In this document: piece by piece, positions 1-64,000 of the stretch | Layout of the letters: each line of letters starts with the position of its first letter | How positions within the stretch are numbered: the first letter of the stretch is position 1 | From: Arcuatula senhousia | Lineage: Eukaryota > Mollusca > Bivalvia > Mytilida > Mytilidae | Assembly (NCBI GenBank): GCA_963971305.1 | Contig: OZ020308.1 | Coordinates: 31,587,275 to 31,651,274, forward strand | Direction of reading: 5' to 3' | DNA length: 64,000 nt | Position numbers and translations under genes: made by a program | The notes under the pieces: model-generated | What the model was told of the DNA's origin: nothing | What the model saw: only the letters and a program-made list of their open reading frames with translations | The model's database searches: none

Positions 1-165
1 AAAAATTTCAGTCACAGTTTTCCCTGGAATCTCTGGAGCTACAAGTCACAGGCTCTTTATATTTGGCAGATGGCTTTCTCCTATAGTACTATATGGTGTG
101 AAGTGATTTTATACCCATAACTTATCAACTTCCTATTTACCGAATATTTTAAGACACAGGTGACA
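1..165 (+). repeat. diverged fragment of the 1452-1980 tandem family
   Basis: The phrase 'cagttttccctggaatct' followed by 'aagtcacaggctctttatattt' resembles, with several changes, the repeated phrase of the element at 1452-1980 (cagttttctcagctact, then aatcacagccacttgatattt). Seen by eye only. From 166 to 559 I see no feature. Confidence 0.35.
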
Positions 166-559
166 TATGTCTTCCATGAGAGACCGCCTTTCTAGTATTC
201 TCAAGCCATATATTTTTTTAAATAGATGGGGTAGAGAAGCATCTACTCATGTAAAGTAGATGTGGCAACTTTTTTACAGTGTTAACACAAACAAATAGCA
301 ATGAGTCATAGATGTAGATGAGTGAATGTGTGAGAAATATTCACGAGTTACCCAACAACCAAATAATTAACAATCGTGCACGATTGAATGTCACAAGTTC
401 TTTTTCCCATATTTCTTGATTTGGAATAAGTTATACTATTTATTGCAAACTATCATTGTCTTTGGAGCTACAATTATATCTGAATTTGGATTTTTTGTTG
501 TTGGACTATTTATGCAGGCAAAATGGTTTTTGACATGATAGACAATGTTAAAGGAAACA

Positions 560-985
560 TATTCTTTCATTTTTAATATTATTTCAGAGTTTGGCTTTAG
601 TGCCGTGTGGAGGTCGTAGAAAGCTTCCCCGTGCTTCAGTTGTATGCTCTTATATATTTTCGAGTACTGGAATATGTTTTGGAAAAACACAGTTTACATA
701 TTTTCAAAATTTGACAACGTTTGGCTGTTTCTTTAAAAAATGATAGATTTGTCTGTTTGGTCATTGTGGTAATATTTTTTGGCATTTTTTAAAATCAAAT
801 CTAATATTCTACCGGTTTTCCAAGTTTTCTACTCCTAGCGTGTCTGATGAAGGTTAATCCAGAAAAGCGCTTCACACGCAGTGAAATTTTGCTTTTGATC
901 ATTTTTTAAAATCATTTCAATATGTGGATCGTGTCTTTTTGGCACATATTCCATATTCTTTCGTTTTTAATAATAACATTTGAGT
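560..985 (+). repeat. single copy of the ~396-bp hammerhead-type repeat
   Basis: This stretch is nearly identical to the 396-bp tandem units at 41404-42300. It begins at 'tttttaatattatttcagag' and runs one unit plus about 100 bp into the next, ending after 'cgtttttaata', which is also where the other array stops. A 52-codon open stretch with a good 3' splice-site look (attatttcag) is shared with the other copies, but I do not recognise the product. The copy carries one hammerhead-like motif. Confidence 0.75.
838..879 (+). ncRNA. hammerhead ribozyme-like motif (copy A)
   Basis: In order: GCGTGT (stem I, 5' strand), CTGATGA core at 844-850, a weak stem II (GG/CC around TTAAT), GAAA core at 862-865, AGC/GCT as a loopless stem III, then TC with predicted cleavage after 873, and ACACGC pairing perfectly with GCGTGT. 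The base of stem II is A-A instead of the usual G-C, so activity may be low. Very short stem III is known for hammerheads of Penelope-like elements and retrozymes, which cleave best as dimers. Confidence 0.45.
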
Positions 986-1451
986 AACCAAAAACACATA
1001 AATTTTTATTTGCTCAGTGAAATAAAAGATTATCTGTTTACTAGAAAATCTCAATATTTCACTGCTTAGAATTTAGGTAATTATTAGATATCCTCACAAG
1101 TCCTATCACAACTTTATGTTTATCAATTGCTTTCCAGCACACACATATTTTAAACGCCCTCCTAAATTATGTAAATTCACTGCTGTTATTTATCTAAGAT
1201 ATTGTATCCCTGAATTTAGATGTCTGGTTTTTGTATGTCATTTTGTTTTTGTTTTAGTGAGTTTCATAACCATGTATTGTTAATTTCCATTTTGTGAGCT
1301 GGGGGAGTTATATCTTTAAGACAATCATTTTTGTTTTAGACTCCTTTTTTAGGGGGAGGGTAGTAACATTCCACTTCAATTGAAATTCAACATGTACATG
1401 TATTAGTTCAATGTAAGTTATTGACATTCCTATGCTATTAACTTTTCTTAT
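986..1451. other. no feature seen
   Basis: AT-rich sequence without a convincing ORF or repeat boundary. Confidence 0.5.
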
Positions 1452-1980
1452 TGGCCGGATTTCATGGAGTGAAAAATCAGGGCTATAAAATGGTGAATGT
1501 CGGGCCGGCGGGCGGTGTGCGGGTGGGAAAGAAATTTTCGTTACAGTTTTCTCAGCTACTATAAATCACAGCCACTTGATATTTAGTATAGAGCATTGGG
1601 GTGAGGTCCCATAAGGTGGGATGTGACTTCAGGTCTGTCGATCACCGACTTAGTTAATTTTTGACAATAATGTCCAATAGTAGAAAATTTTCATAACAGT
1701 TTTCTCAGCAACTATTTCTCATAGCCACTTGATATTTGGTATACAGTATCAGGGTGAGGTCCCATAAAGTGGGATGCGATTTTAGGTCTGTCCGTTATCT
1801 ACTTCCTGTTAACCGACTTAGTTAATTTTTGTCAATAATGTCCAATAGTAGAAAATTTTCGTAACAGTTTACTTAGCAACTACTAATCACAGCCTCTTGA
1901 TATTTGGTATGCAGCATCAACATGGACTCAAATAATGTGGTCTGTTGCTCACCTACTTCTTGTTAAACGAAATCCGGCCA
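1452..1980. mobile_element. non-autonomous element with TGGCCGGATTTC inverted ends
   Basis: TGGCCGGATTTC at the left end is matched by GAAATCCGGCCA at the right end. Inside are three diverged tandem units of about 150-170 bp, each containing 'acagttt..t.agcaact' and 'cacagcc.cttgatattt'. A GC-rich stretch (gggccggcgggcggtgtgcg) lies near the left end. No coding capacity. Confidence 0.6.
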
Positions 1981-2631
1981 TTTCTGTCTTTGACCCATTT
2001 TTTAAAAAAAAATTGTCAAGATAAGCATACAATTTGTCTGTAGCATTTGTTTTAGACTGAATTACATGGTTTACAAGTTCTTATTTTTTTTAACACATTT
2101 GCACAAAATTTAGTTTTTATTTCAAAATTATCATATGACAGATCACATTATAACTTGTTGTTAATGAAATACAACAAAAATAATCTATGTAAGAAGTATA
2201 TGTTGTTTTCTTAGTAGATTTGTTTTGTTATGTCATATCAAAATTTTTTGAATTATACCCCAGCTTCAAAAACGAGGTGGGCACCTTGTTAAACCGGTGT
2301 CTAGTTCTTTCTCACTTTTTTTTTGTAAAGGCAGGGGTATCACTAATGAGCATTAATTCACAGATTTCACTTGTTCCATCTCAATGTAAATGGAAAAATG
2401 TTGCTTAATCCATTATATTTATAACAGTAAGATTTATGAGTGATCATTTTGTATACATACCACATTTTAAGCAGTCTCTTCATTTTTTGAGCTGGGAAAA
2501 AACTGACACACATGAAAATAAATTTTAATTCCTCTGTATGCCAGTTAGTTTTAAAATAACATACAATGTATTTAACTTTGTCTCAGATGGTGGTCATTAA
2601 TACCTAGTTTCATTGTAATCAGTATATTATT
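1981..2631. other. no feature seen
   Basis: AT-rich; the 62-codon ORF at 2220-2408 has no recognisable content. Confidence 0.5.
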
Positions 2632-3611
2632 ATACCCCCCACTTCAAAAGTGGGGGGTATATAGTGATAGGGGTGTCCGTCCGTCCTTCCGTCCGTCCTT
2701 CCGTCCTTCCGTCCGTCCGTCCTTCCGTTACACTTCAGGGTACCCATCTCTTATCCACAACTCCTTCTAAACCCCTTGGTGGATTTTCATGAAACTTACA
2801 CACAATCTTTGTGACATAATGTAGATGTGCACCTACTATTTTAAAATTTGATCAGAATGATTTTTGGGGTTTCCCATAGCAAAACATGGACTTAGCCATT
2901 GGACTTCATGGGGGTACCCATCTCTTATCCGCAACTCCTCCTAAACCCCTTGGTGGATTTTCATGAAACTTACACACAATCTTTGTGACATAATGTAGAT
3001 GTGCACCTACTATTTTAAAATTTGATCAGAATGATTTTTTGGGTTTCCCATAGCAAAACATGGACTTAGCCATTCGGCTACATGGGGGTACCCATCTCTT
3101 ATCCTCAACTCCTCCTAAACCCCTTGATGGATTTTCATGAAACTTACACACAATCTTTGTGACATAAAGTAGATGTGCACCTACTATTTTAAAATTTGAT
3201 CAGAATGATTTTTGGGGTTTCCCATAGCAAAACATGGACTTAGCCATTCGGCTACATGGGGGTACCCATCTCTTATCCGCAACTCCTCCTAAACCCCTTG
3301 ATGGATTTTCATGAAACTTACACACAATCTTTGTGACATAATGTAGATGTGCACCTACTATTCTAAAATTTTATCAGAATGATTCTTGGGGTTTCCCAAA
3401 GCAATACATGGACTCAGCCATTCGACTACATGGGGGTGCCCATCTCTTATCTGCAACTCCTCCTAAACCCCTTGATGGATTTTCATGAAACTTACACACA
3501 ATCTCTGTGACATAATGTAGATGTGCATCTCCTATTTTAAAATTTTATCTGATTAATTTGTTTGGGGGTGGGGGGTATTTATTTGTGAGCTGCGGCTCAC
3601 AGTTTTTCTAG
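2632..3611 (+). mobile_element. Helitron/Helentron-like non-autonomous element with 175-bp tandem units
   Basis: The 5' end is a palindrome (tacccccc...ggggggta), followed by a run of GTCCGTCC/TTCCGTCC. Five internal units of about 175 bp repeat 'ggtacccatctcttatcc' (2739, 2913, 3088, 3262, and a variant at 3437). The 3' end is a hairpin GTGAGC-TGCG-GCTCAC (3585-3600), then AGTTTTT and CTAG followed by T, as expected of a rolling-circle transposon terminus. No ORF of note. The element at 61602-62452 ends in the same way. Confidence 0.6.
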
Positions 3612-4924
3612 TTTATGTTAAGTTTTATCATGAGAGAGATATATTTTTAACAAGTTACTCAGTCAAATATTATATTGAATTTTATTTTATATGGAAGTGG
3701 AGTGGTCGTATTGTAATTATATAAATTTATTTTTAATTTTTATATTTATTTGTTTTATCATTATAATGTTGAGCAATTCCAAGTTTAGTAGCTCCTTTAC
3801 CAAGAAAATGTATTATTAACAGATGTGAGGTGACATTAATCAAGAGATTTTGAATGTCACCAGTTACCGTAAGAATATAGAGGTGAATATGACCTCCTTT
3901 GTTGACAATTTTTGGGGCTATTTCAGAAATAAATCAATGGAGGGGATTAGGGATGGAAGGCACATTTTTCCAAACCCCACCACCCATACTAATTTTTATA
4001 CTCCATCTATGAAACAAGGGGGGGGTGTAGTGTTTTTTTGTCTGTTCGTATGTGCATCCCAAATGTTGCAAGATGGGGCATTATGTCTGTAATACATATT
4101 CTTGTTTTAAGAATGTTTAATTCATTTTTCTTATGAACCCAATCTTATAATGTATAAAAAGTGCCCACCCACTTTATTTTTTTCCTGGAATAGCCATTTA
4201 CTTGAGAACTATTTTTGTGAAATCTTCAAAATTGAAATACCCCCGGTAATACCATAGTAATGTTAATTGTCTTAAAAGCCTTCCCTGAAATTATTTCTGC
4301 TGTTAGAAATATGAGTGATAGTTTTATTAGAAATAATTTGCACTAAGAAATATTTCTTTTATTTTTGATAACTATCATGCTGCAAGTTATACATGCAATA
4401 AAAAATTACAGTTCCAGGTAAAATATTTTGCTATGCCTGATGCATGTTTTGTTAATATCACAGTTTTAAATGTTCAAAATATGACTGAGGTCACTGAATA
4501 TCTATCTATTCCTATGTTTTTCTTTCACATTTGTTTTTTATAAAGAAATCTGAGTGTATTATGCATCAGTTATTTTGTTATATGAAAGAGAATAAATTTG
4601 AAAAAACTTGACTTATTCAGCTTCTTAATCTTATACATCCAAATTGTCCAATTGGTAGTATAGTAATTGCACTATAGCCTAGAAATATTGGGATATTTCC
4701 TAAGTACTGTAAATTTATTTATTTATTCATGACTACAATATTTCGTGTTTTATTGTCATTACTTTTTGGCGGCTATTTATTTTTGTAATTTGTTGTAAAA
4801 ACAATTAAATTACTATGAAAATAAGAAAATTCACGACAATTTATTTTCAAGAATGTCTGTTCTGCTGCAAATATAGATGGCTCACAAAATAAGTTGGTTT
4901 GCAGTATATTGTGAAGAAATATTT
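3612..4924. other. no feature seen
   Basis: AT-rich sequence. The 80-codon ORF near 3850 has no recognisable motif. Confidence 0.5.
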
Positions 4925-5448
4925 AGGGCCCCGCATCTGCCCTATAGTTTTCACTTTGTCCGTCTGTCAACAATTCTTGTGAACACTAAAACTCAAAAAC
5001 TATTAACAACACAGTTCTTAAATTTTGTACAGCTACTTAGTAGCATGTCATAATTTGCTTATTAAAATTTTATGCAAAAATGTTAGATATTTTCGGAAAA
5101 AAACTTCATTTTTTATCGAAAATCACAGATTTTGAGAATTGGACTTTGTGAACACTATAACTCAAAAACTGTTAACAATACAGTCCTGAAATTCTGTACA
5201 GCTGCTAAGTAGCATGTCTTGATTTGCATATTAAAATTTCGTGCAAATTTGTTAAATAGTTTTGAAAAAAAACTTCATTTTTTTACGAAAATCACAGATT
5301 TTGAGAATTGGACTTTGTGAACACTAAAACTCATAGGCTATTAACAATACAGCTCTGGAGTTTCATACACATTCCATGGAACATGCCTTAGTGGTTATAA
5401 TCAAAGTTAGTATTTTGAGAACACTTAGATTTTTTGCGGCGGGGCCCT
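4925..5448. mobile_element. element with AGGGCCCCGC inverted ends and ~168-bp tandem units
   Basis: AGGGCCCCGC at 4925-4934 is matched by GCGGGGCCCT at 5439-5448. Three internal units at about 4980, 5149 and 5317 share 'gtgaacacta.aactca'. A short GTCCGTCTGTC run follows the left end. Non-coding and of the same general build as the other GTCCGTCC-bearing elements. Confidence 0.6.
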
Positions 5449-5929
5449 TTCTGACTTTGTCAATATTCTAGTGGATTTTGTCTCCCTTGTGAAGCAGAGC
5501 AGAGTAGGTGTTGCTAAACCAGTGGCAGTGGCGTTAAATATCAATTTTAAAGTTTTATGAACACCTCCATATCTCAAAAACTATAAGTCCTAGGTTGATG
5601 AACTTGGTATGCATATGCCCAAGAAATAGCTGGCACAGTTGCATCTGTCTGTTGGTTTCTTTCCAAGATCTTTTTATAGGATTTATGGCTCGTTATTGAA
5701 TGAAAATATAGGAAAATAAAGAATTTGCATTTCTAATGGTGCCGGCAAGGGATACCTACTATAATGTTTACTTTTTAATGTCTCTGTGGTATGACTTTTC
5801 AATCAGCGATAGCATTAACTATAATGTTAAAATATTAGGAGCTGATGATATTTGGCACCTTTATGAAAGCGTCTGATATCATAGGATGCCTCTTCAGGTC
5901 TGTCGCATATCTACTTTGAAAATCTGTTT
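5449..5929. repeat. fragment of a dispersed repeat also present at 21236-21420
   Basis: 'cacctccatatctcaa' followed by 'agtcctaggttgatgaa' is shared with about 21302-21340, embedded in otherwise unremarkable sequence. Confidence 0.45.
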
Positions 5930-6424
5930 TTGGGGCCCGGGAGGCGAATAGGCCCGCAGCAGCGCTAAGCTTGTCGGTAAAAGTCCACTAAAGAGCGCTC
6001 AGAAACCTGACATCGGGGTCAGGCCGCTTTGCCCACAAAGCGACTGGGATGTGTGCCCCAGGTGGTTGAATGGGGCAGGCCTGACATCGAGAGATGCGGG
6101 GTCGTCAGGCGATAATGCGGAGAACCTGACCGCAAACCATAGTGGTGCACCGTGTTGGGAAAAATGTCACGTTCCTCGCACGTTAAAGGTCTCGGTAAGA
6201 GTAGGACCCGTAGGATCCCCATGCAGGAGGCAAAATTTCCCGTCCCTACCCATCACTCCTTTTTCCAGTGGCAGTCAAAACTCTCCTACCCGATTGGCCT
6301 TGTGTCCCCATTTCCTCCACTTCATCATCATTTCATGTTCATTGTATCACCACTTTCATGTTCATCTCCCGGATAAAGCCGAAATCGCGCTGCTTGGGAG
6401 TAAAGCAATAACTAACTAACTAAC
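5930..6424 (+). mobile_element. GC-rich retroposon fragment with (TAAC)n tail
   Basis: About 490 bp that is clearly more GC-rich than its surroundings and ends in 'aataactaactaactaact', a short-unit 3' tail typical of LINE-mobilised sequences. Overlapping short ORFs on both strands (for example 6051-6419) show no recognised domain and probably only reflect the base composition. It could be a SINE or the 3' end of a LINE. Confidence 0.45.
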
Positions 6425-6821
6425 TAATTGTTACGGCAAAGACGAAAATCAGAAACGGATGACGGGACGGACACCGGATCATTTATGACCGTAACAATAA
6501 GAATGTTCTTATTATTACGGCACTTATTTTTACGGCATGGACGATATAATTGACATAAGAGATTTACCAGAGATAAGATATTTTATAGTTAACTTCTTTC
6601 GCTATTACTAATAATAATTTAACTTTTTGCCGTAGTGAGTGTCCCGGCTAAAGAGAAATCATGATCTCTTCTGTATACACTCCTATGGTTAAGAAATATC
6701 TAACACTTAAATTGTAAAGAATGGACGGACACGAACAAAATTTTTGTTTTGGGAAAAAAAATAAATGATAGTCCGAGCTTTGAAACTGAAGATGTAGACG
6801 AACTTGTATTCAACCGTTATC

Positions 6822-6926
6822 ATCGACTGTGATGGATGCCTTGAATGGTTTCACCAGAAATGCGCAGGATTAAAACGAAAACCCGAAAGCCACTTATTGG
6901 TTGTATGTGTCGCATGTTCAATAAGT
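6822..6926 (+). pseudogene. PHD zinc-finger remnant
   Basis: Too short for a normal ORF call. In the frame starting at 6822 the translation reads IDCDGCLEWFHQKC, then 14 residues, then CVAC. This gives the C-x2-C, W-F-H, C and C-x2-C half of a PHD finger (the residues binding the second half of the zinc pair and the conserved aromatic). An in-frame stop lies at 6795 and the reading runs out where the nested MITE begins. PHD fingers of this kind are common in ORFs of invertebrate transposons; here it is a fossil of the host element. Confidence 0.6.
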
Positions 6927-7350
6927 CATACATGTGACGGATCCGTGATGACAAAGCTGGAGATTTAGATTTTTTTGGCTGGAGATTGGACCTAAAAGCG
7001 GGAGATTTTCAAAGCCCATTACAATTGCATTTCGGTGTCAATTGGGGGCACTAGCGTGTGCCAAATATACATGGCTTCATTGATTAATCTCTAACTGTTT
7101 ATACAATCATCAGGCCAATTATGGCAATAAACCTTTAATTAACACCTTTACCTGTTAAATTAACGTTTACCTAATTGGCAAACCCCTAAAACAACGGAAA
7201 TGTTTTATGACTGAACAATTAAAAGGTCTATAAAACTAAAATTTTATCGTGTCTTGAAAAAGCGGGAGATTACACAAAAAGTCGGGAGAACGGGAGATGG
7301 ATCAAAAAGTCGGGAGATTTCGTCTCCCGGCGGGAGAATCACATGTATGA
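6926..7350. mobile_element. nested MITE inside the 6431-7619 element
   Basis: TCATACATGTGA at 6926-6937 is mirrored by TCACATGTATGA at 7339-7350. The interior carries repeated 'gcgggagatt'/'gtcgggaga' phrases and the palindrome tctcccggcgggaga. It cuts the PHD reading frame of the host element. Confidence 0.55.
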
Positions 7351-7619
7351 TAAGTTATCAGAATAACTTTGAGTTAAATTTAGATTATTAGAATTTTTTG
7401 CCCGCTTGGATTGCATAAATTAAAAAAAATGCCACTCTTTATTTCATACAGGGATGTCCAAAACAAGTTTTATTTAATCCCTGTTTCATATCGTCACTAT
7501 ATGGATCTATATCTTTTTGCCGTAATAATAAGTGCCGTAACAAATATTCTTATTGTTACGGTCATAAATGATTCGGTCTCCGTCCCGTCATCCGTTCCCG
7601 ATTTTCGTCTTTGCCATAA

Positions 7620-8021
7620 CCGTATCCTGTGCCTTTAAAAAAGCCAACTTTCAATGTTTTGCAGTCGCCAGTGCAGGGAATCTGATGGTTCTGTTCTAAT
7701 GAAACATTTTTTTGCAGATAGAGAAAAGCTGTTGCTAATTGCTTCATGTTAAGCAATCTTTAGGAACGTGTTATGGGCGCAGGCCTTCTAAGGCTTCTAT
7801 GTCCATTTCTGTTGTCTCCTTTTGATTGCCCTTCTGTTCGAAGCTTCTTAATTAGATGATTGTACAGTTCTTTTGCACATGTGAGGTCATATTTGACGTC
7901 CTGATTTCCCCAAAATGTGTCTAGGGCTATTTCAAAACGTTTTACGTTTTGGACTGGATTGTGCTATCTGGTAGGCTGTTCCAAGGATTTGTTGGTGAAT
8001 GAGATTTGCGTGAATTTTTTT
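7620..8021. other. no gene; small repeat fragment
   Basis: 'gcagatagagaaaagctgtt' at about 7717 is a fragment of the tandem unit in the element at 12545-14155. Otherwise featureless. Confidence 0.45.
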
Positions 8022-8520
8022 ATGCCCCAGCGACGACATGTTGGGGGCATTAAGTTTTACTCATGTCCGTCCGTCATTATGAATTTCAAGTTTTTCTTAG
8101 GAACCGTACATCAGAATGATTTGAAACTTAGTAGGATTGTTCAGTATGACAAACTATACGTCCTTTGCAATTTTGAGAACTGTCAGACATCTTCTTCCTG
8201 TTTGGGACTTAGACTATGAACATTTTCGTCAAGCTTTTCTCAGGAACCATGCATGAGAATCATTTGAAACTTGGTAGGATGGTTCAGTATGACAAACTAT
8301 ACGTCATAAGCGATTTTGAGAACTGTCAGATATCTACTTCCTCTTTGGGACTTAGGCCAATGGGAAAATATGTGAACATGACTAGGAAAATTTCCGTCAA
8401 GCTTTTCTCAGGAACCATGCATGAAAATGATTTGAAACTAGGTAGGATGGTTCAGTATGACAAACTATACATTCTAAGCGATTTTTAGACCAGTCAGACA
8501 TCTACTTCCTGTTTGGACAC
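8022..8520 (+). mobile_element. ATGCCCC-hairpin element with three tandem units
   Basis: It starts with a hairpin (atgcccc...gggggcat, 8022-8050) and 'gtccgtccgtcat'. Three units follow, each with 'ggaacc.tgcat.agaatgattt', 'ggttcagtatgacaaactat' and 'cagacatctacttcctgttt'. The same family lies in reverse orientation at 51982-52483, and a decayed piece lies at 15540-15740. The 100- and 90-codon ORFs across it are by-products of the repeats. Confidence 0.65.
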
Positions 8521-9059
8521 ATTCCTTCTTTATCTTAAATTTCATGCTGTTCCGTCTTGCTCTTGTGTTTGTGTCCCTTACTTGCATATTTTCAGTACTT
8601 CTTTGTCATATACCCCCTTGAGTATCTTGAATTTTTCAATACTATTCCCACGTAGCCTTCTATAGTACTTAAAGGTAGCATAGAAGGCTGATTATTTTGT
8701 TTTTCATTATTTTCTTTCTAGTGAAGCATTCAATTTTCATTGCATCTTCATTTTTCGTATAAAAGTGAAAGGTAAATCTTTGACATTCATTCGTTATTAA
8801 TGCTATATACATATCTAAAAACATATCAAGATATATTTTGTAATTAGCATACGGTATAACTTATGTCGATCATTTAAAAGTTAAAAAAGGTACTCGTTTT
8901 TAACACATTTGCATAAAATTAACACAAGTTTTTATGTTAATATTACCATATGTTCATTACTTATAAATGTTTCAAAGGTTAACCTGAAAGGGAACAAAAG
9001 ACCTTTTCTCGTTAGTTTATACATTGAAGACCCGGTGGGCTACTTTTTAAAGACTTTTG
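8521..9059. other. no feature seen
   Basis: AT-rich, no ORF or boundary. Confidence 0.5.
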
Positions 9060-9959
9060 TGTAAAATTAATTAAGTGAAAAGTATAATAGCTAGGCATCT
9101 GATATCAGGTATACAGACACTAAGGGTTATGGTCTATGCAACTGGCACCATGCCATTTGACCCTGACCCTATTTTCATGGTTTAGTGACTCTGTTGACTT
9201 GGATGAAGTGAAAAGTATATTATCTTCTCCTTCGCTTTGCTCATCCGAAGATAAAATATTTCTCATATAAAAAAAATAACAACAACAGTTTTGGGACATT
9301 TCCACACCGACCAGGTTAATTAAACAAATACAAAAAGCTGTGGTTTTAATTTACCGGCACTGGTAGATGGGACAACATGAATATCTACAAAATTATAGAC
9401 AAGAATTAAAATATATCCTCATAATTAGCAATCAAAATATAACTGTCACGGTGTATTATATATACACTCAAAACTCCACTACAAAGCGTTAATATACAAA
9501 AAAATATATATCTGTCGAGCTGGTGTATTCAGTGTGAAAACTCTCGACAACTGAATCCTGTGAAAATTCTACCTTAAATATGACCAAACCAAATTACTAA
9601 AAATAATCCACAGAAAAAGTAGATTTAATTGAAATTCTTAACCGAAGAGAAAGTAAAATATTATGGTTAGGCATCTTATATTATATTTGGGGATTATGGT
9701 TTACACAACTGACGTCACTATGTAATGAGACCTTGACCCCATTTTCATGGTTGAATGACTTAGTGAATGTTGGTCTTTTTCATTGTTTCTCAATAGCTGT
9801 GGTATCTAGAACACACTTCAGACATTTTTGTGATGGTTAAAAGGAATTCTGTCATCTGTCACCTGACCTCGACCTTAACTTTTCTGAAGGCCCAACTAGA
9901 CCTTCAATGAGTTCTGTGATGGTGCCAACTGGCGAAACATACTTTAGTGTCAACTCTTG
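9060..9959 (+). mobile_element. short relative of the satellite-bearing element in intron 1
   Basis: One satellite unit (9066-9200, 'gtataatagctaggcatctg' to the cttggatgaagtg end), a second diverged unit at about 9660, and the terminal segment 'actttagtgtcaactcttgt' (ending about 9960) all match the element at 15799-20381. The middle (about 9200-9650) is unrelated sequence. This looks like a low-copy version of the same element with one or two units instead of about 23. Confidence 0.6.
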
Positions 9960-11469
9960 TCATCTTGTCAGCGCAACTCCTCTGAAACTACTGAACCGAA
10001 TTCAATGAAACGTGGTATACTCATGGGAAAAAAAAGCTGTGCGTGTCTCTTGGAAATCAATTGTACCAATATTTCTCATAATCAGAAAATCGTAAAAAAT
10101 ACGGTTATCGAATTGAAATTGTCACTGAATGTCGAGTGGACCATGCAGATCAATTTTGGGTAAAAATCCGAAAAAAATTTAATTCCAGTTTCTGAGATTC
10201 AAAAATCATTTTTTTTAACCCAAAAATGAAAAATCAAGATTTTCACTCAAAATTTAAACTCACCTGTTAACTTTTAACTAAAAGGAGAAACTTTTTTGGT
10301 GAAAACTTAATTTCAAAAATGTGCATTGTTTCCAAAGTGTGATTTTGTGAATTTCAAATTGACACTACCTGATTTCAAACTGCAAACAAAACATCTTTTA
10401 GGTGTCTAAAAATGAATTTCTTTGCCCAATTGAGAAAAATGATTTTGCAACTCTTTTGTGATAAATGTATGGTATACTAAATAAAATTTTGATTTTGTGA
10501 CTTTTCAAAGTGATGCACAGTTTCTTTTTTCCATTAGTATATATAGGAAGGACACCATATGTGGCTGTGTTTATGACCAGGAATTTTTTATCCTTAAATT
10601 TTTGTGGGGAAAATGGCCCTTTGAACTTTTTGGGGAAACGGGGGGGGGAAGGGTAGCATCGTTTTGTAGTCCAAAACAAACTTTAATTCATTTTATTTTT
10701 ATTATTATTTCTGGTTTAACCTTTAAATTGTATAGATTCTGTTTAATTATGCTAGTCTTATTTGGCTTTTTGGTTCATAATGTGACATATTAGAAAAAAA
10801 CCATATCCATCTATTTGAGTTAAAATATAAAAAAAAGTTTTCAGGAATAAATATAATATAATTAGCAGTCACGAAAACGCATCACACCATATGAGACTCC
10901 TACCTAAAGCTGAATACTAAATATCGAAAGCCTGCTAATAACAGTTGCTGAAAAACATAAACCGCGACGGATTCACAAAAGGACGGACGCCGGCGCATTT
11001 CTTCGGTCCCGGTCCACGTTGTTGGGACACTCAAAGCAAGAGTATGTGTGCAATGGCTTTTGTAGAAGTGGTTCAACAGTAATATTATAGCATTTAAGGC
11101 TCTCTTTTTGAGATGATCATGAATAGGTTAATATATAGTTATTTCTCTGTGTCATGTTGAATACTGTACTAACCATGAACATGTATTAAAAAAGATGTGC
11201 CTGATAGACTTAAATTTTGTTGTGAAAACTGAAATTCGCATGGCCTATACATTCTTAAATCTAAGCAGATAGACTATTTGATTTGCACTGAACGTGCAAA
11301 CAAACACTATGGGTTTCCCTTCTAAATTTTTTTACAAATCTCTATTATATCCCATCCGCACTATATATAATAATAATAAAAAAGAATACTCGTAAACTAA
11401 ATCCATTATTATTGATTATCTTTAAAATACATGTATTGAAAGCCTCGCCTTTTTAACAGTTTTCATATC
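9960..11469. other. repeat debris, no gene
   Basis: 9960-10170 has the 'ctcctctgaaactactgaac' phrase also seen in the element at 12545. Around 10860-11030 is a short reverse-oriented fragment with 'ggacggacgccgg'. A run of G lies at 10638-10646. No ORF with recognisable content. Confidence 0.4.
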
Positions 11470-11890
11470 CCGGCACATGAAGTGGCGAGGTATTATGTTA
11501 TTCCCCCAGTTTCTTTCGGTGTCTGTCTGTCTGTCAGTCCGTCCGTCCCCCGAAGGTTTCCGACCAAAAACTCGAAAACGCGTCAAGGGATTTAAATTAT
11601 ATTTTGTACAGCTTTCTAGTACAATAAAATACAAGTCAAGATTGATTTCCAGCATGATCCGAAGAATGGTTTTTCAGATATGCCACTTTGAAAAATCAAA
11701 TTTCATGAAGTTTTGAGTTTCCAACTGATAACTTTATAAACGCGTCAAGGGATTTGAATGATATTTTGCACAACTGTTTAGAACAATAAAATAAAGGTCA
11801 AGTTTAATTTCCAGCATGATCTGTAAAATAGTTTTTGAGATTGGCCACTTTGGAAAATAACATTTTATGAACTGTTGATATTATATCGTG
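11470..11890 (+). repeat. GTCTGTCTGTC-type element with two ~165-bp units
   Basis: A run 'gtctgtctgtctgtcagtcc' is followed by two diverged copies of a unit containing 'cgcgtcaagggattt', 'attttg.acag..tt.tagt', 'aataaaat' and 'tttccagcatgat'. Same general build as the other non-autonomous elements. Confidence 0.5.
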
Positions 11891-12354
11891 AAAGGGTATC
11901 ATTTAATGTCCCACTAGATGCACTGTTTTTAATAGTGCAACGGTTTTGAAAACTTAGGATAAGATCAGTATAGCGGAAAATGAGTATGTGTTTATACAAA
12001 CCAGATTTTCTCCTTGGGAAAAACTATACTCATATTTCCCCGTATATACTAGATCCTCCGGGGTGAAAGGTGAGTATATACGCATTTTCCGGGGGGGATT
12101 CTTCTATGAGGGAAAAATAGTATGTAACACCAGTACCATCGGAATTCCCCTTTTCAGCAAAAGCTATCAAAGTCACCCAACTGGAAAATCAATGTCAAGG
12201 TCAAACGAAAGGATGCAGCTTTGCTAAGCTACAATTGGGCTTCAGTCTATTTTGTAATGATAATAATTACGCGTTTTATTTTCTAAAAATGCAAATTACA
12301 AAATAGGAAATTAATTATGCATTCGGTGCCATTGGGTGCGAACTTGTAACTAGC
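11891..12354. other. possible foldback at 11975-12105; otherwise nothing
   Basis: 'gcggaaaatgagtatgtgtt' and 'gtatatacgcattttccg' face each other and could be arms of a small foldback element. No gene. Confidence 0.35.
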
Positions 12355-12357
12355 TTA

Positions 12358-14235
12358 GGGAGCAACCATTTGATTTTTAGGGGGCTATGGATATTTTCTT
12401 CGTCTTGCCGTTTTTGTTTTTGTTTTGAAAAAGTCGAGCCTGGATTTTTTTAATATATTCTTATTTCTAAAGCAACTTTAATTTTTTAGCCAAAAATACC
12501 ATCCTACCCCTTTTTTACCTAATGCACTGTCATGCCTTTTTATTAGCTCACCTGGACCGAATGTGAGCTATTACCATCACTTGGCGTCCGTCGTCGTCGT
12601 CGTCGTCTGTCGTCCTTTAACAATTTTTCAAAAATCTTCTCCTCTGAAACTACTGAACAGAATTTAATGAAACTTTGTATGAATGATCCATAGGGTGTCC
12701 TGCACCAAACTTGTGTTTCGATTTTTGATCCGTCAAAAAACATGGCCACCGTTACTAAAAATAGACCAGGGGGGTCAGACTACTGTTTTTGGCTTGTAAA
12801 TCAAAAAGTATAAGAGATAGATGAAATCTGATGCCACCCTACTGCTTCAGCATCAAAAGTTCTACAAAAGTCTCCATTTGGTTGAAGTTGTCAGATGATT
12901 CCTTATAGGGGTTACAGCCCCTTAAAGGTGAAAAATAGCGTTTTTTAATGTTTTTGGTTTATAGAATGAACACAATTGCAGATAGAGAAAAGCTGTTGCT
13001 TGCTTAAATGTTCAGGTCAATTAGCTCTAAAAAAGTCTCCATAGGGTCGAAGTTGTCAGATGACCCCTTATAGGGGTTACAGCCCCTTAAAGGCGAAAAA
13101 TAGTGTTTTTGGCCTTTAGAATGAAAACTATTGCAGATAGAGAAAAGCTGTTGCTTGCTTAAATGTTCAGCTCTTTAAGCTCTACAAAAATTGTCATAGG
13201 GTCGGAGTTGTCAGATGACCCCTTATAGGGGTTATAGCCCCTTTAAGGCGAAAAATTGTGTTTTTGGCCTATAGAATGAAAACTATTGCAGATATTGAAA
13301 AGCTGTTGCTTGCTTATATGTTCAGCTCATTAAGCTCTACAAAAAAAATCATAGGGTCGAAGTTGTCAGGTGACCCCTAATAGGGGTTACAGCCCCTTAA
13401 AGGCGAAAAATAGTGTTTTTGGCCTACAGAATGAAAACTATTGCAGATAGAGAAAAGCTGTTGCTTGCTTAAATGTTCAGCTCATTAAGCTCTACAAAAG
13501 TCATCAAGGGGTCGAAGTTGTCAGATGACTCTTTATAGGGGTTACAGCCCCTTAAAGGCGAAAAATAGTGTTTTTGTCTTATAAAATGAAAACTATTGCA
13601 GATAGGGAAAAGCTGTTGCTTGCTTAAATGTTCAGCTCATTAAGCTCTACAAAAGTCTTCATAGGTTCAAGTTGACAGATGACCCCTTAAAGAAGTTACA
13701 GCCCCTTAAAGGCGAAAAATAGTGTTTTTGACTTATAAAATGAAAACTATTGCAGATAGAGAAAAGCTGTTGCTTGCTTAAATGTTCAGCTCATTTAACT
13801 CTACAAAAGCATTCCATACAGTTGAAGTTGTCAGATGACCCCTTATAGGGATTACAGCCCCTAAATTAACATGTTTTCATGTTTTTGACTTTTATAATGA
13901 AAACTGTAGCAGATAAAGAGAAGCCGTTGCTTGCTTAAATGTTCAGTTCATTAAGCTCTTAACAAAAGTCGCTATAGAGGCAAAGTGTTCAGACGGCCCT
14001 TCATCTTGCACGTTTTTGGCCTACAGAATGAAGACTTTTGCTGAAAGAGAAAAGCTGTTGCTTGCTTAAATGTTCAGCTTATTTAGCTCTACAAAGTTCT
14101 TCATAGGGTTGACATCAAGACCAGGTGAGCGATTCAGGCTCCTGGGAGCCTCTTGTTTCTGGAAATTTGCCATCCTGCCTTTTTATTTCAAATTTCGCCA
14201 TAACCCCCCCAATTAAAATCAAATGATCGCTCCCT
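12358..14235. mobile_element. PIF/Harbinger-like MITE carrying a nested element
   Basis: The left arm GGGAGCAACCATTTGATTTT and the right arm (...aaaatcaaatgatcgctccc) are inverted repeats over about 35 bp. TTA lies directly outside the left arm and TTTA outside the right, compatible with the TWA duplication of PIF/Harbinger elements. The original element was only about 260 bp; the rest is the nested element at 12545-14155. Confidence 0.6.
12545..14155 (+). mobile_element. AGCTCAC...CTTG rolling-circle-like element with ~155-bp units
   Basis: The 5' hairpin AGCTCA...TGTGAGCT (12545-12569) is followed by cgtccgtcgtcgtcgtcgtc. About eight tandem units of roughly 155 bp carry 'gttgcttgcttaaatgttca', 'gggttacagccccttaaagg' and 'agatagagaaaagctgttgc'. 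The 3' hairpin AGGCTCC/GGAGCCT (14136-14151) ends in CTTG before T. Related pieces lie at 26165-27020, 28190-28360 and, reversed, 57766-58764. Confidence 0.65.
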
Positions 14236-14559
14236 TTAGGCATCATACTCATTCAATTTAGATCCTGCACAGCGGGAGCTGAATATTTTAAAACTTTGCA
14301 GTATTTGGTCATTTTGGTTAACCAGATCAAAAGTTAATGTGGGAACAAACACCAAAGTCGCATTTTTGATCACTTTTTGGGCCCCTTATTTCTAAACGAA
14401 AAACGGGAGGACCCCCACCTCCCACCCATCAATGCCATCCATCTTAGTATTGTACGGACCGTCCTTTACAAATCTCATTGCAATCGGATTACAAGATTTA
14501 AACTATGATTGCCGTGGGAATACTATTTTAAGATAACAGACATCCACGCAACGCCAAGG
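14236..14559. other. fragment of the element family at 52820-53700
   Basis: 'ccccttatttctaaacgaaa' and 'atttggtcattttggttaac' echo the tandem unit of the 52820-53700 element. No gene. Confidence 0.4.
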
Positions 14560-14564
14560 ACGAC

Positions 14565-14735
14565 CAGGGGCGGATCCAGAAATTTTCGAAAGGGGGGGGG
14601 TTCCACAAACTGGGTTCTGTGGACCAAAAGGGGGGTTCCAGACCAATTTGGCTGAAAATCTACACACAAATTTAAAAATTTCGGAGGAAAGGGGGGGGTT
14701 CCGACCCCCAAAACCCCCCTCTGGATCCGCCACTG
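14565..14735. mobile_element. 171-bp MITE with perfect ACGAC duplication
   Basis: The ends are CAGGGGCGGATCCAGA and TCTGGATCCGCCACTG (one mismatch), flanked on both sides by ACGAC (14560-14564 and 14736-14740). The interior is rich in G runs. Elements with this terminus are abundant in invertebrate genomes; I do not assign a superfamily. Confidence 0.8.
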
Positions 14736-14740
14736 ACGAC

Positions 14741-15101
14741 AGCGCAAGCATTTTACTATAATCATTTTTTGTGGTCGTTTACAAATCACTTTTTTCCTTA
14801 AAATTAATTTATTGACTCATGTACGTGACCAACAATAAATCGCACTCTTTGCCTTTTTATATATTACACATTCCTTACAAATTAAATAACGTCTCTATAA
14901 AAAATTCTTTACGATTAACATATCTTACTTGTTTAAGTGTACTTAAATCTAAATATTAGTACAAATATGTTAATTAACGATTTTTGTTCTTACAAAATGT
15001 TACCAACATTTTCTCGAATATAAAGATATTTGCCAACACCCTGACACGTTTTGGCGGTTAACAATCTCGTTTAACAGCCAATACACGGGGACGCGCGAAC
15101 A
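14741..15101 (+). promoter_or_regulatory. upstream region of the amine oxidase gene
   Basis: No TATA box at a convincing distance from the start codon could be picked out. The last 60 bases (cgttttggcggttaacaat... cacggggacgcgcgaac) are more GC-rich than their surroundings and would be the 5' leader. Inference from position only. Confidence 0.3.
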
Positions 15102-15168
15102 ATGCAGCGGCTGCTATTGATGTTCATCTTGGTCTTAGGCTGTGCCAGAGGATACGAGCGGAAGAAAG
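15102..15168 (+). CDS. copper amine oxidase, exon 1 (signal peptide)
   Basis: The exon encodes MQRLLLMFILVLGCARG followed by YERKK: a short basic start, a hydrophobic core and a small-residue cleavage region, i.e. a signal peptide or N-terminal signal-anchor. It ends at the donor AAAG|GTAATA, leaving one base (g). That base plus the first two bases of exon 2 (gt) makes a Gly codon and opens exactly into the amine oxidase frame. The pairing with exon 2 is inferred from phase, order and the expected presence of a leader. The intron is 8.7 kb. Confidence 0.7.
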
Positions 15169-15539
15169 GTAATAATTCTGAAATTTACAGTTTTAACAAT
15201 TGTAAAATTTTTGAATATCTAGAACTAATTCCTAGGCTAATGAAACTTATAATGCAGATGCTTGAGCATCACATCCGTGGATTTCGTTTTCTAGTATTTT
15301 CATAGAGATTTTTTCAAATGGAGATTTAGACATAGGGACTTCTAAATAGTGTTGGATTTCTATTTTCGCGGTGTCCATATGTTGCTACAAAGAATCAATT
15401 TAGAAAAACACCTCGTTAAATTAATTAGAAAGGTCACTTAGGGATGTTTTCGCCCCCTTTTTATAGGACTGACTTTCCAGTGCAGATAGATTTAACGAAT
15501 ATACTTAACCGATGTCGGCGGAAGGGGGGCATTTAGTTT

Positions 15540-15740
15540 TACTTACGCCCGTTCAAATTTACCATCCCCAAGCTATTCTGTGACTCATAAATCACACATC
15601 AGAATAATTGCATGACAGGTTTGTTAGTTATTACAAATTGTACGACTTTTAGAACTCTGTTTGTGACAGAGCCGATATGTAAATTTTCGTCAAACTTTAT
15701 AAAATTGAACAGTGGAAAAACAAAGTACTAGTATAATAAA
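15540..15740 (+). repeat. decayed copy of the 8022-8520 element family (in intron 1)
   Basis: 'gggggcatttagttttactt', 'catcagaataattgcatgac' and 'aaattttcgtcaaactt' match the 8022 family with many changes. Confidence 0.4.
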
Positions 15741-15798
15741 TAACGATTTTATAGCCCGAATCATTCGGTCTATGCTTCCGCCTGCCTGTCACATTTTT

Positions 15799-18700
15799 GT
15801 CTCGCCTGCGTCTTTAGTCGATGAAGGCGAGACATAGGTATTACTTTCCGGCGGCGGCGACGGCGTAATCTTTTTTGTAAGACTTTTGTGGAAAATGAAT
15901 TACAAGAAAAGTATTATAGCTAGGCATCTGATATTTGGTATATAGACAGTTGGGGTAATGGTCTACGCAACTGGCACCATGCTGTTGGACCTTGACCCCA
16001 ATTTCATGGTTCAGCGACTCTGTGAACTTAGATGGGTTTTTTTTCGGACCAAAAGACCCCTTTGTAAGACTTTTGTGGAAAATGAATTACAGGAAAAGTA
16101 TAATAGCTAGGCATCTGATATTTGGTTTATAGACAGTTGGGGTTATGGTCTACGCAACTAGCACCATGCCGTTTGACCCTGACCCCAATTTCATGGTTCA
16201 GCGACTCTGTGGACTTAGATGTTTTTTCGGACCAAAAGACCCCTTTGTAAGACTTTTGTGGAAAATGAATTACAGGAAAAGTATAATAGGCTAGGCATCT
16301 GATATTTGGTATACAGACAGTTGGGGTTATGGTCTACGCAACTGGCACCATGCCGGTTGACCCTGACCCAAATTTCATGGTTCAGCGACTCTGTCAACTT
16401 AGATATTTTTTGGACCAAAAGACTCCTTTGTAAGACTTTAATGGAAAATGAATTACAAGAAAAGTATAATAGCTATGCATCTGATATCTAGTATACAGAC
16501 AGCTGGGGTTATGTTCTACGCAACTGGCACCATGCCGTTTGACTCTGACCCCAATTTCATGGTTCAGCGACTTTGTGAACTTAGTCGGTTTTTTTGGACC
16601 AAAAGACCCCTTTGTAAGACTTTTGTGGAAAATGAATTACAGAAAAAGTATATTAGCTAGGCATCTGATATTTGGTTTACAGACATTTGGGGTTATGGTC
16701 TACGCAACTGGCACCATTCCGGTTGACCCTAACCCCAATTTCATGGTTCAGCGACTCTGTCAACTTAGATGTTTTTTTGGACCAAAAGACTCCTTTGTAA
16801 GACTTTAATGGAAAATGAATTACAAGAAAAGTATAATAGCTATGCATCTGATATCTAGTATACAGACAGCTGGGGTTATGGTCTACGCAACTGGCACCAT
16901 GCCGTTTGACCCTGACCCCAATTTCATGGTTCAGCGACTCTGTCAACTTAGATGTTTTTTTGGACCAAAAGACTCCTTTGTAAGACTTTAATGGAAAATG
17001 AATTACAAAGAAAGTATAATAGCTATGCATCTGATATCTAGTATACAGACAGCTGGGGTTATGTTCTACGCAACTGGCACCATGCCGTTTGATTTTGACC
17101 CCAATTTCATGGTTCAGCGACTCTGTGGACTTAGATGTTTTTTTTTTCGGACCAAAAAACCCCTTTGTAAGACTTTTGTGGAAAATGAATTACAGGAAAA
17201 GTATAATAGCTAGGCATCTGATATCTAGTATACAGACAGTTGGGGTTATGGTCTACACAACTGGCACCATGCTGTTGGACCCTGACCCTAATTTCATGGT
17301 TCAGCGACTCTGTGAACTTAGATGGTTTTTTTGGACCAAAAGACCCCTTTGTAAGACTTTTGTGGAAAATGAATTACAGGAAAAGTATATTAGCTAGGCA
17401 TCTGATATTTGGTTTACAGACAGTTGGGGTTGGTCTACGCAACTGGCACCATGCCGTTTGACCCTGACCCCAATTTCATGGTTCAGCGATTCTGTCAACT
17501 TAGATGTTTTTTGGACCAAAAGACTCCTTTGTAAGACTTTAATGGAAAATGAATTACAAAGAAAGTATAATAGCTATGCATCTGATATCTAGTATACAGA
17601 CAGCTGGGGTTATGTTCTACGCAACTGGCACCATGCCGTTTGATTTTGACCCCAATTTCATGGTTCAGCGACTCTGTGGACTTAGATGTTTTTTTTTCGG
17701 ACCAAAAAACCCCTTTGTAAGACTTTTGTGGAAAATGAATTACAGGAAAAGTATAATAGCTAGGCATCTGATATCTAGTATACAGACAGTTGGGGTTATG
17801 GTCACACAACTGGCACCATGCTGTTGGACCCTGACCCCAATTTCATGGTTCAGCGACTCTGTGGACTTAGATGTTTTTTTCGGACCAAAAGACCCCTTTG
17901 TAAGACTTTTGTGGAAAATGAATTACAGGAAAAGTATAATAGGCTAGGCATCTGATATTTGGTATACAGACAGTTGGGGTTATGGTCTACACAACTGGTA
18001 CCATGCCGGTTGACCCTGACCCGGTTCAGCGACTCTGTGAACTTAGATGGTTTTTTTTTCGGACCAAAAGACCCCTTTGTAAGACTTTTGTGGAAAATGA
18101 ATTACAGGAAAAGTATAATAGCTAGGCATCTGATATCTAGTATACAGACAGCTGGGGTTATGGTCTACGCAACTGGCACCATGCTGTTTGACCCTGACCC
18201 CAATTTCATGGTTCAGCGACTCTGTGGACTTAGATGTTTTTTCGGACCAAAAGACCCCTTTGTAAGACTTTTGTGGAAAATGAATTACAGGAAAAGTATA
18301 ATAGGCTAGGCATCTGATATTTGGTATACAGACAGTTGGGGTTATGGTCTACGCAACTGGCACCATGCCGGTTGACCCTGACCCAAATTTCATGGTTCAG
18401 CGACTCTGTCAACTTAGAAATTTTTTGGACCAAAAGACTCCTTTGTAAGACTTTAATGGAAAATAAATTACAAGAAAAGTATAATAGCTATGCATCTGAT
18501 ATCTAGTATACAGACAGCTGGGGTTATGTTCTACGCAACTGGCACAAATGCCGTTTGACTCTGACCCCAATTTCATGGTTCAGCGACTTTGTGAACTTAG
18601 TCGGTTTTTTTGGACCAAAAGACCCCTTTGTAAGACTTTTGTGGAAAATGAATTACAGGAAAAGTATATTAGCTAGGCATCTGATATTTGGTTTACAGAC

Positions 18701-20381
18701 ATTTGGGGTTATGGTCTACGCAACTGGCACCATGCCGGTTGACCCTAACCCCAATTTCATGGTTCAGCGACTCTGTCAACTTAGATGTTTTTTTGGACCA
18801 AAAGACTCCTTTGTAAGACTTTAATGGAAAATGAATTACAAGAAAAGTATAATAGCTATGCATCTGATATCTAGTATACAGACAGCTGGGGTTATGGTCT
18901 ACGCAACTGGCACCATGCCGTTTGACCCTGACCCCAATTTCATGGTTCAGCGATTCTGTCAACTTAGATGTTTTTTTGGACCAAAAGACTCCTTTGTAAG
19001 ACTTTAATGGAAAATGAATTACAAAGAAAGTATAATAGCTATGCATCTGATATCTAGTATACAGACAGCTGGGGTTATGTTCTACGCAACTGGCACCATG
19101 CCGTTTGATTTTGACCCCAATTTCATGGTTCAGCGACTCTGTGGACTTAGATGTTTTTTTTTCGGACCAAAAAACCCCTTTGTAAGACTTTTGTGGAAAA
19201 TGAATTACAGGAAAAGTATAATATCTAGGCATCTGATATCTAGTATACAGACAGTTGGGGTTATGGTCTACACAACTGGCACCATGCTGTTGGACCCTGA
19301 CCCCAATTTCATGGTTCAGCGACTCTGTGAACTTAGATGGTTTTTTTGGACCAAAAGACTCCTTTGTAAGACTTTTGTGGAAAATGAATTACAGGAAAAG
19401 TATATTAGCTAGGCATCTGATATTTGGTTTACAGACAGTTGGGGTTATGGTCTACGCAACTGGCACCATGCTGTTGGACCCTGACCACAATTTCATGGTT
19501 CAGCGACTCTGTGAACTTAGATGTTTTTTTTCGGACCAAAAGACCCCTTTGTAAGACTTTAATGGAAAATGAATTACAGGAAAAGTATGATAGCTAGGCA
19601 TCTGATATTTGGTTTACAGACAGTTGGGGTTATGGTCTACGCAACTGGCACCATGCCGGTTGACCCTGACCCCAATTACATGGTTCAGCGACTCTGTCAA
19701 CTTAGATGTTTTTTGGACCAAAAGACTCCTTTGTAAGACTTTAATGGAAAATGAATTACAAGAAAAGTATAATAGCTATGCATCTGATATCTAGTATACA
19801 GACAGTTGGGGTTATGGTCTACGCAACTGGCACCATGCCGTTTGACCCTGACCCCAATTTCATGGTTCAGCGATTCTGTGGACTTAGATGATTTTTGGTT
19901 TGTGGAAAATAAATTAAGTTAAAAGTATAATAGCTAGGCATCTGATATTTGGTATACAGACATTTGGGGTTTAGGTCTACACAAATGACACCATGCTGTG
20001 TGACCCTGATCCCATTATCATGGTTCAGTGACTTTGTGAACTTAGATGATTTTTGGGTGGAAAATGAGTTAAGTAAAAAAGTATAATATTATAGCTAGGC
20101 ATCTGATGTTTGGGAATTATGGTATATGCAACTGATGTCACCATGTAATGTGACCTTGACCCCATTTTCATGGTTGGATGACTTAGTGAATGTTGGTATT
20201 TTTTCATTGTTTCTCAATAACAATGGTATCTAGAACACACTTCAGACATTTTTGTGATGGTTAAATGGAATTCTGTCATCGCACATGACCTTGTCCTTAA
20301 CTTTTCTGAAGGCCCAGCTAGACCTTCAATGAGTTCTGTAATGGTGCCGACAGGCGAGACATACTTTAGTGTCAACTCTTG
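15799..20381 (+). mobile_element. element bounded by GTCTCGCC hairpin and CTTG end, expanded by satellite
   Basis: It opens with a hairpin (GTCTCGCCT at 15799-15807, AGGCGAGAC at 15825-15833) and closes with 'ggcgagacatactttagtgt' and CTTG|T at 20378-20381, the same terminus as the element ending at 9959. The satellite array fills nearly all of its length. It lies wholly in intron 1 of the amine oxidase gene. Confidence 0.55.
15871..20060 (+). repeat. ~183-bp satellite array, ~22 regular units plus diverged edge units
   Basis: The phrase 'ttgtaagacttt' recurs about every 183 bp (15875, 16051, 16245, 16428, 16613, 16795, 16978 and so on to 19731). Each unit has 'aaaatgaattaca', 'ctatgcatctgatatctagt' or the variant 'ctaggcatctgatatttggt', 'ggttatggtctacgcaactg' and 'aatttcatggttcagcgact'. 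At least two unit types (tttgtgg and tttaatgg after 'gac') are interspersed. Edge units after 19890 are strongly diverged. The many ORFs of 60-180 codons on both strands here are by-products of the repeat. Confidence 0.9.
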
Positions 20382-21235
20382 TTTATATCCTCTACTACTC
20401 TTATAGACGCCTTGATGGATTTTCTTCATATATTTTATTTTGTGTTTTTTTTTCGAATTTGTGGGGTGACCCCTTAGCCATCCATGAGCTTTTTCCATTG
20501 ACCCGATAGGGTTACCAAGTTGTATCCGCTTCTTTTCCCTAACGCCTTAATAATTTTCTTCATATTTTCAGGAATTCTATCTTTTTAACTATTTCAATAA
20601 ATATTATCCAGCTTCTTTATCTTAACTATATCATAACCAATATTCAAAGATACAGTGGTAAAACAGAATAAACATAAATTTACATTTTGGGAGAAATGGC
20701 GGGCAACCTGTAAGATCTGTATGACACACAAAATAACATTATTACAAATAATTTTTATAAATTTACACAATCTAGATAGAATTGACTTTTTTTTCTTTTG
20801 ACAACAAATTACCAAACTTTATTATATTTGGTCAATTGGTATAAACATTATCACTGTAAATTTTACTTTCACAAGCAATTCTTGAACATTAAAACTAATA
20901 ATGAAATTCGTCACGAAGGTCTCTACCCTGATATAAATTACAATGAGCAACTTCTACTCTAGATAGTTGATTTGGTTGTCAAATTTTGGGGTTTCCCATA
21001 GCCATGGACGTAGGTCATTCGGGACCAAATGGGTAGACCATATTGTAACCGTAACCCCCCTTGACACCGTGGCGGATATATCTTTTTATTTTCAAGGAAT
21101 CTTTCTTATTAAATGTACAGTGGGGGATCAAGTGTGGATTTTGTTCTGTTACCCTTTCCCTTCGTTCACAGTGGCCAGTCCGTGACCTACTAATCGAAAA
21201 TTTTATGATCCGCCCCTGATTTTGATGGCCCCTTT
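20382..21235. other. no gene; intronic
   Basis: Intron 1 sequence. Weak similarity to GTCCGTCC-type repeat units around 20400-20560 ('cgccttgatggattttctt'). Otherwise featureless. Confidence 0.4.
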
Positions 21236-21600
21236 TTCATTTTTGTCTCGCCTGCGAAACGGAGGCGGCGGTGAAGTTAACTTTTGTGTGTTAGGTATGA
21301 GCACCTCCATATCTCAAGAACTTTAAGTCCTAGGTTGATGAAACTTAGTATGCGTATACCCCAATAGTAGCTTAGCACAGTTGCATACTCGTCTTTTGAC
21401 CTCGACTTTTCGGTTGAAGGACTTTGATTGTTTTTTAGGAATAACAAGGTATTTCGATGTACATACTTAAGTGAATTAACTCTTGTGTTATATTTCGTTT
21501 TTGTGGGGTTTCCTTTGCCTTCCATGGACTTAGTCATTGACCGAGTGAGGATTACCATGTTGTTACCGCTTCTCCTAAACGCCTTGACGATTTAAAAAAT
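21236..21600 (+). repeat. fragment of a GTCTCGCC-type element
   Basis: 'tttttgtctcgcctgcgaaa' and 'gagcacctccatatctcaag' match the start of the 15799 element and the 5560 fragment respectively. Confidence 0.45.
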
Positions 21601-21654
21601 AAATAAATAAGAGTTATATTTGATTAAGATGTGCATCTTCTATTTTTTCAAAAT

Positions 21655-21760
21655 ATTTTCGAAATTTTGAGATTTCTACGAAAGCCCAAAGGCTCATACA
21701 TGACTTGAGATTCGAAATTCGCGTTTCGAAATTCGAGATTCGATATTCGAACTTCATTAT
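21655..21760. repeat. arm of a TTCGAAATTCGA-type foldback family
   Basis: 'cgaaagcccaaaggctcata' then 'ttgagattcgaaattcg...' is the reverse-complement-like partner of 23430-23515. Confidence 0.45.
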
Positions 21761-21969
21761 AACGTACGCATTGGGTTTCTTTTGCGGGATCCAAACTTTG
21801 CGGATTTCTCACAAATGGAAGGTCTTTTTTTCGCGACTTCAATTTTCGTGATAATTTTTATGAAGGTTTATTCTGTATATATAATATTTACCATATTTTA
21901 TTATTCGCAGTTTTTGAATTATCACAGAAAAAAATAAATAAACGCTCGAGAAAAAACACGTGTCATTAA

Positions 21970-23002
21970 GGGGATACGTTATGTTAAGGTTAATGTGGAC
22001 ACCTATACTGAAAAAAATTCTGTCATTAAACATTTGATTTTATGGTCTAAAATGAAACATGTTATTAATATCCTTTATTTAAAATAAAAATAAGTATATA
22101 GGTCACCATGCTCGTTTTTGCAATATAAGTGGTTAAAGTATGCCTGAATTACAATAGATTATATAGGAAACGCCAAATTTTAGGCATAAAACCATGTCTC
22201 AGAAAAATTCCTTACAATAGGATCTTGTTTTTATTTTGTCAAAAGTTATATTTTTACCTATATATTAAAATAAGACATAGAAAACAAGGGGTCACCAGCT
22301 TAGATTTTTGTCTACTGTTCAATTCCATTATAAATTTAATGTAATTTTGAAGTGAGTTATCTCCCTTGTTTTTGTCAAAAATTGTGTTATTCAAGAAACG
22401 ATTGATGCAATTGTTAAATGATTGAATATTTATTACTCATTTCAATAAATTCAAATATTCTATTTTTTATTATTGACTTTATAGACACTGATCTTAAATT
22501 TTGCATTTTTAAAGGTCCAAAAGTCATGTGACACCTGTCTGCATTAACCACGACGTTATCGATAAAATTTACCTGTGAAACAGAAAAACGTCCCTTTTCG
22601 ATTTGAAACGCAACGTCAATTTTACTTGAACAGCGTTGAACTTTAACGCTATTGTTTATCTTTGATGTAAATTTATGAAAAAAGATGGTCCATGACCTAT
22701 GACCTAAATATATATCATTGTTTAGAGAAAGAGTTGGACTTTCTTGTGTTAGTTTTTGGTTGAAATGTAATGAATTTTGTTTTAATCAATGGAGAATAAC
22801 AAAAGTTTGAAAATATTTGATTTTTTCCCATTACTTCTATACACATTTCCCGCCAAAAACGATAATTTCAAAGTGAAATAACTTGAAAAATCGACCCATG
22901 ACCCCCTATTTAAAATCAATATTTCGATGTATCATGGTATTACCATTCCCTATGCAAATTTGTTTTAAAAAGTAAGATGGTAGACCAAAGTAACGTATCC
23001 CC
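21970..23002. mobile_element. 1.03-kb element with GGGGATACGTTA ends and TTAA duplication
   Basis: GGGGATACGTTA at the left is mirrored by TAACGTATCCCC at the right, with TTAA directly outside each end (21966-21969 and 23003-23006). TTAA duplications are characteristic of piggyBac and Kolobok transposons. No transposase remnant is visible, so it is non-autonomous. Intronic. Confidence 0.7.
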
Positions 23003-23329
23003 TTAAGCAGCTACTCAAATTGATGAGTCATTAAGTGTGCCTGGATACCTAAGGTTATAGATGATAAATATTGAAATGATTTGCCAATTGGCGTCTCCCG
23101 AATAGCCTTCACGTTGTTGGAGAAAGGTACCGGCTCTGATTCAACTGTAACTGGAGTAGCTAACTCTGATGGTCGTGTGTCAAGAGCTGGACGACTTATG
23201 CCACACAGCGAGTATTAAAGTTATCAATCACTCCATGTAATAGGGATGTTTCGGCATGATATAGCAATTTCGGGCTTGTTTCCGAAAATTCGCGCTTCCT
23301 TTTTATAACCCAAAAGATAGAGAAGGGAT

Positions 23330-23515
23330 TCTTCAAATTCCGAGTCTCGAATTTCGAATTTCGAACTTTTTTAAAAAGAACTACTTTGATTGGTACAAGA
23401 TTATAAAACAAGCAATCTGATTGGTTATAAATATATTGAATTTCGAAATTCGAATCTCCAATCTCGAATCTCGAATCACGTATGAGCCTTCTGGGCTTTC
23501 GTAGATTCCCCATGT
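23330..23515. mobile_element. AT-rich foldback MITE of TTCGAA-type
   Basis: Two arms built of 'tctcgaatttcgaatttcga' type repeats enclose a short spacer ('gattggtacaagattataaa'). The right side continues with 'atgagccttctgggctttcg', shared in inverse with 21670-21700. Confidence 0.5.
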
Positions 23516-23916
23516 CACTGACCCCATTTGGGGTTTTTGTTGTATCCACTTCCTCTAGCTAGTTGCCTTGATGGATTTAAAAAGAAATCAAGTTTTTGAT
23601 ATGATGAAGAATTATTTAAAATTTTCTCCTTTTTTAGGGAGCGGGAGATCACAGTTCTTGTTAATAGTTTCAAATAGGCACATATTAAATTGATAAAAAC
23701 TACTTTGACCTGAAAAAAAAACCACCTTTTCATAGTTTATTGTTGGATGGATAGAAAATACATGTTTGTTTTGGAATTTGATCTTCCAATGTTTTGGTTT
23801 AAATGCTACTGATGAGAGGTTACTCCTTGAAATATCGATATATAGCATATCCAAATTAACCGTTTATACCCGCGTTTTGGTATTTGTAATTTTGTACATT
23901 GTTTGTTATTTGACAG

Positions 23917-25847
23917 GTGAACACTGTCGTCGATGTCGAAGTGAGTCGTATGGACAAATAGACACCTCAGAGAGTGACCACCCGTCTGTATTCCGCGATC
24001 TAACATCTCACGAAATTAAGGGACTTCTACACTACCTTTACCACGAAAGTGGTCTTAATCTAACCATTGCCACAGAGGCAAAAGTGAATACAAATTATAT
24101 ATTTTCTGCCGAAGTTTTCTTGCCGCCAAAGAAAATGGTGCTAAGATATCTTGATGGCAAAGGGAAATGCCCAAGGCGTGAAGCTCGAGTGATGATATAC
24201 AGAGGAGGGAATCCGGACCCAGATGTTATAGAGATAGTTGTATGGCCATTGCCAAAACCAAGGTATTACCGCCACGTACCGTACCGACCGAGATCTTTAC
24301 CTTTTGTTGACAGACCTCCAAGTATCAAAGAAGATATAACACCGATCATTCATTTGTTGGACAAACACCTTGGCGATATGTTTTTAGACGTTTTTGATGC
24401 CCAATTATTTAATTGTAGCGATCGCTGTCTATTTTTTAATTTTTACAATCAAATAACGCCGGTGCTTTCTGGGGTCAGGAAACGTCAGAATTTTTATTGG
24501 TTACAACACGATTCCGATTACAATCTATTGAGACAATTAGATTTTGCTGTATTGGTTAAATTCGAAGTTGAAGTACCTCATTTGATGAAAATTTGGTTCA
24601 ACGGGGAACTCTTTGACAGTATAGAAGAGGTTCAATTGTATTACGAGATGTTTGGATCGAGTATTGAAAAAGTTCAGTTCCCAACATCGGACAAAAAAGG
24701 GTTAAGGCAGATGCGTGCAACTGGTAAACCGCAATTTTCAAAACCCCTGAAAGATCCGATTCAGGTGTCGCCCGATGGAAAGCGATATTCCATACATGAT
24801 AGACATGTTGCGTATGGGTATTGGCAAATGGACATCGGAAATGTCCCTTTCAATGGAGCAAGACTTTTTGACATTCGATATAGAGGAGAGAGAATTGCAT
24901 ACGAGATAAGTATCCAAGAACTTGCCAATTTCTATTTTGGTTACAAACCATCAGAATACTCCGCGTACTTCCTTGATAACAGCTTTCTGGGTGGTATACA
25001 GTCCCGATATCTCGTTCCCGGGATCGATTGTCCAAGTGATGCGACATTCTTGAGTTCGACCTTCAAAACAGAAAGTCAAGACGAACCTGTAGTAAATGCA
25101 CACGCTTTGTGTGTTTTTGAATTAAATACTTACCTTCCTCTTCGGCGGCATCATGCGTATTTTGATTATGTCCACCAATTTTATGAAGGAGTTGAAAACA
25201 TTGTTTTGGTGGTCAGAACAATTCCAACGTTTACATTGTATGACTATATTATTGATTTTATATTTTATAACAATGGAGCAGTAGAAGTGAAAATCACTCC
25301 TTGTGGTGCGGTAGGTACTTCTTGGTACGGGAAGAAAAATCCTTTCGGCTTTCAGTTACAGAAAAACCTCATGGGTCCGTTGCATCAACACTTGCTGAAC
25401 ATTAAAGCCGACCTTGACATAAAGGGAACTCGAAACCGTTTTGAAACTTTAAATATTGAACAAGAAGTAACAGAAAATAAACTACACATCGACCCCGAAG
25501 CGAAAATTACACAGAGTAAATTTGTTCGACGATTGATGGAAACTGAAAGAGAAGGAGGGTACAAGTTTAACTTCGACACCCCAAAATACCTAACAATTGT
25601 CAATAAAAAGGTAAAGGATGAATTTGGAAACCGCGCTGGATATAGAATCATAAATCAAGCCATGACCAATATGAACCGCCCTCCTTTCGAGGGAAACAAT
25701 CCTTCAACTGCATGGGCTCAGTACCAGGTCGCTGTTACCAAATATAAGGACAGTGAACCTTCTAGTAGCAATATGTATGTCCACTCGGATCAGCCAGTGT
25801 TCACATTTGAAGACTTCATAAGTGATAACGAAAATATAGTGGATCAG
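23917..25847 (+). CDS. copper-containing (quinone) amine oxidase, main exon
   Basis: Exon 2 of a three-exon, 766-codon gene (family members are about 750-760 aa). The enzyme oxidatively deaminates primary amines to aldehyde, H2O2 and ammonia and is expected to be extracellular. Seen: the N2/N3 region (LTSHEIKGLLHYL, FLPPKK), the paired Cys394 and Cys421 (IDCPSD, LCVFE), catalytic-base Asp376 (FLDNSF), the cofactor site Tyr464 (TFTLYDY) and copper ligands His512 and His514 (LHQHL). The canonical Asn before the cofactor Tyr is Leu463. The start follows acceptor TTTGACAG at 23916 and the end is CAG|GTAAGC. Resemblance is to AOC1/AOC3-type animal enzymes (GTRNRFETL, VTKYKDSE). No frameshifts or stops. 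Confidence 0.93.
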
Positions 25848-26164
25848 GTAAGCAGATACAACATTTTCTTATATAATATAGCACGATAAAAAGCAAAAAA
25901 TTATCAAGGGGCATAAAAACGCCAAAAACATACAGCAGAACAACAATATAGAAAAAAAAACATTACAAAGTTCTGCATAGTTCTGAACTCGATTCATATC
26001 GATAATGAACCCGATGCACTGAAAGGGCAACCAGCTATCACCCATTGCATCAATATTTATAAGTTAATTTCACCTCAGACTATCATACAACCATGGAGTA
26101 AAAATTTAGAATTTTTTAAACTCGAAAATCCCATTTCCCCCTTTCAAGCTCAACTGGTCAAAGG

Positions 26165-27020
26165 CCATGTGAGCTTATGTCTGACTCATCACTATGCGTT
26201 CTTCTTCGCCCGTCTTCTGTCGTTTTGTCGTTCGTTAACAATTTTAAAATTTAAAAAAATCTTCTCTAAATCCACTGAAATAATTTGAGTAAAATTCTGT
26301 ATGCATGTTTTAAGACATAAAAAGCGTTTCTTTATGTTTTGCCCTATGGATTCAAAACTACTGCTTGTTTAATCCTTCAGCTCATTAAGGATGATCACTG
26401 GTCTATTTTTGAGATTTCTGTCAGATTTTCGGAATCCTCTAGATTTTCCATTGAAGTAGGGATAATTTTTTTTGCCCAGCAACCCCCTAATTTCTTTTCT
26501 TAATAAGGTTCATTGGGTCATTGAGAGCTATACTATACAAAGTTTAATAAATTTCTTGTTATTATTTCATAAGTTTTTTTTTCATTAAAACAAGCCTAAT
26601 GCTTAACCTACGAAAAAGCCAGAGAAAGCTTTTTCCCGCCAAATTTTGAACGCTATAAATTATCTTGAAAACGATTTCGGCAACCTATGAATTTTATTAA
26701 CTTATTTTGTACCTTTACCTTTGGTCTATTCATCATATATATATAAATTTAGAAACCTTGTTGTTTTCAACCAGCGAATATCCTTAAGTTCTACAAAAGA
26801 CTTCATAAGGTCAAGTTTGGGAGATAGAAAATATCTTGTTTTTTATGTTTTCCCCATAGAATGAAAACTATTCCAAACAGAGAAAATCTGTTGCTTGCCT
26901 AAACCTTTAGCTCATTTAGCTTTACAAATATCTCGATTGAAGTTATCAGATGACCTCTTATAGAATAGACACTTGTGGCTTAAGGACAAGGTGAAAAATT
27001 AGGCTTCTGGCAGCCTCTTT
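26165..27020 (+). mobile_element. decayed copy of the AGCTCAC...CTTG element in intron 2
   Basis: It begins with 'gtgagcttatgtctgactca', contains 'agaaaatctgttgcttgcct' and ends near 'ggcttctggcagcctctttg'. Only a few diverged tandem units remain. Confidence 0.5.
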
Positions 27021-27179
27021 GTCTTTTTGTATGGAATAATACGCTTTTTACACTTTTTAATATTACTGTTGATTGCTACACAATCAATGTGCCTAGCAAA
27101 AAAATCATGTATAATTTAAAGAAAAACCATCCAAATTGTTTAAACATGTTTGATTTGATACGGTACATGAATTGACTAT

Positions 27180-27425
27180 TAGCAGCGCGACGAGTGTGCT
27201 AAAGCAAGCAGAATACTCCTCCGGAGTACCTGAGTTCACTCTCGTTAAGACTTGAGTTTGCGCTGCTGATTGCTTTTCGGTTGTTTTTGTATTTTGGTGT
27301 TTTTGTGTTTGTCTGTTTATTCGTTCTATTTCGTTCGTATTTACTGGTTTAATTCGTTTTTGCATTTTCGGACTTTTTACATTCAGATACCCCATTGGTA
27401 CCTCTGCGTCTGCCATGCATTGTTT
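27180..27425 (+). mobile_element. 5'-truncated 3' end of the Penelope-like retroelement (intron 2)
   Basis: The stretch from 'gtgtgctaaagcaagcag' through 'cctgagttcactct' to 'accccattggtacctctg' matches the segment that directly follows the reverse-transcriptase remnants at 49840-50045 and 63260-63465. So this is an isolated 3' end, as left by an incomplete retrotransposition. Confidence 0.65.
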
Positions 27426-27540
27426 TTTCATAAAGTAGCTGTATGTTACATAAAGTGAACTTCGCATCTCGTGGAATTCATGTGTGGCACCAATCTCTCT
27501 GCAGGTTGATACATTGTAACTTGTTCACTTGGTTTTGTAG

Positions 27541-27843
27541 GATCTTGTTGCTTGGATAACAACGGGTATGTACCATATCCCACAGAAAGAAGATTTGCCC
27601 GTGACTCATACCACGGGAATGTCACGCAGCGTGTGGTTTGTACCGTTTAACTACTTCGAGAAAAGCCCGGGAATGTCCGTAGCCAACTCTGTACGTATTG
27701 ATAAGAAAGAGGTAAACGGGGAAGTAGTTTCTGTCAACATACGGCGGTACGGAACCAAGAGTGAGGTCACGTGTATCCCGAAGAAAAATCCGTTCGAGGA
27801 ATTTCTAAGACAGAACCCTTGTCCGATTGTTCAGTGCACCTAA
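27541..27843 (+). CDS. copper amine oxidase, exon 3 (C-terminus)
   Basis: The exon follows acceptor GGTTTTGTAG in phase 0 and encodes DLVAWITTGMYHIPQKEDLP and 80 further residues to a TAA stop. It supplies the third copper ligand, His678 (MYHIP), and the conserved C-terminal region with FVPFNYFEKSP. Joined to exons 1 and 2 it completes a protein of 766 residues, so the enzyme keeps all three copper histidines. The very C-terminus (CPIVQCT) carries two cysteines that could form a disulfide. Confidence 0.9.
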   Translation, partial: DLVAWITTGMYHIPQKEDLPVTHTTGMSRSVWFVPFNYFEKSPGMSVANSVRIDKKEVNGEVVSVNIRRYGTKSEVTCIPKKNPFEEFLRQNPCPIVQCT

Positions 27844-27867
27844 AAGAATTCACGGAATTTTAACGAA

Positions 27868-27873
27868 AATAAA
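27868..27873 (+). other. AATAAA poly(A) signal of the amine oxidase gene
   Basis: AATAAA lies 25 bases after the stop codon, followed by AT-rich sequence and a T run (27893-27901). Close to the stop, so the 3' UTR would be short. Confidence 0.5.
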
Positions 27874-28189
27874 ATTATTCCGATTTTGATGGTTTTTTTT
27901 TCATGGCATATTTTGATCAGGATAAAACCATAGTGCAAGCAATTTTCAGACTTGTTCCATTAAATCATCGAACATTCCTGGCAATTTGAATTCATTGACA
28001 AGCCATTTAAAATGAAATTTGAATTGTCACCCTAACGAAAAGTGGAATTATGGACCTTTGTGTTAGTAACCTGACGTGTTATCTTCTATATTTGGTGCTA
28101 ACGGTAGAAAAAAGCTACTACTCAAAGAGAAATTTTAGGTGCCTTGGAAATAAAATAAAAATAGCTGGTACATGGAAGATAATAACATA

Positions 28190-28360
28190 AATTCTTCGCT
28201 TGCTTAACTTTTCAGCTAATGAACTCTACACTTTACTGCATAAAATTAGCCCACATAAAACTTTAATCTTTGAATGTGTAAAAAATGCTTGGCATCCTAG
28301 CCTCAAAATTCGGGCATTTAAGTCAGGTGAGTGATTCATGCTCCTAGGACCTTTTTGTTT
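28190..28360 (+). repeat. 3' fragment of the AGCTCAC...CTTG element
   Basis: 'ttgcttaacttttcagctaa' and 'tcaggtgagtgattcatgct' match the last unit and terminus of the family. Confidence 0.45.
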
Positions 28361-29142
28361 ATACATAAACTGGTTATAGGGATTTATCTGGTTTGTTTTA
28401 GGAAGCTCTTTGTGATTTATAAAGTATAGATTTACGCGTGAAGGTATTAAATTAAATGACTAATCACAGGTTATCAGTTTCAAATTTCCAAGAAAGAAAA
28501 GACAAACAAAATCAGTAGCGTTACATATCGGAGAAACTAATTTGGTGTTTGCATATTTTATGAAATAGATGATTAAACAAGGTTCTATGAAGTCAAATAT
28601 ACCTCTTCCTTTGTGATCTGTGTTACATCAAAAACACGACACAGTTGTTAATTACGACTGGGAACGCCAGTACTGAGGCCTCTAATAATTTGTTGAACCT
28701 TTATGCCAAAGTCAAGCCTCTATGATAGAGTTGTCTATTTTTGGTCTGCCATAACCACTTTAAGAGAGAGTTTTTATAGCTTAACTTTACCTCAACTGAG
28801 TTAATTATCAACAAACTCAGGTTAAAATTAAAAGCAATCACCACCCGAACAAAAAAGATTTATCTGCTTGGACATCAAATCTATGATCAAGATAGGACGA
28901 GTTTTCTTAAAATAAAAGAGACAGAGACCGTCGACGATGATGATGGATTATGATTAACTTTTTTGTTTTTTGTTTTAAACAAAGGCCTTAAATTAGACTG
29001 AATTACTTATCTAAACAGTCCTTAATTTTCAATCTACAAGCAAAACACTTTCATTTCAATATTTTAGGGGCATAACCGTTAAAAGTAATATGACCAGTGT
29101 ATAAAAGTATTTTTGTAGAGCTTTTATAAGCTGAACACCAAG
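28361..29142. other. no feature seen
   Basis: Intergenic, AT-rich, no ORF of interest. Confidence 0.5.
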
Positions 29143-29430
29143 AGACGGATCATATAACTTCAAGGGTTTTTTTTTGTTCTGGTCAGAATTTTTTTTCCGC
29201 GCCATTTTTGTTCTGGTGAGAATTTTTTTCCGCGCCATTTTTCGAAGGCGGCGCGAGAGAATATTTTTTAATTATTATCATTATTTTATATGGCAGAAAT
29301 CCTTCTTCAGAGTATTTTTTTCTTACCCTCTGCTGCCAATTTTTTTTTTTCATCAGAAATAATTTTCAGAATATTTTTTTAGGAAAAAAACCAAGCCCCC
29401 CCCCCCTTTCAAGTTAAATGGTCGGTCCCT
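29143..29430. mobile_element. T-run-rich MITE related to PIF-like families
   Basis: 'gagacggatcatataacttc' on the left is roughly mirrored by 'aagttaaatggtcggtccct' on the right. The interior has repeated 'gttctggt.agaattttttt' and 'ccgcgccattttt', resembling the interior style of the element at 38333-38602. Confidence 0.45.
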
Positions 29431-29710
29431 AAAAGAGCAACAGCTTTAAATGTGCAATGGCTTGTATTTGATAAGCGAAAAAAAAATTAACATTTTCATG
29501 TTGTCTTAATTACAACTAAGGTATAATGAAGCTTTTGCAGAGTTTAATGAGTAGAACATTAAAGCAAACAACAGCAGTTACTTTTCTTTATCGGCAATAT
29601 TTATTGCCCGTCCACGTATGTTATTGTGACATATAGTTTTGCTTCAAGTCTTGTGTCCGTCCGTCCGTAACTTTTTGATTAAGTTTTATGTATAGGCCCA
29701 TGTCACGGAT

Positions 29711-29754
29711 GCTCAATGATGAGTCTAAAATAGACGAAACGCTAATCAGGCGTA
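29711..29754 (+). ncRNA. degenerate hammerhead-like motif (schistosome type)
   Basis: ATGATGA, then a stem II GTCT-aaaat-AGAC, then GAAA and CGCTAATC|AGGCGTA follow the hammerhead order. Position 3 of the core (C to A) is changed, so it is probably inactive. Same family as 59903-59947. Confidence 0.45.
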
Positions 29755-29794
29755 GGTATAGATTATTATATATCTTACCTCTTAACAGAAGCAG

Positions 29795-29990
29795 AGGTAC
29801 CAATGGGGCAGCCGAATGTCCTAAATCAAAAAGCACCAACGGGAACAGGACGAGAAAACAAACAACATACAACACAGAAACACAAAATCAACTGAAAGCA
29901 ATAAACAACACAAACTCAAGTCGTAACGAGAGTGAACTCAGATGCTTCAGAAGAATATTTAATTCCTGCTTGCTATAGCACACCCGTCGT
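29795..29990 (-). mobile_element. 3' end of the Penelope-like retroelement, reverse orientation
   Basis: Read on the minus strand it gives the same series as 27180-27425: 'ggtgtgctatagcaagcagg', 'tctgagttcactct', 'cccattggtacctc'. It abuts the hammerhead-like motif above. Confidence 0.6.
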
Positions 29991-29999
29991 GTTGCCAAC

Positions 30000-30560
30000 C
30001 GTCGATTTAGTGTGTCAAATCCGAAAAAGAAAGAAAAAACAAAACCCTATGACAAACCAACATCTCCACTCATCTGAGAGATGGAAATCCCATATTTGTC
30101 TCTATATGAGTGCATGATGTCCTCCGTAAAATTTTTTGAAGCAATAGGTTTTTATCAGCCTAAGAGTCGAATATAGAAATATCATAGCAGCCTAAAATGT
30201 ATATGGGTTATTATCAAAAAACGTTAATATTCATGTAATTCGGGTATACACGGAATATTTCAAGTAATTTAACTTATGTTTTAGATCAAATTAAATTTTA
30301 GCAACACGGGGAACATTTTCTACAGAGGAAATGTTTGTTTTCAAATTTTTTCTTATCATAATTTGTTGCTAAACTGGTAAAAATGGGATAAAACTGCTTG
30401 TAATTTCGCCGTGGTCAGAGATTCTTCATTAAAATTTTCTTTTAAAAAACAAATATTTCAACAAGAAATTATGAATAAATTTACTACTTACCATATTCTT
30501 TAGAAATAATAAACAACAATGATCCCTAGATTACAGATTTTCAGAAAAAAATATTTGTAA
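30000..30560. other. no feature seen
   Basis: Intergenic AT-rich sequence before the motif cluster. Confidence 0.45.
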
Positions 30561-30579
30561 AGCTGTGTAACTGTCGCCG

Positions 30580-31553
30580 TGTCCCTTGTGTTACTTAATA
30601 CATAAATAGGTAAGTAACAGTTGTCTCTCTTATATTACTGACATTTGGAGTATCCCCCCTTGAAGTCATACTTCCTGTATTGAATTATGGGTATTGGAGC
30701 AGACAACATGGCATTTGAAAAACAACTTTTTTGAAGTCTGAGGTATGTTTTCTGAAACCGTAATTTTTATTTATGTCCATATTGTTACTACATATTTGTA
30801 ACCATTTAATGATACTATAGTATCCAAAATATGTCCAAAATGTGTATTCAGTAGTATACTAAGGAAAACAAACTGATTATTTTTTCTAAACAGTGTACAT
30901 TGTCATCAATACTGAAATAACTACCAAATATGTCCCTTGTGTTACTGTCCCTTTTGTTACCTTAAATTATGTAACACAAGTGACCAATTTCGTAACAAAA
31001 GGGACAAGTATGGGATTTTTTCTGCGTTTTCATGTTAACAAGTGAAAATTTTAATGCAAAGATGTATAATAAAGAAATGTTTATGATATTTTTTTATTAT
31101 GAATATGATTTTACATAAACCAAAGTCTATATTATTTAGTATTATAGAAAACGTAACAAAAGGGACAAACAAGGTAACAAAAGTGACAGATAAATAGTTG
31201 TTTTAAAAACAAGTGTATGAATGAAAAAAGTAATTTTTGATTTATGAATATTATTAATATAGAGGAATTTTAATATGCACAAGTTAATATAAGTTTATAT
31301 TTCACAAAAAAGACACAAAATTTGTTTGTCTTGATAAAACAACCCTTATACTTTCCGGTAACACAAGTGACAACAAGCTGGTAAAATTATCAATGTCCCC
31401 CCCCCTTAAGGTTGTATACAATATTGGATTTTTTACTTTTAAATAAACTTTTTTTGCAATTTTATCTGCATATTTCGTTTTCTGCTTCAACATATACACA
31501 ATTATCACTTTCATTCAAGATAACACATGACTCTGTCGGTAACATAAGTGACA
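30580..31553. promoter_or_regulatory. left cluster of nine 15-bp GTAACAnAAGkGACA motifs
   Basis: Motifs on the - strand start at 30580, 30931 and 30946 (the last two directly abutting). Motifs on the + strand start at 30971, 30992, 31153, 31174, 31358 and 31539. Two pairs have starts exactly 21 bp apart. Read as TGTCACTTGTGTTAC, the motif is a direct repeat of TGTnAC with a 3-base spacer. Three further copies lie 3' of the gene. I noticed no copy elsewhere in the window. They are probably binding sites for a dimeric or tandem-finger protein, perhaps the encoded one. Confidence 0.75.
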
Positions 31554-31715
31554 CAACATTAGTAATTATGATTTGTAAAAGCAATTATAAGACAATATCA
31601 AAATAGGTTTGGAGTGAAAACAATCTTACTGTATACAGAAATTGTAAGGAATACTTTAACTTAATGAATATTTTAATCTAATATGGAATTTTCAATTGTA
31701 TTTTCAGAATTAAAG

Positions 31716-34700
31716 ATGCCACTGTCCAATGCAGAAAAACAGCGTCGATACAGACAAAAGCGGGACGCAGATCCTACTAGAAGGGCTGAACATAAAGCAA
31801 AATGTAAAACCAAGTATCAAGAGGATCTGGCTGTTGGGAAACGGAAGTTGATAAAAGACATGAGTCCTAGAGAACAACGTGCTGAGAGAAAATCATGGAA
31901 AAAGAGAAAAACCTCCCAGCGCAAAAGAAAAAGAAATGACGAAGAGATTCTTACACCACCTTCATCTCCCGTGCGTGATAGTCCAGATATTCAACCTATG
32001 GCCATGGGACATCAGAATACTCGTAGGAAAAAGAGAAACATAGCCAAATGCTACAGAGACAATGCAAAATTAAGACAACAACTTGAAGCTCAAAAACGAC
32101 GAAATAACAAATTGCTTGTACGAATACATAGACAAAAGTTAAAAGAAAAGACACCCGACTCACCAAGAACAAAAACCAACAAATTGTTGAGAAATTGGAG
32201 TACAGAAAAGGGCACTCATACAAGAAAGGAACGAAGAGATAAGAAAAAAAGAGCAAAGAAGGCACTAGTTTTTCAGCTAGCATTGAGTGAGGAACTGAAG
32301 GAGAAATATAAGCGCTCAAAACAAAAGGAAAAAAACTACTTATCGGAATTAACTAGAGGAAAACTCATCAAGAGATATAAATTGATTGACAAAACAAGAG
32401 AAGAGCTCAGGATGAAAGCAGGAACAAAACGCTTCAAAAAAGGAACATTGTCATACAGACTAGAACCACAAGTATTTGCTTTCTACGAGAGAGATGATAA
32501 CAGCAAAATTACAGCGGGTATGAAGGACACTGTTACAAAGCAAGGTGTGAAAAAACAGAGAAGAATATTGACAGATACCATTGAAAGGATACATGAACGT
32601 TTCCTAATTGAGAACTCTGATATCGATGTGAGTTATACTACATTCTGCAGATTAAGGCCATTCTGGGTTCAACCTCCAAAGGAAGCAGATCGGGTTACAT
32701 GCGCATGCAAACAGCACGAAAACATGCAATTCCTTGCAGACGCCATGTATAATATCGACCGCATTAAATCAAGATCTCTTTCTACACTTGTGAAGAACTT
32801 TAGCTGTGACATCAGTAACTTAGATTGTATGTACGGGCGTTGTACAAAATGCAGAGATGTAATTATCCCTGAATTTGGACACAATAAAGATGATGAAGAA
32901 AAAAATCGTGATACAACAGTTAACAATGATGATGACGAAACGTCGTGGTTTCAATGGGGGTCGATAAGACCAAAGCGATTAATAAAAGGCAAGGAGAAAG
33001 AAGTCACAATTACAGTAAAGGAAAAGGTGAATGGCAGTATTAAAGAACTCAAGACAAAATTTTCTGAGGATATGAAACGATTCAAGATTCATTCGTTTAA
33101 TATAACAAATCAAATTGGTTATTACCGTAAGCTCAAGGAATCTTTAAAGGAAAATGAAGCTCTTATTCATGTCGACTTTGCTGAGAACTTTCAATGTAAA
33201 CTAGCAAGTGAAATTCAAGACGTGCATTTTGGGGCTTCAAAAAAGCAAATCACACTTCACACAGGTGTCTACTACATTAAATCGGGTCCGGAAACGTTTT
33301 GTGGTGTGTCAGATAGTTTGGATCACAATCCCAGTTCAGTCTGGGCATTTCTCGATCCCGTTTTAGATAAACTATTGCTAGAAAATCCAAGTATTGATAC
33401 GATGTACTTCTTCAGCGATGGACCAGCCACGCAGTATAAACAAAAAGGAAATTTCTTTCTTTTTACGCATGAAATGTCAAAGAGAGGTTTATCTGGATAT
33501 TGGAACTTTCACGAGCATGGTCATGGGAAAGGGGTACCAGACGGTGTAGGAGGTGCGCTGAAAAGAAAGGCAAATGACGTGGTGCTTCACGGACAAGATA
33601 TAACAAATGCCAAGTCTTTTGTTGAAAAGTGTCAGGCAGATTCGGCCGTGTTTATATATGAAGTGGCACAACAGGAGATAGACAATAAATCGCTTGTCCT
33701 TTCGAAAGAAACATTAAAGCCCATAGCAGGAACACAAAAGATTCATCAGATAAAGTATGCTGGATTTGGAGAAGTAATGTACAGGGATATAAGCTGTTCA
33801 TGCAGGGATGACACCTTGCATCAAGGACATCAATTGAAATCCCATTCGCTCATCGAAAAAAGAACAGAAAAGCAGAGAAACAAAGCATGTGACAAGTCTA
33901 CTGTAGAAACAGAACTTCATAAAAATGAATCGAAAAAAGTTAATATGACACCAACAACAATAGACATAAGTGAAGATAAGACTATTGCGAGAAATTATTT
34001 TTTCTCAAGAATGTTGAAAGAACTAGGACAGTGTATAACGTTTGAGCAGATACAGAACAAATGTACTGAAATATATAGAGCGATTGAAGAAAAAGGGTAT
34101 GATTTAGACGATACATACTCAGCATGCATTATAAATACAGGTCTAGAAATTGACGCAGATGCACTTATGACATGCCCTACTGATATACCATGCAATACCG
34201 CAGCCCTGAATCCTATTAAGGTGACAGCTGATGGCAATAGTTTACCATATTCAGGTAGCATAATTGCGACTGGAAAAGAGGAATCAGGAGAGGAAATCAG
34301 AGTCAGAATAATAGTTGAATCAGCTCTCTACAAACACTTGTATTTGAATCAACAATTCTTAGAAAAAGGAACTGAACACAGAAATCGAGATATTGCAAAG
34401 ACTTATGCATTATATTCAGATGAATATGCTAATGAAGCCCTCTCGCCCTATCAAATTGAACGAATATTTGAGAAAGAGGTAATTAAGATAACGAAGAACA
34501 AATCATACATGGGAATTTGGCAGCTATGTGCATTATCTGGTGTTCTTGGCCGTCAAATTTGTTCAATTTATCCCAAATTAGGAAACCCGGTGGTACGAAA
34601 AGATCTCCATCGCTTGATAGAGCCGAGGGAGTTGAGAAGTACTGAACTTGGATACATTCTTTGGACATCGACACGTCAGGATATGAACAGAGGCAATTGG

Positions 34701-35183
34701 ATACCGAATCATTTCGTAGCTTTACTGCCAATGAATCCAGTATCTAACCCAGAAGCACATACAGACAAAGCTTCCAACTCAGAAGTGAGAAAAGACAATG
34801 ATTCTAGCTCAGAAGAATGTACAGACAAAGATTCATGCAGACGTGAGAGCATAGATAATGACTCTGGTAAATCAGTAGATGATGTGTCTGGTCTTCGTCC
34901 AGAAGATTTAAAGGGCCTTTATGTACTTGTTAATTATGACAACCACCCTTATCCAGGCATTGTTTTAGATTGTGACAAGACTGAACTTTTTGTCCGCTGT
35001 ATGCGCAATGCAGAAAAGGACCTAGCAAACAACTCATTTTATTGGCCTCTTGCGGTAAAGGATCAGTTGTGGTATGGTATGAGTGAAATCATTTGCCTCA
35101 TTCCCGAGCCTAAGTCCGTCGGAACAAAGTATCATGTAGACAATGAACTATGGAAACGAGTCCTGCAAAAGCTAAAGAAATGA
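31716..35183 (+). CDS. DDE-like / OTU-vertnin-like fusion protein, probably transposon-derived
   Basis: A single uninterrupted ORF. I choose the ATG at 31716 (MPLSNAEKQRRYRQKRD) because TATTTTCAG just upstream looks like a 3' splice site; the frame is open from an earlier ATG at 31683, and residue numbers here count from that one. Order seen: a very basic, coiled-coil-like region (12-240); Cys-rich motifs (CACKQHEN; CMYGRCTKC); a DDE-like core with D498 (HVDFAENF), D579 (FFSDGPATQY) and E611 (FHEHGHGKG); an OTU/vertnin-like region with DGNS (Ser853 where a Cys nucleophile is usual) and His1010 (PNHFVALL); an acidic linker; and a C-terminal SH3-like domain (YVLVNYDNHPYPG). Such fusions are common in invertebrate genomes, but I cannot name a superfamily. 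TIRs were not found. Confidence 0.8.
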   Translation: MPLSNAEKQRRYRQKRDADPTRRAEHKAKCKTKYQEDLAVGKRKLIKDMSPREQRAERKSWKKRKTSQRKRKRNDEEILTPPSSPVRDSPDIQPMAMGHQNTRRKKRNIAKCYRDNAKLRQQLEAQKRRNNKLLVRIHRQKLKEKTPDSPRTKTNKLLRNWSTEKGTHTRKERRDKKKRAKKALVFQLALSEELKEKYKRSKQKEKNYLSELTRGKLIKRYKLIDKTREELRMKAGTKRFKKGTLSYRLEPQVFAFYERDDNSKITAGMKDTVTKQGVKKQRRILTDTIERIHERFLIENSDIDVSYTTFCRLRPFWVQPPKEADRVTCACKQHENMQFLADAMYNIDRIKSRSLSTLVKNFSCDISNLDCMYGRCTKCRDVIIPEFGHNKDDEEKNRDTTVNNDDDETSWFQWGSIRPKRLIKGKEKEVTITVKEKVNGSIKELKTKFSEDMKRFKIHSFNITNQIGYYRKLKESLKENEALIHVDFAENFQCKLASEIQDVHFGASKKQITLHTGVYYIKSGPETFCGVSDSLDHNPSSVWAFLDPVLDKLLLENPSIDTMYFFSDGPATQYKQKGNFFLFTHEMSKRGLSGYWNFHEHGHGKGVPDGVGGALKRKANDVVLHGQDITNAKSFVEKCQADSAVFIYEVAQQEIDNKSLVLSKETLKPIAGTQKIHQIKYAGFGEVMYRDISCSCRDDTLHQGHQLKSHSLIEKRTEKQRNKACDKSTVETELHKNESKKVNMTPTTIDISEDKTIARNYFFSRMLKELGQCITFEQIQNKCTEIYRAIEEKGYDLDDTYSACIINTGLEIDADALMTCPTDIPCNTAALNPIKVTADGNSLPYSGSIIATGKEESGEEIRVRIIVESALYKHLYLNQQFLEKGTEHRNRDIAKTYALYSDEYANEALSPYQIERIFEKEVIKITKNKSYMGIWQLCALSGVLGRQICSIYPKLGNPVVRKDLHRLIEPRELRSTELGYILWTSTRQDMNRGNWIPNHFVALLPMNPVSNPEAHTDKASNSEVRKDNDSSSEECTDKDSCRRESIDNDSGKSVDDVSGLRPEDLKGLYVLVNYDNHPYPGIVLDCDKTELFVRCMRNAEKDLANNSFYWPLAVKDQLWYGMSEIICLIPEPKSVGTKYHVDNELWKRVLQKLKK

Positions 35184-35650
35184 CTTTTTATTATCTGAAC
35201 ACTCACAGCTAGTGCGAAAAGTGTACTATCATGTGATAATTTACCAATTACATATCAAGGGGTTAACTATGAAAACGAGCTCAGATTTATTTAAGTCACT
35301 GTTGTTACTAAAACATTTATGTTCCACGTTAGTTTTTTGTTCTAGCATTCGTCCATAAATTGGTCCAACCGTCCGTTTGACAGCACTCCTCAAGTTAGTT
35401 CATGTTCCTGAAAGATATTTTCAATATAGCTAGTCATATGTTTATGCTTTTAGGTAATAATTACTTGTAGCAACAGTAAAAATGTTCCACTTTTATGCTA
35501 ATGCCGAGCCTGGTTCATTGTATGCACCCATCTTTAAGTAACATTTTTTGCTCAGGTTTTTGAGGTGTATATTGACTAGATTGAAATGCCAAAGATGTTG
35601 CTATTGATACTTCAAAACAGAATGGTGTGTTAATGTTCAAATAGAACAAA
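35184..35650. other. 3' flank of the fusion-protein gene
   Basis: No ORF and no obvious AATAAA close to the stop. It leads to the right-hand motif cluster. Confidence 0.4.
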
Positions 35651-36045
35651 TGTCACTTATGTTACTTTTTGTATTTTTGTGTTACTGTTTTGTCCCTTGT
35701 GTTACCGATACCAATCTTTACGATAAAAACTCCATTATTTCCAATAGAAGAACGCCTTCGGGTATCAAACTTTCCTTGTTTAGATACGTTGTGATGATAT
35801 AAAGAATTCATTGGCATCATGATAGTGTTTAGTTTAATGCTTAAAAGTAGAGAATGGAATTTAATGCTTTTTATTCGTATCATACATATTTCGAAAAAAA
35901 CAGCAATATTTTTTACCAAAACTCAACAAAGCGTATAAAATTTTAATAATTTTCATCTATTAATTAAATTCATGATGTTACAGAGTTTTAATTGTTGAAA
36001 TTGTTTTATTTTTTATTATATTTTATTTTGGTAACAGAAGGGACA
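35651..36045. promoter_or_regulatory. right cluster of three 15-bp motifs
   Basis: TGTCACTTATGTTAC at 35651-35665, TGTCCCTTGTGTTAC at 35691-35705 and GTAACAGAAGGGACA at 36031-36045. The outermost left and outermost right copies of the whole set point in opposite directions, as subterminal sites of a transposon would. Confidence 0.7.
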
Positions 36046-36640
36046 ACTGATGATACCAAGGAGGTATATTTGTCATTTTTCAAAATTTCTTCGTTCAAAG
36101 TTAATGTTTGTTTGTGATTTTTATAACTTCAATAGTTTTTTGTTATTATTGAATAAAAATTAAAAGAAAATGAATCACTTCATAATTCCAAAAAATAAAA
36201 ATTATATATTGACAAAATTTGATAATGACCCATATACAATCATGACAATGCAATGTATGCAAATATTGATTAACCAGTTCATGACATTTAGTTTGTTGTT
36301 AGTGAAGTTGTAAAGGTAAATTTTTGTCAAGCATCACTGAGCATCAAGGACTGTTTTTTTTTGTACTATCAAAATAACAAACTATCAACTTTAGATAAGT
36401 TATTAAATATCTAGATCTAGTGAATAAATATATAACATAAATTTAAGTATCATTAATTATGGAACCTATTGTTTAATCTTTGATATAGTTTCATATAAAT
36501 AAATTCTGGTGAAATGCACCATGATTCAGTAACGATTACAGTGACAGGGCGGGGCTCTGTTTTATCCTAAAAATATATTCTGAAACTAATTTTTAACAAC
36601 AAAGGTTACAAACTTTTCCGATAAAGAATTGTTGCAACAT
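36046..36640. other. no feature seen
   Basis: AT-rich, no ORF. Confidence 0.45.
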
Positions 36641-36904
36641 AAAAGAGGGCGCATAGGTGCGGGTCTCACCCCGGACTCCTGTAAATATAAACACTAAATA
36701 CCGCTCTCCCGGTAAACCAATGGAATGTAAAAATCTCGAATTCGGCAATTTTTATGGGTTAAATCCAGAATTCCCGGTGAATAAATCGTCTTCGTCTTCC
36801 AGTACTGTGCCGGGCTCCTCGGGAGCATAGTCGCACATTGTGTTAAAACCGGGTACGTGTGATAGGGTTAAAATCATAGCAGGATAAAACTATTTACATC
36901 TGTA
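36641..36904 (-). other. possible 3' UTR of the LINE
   Basis: GC-richer than the neighbouring DNA and directly downstream (minus strand) of the LINE ORF end. No poly(A) or short-unit tail could be identified, so the LINE end is uncertain. Confidence 0.3.
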
Positions 36905-38242
36905 CATGTCGTCTGCTTAGTTGGAGTGGTAGACGCTGATCCGCTCCCTGAAGGTATTGAGGGAATCTGCGTTGATCAGGTGCTGTGGCAGTGAGTTCCA
37001 TAGGACTATACCAGTTGGAAAGAATGAGTCCTGGTAACTTGTGATTGAGCAAGTTGGCTGGGGGAACTTTTGGTTATGGCTTCTGGTGCTTCGCTGTACC
37101 GGTGATAGTGATTGTGGTCGAATGTCAATCATGTTGTTGACTACTCAGTACATGTACATCATTGTGCAGCGGGCTCTTTGACGTTTGGTTTACAAGGTGT
37201 CGAGATGCAATTGTTGTTGCATTGGTGTTACCCTGCTATCTCTCCTGTAGTCGCCCACGATGAATCTAGCTGCATGGCGCTATACTGCCTCGATGCGTTT
37301 GATGTTGGTCTTTTTCGAGTAGTCCAATACTGTTGAGGCGTACTCTAACTGGGAACGTACTAGGGTCTTGTAGCTCGTCTCTTTAATATGCTTTAGAAAG
37401 CGACTGATATTTCTGCGAAGAAAGCTCAGGGTATTGTTTGCTTGTATTCTTGCAACGCTCTCTGTGTGTGGACCCCATGATATTTTGCTGTCGATGGTGA
37501 CTTCAAGGTACTTTGCTTAACCTGTTAGCTTCAATGTGTGCCCGTGGATGCTGTAGCTGGCATCGACGATGTTCTGTTGTTGGTAATGCGAATCACCTTA
37601 CATTTGTCAGGGTTGAAACTCATCATCCAGTCTTTCTCCTATTGCTGTAGTTGGTCCAGTTCATCTTGTAGTATGGTGCTGTCATCCTCTCTTCTGTTTG
37701 GTCGATAGAGAAGGCAATCATTAGCATATAATCTGGTATGTGACTGGACTTTAGATGGGTGATCATAAAATTGACCAGGAACCGTAAAGGTCCGAAAACT
37801 GTCCCTGTGGGTACTCTTGATGTCACCGGAGCTGGCTTTGATGTAACGCCGTATACAACTACTTGCAGGATAGCATCTATTTGCTGTTTTGAGTTTAGCC
37901 TCTTTGATAAGTCGTCAATGGTGATGATGATTTCGCAGTATTGACGTTTCCTGAATCCGTGCTGTTCGTCTACTAGGATGTTATTGGATTCATGATGGTT
38001 CATAATGTGGCTCTGTATGATGTGTTCTATACCAGCTTAAAGCATACTGAGGTTAGGGACACAGGAAGGTAATTGGACGCCTTGGCTTTGTCCCCATTCT
38101 TGAAGATTGGCGTTACATAAGCTTGTCTCCAGTCTTCTGGTACCGTACCCTGGTCGAAAGAGGCCTAAAATGTGTTGGTCAGTATGGGTGCTACGTCAGA
38201 TGCCATGGTTATCAAAAATCTAGTGGAGATTTGGTCTGGTTC
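36905..38242 (-). pseudogene. LINE reverse transcriptase, decayed, C-terminal part
   Basis: Minus-strand translation in shifting frames gives typical LINE RT pieces: ILVDEQHGFRKRQ, IDDLSKRLNSKQQIDAIL, TSKPAPVTSRVPTGTVFGPL and, at the end, FFPTGIVLWNSLPQHLINAD. Frameshifts and missing segments (including the catalytic YADD region, which survives only as frame-shifted traces) make it dead. The element belongs to the broad CR1/Jockey group by these phrases. Its upstream parts continue at 38859-39114 and 46924-47530 after removal of two insertions. Confidence 0.8.
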
Positions 38243-38251
38243 GCTTGCCTT

Positions 38252-38849
38252 CATCCTCGGAAACCCAGGGGTTCTTCATTTGCATACTCATTCATCACCC
38301 CTGGGTCCATTCGTATAAATTCTATCGTTTTAGGCACGGACCATTTGATTTTCGGGGGGGGGGGGGCTGGGATTTTACCTTGAGCCGGGAAATTTTTTTT
38401 GCCCGCTTTGCGGGCCAGATTATTTTTTTCACACACATATTAAGCAAGGAAATTTTGTTGGCAAGATTATTTTTTTTTCAATCCAGATTATTTTTTTCAA
38501 CCTAGGTGCTGGGAAGATTAATTTTTTTTACAAAAATCAGAGCCGGGAATTTTTTTTAAATCAAAATCCCAGGCCCCCCCAGAAAATCAAATGGTCCGTG
38601 CCTTAGACAGCTTTACAAATTTTCCTATCAAGCATTCTGATTGGACACATATTTGTGCGTTCTTTTCCCCTGATCTTGAACTTTACTAAGTTGTAATAAA
38701 AAACAATATAAATCGGCCCTTAACAACATTGTTAAGCGACCAATCAGAAGGCTCGACTCAAAACTGTGTAAAACGAAGGAATTGATACGTTTGGACCCAG
38801 GGGTGATGAATGAGTGTGCGAATGAAGAACCCCTGGGTTTCCGAGGATG
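38252..38849. mobile_element. MULE-like MITE with 9-bp duplication
   Basis: Arms of about 75 bp (catcctcggaaacccagggg... and its complement at 38772-38849) are nearly identical. Direct 9-bp repeats GCTTGCCTT flank the element (38243-38251 and 38850-38858). Long TIRs plus a 9-bp duplication are typical of Mutator-like elements. It splits the LINE and carries a further MITE inside. Confidence 0.8.
38333..38602. mobile_element. PIF/Harbinger-like MITE nested in the MULE-like MITE
   Basis: GGCACGGACCATTTGATTTT and its exact mirror form the ends. TTA is duplicated outside (38330-38332 and 38603-38605). The interior has a long G run and T-rich repeats. Confidence 0.8.
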
Positions 38850-38858
38850 GCTTGCCTT

Positions 38859-39114
38859 GTGTGGGTTCAATCCTGTTAATAGCTTTAGTACCCCTTTTCT
38901 GTTATATGGATGTCTGATGACGAGTCGTATGGTGAGTTGCCCGTGTGAGGTAAGTTTTCCTCTTGTTCTATGTTAAAGACGGGAGAGAACTGCCTGGTAA
39001 AGATAGAGGCTTTATCTGTAGGTGTTGCAGTGTCCCGTTGTCTTTTAGGGGTGCTATTCCTGAGCTATCAGACTTCCTGCTCTTGATGAAAGAGTAGAAC
39101 TTATTGTTGGTGTC
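38859..39114 (-). pseudogene. LINE segment between endonuclease and RT
   Basis: Minus-strand translation includes DTNNKFYSFIKSRKSD and SGIAPLKDNGTLQHL, the usual LINE linker upstream of the RT. It joins the sequence ending at 46924 across the 7.8-kb transposon, and 38242 across the MULE-like MITE. Confidence 0.75.
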
Positions 39115-39213
39115 ATATGGGGAAATGGCGATCATTTTATTCATGAGTCGCTATCACGTGACGTCGTCATGAATATTCATGAGTAACGCTGTAATGACGT
39201 CACGTTTGTTTTG

Positions 39214-40806
39214 ATGACCGCCATTGGAATGCAAACTCGGAAACGTCAAATCGATTTTCGTAAGCTGGTTGAAGTTGTGGCCATTCCAAAGGAAGAAAAA
39301 AGAGGAAATCCTGAAGTTTATGACCAATTGTCACGAGTCAATGTTGAACGCTTGATAACCAGGAAAACTATTAACAGTGTAAGTAAATTGCGCATACGAA
39401 TCGATGATCCACAGACCACACCAATGACGCCCCCTTTTTCCACATTTGACCTATGCTATTCACGGCTTTTAACAACTTTATGGATTGTTTATATGGAATA
39501 CTCAGTGCTTTAATGTGGTATTCAGGAGAAAAAATATAGCATACATTTTAAATAATAGATCAGATTGTTCCGAAGCTATTGTCTAAAACGATACGCTGCA
39601 GTATAAAAAAGGGGGTGTTTAATGCTGTAACGCTATGACCTTGTACAGCTATGATTTCCCAACAAATTTATACCTTTTGCTCTAGCTACGTAAAATGTTT
39701 TTATTGGGTACAGCGTGCATGTACCCTTTTTAGTTTTTATGAGCGTCCAAATTTAATTTTTCGCTCAACTGGGACTCAACTGCTTTTTTAATTTTATCCC
39801 TACGTAGGCAGTCGTAGTCAGAAGGCTTATTAGGCCTTAAAAAGATGTGTGTTTAGGGTAACCCGACCCTACCTAGATTTTTCTTCCCAACCTAAAGTTT
39901 TTTTTTTTTTTTGAGGAAAAAAATATTTTTTTCAGCTCGATGTATCAAGTCCATGTAAAAAAATAAAAAAATAAAAAATAAATTACTACCTACCCTACCT
40001 AATATTTTTCAAGCCGTTATCCTAAACAGACATATTTTTTCGGCATTACCTCTGGGTCATTGTTTTCCAAAAAAAGAAATATATTGTCACTTTCAAAGAA
40101 TGTTAAATTCGAACATTTTGTTTGTATATGTAAATACCATAGCAGATATGAACTGAACATGGATGCTAAATATGGAGCGGACAATAGATCAATAAATATG
40201 TTTAATACTTATTATCAAGGAATACAGTTGCTCGTATTCCCATCCAACATCTTTACAGCAATATGTGTTTTTAATATTGATTTTAATCGCCTTAGTTAAC
40301 TATATTTTTATTTTCCTTTTCAGGAACCGCATTATCTAGTTAAATGGGAGGACTATTCTATGTTTGACTGCTCTTGGGAACCAGAACATCACCTACCAGC
40401 AGCTATAATTGATGGATACTTCAATCCAACCGTCACACCAAGCCAGATAGAGGCAGCTTCTGACAAATTCTTATGTGGGATAAAGGCACGTTTATCTCAG
40501 AGGTGCGGTCATTTTTATTACGTAGACCTAAACTTCACACTCTACCGATATTTATTTGGGCAAGATGACACCAAGCTTTTTCATAGACACGATTTTGACA
40601 GATTTCAATTTCCTGAAGACTGGGATAAACACTTTTACAGTGAACACGGAGACGGGAGGGCAATTGAATTTCCCATGAAAGTTTTGCCAGTGTTAAAGTG
40701 GTCCAAAAAGGGATTGATTAAAACTGAATCCGGGTCGTATCAGCAGGCAAAAAGATGTCCAATGGAGTATTGGAAAATAGAACTCTGCACCAAAAGATTA
40801 ACTTAA
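39214..40806 (+). CDS. chromodomain protein of the transposon (2 exons, 215 aa)
   Basis: Exon 1 is 39214-39378 (ATG at 39214, donor AGT|GTAAGT). Exon 2 is 40324-40806 (acceptor CCTTTTCAG, phase 0, stop TAA). The join creates a chromodomain at residues 42-95: VNVERLITRK, then HYLVKWEDYS and SWEPEHHLP. Two of the three aromatic cage residues are present (Trp63, Tyr66); the first (usually Tyr) aligns with Val42. The N-terminus is basic. The C-terminal 120 residues (for example FGQDDTKLFHRHDFDRF and VLPVLKWSKKG) are not recognised. The start lies only 95 bp inside the transposon end. It probably reads methyl-lysine chromatin marks and could guide insertion; that role is inference. Confidence 0.75.
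39846..40034. mobile_element. MITE in the chromodomain gene intron
   Basis: 'atgtgtgtttagggtaaccc' and the mirrored 'gttatcctaaacagacatat' form imperfect arms. Inner copies of ctacc/cctacc and a T run sit between them. Confidence 0.5.
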
Positions 40807-41403
40807 CTTTATAACAATGATAATTTTAACAAAATGATAATAACTTAAACTGGTGTTTTTATTGCCAAACTATCATATCTTATTATGTTTTGTCAAGGCA
40901 TGGGTTTTTGTCTTCTTGAACGATTCCTGGTTTCCATTTATTCTCCTATTTATAACACATGAATGGCAGCTGAAATGTTTATGGACAGATAGGTTGATAT
41001 GGAGTGAATGTGTGTGTAATAATGGATCAAAAAATGCATCATTTTCTATGTATATTTTTACGACTTTCTGTTTACAATGACATACTTTTAAAATGGTTAT
41101 GAAATGGGAAAAGAGAATCAGTTTCATTCTGAATGAATTTATAGGTGTGCTGATTTATAGTACCTTTTAATTTTTATAAAACAAACATAACTGCACATGT
41201 CGCTGGTTTGTTAAAATAGAAATCAGTTTTCATCCAGATGTCAATTGTTTATCCTTGTTTTAGGTACTCTGTATTTCTGGAAGACTGGTAAAAAGAACAA
41301 CTTCAAGATTTTCAAGTACAATTCTATCATAAATTACTCTATACTCTTTCAACAAACAGACAATCACAATGAGTGAAAATTTGACAAAAATTGGGAAACA
41401 AAG
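40807..41403. other. no feature seen
   Basis: Between the chromodomain gene and the hammerhead-type array. An AATAAA-like signal close to the stop was not found. Confidence 0.4.
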
Positions 41404-41767
41404 CTTCACACGCAGTGAAATTTTGCCTTTGTACATTTATTAAAATCATTTCAATATGTGGATCGTGTCTTTTTGGCACATATTCCATATTCTTTCGTTT
41501 TTAATATTATTTCAGAGTTTGGCTTTAGTGCCGTGTGGAGGTCGTAGAAAGCTTCCCTGTGCTTCAGTTGTATGCTCTTATATATTTTCGAGTATTGGAA
41601 TATGTGTTGGAAAGACACAGTTTACATATTTCCAAAATTTGACAACGTTTGGCTGTTTCTTTAAAAATTGATAAATTTATCTGTTTGGTCGTTGTTGTAA
41701 TATGTTTAGGCATTTGTTTTTTGATCAAATCTAATATTCTTCCGGTTTTCCAAGTTTTCTTCTCCTA

Positions 41768-41809
41768 GCGTGTCTGATGAAGGTTAATCCAGAAAAGCGC
41801 TTCACACGC
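41768..41809 (+). ncRNA. hammerhead ribozyme-like motif (copy B)
   Basis: Identical to the motif at 838-879, core included: GCGTGT, CTGATGA, GAAA, AGCGCTTC and ACACGC. Confidence 0.45.
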
Positions 41810-42163
41810 AGTGAAATTTTGCCTTTGTACATTTATTAAAATCATTTCAATATGTGGATCGTGTCTTTTTGGCACATATTCCATATTCTTTCGTTTTTAA
41901 TATTATTTCAGAGTTTGGCTTTAGTGCCGTGTGGAGGTCGTAGAAAGCTTCCCCGTGCTTCAGTTGTATGCTCTTATATATTTTCGAGTATTGGAATATG
42001 TGTTGGAAAGACACAGTTTACATATTTCCAAAATTTGACAACGTTTGGCTGTTTCTTTAAAAATTGATAAATTTATCTGTTTGGTCGTTGTTGTAATATG
42101 TTTAGGCATTTGTTTTTTGATCAAATCTAATATTCTTCCGGTTTTCCAAGTTTTCTTCTCCTA

Positions 42164-42205
42164 GCGTGTCTGATGAAGGTTAATCCAGAAAAGCGCTTCA
42201 CACGC
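42164..42205 (+). ncRNA. hammerhead ribozyme-like motif (copy C)
   Basis: Third identical motif, 396 bp after copy B. Predicted self-cleavage at B and C would release one 396-nt unit. Confidence 0.45.
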
Positions 42206-42303
42206 AGTGAAATTTTGCCTTTGTACATTTATTAAAATCCTTTCAATATGTGGATCGTGTCTTTTTGGCACATATTCCATATTCTTTCGTTTTTAATATT
42301 AAA

Positions 42304-44838
42304 TATAGACAATTCATAGAATTACAAAGTACCGAAAACAAGGATTTAGCAATTTTTAATAATATAGAGGTAACATCAAGATCAAAAGTCGAATGCGTTT
42401 TTATCTTCACAAACGAAATATTATGTGAACTTGGAAAAATAATCCAAAAAACTAATTTGTCAAATATAGACATTTTGAACAACAACTTACCAAAAAATAC
42501 ACCACCTATGAAAGAAAATGTACAGCGTGTCGAGCAATCTCTCCGGAGAAGAATATCTGAGGCCAAGTATACGGCTGCCAAACTAAAAGGCAGGAAAAAA
42601 TACGAATTTTTGGCAAAACAAGTCCGCTTCATAATTTTAAGAGGCGAATTTCAGGACATTACTGAAATCTTACAAAAAGCAAAAAAAGAATCAGAAGAAA
42701 AACAACAGCTTAAACAACAAGTCCTGCAACTAAGTATCGAAATTGCAGATCTCCAGACAAACGTAAATCGCATGCATGTTCAGAATGAACAATACGAGGT
42801 GACTCTCAAAAAATTTGTTGAAAGAAATTCAAAATTAAACAGCCTTGTACAATCTTTAACACAGAAATTTGCAAATACTGGGAAAAAGATAGGCGGCTGT
42901 TCACGCGTGACGGTGAGGAGAAAGGTTAAGCTTCTAAGAAGTCGAGTAGAAAGTGCACTTTGGTTTGCAAAATCGTTTGGTGTAGAGTTCACATCAATAC
43001 GCGTAGTAGATGAGACAGGCAGAGAATTTGATTTACTAAAAAATAAATCTGCAAATTTTAAAGATTTATGCGAGGATGACAAAAACAAAGTTAAATCTCT
43101 CTTATACATTCTTGATACGTTTGGTATTTCTGATGATGCGTATCACGAATTGTCACTCAAACACTCGTCTATGGTCAGGTCTTATCTTATTAAGCAATGT
43201 CGTGAGGATATCAATAGAACAATTATCATATCTGAGACACCAGGTACTTCACGCGGAGCTCAACTTGACCTTATCGAAACTTTAGATAGACTCATTATAG
43301 ACAATGTGCAAAATGCCACTATCGTTCAAAATGGCTCGTCAAAGCCTGTAGTCAGGGTAAAATTTTCGGCGGATGGTGCCAAAATGTCACGTTTAGCCAA
43401 TTTCTTAGTATTCTCCTTGGCCATATTGAATTATGGGCAACACGTCATGTCATGTCCTGCAATGGTTATCAAACAATTGCCATTGTAGATTGTTCTGAAA
43501 ACTTTGTTTCCTTAAAGGAATCGTTTAAAGATATCTTGAATAGCATTAATAGTCTTTTAGCGAGGGACAGTAATGGAAAAATTCCTTTCGTAACATCAAA
43601 TAATACTGAGGTTGAATTAGAGCTATTCATAGGCGGAGACATGAAGTTTCTATTAATGGTATGTGGACTGAATGCAGCGAACTCGAAACATGCATGTCTA
43701 TATTGTAAAATTCAGAAAGATTCGAGGGGTGATACATCAAAATCAGAAAACTTTTATCTGCTAGATAATAATAGACGAACAATATCAGAAATGAAAAAAT
43801 TAGCAAACAAAAAGACTAACAATTTCGGCTGTATTCATCCACCTCCGATTGACATCGATCTTGATCACATTGTCGTTGACGAACTACATTTGCTGATGAG
43901 GATAATTGATGTACTTTTACGAAATTTGATCGAGGATGCCGTGAATAGGGACCAAAGAGAAAAAATTAGGGGTGAACGCACACCGAAAAATCTGTCAAAT
44001 TTAGTAAATATCATAAGATCATGTGGGGTTAGCTTTTCAGTTTGGGAAAAAAAGATGAAGGATGGCCGCGGTGATTTTTTAAAGAATTTGGAATGGACAA
44101 GTCTAACTGGGAGCGACATGAAAAAGCTGTTAAGATATCTGCCTCAAAAACTATCTGAGAGTACCTTACCCAGTATAACCGAAGACACTAAAGAACATGT
44201 AATTTCATTGTGGTCGAACTTCAGCAATGTCTATGGTATAATAAATAATTGGGCACCAAGCGAAGAAGACATAGATTCATATTTAGCACCTGAGTTCACT
44301 CTTGTTTCGACTGGAGTTCGCGTTGTTGATTGATATTCAGTTGTTTTGTGTTTCCATGTTTTACGTGTTGTCTGTTTTTGTCCCGTTCTTGTTTGTGTTT
44401 ACTGGTTTAGTCTCTGCCCTTTCGGACTTTTGACATTCGGATACCCCATTGGTACCTCTGCTTCTTTGAAAAGGCTAGGTCTTGGGTGAATGACTTTCTT
44501 TATCTTAGCCAGTATTTAGAAGGTTATGATAGGAAATCTGTTACACCATACATGCATATCATGTTGTATCATATACCCATGTTTCTGAGAAAATATAAAA
44601 GTGTCAAATTATTTACCGGGCAAGGTGTAGAAAAGGTAAATGACGATATTAAACTAATTTACCATAGAAAGACAGACAAACATAACACAACAACAGACGC
44701 CCTCCGAGTACGATATAGGAAATATCTCATTCGTAAATGTACCCGAATAAAACGTAAATACATCAAGACAAATGACCATTATTGGAATGTGCAGAAAAGA
44801 GAAGCTGCACGGTTAAAAATCAGAACAGATGTGTAAAC
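42304..44838 (+). pseudogene. DDE-type transposase of the 7.8-kb transposon, broken
   Basis: Three pieces of one protein. Piece 1 (to about 43452) has a basic region (RRRISEAKYTAAKLKGRKKY), a coiled coil (about residues 150-215 of that frame) and the first acidic motif SADGAK (Asp codon 43372). Piece 2, in another frame from 43452, has FIGGDMKFLL (Asp codon 43638), a C-x2-C motif (CLYCKI) and DELHLLMR. Piece 3 (44469-44838) has TGQGVEKVNDD (Glu codon 44630). The order D, D, zinc-like Cys pair, E recalls RAG1/Transib-type RNase H-fold transposases, but that is inference. Breaks: a 5-bp tandem duplication near 43450 and a retroelement insertion at 44286-44468. The N-terminal start is lost or lies in an exon hidden by the repeat array. 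Confidence 0.7.
44286..44468 (+). mobile_element. Penelope-like 3' end inserted in the transposase
   Basis: 'gcacctgagttcactcttgt' to 'attggtacctctgcttcttt' matches the 3' segment of the retroelement at 49870-50045. It separates EEDIDSY from EKARSWVNDFLYL in the transposase and introduces a stop. No clear duplication of the target. Confidence 0.75.
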
Positions 44839-45026
44839 AGTTTAATATACAAACGAGACAGTGATTGAACTTAAGATTGTCATTGCATACAATGTTTGAC
44901 ATATTCTTTTTTCGAAGTTCTATTTTTAAAAGATTTTAATATTTATTGTCATTTCAAATGAACTTTGTTGATTACATTATTTACCCTCGTTTATAATCTA
45001 TTTATTTGTTAATTGTGGTCCGTTTT

Positions 45027-45294
45027 CACCCCTAGGAACACGCGTATCGGTTCAAATAATTTCTTTTATTATCTTAGTTAAGCATATCGTGCCCAATAAT
45101 TTCTTTTATTACACACGCTATTTTTTGTATTGCTGTTTTTTTAAAGGGAACTTGATCCAATAGTAATAGAAGAAATTATATTTCCCGATACGCATCTTCA
45201 GAACAGGTAAAAAGTAATGAGATATTCGTTGGCAAGTAGGGAGCCACCTACAATAAAAGAAATTACTGTCTCGATACGCGTGTTCCAAGGGGTG
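45027..45294. mobile_element. 268-bp MITE inside the transposon
   Basis: CACCCCTAGGAACACGCGTA is mirrored by TACGCGTGTTCCAAGGGGTG with one mismatch. Subterminal copies of 'aataatttcttttatta' face each other. No clear flanking duplication. Confidence 0.65.
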
Positions 45295-46910
45295 GTTGTC
45301 CAACATATATTCACTCCATTACACCCTTTTCATGTGTATTTTTTTTATACAAATTAATGTAAAAAAATATGTGGAGACAACAAAAAAAATATGAGAGAAG
45401 CACTCAAAGCCAAAACATCCGAAAATAAATAATGTTTCTGTTGAAGGCTGCTTTGAGTTTAAATTGACGCACTTAAAATGGTCAAGATGCAATTTGGGTA
45501 ACTCTCGGGGTTTGGGACATGTACTAGTCAGGCCTAAAATTAAAGTGAGGATTATCCTTACACTACAGTCATAAAACAAAAACAATTGCAAAAATATCCA
45601 CACAGAGAAAATCCATATGTGGAAAATAAAGTTTTATGCCGATAAATAATACCGTTGTTGGGATTCGGGATTAGAAATTTTTCATTTCATGATCGATCCG
45701 GGCATGATTGACCCTTATTTTTAATTCGCCGGGTCTGGGAAGTCAGTCGGGAAAAGTCATTTCATTGGACTTCAATATGTAAAAATATCGCGAAGTTATA
45801 ACTGCATATTTTGAGGAGTGACCTCTCGTCAGCTACATTAAAATCTAATCAATAGGAAGATAGGGACATCAAATATAAGGAGCTAGAGAAGAACTCACAA
45901 CTGAATATTCCCGGGGAGGTAACTTCCTATATAAGGATAGGGAAGTGTGTCTGGATTTTTATACGTCTGGTATGTGAGGGTCGTATATGCATGGGTCCCA
46001 TTTTCAGAATTTTCAATTATGATAATCCTTTTCAGATTTGATGGTAAAATTGCCGTTTTCTTCTCAATTTGGAAGTCTAAAGGATGCCAAATGAACCAAC
46101 TGTACAATATTCTTGAGTATCAATCTAAATTGTTTGCTTGCATAATAATTATTCATGATTCATAAAATGTGCTAAAAATGATATTAATATGAATTTTCGA
46201 GCCAGGGTCTCTGTATATGTAGGCCACTTTTCTCTATGGTATATGTATAATAGGTAGGGTATTTAAATTGCCAGCTGCACCTGAGTACGGAAAATATAGA
46301 CTACAGTAGGTACCCCCCGGATGAATAGACGATTTTCACTAAGTTTCACTGAAACACAAAGAATCATAGTGTATATATGGGAATCGTAGTACGATACCTC
46401 TAATCCGGACGTCAAACTGGTCGACGTTACGACAATCTTCTAAATGACGGCTTAACAGGCTTTAAATCGATTTTAAAATTCAAAAGGAACTTTTTTTACA
46501 TATCCGAGGAAAAAAAATATTGAATTTTCCGGAAATATGTTCGTAGTTGTTCCGAAACAGCACCTGGTATATACAACTTCCGGGTTTGCAACGTCATTTT
46601 TTTATGTTGTGAAAACGTAAACAAAACCATTTTAAACCAAAATTTTGATAGTTTTAATGTAAATAAAAGGACTGTTTCTCTGCTGACTTCAGGATGTAAA
46701 GGAACTTTTTCTGCTTATCGTGTAATCATGATTTTTAGTTCAGTAAACGCAGAATTTCATGCTCTTTATTTTGATCACCTGGAACCTAAAGATTGTCAAG
46801 GTCTGTTGTTGCTGGCGAAATATAAAATAATTATTGCTATATATTCCATAATAACGTAACGATGCCGACGTCGTCAACATGGCGATTATGCAAATGACGT
46901 CAATGACGTT
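45295..46910. other. transposon 3' region without genes
   Basis: Non-coding interior of the 7.8-kb transposon. The last 60 bp hold acgtc-type motifs (gccgacgtcgtc, atgacgtcaatgacg). Confidence 0.45.
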
Positions 46911-46923
46911 CATTTCCCCATAT

Positions 46924-47530
46924 GTTATCGTCTGATATCATGTTGTTTACATATTCGTTGTACGTGTTTCTACATATCTCTCTAGGTTTCTTTTGGCTGT
47001 GATGGTAGCGATCCCAGTCTCTTTTTGTACGTCAGTCTGTTTTGCTTTATTGTGGGTTCTCTTTTTCTTACGACAGTGCCTTTTTGTTGATTTGTTGCAC
47101 CAGGGTTGGCTGAATCGGGTTGATGCGAACTTTGATGGTATTGGATGGGTTGTTTTGGATGGTATCGGTGCATGCCTTCTTAAACTTGTTCCAAAGTGTG
47201 TCCACAGGTGTTGAGGGATGAGCACTTTTCAACGTTTCTGAGAACTGTGGTAGGTCTACCGACATCTTGTCTGTGTTTGCTTTCGACAATATGTGGGTGA
47301 TTATTCTGACCGGACGTCTTTGTTTTGCAATAATGTGTGTGTCAATGAGGACCACATCATAATCGCTGAGTCCAGGAAGTGGAGAGGACAGGCTGATTAG
47401 TGTTGGTCGGTTTGTGGCAAATATGTCTAAGGTATTGGTTCGACTTGTTGGAAAGTCGATGACCTGCTTACAATCAATGCTTTGAAATGGTCGATAAATG
47501 GCTGGTTGACGAAGGATGGATAAGCCATTC
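46924..47530 (-). pseudogene. LINE endonuclease C-terminus and linker
   Basis: Minus-strand translation in shifting frames gives QVIDFPTSRTNTLDIFATN, then PLPGLSDYDVVLIDTHII, DTLWNKFKKACTDTI and EYVNNMISDDN: the end of an APE-type endonuclease and the linker to the RT. It continues at 39114 leftwards once the transposon is removed. Confidence 0.75.
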
Positions 47531-48004
47531 CCGCTGTCCTGTCAAAGGTCATACCAACAATCGTAAAATGATGCTAATATTGAAAAAAAGTTGCGACACC
47601 TTCTGCTCGATATAAAAAAACCCTTAGCTATAACAACAAAGCCCGATCTTCCAGTTAAATGCTTGGTACCTTATGTCTAAACTAAGTCGCCTTTGAAAAC
47701 AGGAGGAAGATGACCGACTAACGTAGAAAGAAGAGAAACGGCATACACATTATCTTACTCATAATCAAACTTAAACTGTGAACCAAACTTAAAACCACTC
47801 TCTCCTGTGCGATTTTATTTGTACCAGACGGACAGCCAGACGAACAAGAAGATTGCAATAAAGCTCTCACTCTTTTACTTGTGGGAGTATGAGAAAAAAG
47901 CATCCAGCCCCCTATTTTTCAATCAGAAAAAATACTGTCTATGGAGGAAATTATTGACAATCACAAATCTGTCCTTCGGGCTCTCTGTTGGTGAAGACAA
48001 TTAT
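47531..48004. other. no gene; GTCC-type fragment
   Basis: 'accagacggacagccagacg' at about 47822 is a fragment of a GTCCGTCC-type repeat. No recognised coding. Confidence 0.35.
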
Positions 48005-50045
48005 GACATTCCTTCCCTGTATTAGATTCCTAAATTACATAACAATCCATACAAACAGCTAGCGCTTCATTGTAGTGTCATCAAAATGTGCAACGAAACC
48101 CCTTTCAGTTCTGTTGACTTCAATACTAACTGCAAAATACCGGCCTCCAGAAATATTACTGTTATTGTTGTTATTCTAGAAATGGTGTCGATCAAATGTG
48201 GATCCGTAAGAATTCGAAAGAACTATTGGAGATTCTTAGCTCGTAATCAGTTTCATCTTGCAACAGTATCAAAACTTTCGATTTCTCCACTCTTTACACT
48301 TCTATTCCGCATGAACAACTCAAATCACGATTGGCACAGCTGATTTAAACGCAGCTTTTTTCCAAAAAGAATGGAAAACGCAGATACAAATATCTGGTAG
48401 TCGATTACAGCTGAGAACATCATATCGAAGAGAATCGAATCATTCTATTAACATAAGAAATGGCTGAAAAAAACAGTGTCGCTCTTGTGAAGATCTAGGA
48501 TCCTCTCGATTAAACTTTGGTGTTTCTACATTATATTCAAATATAAATGTATCTTTAGATATTAGATAGCTGAATTTCTCGTACATTGTTTAATATTATT
48601 CTCGAAGCGTTTTATTTATTGTTTTGTTTGTAATTTAATAAAATCTGAAGGATGGTGAAAAAAAAAAAAAAACACCACGCGAACAGACTGATATTTGTCA
48701 CAATAAACAAATTTCCTTATCGAGAGTTATCGGCCAGCGGGCGCCCTGTAAAAACAGGAAATTGACCAATTTCAAACTGTTAATTAGTTGACCTGAATTT
48801 ATCAAATTACCTCAAAATTTCACCTGAATATTCTCGAATCATTTTGCTATTTAACAGTACTAAATAAGATACTATAAGGTAAGATTTGATATGAAATGTA
48901 TAAGATTTCCAAGAAGTCTATTTCTAAGTTTGAATTTGGAAGAAAATGTACGATTGACTTTAAATTATTCCTTTGGAAAAATATGTGATAAAAATGAAAA
49001 GAAAAATAGACTAAACAAAGCAGCAAAATATACTCTTTCTAACGGTGTATGTATTTCATGTGTACGATTCATTATGAAAAAGTTTACTCGCTTGTAATGC
49101 AAGTGCCCATTTCAACAGACCGAATCTGAATTTACAAATTAGCGCGGAGACACTGTTATTTTGGAATTATCGTGGAGACATATCTCTTTAATTATTGTCT
49201 CAGATTAATGTAAGACTTACTTTGTCATCAATGAGTCTAAGAAAAAGAACAAATATACAGAAGACCAAATAGTCGACATGCTCAATTTTCTTATTGACAA
49301 CATATATGTTCAGTTTGTTGGACGTGTTTTTTAGCAAACATAAGTGATTCTAATAGGCACTAATTGTGCACCGTTGCTTGTTGATTTGATTATACCTTCA
49401 TATGAAGTCTGCTTCATATTTAGATCTACATCTCGAAATTGACTACCAAGGAAGACTTTAACAAAGCTCTATGACAAACGTGATGACTTAAAATTTCCAA
49501 TCGTCAACTTCCACTTTTTGTGTAGCAACATTCCGTCCGCTCCTGCTTATGGTGTCTTCGTATCACAGTTGATTTGTTACTCGTGAACTTGTGGGAATCA
49601 CATCGATTTCTTTAGCATAGCGTCACGTTTGACACAGAACTTGCTGCCACATGGTTATGTTGCTCCAATGTTGCTGTCTACACTTAAGAAATTTTACGGA
49701 AGACACTATGCACTCGTAGACAAGTATGGGATCTCTATCTCTCAAGTACATGTAAGTGCAGATGTTGGTTTGTCCTAGGAATTTGTTTTGTCTTCCTTTA
49801 CCGGATTTGACACACTGAATTGGAAATTAGCAACACGACAGGTGTGCTATAGCAGGCAAGAAGCAATTACTCTTCCGGAGCACATGAGTTCACTCTTGTT
49901 TCGACTTGAGTTCGCGTTGTTGATTTCCGTTCGGTTGATTTTGTGTTTTGTGTTTCTTCGTGCTGTTTTTGTGCGTGTTAACTGTTTCGTCGTTGCCATT
50001 TCGGACTTTTGACACTCGAATTCCCCATTTGTGCCTCTTTGCTTC
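48005..50045 (+). pseudogene. Penelope-like reverse transcriptase, decayed (copy 1)
   Basis: Frame-shifted pieces in order: IPKLHNNPYKQ (48030), TFDFSTLYTSIPHEQLKSRL (48277), TYFVINESKKKNKYTED then MLNFLIDNIYVQF (49216-49320), GTNCAPLLVDLI (49350), SASYLD-like traces, LKKFYGR (49690) and YGISISQ. They are followed by the family 3' end (49840-50045). Stops and frameshifts throughout. Relative to copy 2 a stretch is missing after 'tcatatgaag' (49402), including the YxDD motif. An unrelated ~800-bp piece interrupts it at 48412-49212. Confidence 0.7.
48412..49212 (+). mobile_element. insertion in the Penelope-like copy, with poly(A) retroposed end
   Basis: The host frame stops near 48412 and resumes at about 49214. 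AATAAA at 48637-48642 is followed 15 bases later by 15 A residues (48658-48672), as at the 3' end of a retroposed transcript. What lies after the A run (to 49212) is not recognised. Confidence 0.5.
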
Positions 50046-51169
50046 TTTCATATCAGAGCATTTAACCTGTCATTCATTACCTAGTAACTATTGATGCATA
50101 ACACTCAAAGATCATCACCTGTCTATTCAATTTCTTTTAATCTTTAAATCAAGTGCACTTGTATTAAATAAAGTGTGAAAACTCGTTCCTAGGAAGTTTA
50201 AATATTTCTACAAATGTTAAATCAATACAACGTCAGTGTGAGCGCGGCCTAGGTAAAGCATCAACTTAGGATTGACGTATCTCTTCCAAAGTGTTAGGTG
50301 CGCCTTGACTATAGTATCATTTTATAGGAAAATATTATTGTGTATTTGATTTTTTTTATGCAGATTTTCCTGTTTCGGGCAAAGTCTAATAGTAAATTAC
50401 ACCCCCCTTTTGACACAAAAGTTAGAATTTTTTAAACTTAAACCATTTTTGGTTGTAAAATTTCTTATGTAAGTCATGAAATGATTTAAAAACAATTTTC
50501 TCCTAAAGTGTCAAGTATAGTAGTTTTTTTTAAAGATCTTGAGAACAGCGTTAACAACACAGTAGCACTTTTCTACAATGTACCTCGTTTAAAAAATAGA
50601 GTAAAATTCTATTGTTCTCTTTTCGGTTGAAATCAGACTGTAATGCATGTATCAGCAAAAAAAAGATTATTTATTCCAATAACGACATGAAGAAGGATTA
50701 AATCAAAACGATGACAGATTCGCAAATTTGATAGCAATTTACGACAAAAGGCAAAATCAGAAAAGGGTATATACCGATTACTAGTACACGAAGACAAACA
50801 AAATTTCTTACGTACCAAATCATTTTTAACGCACACAAAAATACCCTTTTTACTTCCGCCATATCAAGATTGTAAAATCTCTAACTCCTACAAAGTCATT
50901 CAGCATTGTAACAAAATTGGTTCCCCTTTGTGCGTTATCTATATTATTTTTTACATGACTAGAAAATAGCATTAATTTGATTGGCCTAAACAACCCTAAA
51001 ATGTATTGATGTAGAGTAGAACAACCTAAAAATGTCTAAATATAGTAAATAAACAGGATGGAAAGCGATGTTACCCTACTATTTCCTAAAAATAGATTCC
51101 AGACCCCTGCTAGTGACTAAAAATAGATTTCCCCCGAACAAAGTTCAAAGAAAACATTCCAAAAAATCT
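50046..51169. other. no feature seen
   Basis: AT-rich, no ORF with recognisable content. Confidence 0.5.
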
Positions 51170-51174
51170 GTGAT

Positions 51175-51243
51175 CACAGTGTATAACCGGACAGTAAGCG
51201 ATCACGGAAGTTGGTCACTGTCCGGTGGTAAAATCCTAGTTGA
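51175..51243 (+). repeat. left TIR of the CACAGTG element
   Basis: Starts with CACAGTG and contains ACCGGACAGT and its inverse ACTGTCCGGT about 25 bases apart, so the TIR can itself fold into a hairpin. Confidence 0.85.
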
Positions 51244-51981
51244 TTTAATAAAAATGTATGATTTGGCCATGAATTTAAGCCCTTATTCAGCCGAAACTAA
51301 ATTTTAAGAAAAATTGAAGCGTACAATTAGTTTACATTGTTATTTATCACTATTTAAATTATCAATATATAATGTAGATCATTTTAATTTTCGAAAAAAG
51401 TGGTTTAATCATTGATTTTTTTTGACAATGGAAACTCATTGCAGTGAAAGAAACAACAAATTATTAGTGAACCACTTACATTGAAATATTGCATTGCATC
51501 TCCATTTAAAGCTGTTTAAATAGGAAATCCTTTGGTGTCAAATTATTTCACGAAAATGGTTTTGATTGTTTATAATAACCGGATTTGTAAGAGCACTGCT
51601 CACTCCGTCTCTGTCCGACTAATTGCCACTGTACACAATCATTAATTGTTAGAAAGTAATATCTATCTGTCCGATTAATTGTTGGGTTGAATGTAGCAAT
51701 AACAAGACAAATATCCTTACAGCCCCGGTATACAGCTAGAGCAAAATGATTTTAAAAAAAACTGGAACAAATATAAAAGGTAGCAGCTTATCCAAACAAA
51801 GTATTGCAATAAAATTGCATGAGGATTGAGATTTACTACAAAAGAACTATTTTTGTAATTTTTCTTAAGTTCAAGCAACTTATCGAATATAAACATGTGA
51901 TCATTCATCTAAGCTTTGAATTTGTATAAAGTAATTGAAATTTTTGGAAAAATAAAGAAGGAATATGTCCATAGGACACGG

Positions 51982-52483
51982 ATGCCCCCGCTAGGCCCCA
52001 AACAGGAAGTTGATGTCTGGCAGACCTGAAAGTTGCTTAGGACATAAAGTTTGTGAAACATCCTACTAAGTTTCAAATTATTCTGCGAAAAGCTTGACAG
52101 AAATTTTTAAAGTCATGTGCACATATTTTCACACCAGCCTAAGTCTAAAACAAGAAGTAGATGTCTTACAGGTCTCAAAATCGCTGAGGAGGTACAGTTT
52201 GTCATATTAAACCATCCTACCAAGTTTCAAATCATTCTCATGTACGATTCCTGAGAAAAGCTTGACGAAAATTTTCACATTTGCCTAAGTCCCAAACAGG
52301 AAGTAGATGTCGGACAGGTATGAAAATCACTTAGGACTTACAGTTTGTCATACTGAATCATCCTACCAAGTTTCAAATCATTCTCATGTACGGTTCTTGA
52401 GAAAAGCTTGACGAAAATTCGTACGGACGGACGTACGGACATGAGTAAAACTTAATGCCCCCGACATGTCGTCGCGGGGGCAT
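51982..52483 (-). mobile_element. ATGCCCC-hairpin element, reverse copy
   Basis: Reverse-oriented relative of 8022-8520. The hairpin gcccccg...cgcgggggc is at 52457-52481, 'ggacggacgtacggac' precedes it, and three units carry 'accaagtttcaaatcattct'. It is a later insertion in the CACAGTG element. Confidence 0.7.
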
Positions 52484-52689
52484 AAAAAGGATTATACATG
52501 TAGGTAAAATTTCAGATTTGGAAAGCTGGCCTTTCTCTTCAAATCTAGCTGACTTTTCAAACTTTGCAAATGAAAATATTTATCTAAGGTTTTATATACA
52601 TGTATATGCCGCATTTTCGTTACAAATAGTTATGATCGACAATCTGTTACTGCAGAATGAAATTTTAACAAGACCAATCGATGTCTGGC

Positions 52690-52815
52690 CCTGCGTCGCA
52701 CTAAAAATGTTGAACCCTGTACGTTCTAGGCCAAATATGGACAGTCAATATTTTTTTACACTGCATCCTATGGTGGACTTACAAAGTATTTTTGTCACAT
52801 GCCACCCATTATCAA
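52690..52815 (+). repeat. dispersed 'GTTGAACCCTGTACGTT' repeat, copy 1
   Basis: 'gttgaaccctgtacgttcta', 'aatatggacagtc' and 'catcctatggtggacttac' are shared with 58770-58930 and 63785-63960. Confidence 0.6.
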
Positions 52816-52819
52816 AATA

Positions 52820-53700
52820 ATAAGACAAAAAATAGTTTCTATTTTTCCCCTTTTGTCCCCTTTATTGCTTAACAGAAAAGGTGAGTCAAGAAAAAAATGT
52901 ATCCTCCATTTTATATCCCATATATGACAAAAATTAACGTGTAAAAAAAAATCTAAATCGGAACATAGATAAAAAGCGGCATTTTTGCCCCTTTTGGGCC
53001 CCTTGTTCCTCAACGAACAAGAAAAGGACACCCAAAATCAGCCGCACCCTTCCTTTTATTGTAAGTATTAAACATTACTGTAAAGTTTCATAGCATTTGA
53101 TGTACCGTACTAAAAGTTAATTTGGAAACAAATAAAATAGTCACTTTTTTGGCCCATTTTGCCTTTATTTCTAAACGAAAAAAGAGGGGACACTCAAAAT
53201 CAAGCTTGCCTTTTCTTTTATGGTTAGTAACATAACTGTAAAGTTTCATAGCATTTGGTCAACCAGAACAAAAGTTATGGTGGAAACATATAAAAAAAAT
53301 AGCTTTTACTCCCTTTATGGCCCCTAATTTCTAAACGAAAAAGATGGGACACCCAAATTCAGCCCCACCCTTCCTTTTACAGTAAGAAAAATTACTGTAA
53401 AGTTTCATAGCATATGGTCAATTAGAACAATAGTAATTGTGGAAACAAATTAAAAAATCACTTTTGGGCCCTTTTTTGGCCCCTAATTTCTCAACGAAAT
53501 TATAGAATGACCCCAAAAGGTGAGGTGCACTTTTTCAATATATCTGTAATCACTGTGTTGCAATTTCAAAAAATATCTAGCGTTTCGTTTTTGAGATTCA
53601 GATTACACAAGACAGGCACCCCATAGCGCGACGGACGGACGGATGGACGGACGGAGTGACCCGACTACTAGACTTGCTTTCGCCTTCGGCGACGCAGGTA
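52820..53700 (-). mobile_element. GGACGGACGG-type element with ~150-bp units, reverse orientation
   Basis: Diverged tandem units share 'gtaaagtttcatagcatttg', 'ggccccta.tttctaaacga' and 'acacccaaaatcag'. 'gacggacggacggatggacg' and a small hairpin (ctttcgccttcggcgacg) mark its 5' side. Confidence 0.6.
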
Positions 53701-54349
53701 AAATTGCTCAAATCAGATGAACTTCAGGTGGCCACACCACTTCAAGTGTGCTGCTCCATGCAAATATATACTAGTATTTGGCTGAGATCTAAGAGGAATT
53801 TAGATTTAGTCAGCACCGATTGATTAACATGGGCATTGCAATATTCATCTATCTAAGTCTTTTAATATTGAGATATGAAGGCATCCAACTAAAACCTAGT
53901 GTATACGGCCTAAGCATGAACTTAACATGAATCCAAGGACAAAGTCAAATGGTGAAGGTGTTCTCTTTAAAGACACATACCGAATTACACAACGCGGTCA
54001 GTTTTAATGGTTTTGGAATGGAGTAGACTAACGCATGCTAGGTCGATATCGTAAGAGCCTAGAACATTGCTGGATTGGCTTCCCTGTTCGAACGTTTTTA
54101 AGTTTAAAGTACTTTACTTCCAATATTTATGGTTTGTCTATCTTTCAATATTTTTATTTAAACATTGCTGGTGAGCGATTACTCGTTGAACTATGCATAT
54201 TTACAGCGTTGCCAAATTTCCGGCTTTTATGCCACCCTGCTTTGATATTTTTCTTGTTGTTAGACGTTTAGAACACAACAAATCTTTGAGTTATCCGTTT
54301 CATGAGTTTAAAGCTTCATGCGTTTAAAGTTTAAAATTGTCTTAACTCT
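53701..54349. other. no feature seen
   Basis: Interior of the CACAGTG element. The 78-codon ORF at 54035-54271 has no recognised content. Confidence 0.4.
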
Positions 54350-54545
54350 AAAGTTCCCCCTATCCCAAACACAGTTTGATCTTTAAAAAATCATATTTTG
54401 GTAACACTCTTCGTATTGTGGTTGGAATTTTTTTAAATTTTTTGGTAGAGCTCTGTTACAACGCGTCACAGAGCTCCCCTGCTGAGTCTTGAATAGACGA
54501 AACGCGCGTAAGACATAGGAAAATGTTGTGTCTGGAACTTCGTTG
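54350..54545 (+). repeat. hammerhead-family repeat, diverged copy
   Basis: It shares 'taaagttcc', 'atcccaaacacag', 'ttttggtagag' and 'tgtctggaacttcgttgt' with 59650-59990. Confidence 0.6.
54473..54518 (+). ncRNA. degenerate hammerhead-like motif
   Basis: CTGCTGA (core A changed to C), stem II GTCT-tgaat-AGAC, GAAA, then CGCGCGTA. The core change should abolish cleavage. Confidence 0.5.
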
Positions 54546-56383
54546 TAATTTTTATTTTTAATGGACTATGTGAATACAATAGAAAATAATGAGATGTGGA
54601 ATAAGTGTACGCGACACAACCCACAATTTAACGGCAATTTACAAAAACCACAATGGACAACCGTCAGCAGCCTTCAACGAGGCTATTCGGCGCTGCTCTC
54701 GGTTCTGCAATTGGCCCATGGTCTAAATAAAATGCATATAATTCAAATCCAGCCCTGAAATAGTCACAGATAGACCCCCTTCTTAAACAAGGAACAGAAA
54801 ACATCAAAAATACAAGTACAAACGAAAGCTTTGTCAAAGATTCCTGGCTTAGGACAGGCACATGTAATATGCGGCGGGGTTAAACTAGTTTTTTGGGCAC
54901 AACCTCCCCCCCTATCAATATTCCAAAACAAAGCTTAACACAATAAAAATCAAATCGATCAAAGTCCAATTCCACTAGAGAGAACATAAGACAAAAAACA
55001 AGAACAAACAAAAGGACGGTAAAGGAACTCTCTATCGAACACTCACTGTTACTGACAGCTAGCTGAGAATCATCAATCGGCTGATGTAAAAAAATCAACT
55101 AACCAGCAATGATTAACGCATATTAAGGCAGTCCAATAAATTTACGGTGTACGATTTTTAATTGAACTAAACAGGAAATAAATACTGTCATCTGATTTCC
55201 AGCATTAACCATAGCCAGCATAGTTCCGTTTATAAGGGAGTTTATAGATTCGAGGCTGTTAATAAACCTTTCGTGATAATCTGCAATCACAGTCGCTAAG
55301 GCTTACCAAATTTCTTAAACCAACTTAAATCATTGTTCAGCTTTTTATTATTATGATTATTAATATGAAAAATGGATTTACCAACAGTTGGCAGCTCCAT
55401 TACGTCCATGATCTAGATCTAAATTGTTTGCACTTCTTAATGGGACCTTTACTGTTTTGAGCACGTTGTTCGTTAATGAATACAAGTAAATGAACATTGA
55501 ATGACTCAAATATCTCAGTACACTGGCTGTCCAATGTGATAAGAAAATTTGTTTCATAAGATTCCAGTCAATGGAAAGCTCCTTATGAACCATTTTGACA
55601 TTTGCATTAATAAGTCATACACAATGCAAATGACATGCAAAAAGTAGGCCCAGGGTTTTAAATGTACTCATATCTGTTAATCGCCCTTTCTTTTATCATC
55701 TTATTGAATGGATTTCCATTTTGTTATGAACACTGCTTCATTTATTTTTTTTCGAATACAACAGTAGAGACTATTTTTAGCTCCCACATTTGTTCTGTAC
55801 AATAAATAAATAAACCAAACACACAACGAAATAGATTATCATAAAAATATGAAAATATATTCATAAGCTTTTGAATAAGCACCTGTAGAATATAAAAAAA
55901 GGAATGGGGAATACGTCATGTAATTTGAAATTATAACTTTTTTATTCAAACCCTGAGGATTCAAAACAGGCAATTAATCGGACACCCACAAAAAATAAAC
56001 GACCAATTAATCGGACAGTAAACGATTATGCCAAAACTACAAAATTTGATGTTTTAAACAAAATTGTTTATTTTATCTTAACTATCATTGTCAATGTAGA
56101 GAGTCTATCAACTGCCCTTTGAGATGATAATGAAAATATTAATCAAATCATTGCAGTTTGTGTGTAAATTCCAAATATGTGCTAAGCGGTGAAGGAAAAA
56201 ATGTTCAAACACTGATGATCAATTGAAATTTTTTAACATTTTGAATTGTCAAGAATACAAAAAGAAACGTTAAAAAGTTCCATAAATGAGCAATGTATAA
56301 ATTCAACTTACCTTTGTTCCTAATCGATATTATAGAGTGTTCATACACACTAAAAACAACAAAAATTTTGGAGAAAAATAACA
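54546..56383. other. interior of the CACAGTG element, no gene
   Basis: AT-rich. Short ORFs only (for example 54561-54758, 54880-55098) with no recognised motif. 'ccaattaatcggacagtaaa' at about 56004 and 'tgtccgattaattgttgg' at about 51669 are internal inverted echoes. Confidence 0.4.
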
Positions 56384-56453
56384 TACAACTAGGATTTATC
56401 CACCGGACAGTGATCAACTTCCGTGATCGCGTACTGTCCGGTTATACACTGTG
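56384..56453 (-). repeat. right TIR of the CACAGTG element
   Basis: Mirror of 51175-51243 with a few substitutions, ending in CACTGTG directly before the GTGAT duplication. Confidence 0.85.
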
Positions 56454-56729
56454 GTGATGTATACCAAACAATTTTCCAATGCCAGTGTTTCATGGATGTT
56501 CAAATATCACTGTCAATTTCAACTTTTAAAAATTAATATGTGATTAATGTCATAATCTTGTCAGAAGAATCTTTGATAAAATTTGTTTATGTTGAAATTA
56601 AATTTTCAAAATTCAGCTTCTTTTTGAAACAGTATTACAGGTGATTTTCACAAATGTACATGTATCACTGTATGTAAATGGTATGGTGCTCAAGTTCAGT
56701 CTTCAGCATACAAGTTTTCATGTAATAAA

Positions 56730-56860
56730 ACAATTATCGACTTTGGTATAGGTTGACATCAATTTTATCAACCCTAAAAAAATATATTAAATTTCGCCTT
56801 CGGCTCAGTTAATCAGGTTGATAAAAATAGATGTCAACCTATATCAAAGTCAATAATTGT
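56730..56860. mobile_element. ~130-bp foldback element
   Basis: 'tttggtataggttgacatca' and the mirrored 'tgtcaacctatatcaaagtc' form arms of about 45 bp around a short centre (ttcgccttcggctcag). Confidence 0.6.
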
Positions 56861-57765
56861 ATAATGGCACACAACAACCACAATAATGAGAAAACCCTAG
56901 ATTAAGTTACTTTATCTTAGGTTTACGGCGCTTACTCTAGAGTTAACCGTCGTGACCTCACTATAATTAAACGAGAAAAACCGAGTTTTTCTAAACAAGA
57001 TACTGCTTAAAATAAGAGTTTTCGTATTTTTCTTAGCTGAATGTGAGTTATGAGAAAATTGAAGTTTTGGTGTAGAAAATCTAGATTTTCTGTAATTCAC
57101 ATTTAGCTAGCTGTATCTATGATAAAGTACCCAGAAAAGATGGGTAATGTTCTGGACAATCACAATTCTTCCCAGAAAATGTGGGTTTTATCCATTGGCC
57201 AATCAAATCATACCACCTTTCTTACTTAATCTTGGTTTAAAAGACTAGGATTTCTAAAAGTTTTAGAGAAAACTAAGTTTTTCTATCAAAAATCAGTTAA
57301 GCCGAGATTTTTTTAACATAATGATAATTACATGTACGAGATAATCTTAGTTTAAGTAAGGACAATCAAGGTTTTTCTGTAACAAACATTTAGCTGGATT
57401 TATCTTAGTTTATGTTGCTTAATCCTAGATTAAGATCAGTTAAACTAGGATTTAACTCAAACTAAGAAATTCTCATACAAATGGAGACTGCGTGCCATAT
57501 ATATGATCCGATTTGGCGTAAAAAAAAAGCGTAAATCGTGGTTTTTCTTTATTCCACTGATTAAAGCTGTGCTTTTTTTTTGAAAAATACTCATATGGTC
57601 CAAATACTTAAATGGTCAGGACCGTTATAGACATATGAGTATACCCAAACGGTCATGACCAGATATTCACATTGCAGTGAACATTAACATGTGTCCTCTA
57701 ATCCAAATCAGTTTTTTAGGTTTAAGAAATTTCTAACATTTTTAGTAATTAGATTAAATAAATAA
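56861..57765. other. no gene; diffuse internal repeats
   Basis: Several 'cctagattaag'/'actaggatttaa'-like phrases recur at 56890-57480 in both orientations, suggesting a decayed element without clear ends. Confidence 0.35.
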
Positions 57766-58764
57766 CAAGAGGATCTCATGAGACTGTGTTGACCCGCTCA
57801 CTTTAAGGAACTCGGTGTTGTTAAGTTGTTTGTGTTGTGATTAGGGCCATCTGGATCCCCGTGGGCAAAAATGACAAGAGTATAATATATTATAATATTA
57901 TAATAATGAATACCAAATGACGGAATCTGTTTATTTTTCATATTTTCTAATTATTACCAAAATCAAATTTCAACAATACATTTTCACGATCAAATTATCC
58001 ACCCGAAAATATAACTACAATCAATCTTAAGTTCATTAATATTTATTTCATAAATTCACGTTATATAAAATTTGTAATGAATCACCCAAGCCCAAAATTT
58101 CAAATTTTGACCAAAATAAAAAAAAATCAAACAAAGAACCTAGGAAATATTTTACTTATTAAACTCACCTAGAAAAAGTAGACAAGCCCAATTAATATCA
58201 AAAATACGGAATGATGAGCGCTGCCGTGCTCGCATCAAACTCCTTGGCAGAGCGCCTCTGATGAATCGCTCTGCCAAAAATATTGAAAATGCCAAAAACA
58301 CTATATGAAAATGAAGAGCATAGAACAGTTAAACCAAAAATACCAAACTTGGGAACCAAATTATTACTTAGATAATCAACCTATGTCTGGAGTAGGAAGA
58401 ACCTTAGGGTTTAGACAATTTTGAAATTTAGACGGATAATTTAAAGCTTTGATGTAAATGGAGAGATTTGTAGAGCTTTTGATGCTTAAGAAGAGTGGTT
58501 GCTTCGGATTTTCTCTATCTCTTATACTTTTTGAGCTATAAGCTAAAAAATATGGTCTGACTCCCCTGTTCTATTTTTAGTAACAGCAGCCATGTTGGTT
58601 GGTTGACGTTTATCAATTTCACACACTTGGTAGAGGACATCCTAAAGATCAAGTGTAAAAAGTTGCAAAGCAATCCCATTAGTGGTTTCAGAGAAGAAGA
58701 TGCTTGAAGAAAAGTTAACGGACGGGCGGGCGACGGACGCTTAACGAAGACAATAGCTCACCTG
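57766..58764 (-). mobile_element. AGCTCAC...CTTG element, reverse copy
   Basis: CAAG at 57766 and AGCTCA at 58755 are the mirrored 3' and 5' ends. 'ggacgggcgggcgacggacg' lies near its 5' side. Inside, 58250-58440 is a reversed piece of the hammerhead-family repeat upstream of its ribozyme. Confidence 0.55.
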
Positions 58765-58769
58765 ACCCT

Positions 58770-58930
58770 TAAAGCTACGCCGAGCGCAACATGATACGAC
58801 TGCAACATGTTGAACCCTGTACGTTGGAGGCCCAATATGGATAGTCTATTGATTGGTCACATGCAGCCCATGGTGGACTTAAATTTTTTTTGACACATGC
58901 ACTTGTGGTGGACTTTAAAATGCATATTTA
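58770..58930 (+). repeat. dispersed 'GTTGAACCCTGTACGTT' repeat, copy 2
   Basis: 'gccgagcgcaacatgatacg', 'aatatggatagtctattg' and 'cagcccatggtggactta' are shared with the copy at 63785. Confidence 0.7.
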
Positions 58931-59240
58931 ACACATATATATTTACATCTAATCGGCATCTAATAGAAATAGTCTTATATCAATTTATTACATTGATGCA
59001 TATGAAATACCGATTTTTCCCAGTGAAATAAAATCTGGTAAATTCAGTGTGAAATAATAAAAATATTTTCACTCTTACGTCCTATCCGGTCAAACTCAAT
59101 TATGACGTCGTGAATTGTATTGCGTTGTCGGCATGACTCCTGCGGTCTAAATTTATACGCCATTCAAATAAATTTATTAAAAACTATTAAATAGCAGCAT
59201 TTTATCTATGTAATAAATACGATAATCAATTAGGTCTCAT
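58931..59240. other. no feature seen
   Basis: AT-rich; no ORF. Confidence 0.4.
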
Positions 59241-59351
59241 GAATAACCAAAATATGATCCGCACTGAGATTTAACTCGTGCGCGGACAAGTTCCGCGCAC
59301 TCGTATAAATCTGTGTGCGTTCACCGACTCGTGATCATATTTTGGTTATTC
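59241..59351. mobile_element. 111-bp foldback MITE
   Basis: GAATAACCAAAATATGATC is mirrored perfectly by GATCATATTTTGGTTATTC, with inner 'ctcgtgcgcgga...tccgcgcactcg' arms. Confidence 0.75.
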
Positions 59352-59577
59352 ACTTGACACAATAAATTATCCTATAATTTACATACTTGGTCCTTTTCGA
59401 CCCCTATTGAAAAAAACAACGTTAAGAATTATTGCAAATCTGAAAAATACAGGTAGGAATTTTCACATGGATTCAAATGAACTTTTCTTTTTGAAAATCG
59501 GACCAAAAATAAAAAAGTTGATTATATTAGCGTGGCATGTTTTTGGCCCCCTGCAGCAATGTAAAGGTTCAATATAT

Positions 59578-59990
59578 GCGTCAGGCGTAGCAAAATTTAT
59601 TGTCTGGAACTTTGTTGTCATTTGTATTTCGAACACACGTGAAGGTTAGCACTGCTGGTGGAGTTTTAATTCCCCGAGGTTAGCCCGCTCCGGCACCAAC
59701 ACTTTTGAGTTGGAGAAAACATCAAAGTTTTGAATTATCCGTTTAAATTTCAAAATTGTCTAAACCCTAAGGTTCTTCCTACACCAGACATAGGTTGATT
59801 ATCTTAGTAATAATTTGGTTTGCCAATTTGGTATTTTCGGTTTTTACTGTTCTATGCTCTTCATATTCGTATAGTGTTTGGCATTTTTAATATTTTTGGT
59901 AGAGCACCTCTGATGAGTCTTGAATAGACGAAAAGCGCGTCAGGCGTAGCAAAATTTATTGTCTGGAACTTTGTTGTCATTTGTATATTT
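59578..59990 (+). repeat. hammerhead-family repeat, partial tandem dimer
   Basis: 'gcgtcaggcgtagcaaaatt' plus the following 'tattgtctggaactttgttg' occurs at 59578 and again at 59937, 359 bp apart, so one monomer with its preceding terminal segment is present. The first copy starts just before the predicted cleavage point. Confidence 0.7.
59903..59947 (+). ncRNA. hammerhead ribozyme-like motif, best-preserved of its family
   Basis: CACCT, CTGATGA (59910-59916), stem II GTCT-tgaat-AGAC with a proper G-C base, GAAA, then AGCGCGTC with predicted cleavage after 59941, and AGGCG pairing with CACCT (one mismatch). The expected first stem III base (C) is A here, weakening stem III. The layout is that of the Schistosoma satellite hammerhead. 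Confidence 0.6.
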
Positions 59991-59995
59991 TAAAA

Positions 59996-60289
59996 CGACG
60001 ACCAAAAAAAATTGTGGTCGAATAAAAACAAGCCGATCGATGGGTCAACAACTTCAAAGAGGTGTTTAACCATCCTACACCAGAGTAAAGTGCTGAGCTA
60101 GAGCATGGACATAGACTGTAACTCTCCATCAAAAACAAAAATAAAGTAAGAAAATTGTATCGTTAAAACATGGAAGAAATTTAGATATCTGAAATGCATA
60201 ATTTTGCTGAATGCCTATCCATCTCATCAACAAACATCAATCACATTCAAGAGTAAACATACCACTTTAACACATTATCCAAGCAAACA
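59996..60289. other. possible further LINE debris
   Basis: No clear frame; leads into the LINE fragment. Confidence 0.3.
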
Positions 60290-60790
60290 AATAATGTTAA
60301 CATCAGTACTACAAAACCAAAAGCCATGAAAATTAACATCAACTTAAAAAGAGACAACACAATAGAAGACATCACCATAGACTTTCTTGAAAAGTTTATC
60401 AACCTAGGAAGCGTAATACTATTAATCACTGGCAACAATACTCAAAAAGACATAATAGCAAGAATATAAAAGGCACGGACAGATTTTTCGATCCCGCGTT
60501 CTAATTGGAAATCAATCCTATGCTTGCTAAAAACAAACGATTAAAATATTCAATAGCAAAGTAATATCAGTGCTTCTTTATAGAGCCGAGCGTTGTTGGT
60601 ACATTCAAGGCGACCTACAAAGATTAAAAGAGAACTATTCGAGAAAACTGACTGTAAGAACATAGATAGCGACTAAATCAAGGGAAGAATGCTCAAGTAT
60701 TTAGGTCATGTATTCAAGATGGAACAAGAACGACTCCCGAAAATAGCCTTAAGTTGGACCCCAACTAGAAGGCCGAAAACAGCACTTTAT
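60290..60790 (+). pseudogene. LINE (RTE-like) C-terminal fragment
   Basis: From about 60318 the translation reads KPKAMKININLKRDN, FLEKFINLGSVI, TQKDIIARI, a stop, then KARTDFSIPRSNWKSI, and frame-shifted SVLLYRAERCW and LKYLGHVFKMEQERLPKIAL-like traces. These phrases are typical of the region after the RT in RTE-type LINEs. Several stops; 5' truncated. Confidence 0.6.
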
Positions 60791-61601
60791 ATCTTTAGTT
60801 AAAACACAGATGTGACGTCATGCTATTGTTAATGCAGTACTTTATTTTTTTACTATTTAAGTACTGTTTAGTCTTAATATTGGATTATATTTTACTTAAT
60901 ATATGATTGCTTTTATTTGATATTGGACGATTTTAGTAACTGTATTTGTGTGATGTCACCATATTTTAAGTTTATTACTGAAGGGGAAAATGCAGCAAGT
61001 GACAATGTATGCTATGCCCACATTCTTTTTCTCCTCAAGAAACTGTCATAAAGCCTGTGGCTACCGATAGCTTGATTCATAAGTGTTTAATTTGGTATTT
61101 AAATCATTCTGATTGTATAAACGGTTATAATAAATCTAAATCGATAACAAAAATTGTTTTGTCCATAGCTCGAACCCGTAGTGTCTCCCACCAAAGTCCA
61201 CATCGTTAACCATTAACGTATATAATATCACGGATAAAAATATATTTTGATCGTGTTTTGCTTGAATACAAAAGTTTGTAAGCATAAAACTATTTTTTAA
61301 CTAAGATAAAAGCCTCGGTAAAATATTGGACAGGTATTTTACCGGATGGACTGTTTACTGCTTATATCCTTTACATATTATAATGATGTTATAATATCGA
61401 AAATGCATAATATTTACAGGGTTACACGATAAAAAGATCGTGTTCTAACAGTTCGCTCTATTTATCGAGTGTCTCTAACACTTAATATTGGAGGTAGTCC
61501 GACTAAGAGTAGAACAAGTATACTGTTATCTCAAACTGGATAAGTCGCATTTTCTAAATCAATCCCAGAGGCACCATATACACACGGGTAGTGTCAGTTA
61601 T
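60791..61601. other. no feature seen
   Basis: AT-rich; the 66-codon ORF at 61009-61209 is not recognised. Confidence 0.4.
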
Positions 61602-62452
61602 TATGTCTCCCCTTCCCAGAAGGGGGAGACATATTGCTTTTGTGTCAGTTCTTCTTCTTCTTCTCATACAAAGCGTGTCCGGGCCAAAACTTTTTTTATC
61701 CTTTGAAATAAGGCTTTGATACTTGGCATGTGGATGTATCACCACGAGACGATGTGTCGCGTACCAGAATGACCTTCATATGACCTTGACCTTTGACCTC
61801 AAGGTCAAATTAATGCTAATTTTACATCCAAAGTGTTCCGGGCCATAACTTTTTTGTTCTTTGACATAAGGCTTTGATATTTGGCATGTGTATGTATCAC
61901 CATGAGACGATGTGTCCTGTTCCAGAATGACCTTGACCTCAAGGTCAAATTATTGCTAATCTTATGTGCAAAGTGTGTCCTGGTCATAACTTTTTATCCT
62001 TTGATATTTAGCATGTGGATGTTTCGCCATGAGACGATGTGTCGTGTACCAGAATGACCTTCATATGACCTTGACCTTTGACCTGAAGGTCAAATTAATG
62101 CTATTTTTACACATAAAATATGTCTGGGCCATATGTATTTTAATCCTTTTCAAAAGGCTTTGAATTTTCACATTTTAATGTGTAATCATGGGAACAATGT
62201 GTCACCAACATTAATGACTTTGACTTGTGACTTCAATGTCAAATAAATGCTAATTTGACATGCAAAGCCTTCCAGGCCATAACTTTTTTTATCCTTTGAC
62301 ATAGAGCTTTAGAATGTAGATGTATCAGTATTAAAAAAAATGTTGTACAATGTCTGTCATTGTGACTTTGACCTTTTGACCTCAAGATTGAACTTGTGTT
62401 ATTTAAGGAAGGGGAGACATCAGTTTTAGTGAGCTAAAACAGTTTTTCCTAG
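61602..62452 (+). mobile_element. GTCTCCCC...CTAG rolling-circle-like element
   Basis: The 5' palindrome is tatgtctccccttc/agggggagacata. Diverged internal units of about 130-160 bp carry 'gacgatgtgtc', 'accagaatgacctt' and 'tgaccttgacctttgacct'. The 3' hairpin GTTTTAG-TGAG-CTAAAAC is followed by AGTTTTTC and CTAG|T (62449-62452), nearly the same terminus as at 3585-3611. Confidence 0.65.
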
Positions 62453-62602
62453 TTTTGTTTGCATACGGACAAACGGTTGGAAATTATGATTAATTTCTAA
62501 ACGCTGAATTTTTTACTTAGTCTAACCTTTTTTCAAGCTTTTTGCGCAATTGGAACTTTATTCGAAAATTTCGTCATTGACTTTCAAATAACACGAAAAC
62601 AA

Positions 62603-63195
62603 CGGATTTGTTTTGTGCACCTTTGATTGCTGATTTGTTTCTACATTCATATGAAGCAGACTTCTTACATTCTCTTCTAGACAAAAAAGATCGTAGACTA
62701 GTTCTCTCTTTTAACCCCACGTTCCGTTATATTAATAATGTCCTTTCACTTAACAATTCTAGATTTGGTGACTTTCTCCATCTTATATATCCTCAGAAAC
62801 TTGAGAAAAAGGACACAACGGATTCTAGGAAGTCTGCTTCATATTCAGATGTACATCTCGAAATTGACTCTCAGGGAAGACTTTCGACAAAGCTCTGTGT
62901 CAAACGTGATGATTTCAACTTTCAAATCGTCAACTTTCCCTTTTTTTGTGTAGCAACATTCCGTCTGCTCCTGCTTATGGAGTATCACAGTTGATTCGTT
63001 ACTCCAGAGTTTGCGGAAATGAAATCAGTTTCCTTGGCAGAGCGTCACAAATGACAACGAAATTTCTGACACAAGGTTATTTTGCTCAAAGGTTGCTGTC
63101 TTCACTCAAGAAATTTTACGGTAGACAACATGCATTCGTAGACAAATATGGGATTTCTATCTCTCAAATGAGTGCAGATGTTAGTTTGTCGTAGA
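62603..63195 (+). pseudogene. Penelope-like reverse transcriptase fragment (copy 2)
   Basis: The first frame gives CAPLIADLFLHSYEADFLHS, RYINNVLSLNNSRFGDFLHL and VKRDDFNFQIVNFPF. A frameshift at about 62945 leads to CSNIPSAPAYGVSQLIRYSR and LKKFYGRQHAFVDKYGISIS. The catalytic YxDD motif has become YINN. It is truncated at the 5' side just before the GTNCAP motif and continues into the family 3' end. Confidence 0.75.
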
Positions 63196-63465
63196 GATTT
63201 GGTTTGTCTTCCTTTTCCGGATTTGAAACACTGGATTGGAAATTACCATCACGACGGTGTGCTGTAGCAGACAAGAACCGCCTACTGTTCCGGAACACCC
63301 GAGTTCACTCTTGTTTCGACTCAAATTCGCGTTGTTGATTTCCGTTATGTTGATTTTGTGTTTTGTGTTTCTTCGTGCTGTTAATGTTTATGTTTACTGG
63401 TTTCGTCGTAGCCCTTTCGGACTTTTCTAAGTCAAATGCTCTTTTGGCGCCTCTTTGTTTCTTTC
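63196..63465 (+). mobile_element. Penelope-like 3' end following copy 2
   Basis: 'ggtgtgctgtagcagacaag', 'acccgagttcactcttgttt' and 'tttggcgcctctttgtttct' match the isolated 3' ends at 27180, 29795 and 44286. This continuity is what identifies those as parts of the retroelement. Confidence 0.7.
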
Positions 63466-63784
63466 AATATGGCGACGTGTTTTGATGACGATCGACAAAA
63501 ATATTTTAAATGACGTCACCTATAACAACATGACACTAAGACAATGTACTCAATATCATACGGGAATGTTTACATAACGAACGAACAAATATATACCATG
63601 ATAAACAAGCATTATGAGTGTATACTAGGGTTGCACAATATATCCGTTCGGATTTGACTCGTCATTTAGACGAGGTCATCAGGGGTCGAGGGGAGGAAAA
63701 ACGACGTCCTTCAACATGGGACAAATGGAACGATATTTTCTATCAACGATTCTTCTGTAATTATTCAACATATAGGTAATAAAA
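63466..63784. other. no feature seen
   Basis: Contains an isolated TGACGTCA site ('aaatgacgtcacc', 63509-63521). No ORF. Confidence 0.4.
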
Positions 63785-63960
63785 AGCTTCGCCGAGCGCA
63801 GCATGATACGACCGCAACATGTTGAACCCTGTACATTTTAGGCCCAATATGGATAGTCTATTGCTCTGGACACGTGCAGCCCATGGTGGATTGACAAAGG
63901 TTTTTGACACATGCTTCTCTGGTGGTCTTTCAACCCAGGGGGTAAAAATATAAATTTTCA
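63785..63960 (+). repeat. dispersed 'GTTGAACCCTGTACATT' repeat, copy 3
   Basis: Closely similar to 58770-58930; the window ends shortly after it. Confidence 0.7.
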
Positions 63961-64000
63961 ATTTTGTATTCTACTCTTGAAAAGAATAAAGTTTGGGCAA

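Follow-up and report, generated by a model that had tools for sequence, protein, structure and literature searches.

Does the chromodomain gene that lies beside a DDE transposase gene in Arcuatula senhousia belong to the transposon, and what might it do there? The locus lies in a window of 64,000 nucleotides, which is the whole stretch of DNA analyzed, and an initial annotation had regarded the stand-alone chromodomain gene as part of a cut-and-paste element. Chromovirus (Gypsy-type) integrases carry a chromodomain that has been proposed to guide integration, and RAG1-RAG2 is the textbook example of a transposase that acquired a chromatin-reading partner. The features of the element are the following, with positions counted along the window.

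39113, no strand: left copy (T) of the 1-bp target duplication; the same single base was found on both sides in 6/6 insertions read at both ends
39114..46924, + strand: whole transposon, 7811 bp, in a host site resembling a degenerate LINE; limits based on the terminal CATATGG common to unrelated insertions and on the open frame regained at the join
39114..39127, + strand: left terminal inverted repeat, CATATGGGGAAATG
39214..39378, + strand: chromodomain gene exon 1, coding for a basic N-terminus, homologous to that of Mytilus edulis P0097, and for the first chromodomain half
39379..40323, + strand: predicted intron, GT..AG
40324..40806, + strand: chromodomain gene exon 2, ORF intact, with the second chromodomain half and a conserved C-terminal region
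41369..41402, + strand: probable transposase gene start (MSENLTKIGKQ), from by-eye alignment to the P0001 N-terminus
41403..42301, + strand: repeat array inside the transposase gene, 396-bp period, 2.3 copies, with a 94% copy at 558-976
42301..43455, + strand: first long open piece of the transposase, with the first catalytic Asp at 43372-43374, then a frameshift
43443..44333, + strand: second transposase piece, with the second Asp (GGD) at 43638-43640 and CxxC at 43695-43706
44285..44474, + strand: dispersed short repeat, lying within the transposase gene or overlapping it, with further copies at about 27225, 29778, 49879 and 63296
44483..44836, + strand: last transposase piece, to the stop, with H4H at 44555-44572 and the catalytic Glu (GVEK) at 44630-44632
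46911..46924, - strand: right terminal inverted repeat, CATATGGGGAAATG
46925, no strand: right copy (T) of the 1-bp target duplication, based on the 6/6 insertions read at both ends and on the restored frame at the window site

The limits of the element differ from those first proposed, which were GGGGAAATG ends next to a 4-bp ATAT duplication. Inverted copies of GGGGAAATG are present at 39119-39127 and 46911-46919, but they are not the termini, since CATAT belongs to the terminal repeat. By itself, GGGGAAATG is weak evidence; it has three matches in the window versus 0.45 expected, and one of 100 shuffles gives three. The start CATATGG recurs at unrelated sites, namely, in L050 and in five copies of a related family, family A, three of which have the variant CATTTG in common at the opposite end, and the terminal CATAT/CATTTG is therefore carried by the element. 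Because CATATG is its own reverse complement, two inverted ends mimic an ATAT direct repeat. The recurrence of CATATGG at unrelated sites rules out ATAT as a target duplication, as does the open frame, which is broken when the flanks are joined by the earlier ends and ATAT; when they are joined without 39114-46924 and one base, an 83-aa open frame spans the junction. The duplication is a single base (39113/46925), with one of the six insertions read at both ends matching at the second base also, and 1 bp was best for three of five repeat copies in an empty-site alignment. The coding sequence thus continues through the junction, as had been claimed for a LINE uninterrupted across the insertion, but the LINE identity is a reading by eye, and this putative LINE is frameshifted elsewhere. 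The few sites read showed no insertion-site preference, and a CATATGG search of the collected loci of families other than A gave no ends.

The predicted 215-aa two-exon chromodomain ORF with its GT..AG intron agrees with both Pfam and PDB matches. Exon 2 alone matched Pfam Chromo (PF00385) at an E value of 8e-07 and with 29.3 bits against a gathering score of 25.1, a comparison that covers the window protein only, and residues 37-90, which span the predicted splice, were matched by PDB chromodomains. Alignment A2 contains nine exon-2 proteins, each of which matched Chromo at E <= 0.1 (best, 2.9e-09); Chromo was the sole domain found by Pfam on exon-2 proteins, kelch or PHD kinship not being detected. 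In PDB, the top matches of the exon-2 profile were SUV39H1, CDYL2, and HP1. A conserved region of approximately 110 aa follows the chromodomain; a structure of exon 2 predicted from three rows had a pLDDT of 37 and was set aside. The three-residue aromatic cage, whose positions we take to be those of HP1, is present in families A, G, B, and F and in Mytilus P0097, with its first aromatic residue in exon 1. This exon was located by motif in these four families, and the same search gave nothing in the other seven rows tried. The window copy has a Val at the first cage position, and locus L042 lacks another cage residue. For the one gene pair computed, dN was 0.076 and dS 0.268, and dN below dS is suggestive of purifying selection. 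The protein is quite probably a histone-methyl reader. A single-sequence protein search returned 43 candidates, none at E <= 0.001, and the profile of the nine exon-2 proteins gave one match, P0109, among 762 proteins scored, for which candidates were limited to 0.55-1.75 times the query length.

The motifs SADG, GGD, and GVEK, attributed at the outset to one transposase, do define a single family: 108 proteins were matched, and in an alignment of 20 of them neither Asp residue varies and most have GVEK. In P0001 the motifs correspond to D371, D458, C477xxC480, H706xxxxH711, and the Glu of GVEK, and the same motifs are found in the pieces of the window gene. The transposase thus shows the D..D..E arrangement with C(2)C and H(3-4)H between the second D and the E, together with a RAG1-like catalytic core fold. 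CxxC, HxxxxH, and the Glu align with BbRAG1L/RAG1, single stretches being weak (i-E of 0.16 and 0.96 for 6b40), and the alignment of GGD to RAG1 is confined to a stretch scoring 2.3 bits. The transposase is of the RAG1/Transib type, CMCT-like in the wide sense of that group, and RAG1-RAG2 is therefore a closer functional parallel than the chromovirus integrase. This type had gone unnoticed in the initial annotation. Academ, an earlier candidate home for the transposase, was dropped when the RAG1 match appeared. The Chapa zinc-finger domain of Chapaev/Chapaev3 was not among the domains listed by Pfam scans. None of 45 pattern matches in prokaryote genome contigs and none of 54 in viral contigs was confirmed as this transposase.

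The window element is a decayed copy of its lineage. Its transposase gene is disrupted at three places, by the 396-bp-period array, a frameshift near 43.45 kb, and the short repeat at about 44285-44474, and is separated from the chromodomain gene by 562 nt. No second full copy of its own family was found in the genome; apart from itself, the segment formed by the first 282 bases matches only a 101-bp stretch, at 78%. A genome-wide count gives 12 exact occurrences of the 14-bp end versus 2 of a control pattern, and the only such pair at element distance on one contig is the window's own.

The two genes are conserved together, in both directions, across diverged families. Of 28 chromodomain loci read with 1.5-kb flanks, 27 are followed by the transposase on the same strand, as are 3 of 6 other loci (30/34 overall); conversely, a chromodomain gene lies upstream in 25 of the 26 transposase loci that retain an N-terminus (24 plus C1574; the window is included). 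The four chromodomain loci without a transposase in the flank read are L027/L035, L042, L044, and L045, and in L046 the transposase is reduced to a C-terminal piece. Among transposase clusters without an N-terminus, 12 of 17 have no chromodomain gene within 12 kb. At least eight families are paired, with mostly intact ORFs and chromodomain proteins 24-43% identical to that of the window. In six families and the window the chromodomain has an ORF to itself, closed by a stop codon ahead of the transposase ATG; in the six families 22-132 nt lie between the two. The two proteins co-diverge (Mantel r 0.72, p 0.002, 8 families). Family E was left out of a tree as too short, and the left boundary of family C is blurred by insertions. 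Family A consists of five copies on four contigs with 99.5-99.9% identity over 3.5 kb and differing flanks, and the copy at C5:14.7 Mb measures 8,178 bp and has CATATGGCAAAAT at both ends. In at least one young family, which is apparently intact, the two genes have thus been mobilized together. A 14-bp candidate terminal repeat of family A proved wrong, the true ends coming from comparison of copies. The chromodomain gene is almost certainly an integral partner gene, as the annotation had proposed, and the element probably represents a lineage of RAG1/Transib-type cut-and-paste transposons whose standard content is a chromodomain gene followed in tandem by a DDE transposase gene, the product of the former being a putative docking partner.

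Comparison with known systems points to differences in partner, gene order, and ends. To our knowledge, HzTransib, whose transposase (6pqx, 6pqr, 6pqn, 6pqy) is 13-15% identical to that of the element, has no chromatin-reader partner. Chromoviruses are similar in being mobile elements with a chromodomain of their own, but there it is fused to a retroelement integrase, whereas here it is encoded by a separate gene upstream of a RAG1-type DNA transposase. In Mytilus edulis P0097, a homologous chromodomain is joined to a transposase that shares 41% identity with that of the window across one third of its length. RAGL/ProtoRAG elements (RAG1L plus RAG2L) are described in PMC7204232 as having a kelch-PHD RAG2L, convergent genes, CAC ends, and a 5-bp duplication; here the partner is a chromodomain protein, the genes are in tandem, and CATATGG ends with a 1-bp duplication replace the CAC termini and 5-bp duplication of RAGL/ProtoRAG and Transib. 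The CMCT group comprises EnSpm/CACTA, Mirage, Chapaev, Transib, Plavaka, ESTA, and Lanisha according to Kojima 2025 (PMC12730594). The termini of the window element and family A, CATATG..CATATG or CATATG..CATTTG, fit its 5'-CA..TG-3' pattern, whereas the duplication of a single base, against 2-5 bp in that group, and the chromodomain cargo are differences; the comparison of sequences within the group covered Transib structures.

In the proposed mechanism, both proteins would be made from one transcription unit, and the chromodomain protein would bind methylated histone tails and act alongside the transposase in a non-catalytic capacity. It would dock the complex on methylated chromatin, probably of the H3K9me type, and cutting or insertion would occur there, in analogy to the RAG2 PHD finger docking RAG1. 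That docking or targeting is its main job may be suggested tentatively. The chromodomain protein might instead occupy H3K9me/H3K27me on the element and exclude host HP1/Polycomb-type proteins, keeping the transposase gene expressed without steering insertion. This anti-silencing role would suit a protein that stands alone, has no further recognized domain, and whose chromodomain comes closest to the SUV39H1/CDYL2/HP1 types, and some fungal CMCT members carry an epigenetic gene, TET/JBP (PMC12730594); the role appears rather unlikely, as the conserved C-terminal region and the co-divergence suggest a specific partner and a simple decoy needs neither. A RAG2-like allosteric cofactor that chiefly stabilizes or activates the transposase-DNA complex, with chromatin reading secondary, would be consistent with the RAG1-type core and that same conserved region. 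However, Chromo alone was found, with no kelch/PHD relation detected, and HzTransib is active without such a partner, which makes this role improbable.

Two further readings deny the gene any role. Chance nesting of two unrelated elements or genes could not have been dismissed from a single locus, but given the 30/34 and 25/26 paired loci it is rejected as having practically no likelihood. A captured host gene that hitch-hikes with no function for the element might be invoked because chromodomain genes are common among host genes and the transposase family is widespread without a detected partner: cnidarian and sponge relatives are abundant, while the chromodomain profile gave P0109 alone (762 scored), so that the partner may not be needed throughout the family. 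A captured single-copy host gene is ruled out by 34 further copies of the chromodomain gene in the genome, and among the best candidates listed only three weak genome matches in long ORFs at E <= 0.01 lie beyond the copies of this gene. With at least eight paired families, mostly intact ORFs, co-divergence, and dN < dS, hitch-hiking is very improbable.

Among the best matches listed in the openly searchable literature (chromodomains with DNA transposons, 1-bp duplications, and related lineages), no published pairing of a chromodomain with a RAG1-type transposase was found. A two-subunit recombinase like RAG1-RAG2 may have been assembled a second time, independently, in this transposon lineage with 1-bp target duplications, a RAG1-type catalytic subunit being co-encoded with an unrelated histone-methyl reader, a chromodomain replacing the PHD finger; this we regard as conceivable, with a little less than even likelihood. 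The lineage also supplies a naturally occurring DNA transposase that has a possible targeting module as its companion, and its one-base duplication is unusual for a transposon. If the proposal is true, RAG1-type transposases would recruit chromatin readers as partners repeatedly, and histone-reader recruitment would be a repeatable step of transposon evolution that is testable in family A.

The window contains a 7.8-kb insertion, and the host sequence around it looks by eye like a degenerate LINE. The insertion begins on the left with a terminal repeat. This is followed by the two-exon chromodomain gene, by the transposase gene on the same strand and by about 2 kb with no clear coding sequence; the inverted terminal repeat closes the element on the right.

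Features of the two genes in the window element (both genes on the same strand)
39214-39378: exon 1 of the chromodomain gene, followed by a GT..AG intron
40324-40806: exon 2 of the chromodomain gene; ORF intact, 215 aa over both exons
41369: transposase start in the window copy, by comparison with P0001
41403-42301: repeat array of 396-bp period inside the transposase gene
near 43.45 kb: transposase frameshift
about 44285-44474: dispersed repeat interrupting the transposase gene

The 215-aa chromodomain protein proposed in the initial annotation is borne out by its intact reading frame and by exon 2, which alone passes Pfam Chromo (29.3 bits against a cut-off of 25.1). The two-exon model is supported because PDB chromodomains align with residues 37-90, across the predicted splice (best E 2.1e-5). 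The window transposase gene is broken when compared with its intact database relative P0001. The 396-bp unit, present in 2.3 near-identical copies at 41403-42301, recurs at 94% at 558-976, near the window start, and is apparently a further repeat that is mobile or forms tandem arrays. The dispersed short repeat at 44285-44474 has four further copies in the window (27225-27411, 29778-29946, 49879-50048, 63296-63426), which are 72-79% identical to it. About 22 tandem copies of a 183-bp unit occupy 15874-19896, and a short inverted-repeat unit with 23-nt arms (96%) at 45027-45294, in the non-coding 3' part of the element, is possibly a nested miniature element.

The two genes are paired at most of the loci found in the A. 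senhousia genome (1.036 Gb, 1803 contigs). The chromodomain protein gave 39 matches, two being the window's own exons and three being weak (E 0.002-0.004); the weak ones fall within ORFs of 1369, 1369 and 479 aa, which are taken to be putative chromodomain retroelements. The remaining 34 represent further copies of the chromodomain gene, two of them (L044 and L045) short C-terminal matches, which excludes a single-copy host gene. A transposase lies downstream on the same strand, within a 1.5-kb flank, at 27 of 28 loci; the likely partner of the exception, L027, is a transposase 10 kb on. Wider flanks of the six remaining loci revealed a transposase at L041, L043 and L046 (C-terminal piece only) and none at L042, L044 and L045, so that 30 of the 34 loci have a partner. 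In the reverse search, at least 58 transposase matches formed 43 clusters, one of which merges two neighbouring copies. The N-terminus is kept in 26 clusters, window included, as judged by a match that starts no later than residue 140, a cut-off set once the matches had been listed. A chromodomain gene lies 59 to 1492 nt upstream in 24 of these, and in the C1574 cluster it is present and split by an insertion. The initial annotation had regarded a consistent lack of the chromodomain gene in other copies as evidence against the pairing; among these clusters the gene is missing from one in 26, C8:18000310, whose transposase has ten stops. Among the 17 clusters without the N-terminus, an upstream chromodomain gene was found within 12 kb in 5 and not in 12. 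Two family copies at C8:20103009-20112661, 7.3 kb apart and 99.8% identical, reflect either duplication in tandem or an error of the assembly.

Related two-gene elements form several families in this genome. The five family-A copies, spread over four chromosome-size contigs, share 99.5-99.9% identity across the 3.5 kb examined, and their flanks differ between sites; in this family the gene pair is thus mobile as one unit. The family-A transposase is open over 795 aa in four copies and has stops in one. Family C has several copies at 95-99.7%, and no second full copy of the window's own family was found in the genome. The gap between the chromodomain stop and the transposase ATG is 22, 35, 43, 50, 97 or 132 nt in six families, ambiguous at locus L043 and 562 nt in the window. 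Since gaps of 22-132 nt leave scant room for a second promoter, we infer that both proteins would derive from a single transcript, dicistronic or alternatively spliced; in family A, a possible splice acceptor was seen by eye just before the transposase ATG.

The element had initially been placed at 39119-46919, with ends GGGGAAATG and an ATAT duplication. These boundaries are contradicted by three observations. The unrelated C8 locus L050 matches the first 101 bp of the element at 78%, and CATATGG precedes the match there too. All five family-A copies share the left end CATATGGCAAAAT, the exact inverse of which terminates the C5 copy at 14.7 Mb, 8,178 bp away. Three family-A copies at unrelated sites have in common the right end CATTTG, not CATATG, so these terminal bases are part of the element. 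The window element therefore spans 39114-46924, with perfect 14-bp ends CATATGGGGAAATG. An identical single base lies just outside both ends in all six insertions read at both ends (window, T; C5:14.7 Mb, C; C6:56.0 Mb, C; C12, C; C5:43.7 Mb, A; C6:20.05 Mb, T), whereas the C14 copy and L050 were read at the left end only. By chance, six matches would be expected about once in 4,000 at equal base frequencies, a figure to be taken with caution since the boundary was set after inspection; at C5:14.7 Mb the second flanking base also matches. Removal of 39114-46924 plus one base from the window restores an 83-aa open frame through the junction, so the host coding sequence is indeed continuous across the insertion (its LINE identity is by eye). 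The earlier ends with 4 bp removed break this frame into 37 and 54 aa in different frames, which speaks against a 4-bp duplication. The C12 copy of family A sits in another copy of the dispersed short repeat that occurs five times in the window. When its flanks are joined, removal of one base gives the best alignment with three of the five repeat copies compared; for the two others, the best fit comes with two bases and with none, respectively. Both empty-site checks agree with a one-base duplication. The insertion at C6:20048744-20049625, of which the ends alone were read, is an 882-bp internally deleted relative with both family-A ends, too short for the genes and probably a non-autonomous derivative. 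The right flank of the C6:56.0-Mb copy (L058) looks by eye like the start of a tRNA gene.

Nine exon-2 proteins, 23-42% identical to that of the window, were aligned. Thirteen positions are invariant across the full alignment, and conservation extends for about 110 aa past the chromodomain. Each of the nine matches Pfam Chromo (E <= 0.1), and the best PDB matches of their profile are the chromodomains of SUV39H1, CDYL2 and HP1. For one pair of moderate divergence (93 codons), dN was 0.076 and dS 0.268. Across eight families, chromodomain-protein distances and transposase distances are correlated (Mantel r 0.72, permutation p 0.002), with values near saturation and two subgroups driving much of the correlation. 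Database relatives of the transposase bear the names Pinctada and Mytilus; one, P0049, is assigned to a MAG of the bacterial symbiont Candidatus Thiodiazotropha taylori, most likely because DNA of the host animal contaminates that assembly. A profile of the nine exon-2 proteins, run against 762 candidates of 0.55-1.75 times the query's length from the protein collection, matched P0109 alone. Among the 108 transposase proteins found, only one, the gene model P0097 of Mytilus edulis, has an N-terminal chromodomain homologous to the window's; the similarity (33% over 87 aa) also takes in the residues that precede the chromodomain. P0097 continues into a transposase that shares 41% identity with the window's along one third of the query. 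This model omits part of the catalytic core and is probably a prediction error; despite this, it shows both genes next to each other in a named species. The 40 transposases of a tree (31 of the 108 proteins and nine A. senhousia rows, the family-E row being omitted for length) place all nine A. senhousia rows in one 21-row group with support of 83/77, not among the strongest, composed of two well-supported subgroups (99/99 and 100/100). Rows bearing cnidarian, sponge or hemichordate names fall outside it, the root being arbitrary. Most simply, the chromodomain gene would have been gained once, before this group diversified.

At the positions that we take, from HP1, to form the aromatic cage, families A, G and B have Tyr as the first residue, which exon 1 encodes, family F and P0097 have Phe, and the window copy has Val; the second and third are aromatic too in families A, G, B, F and P0097. 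The fold and the anatomy of the element suggest a transposase that recognises the CATATGG ends, carries out cutting and joining as RAG1 and Transib do, and duplicates one base at the target. The chromodomain protein, predicted to come from the same unit, would recognise methylated histone tails, and its conserved C-terminal region may contact the transposase. Docking on methylated chromatin is the likeliest benefit to the element; an anti-silencing factor and an allosteric, RAG2-like cofactor are real rivals for the role of this protein.

Chapaev is grouped with Transib and RAG1 in passages of Kapitonov and Koonin 2015 (PMC4411706). According to those of Martin et al. 2020 (PMC7204232), RAGL transposons end in CAC, duplicate 5 bp and carry RAG1L and RAG2L as convergent genes; in sea urchin, the PHD of RAG2L binds methylated H3K4. 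Among the freely searchable papers listed, none describes a DNA transposon with a chromodomain gene; the lineage may be catalogued under another name in Repbase or in subscription papers. As far as the relevant passages (Kojima 2025, PMC12730594; PMC7204232; PMC4411706) describe known RAG1-type lineages, the window lineage shares with them the enzyme and CA..TG ends but differs in its chromodomain partner gene, tandem gene order and 1-bp duplication; RAGL, in contrast, has another partner gene, convergent order and a 5-bp duplication. By the tests run, the window lineage is not a RAGL or Transib element, and its presumed mode of action is that of a RAG1-type element paired with a chromatin reader.
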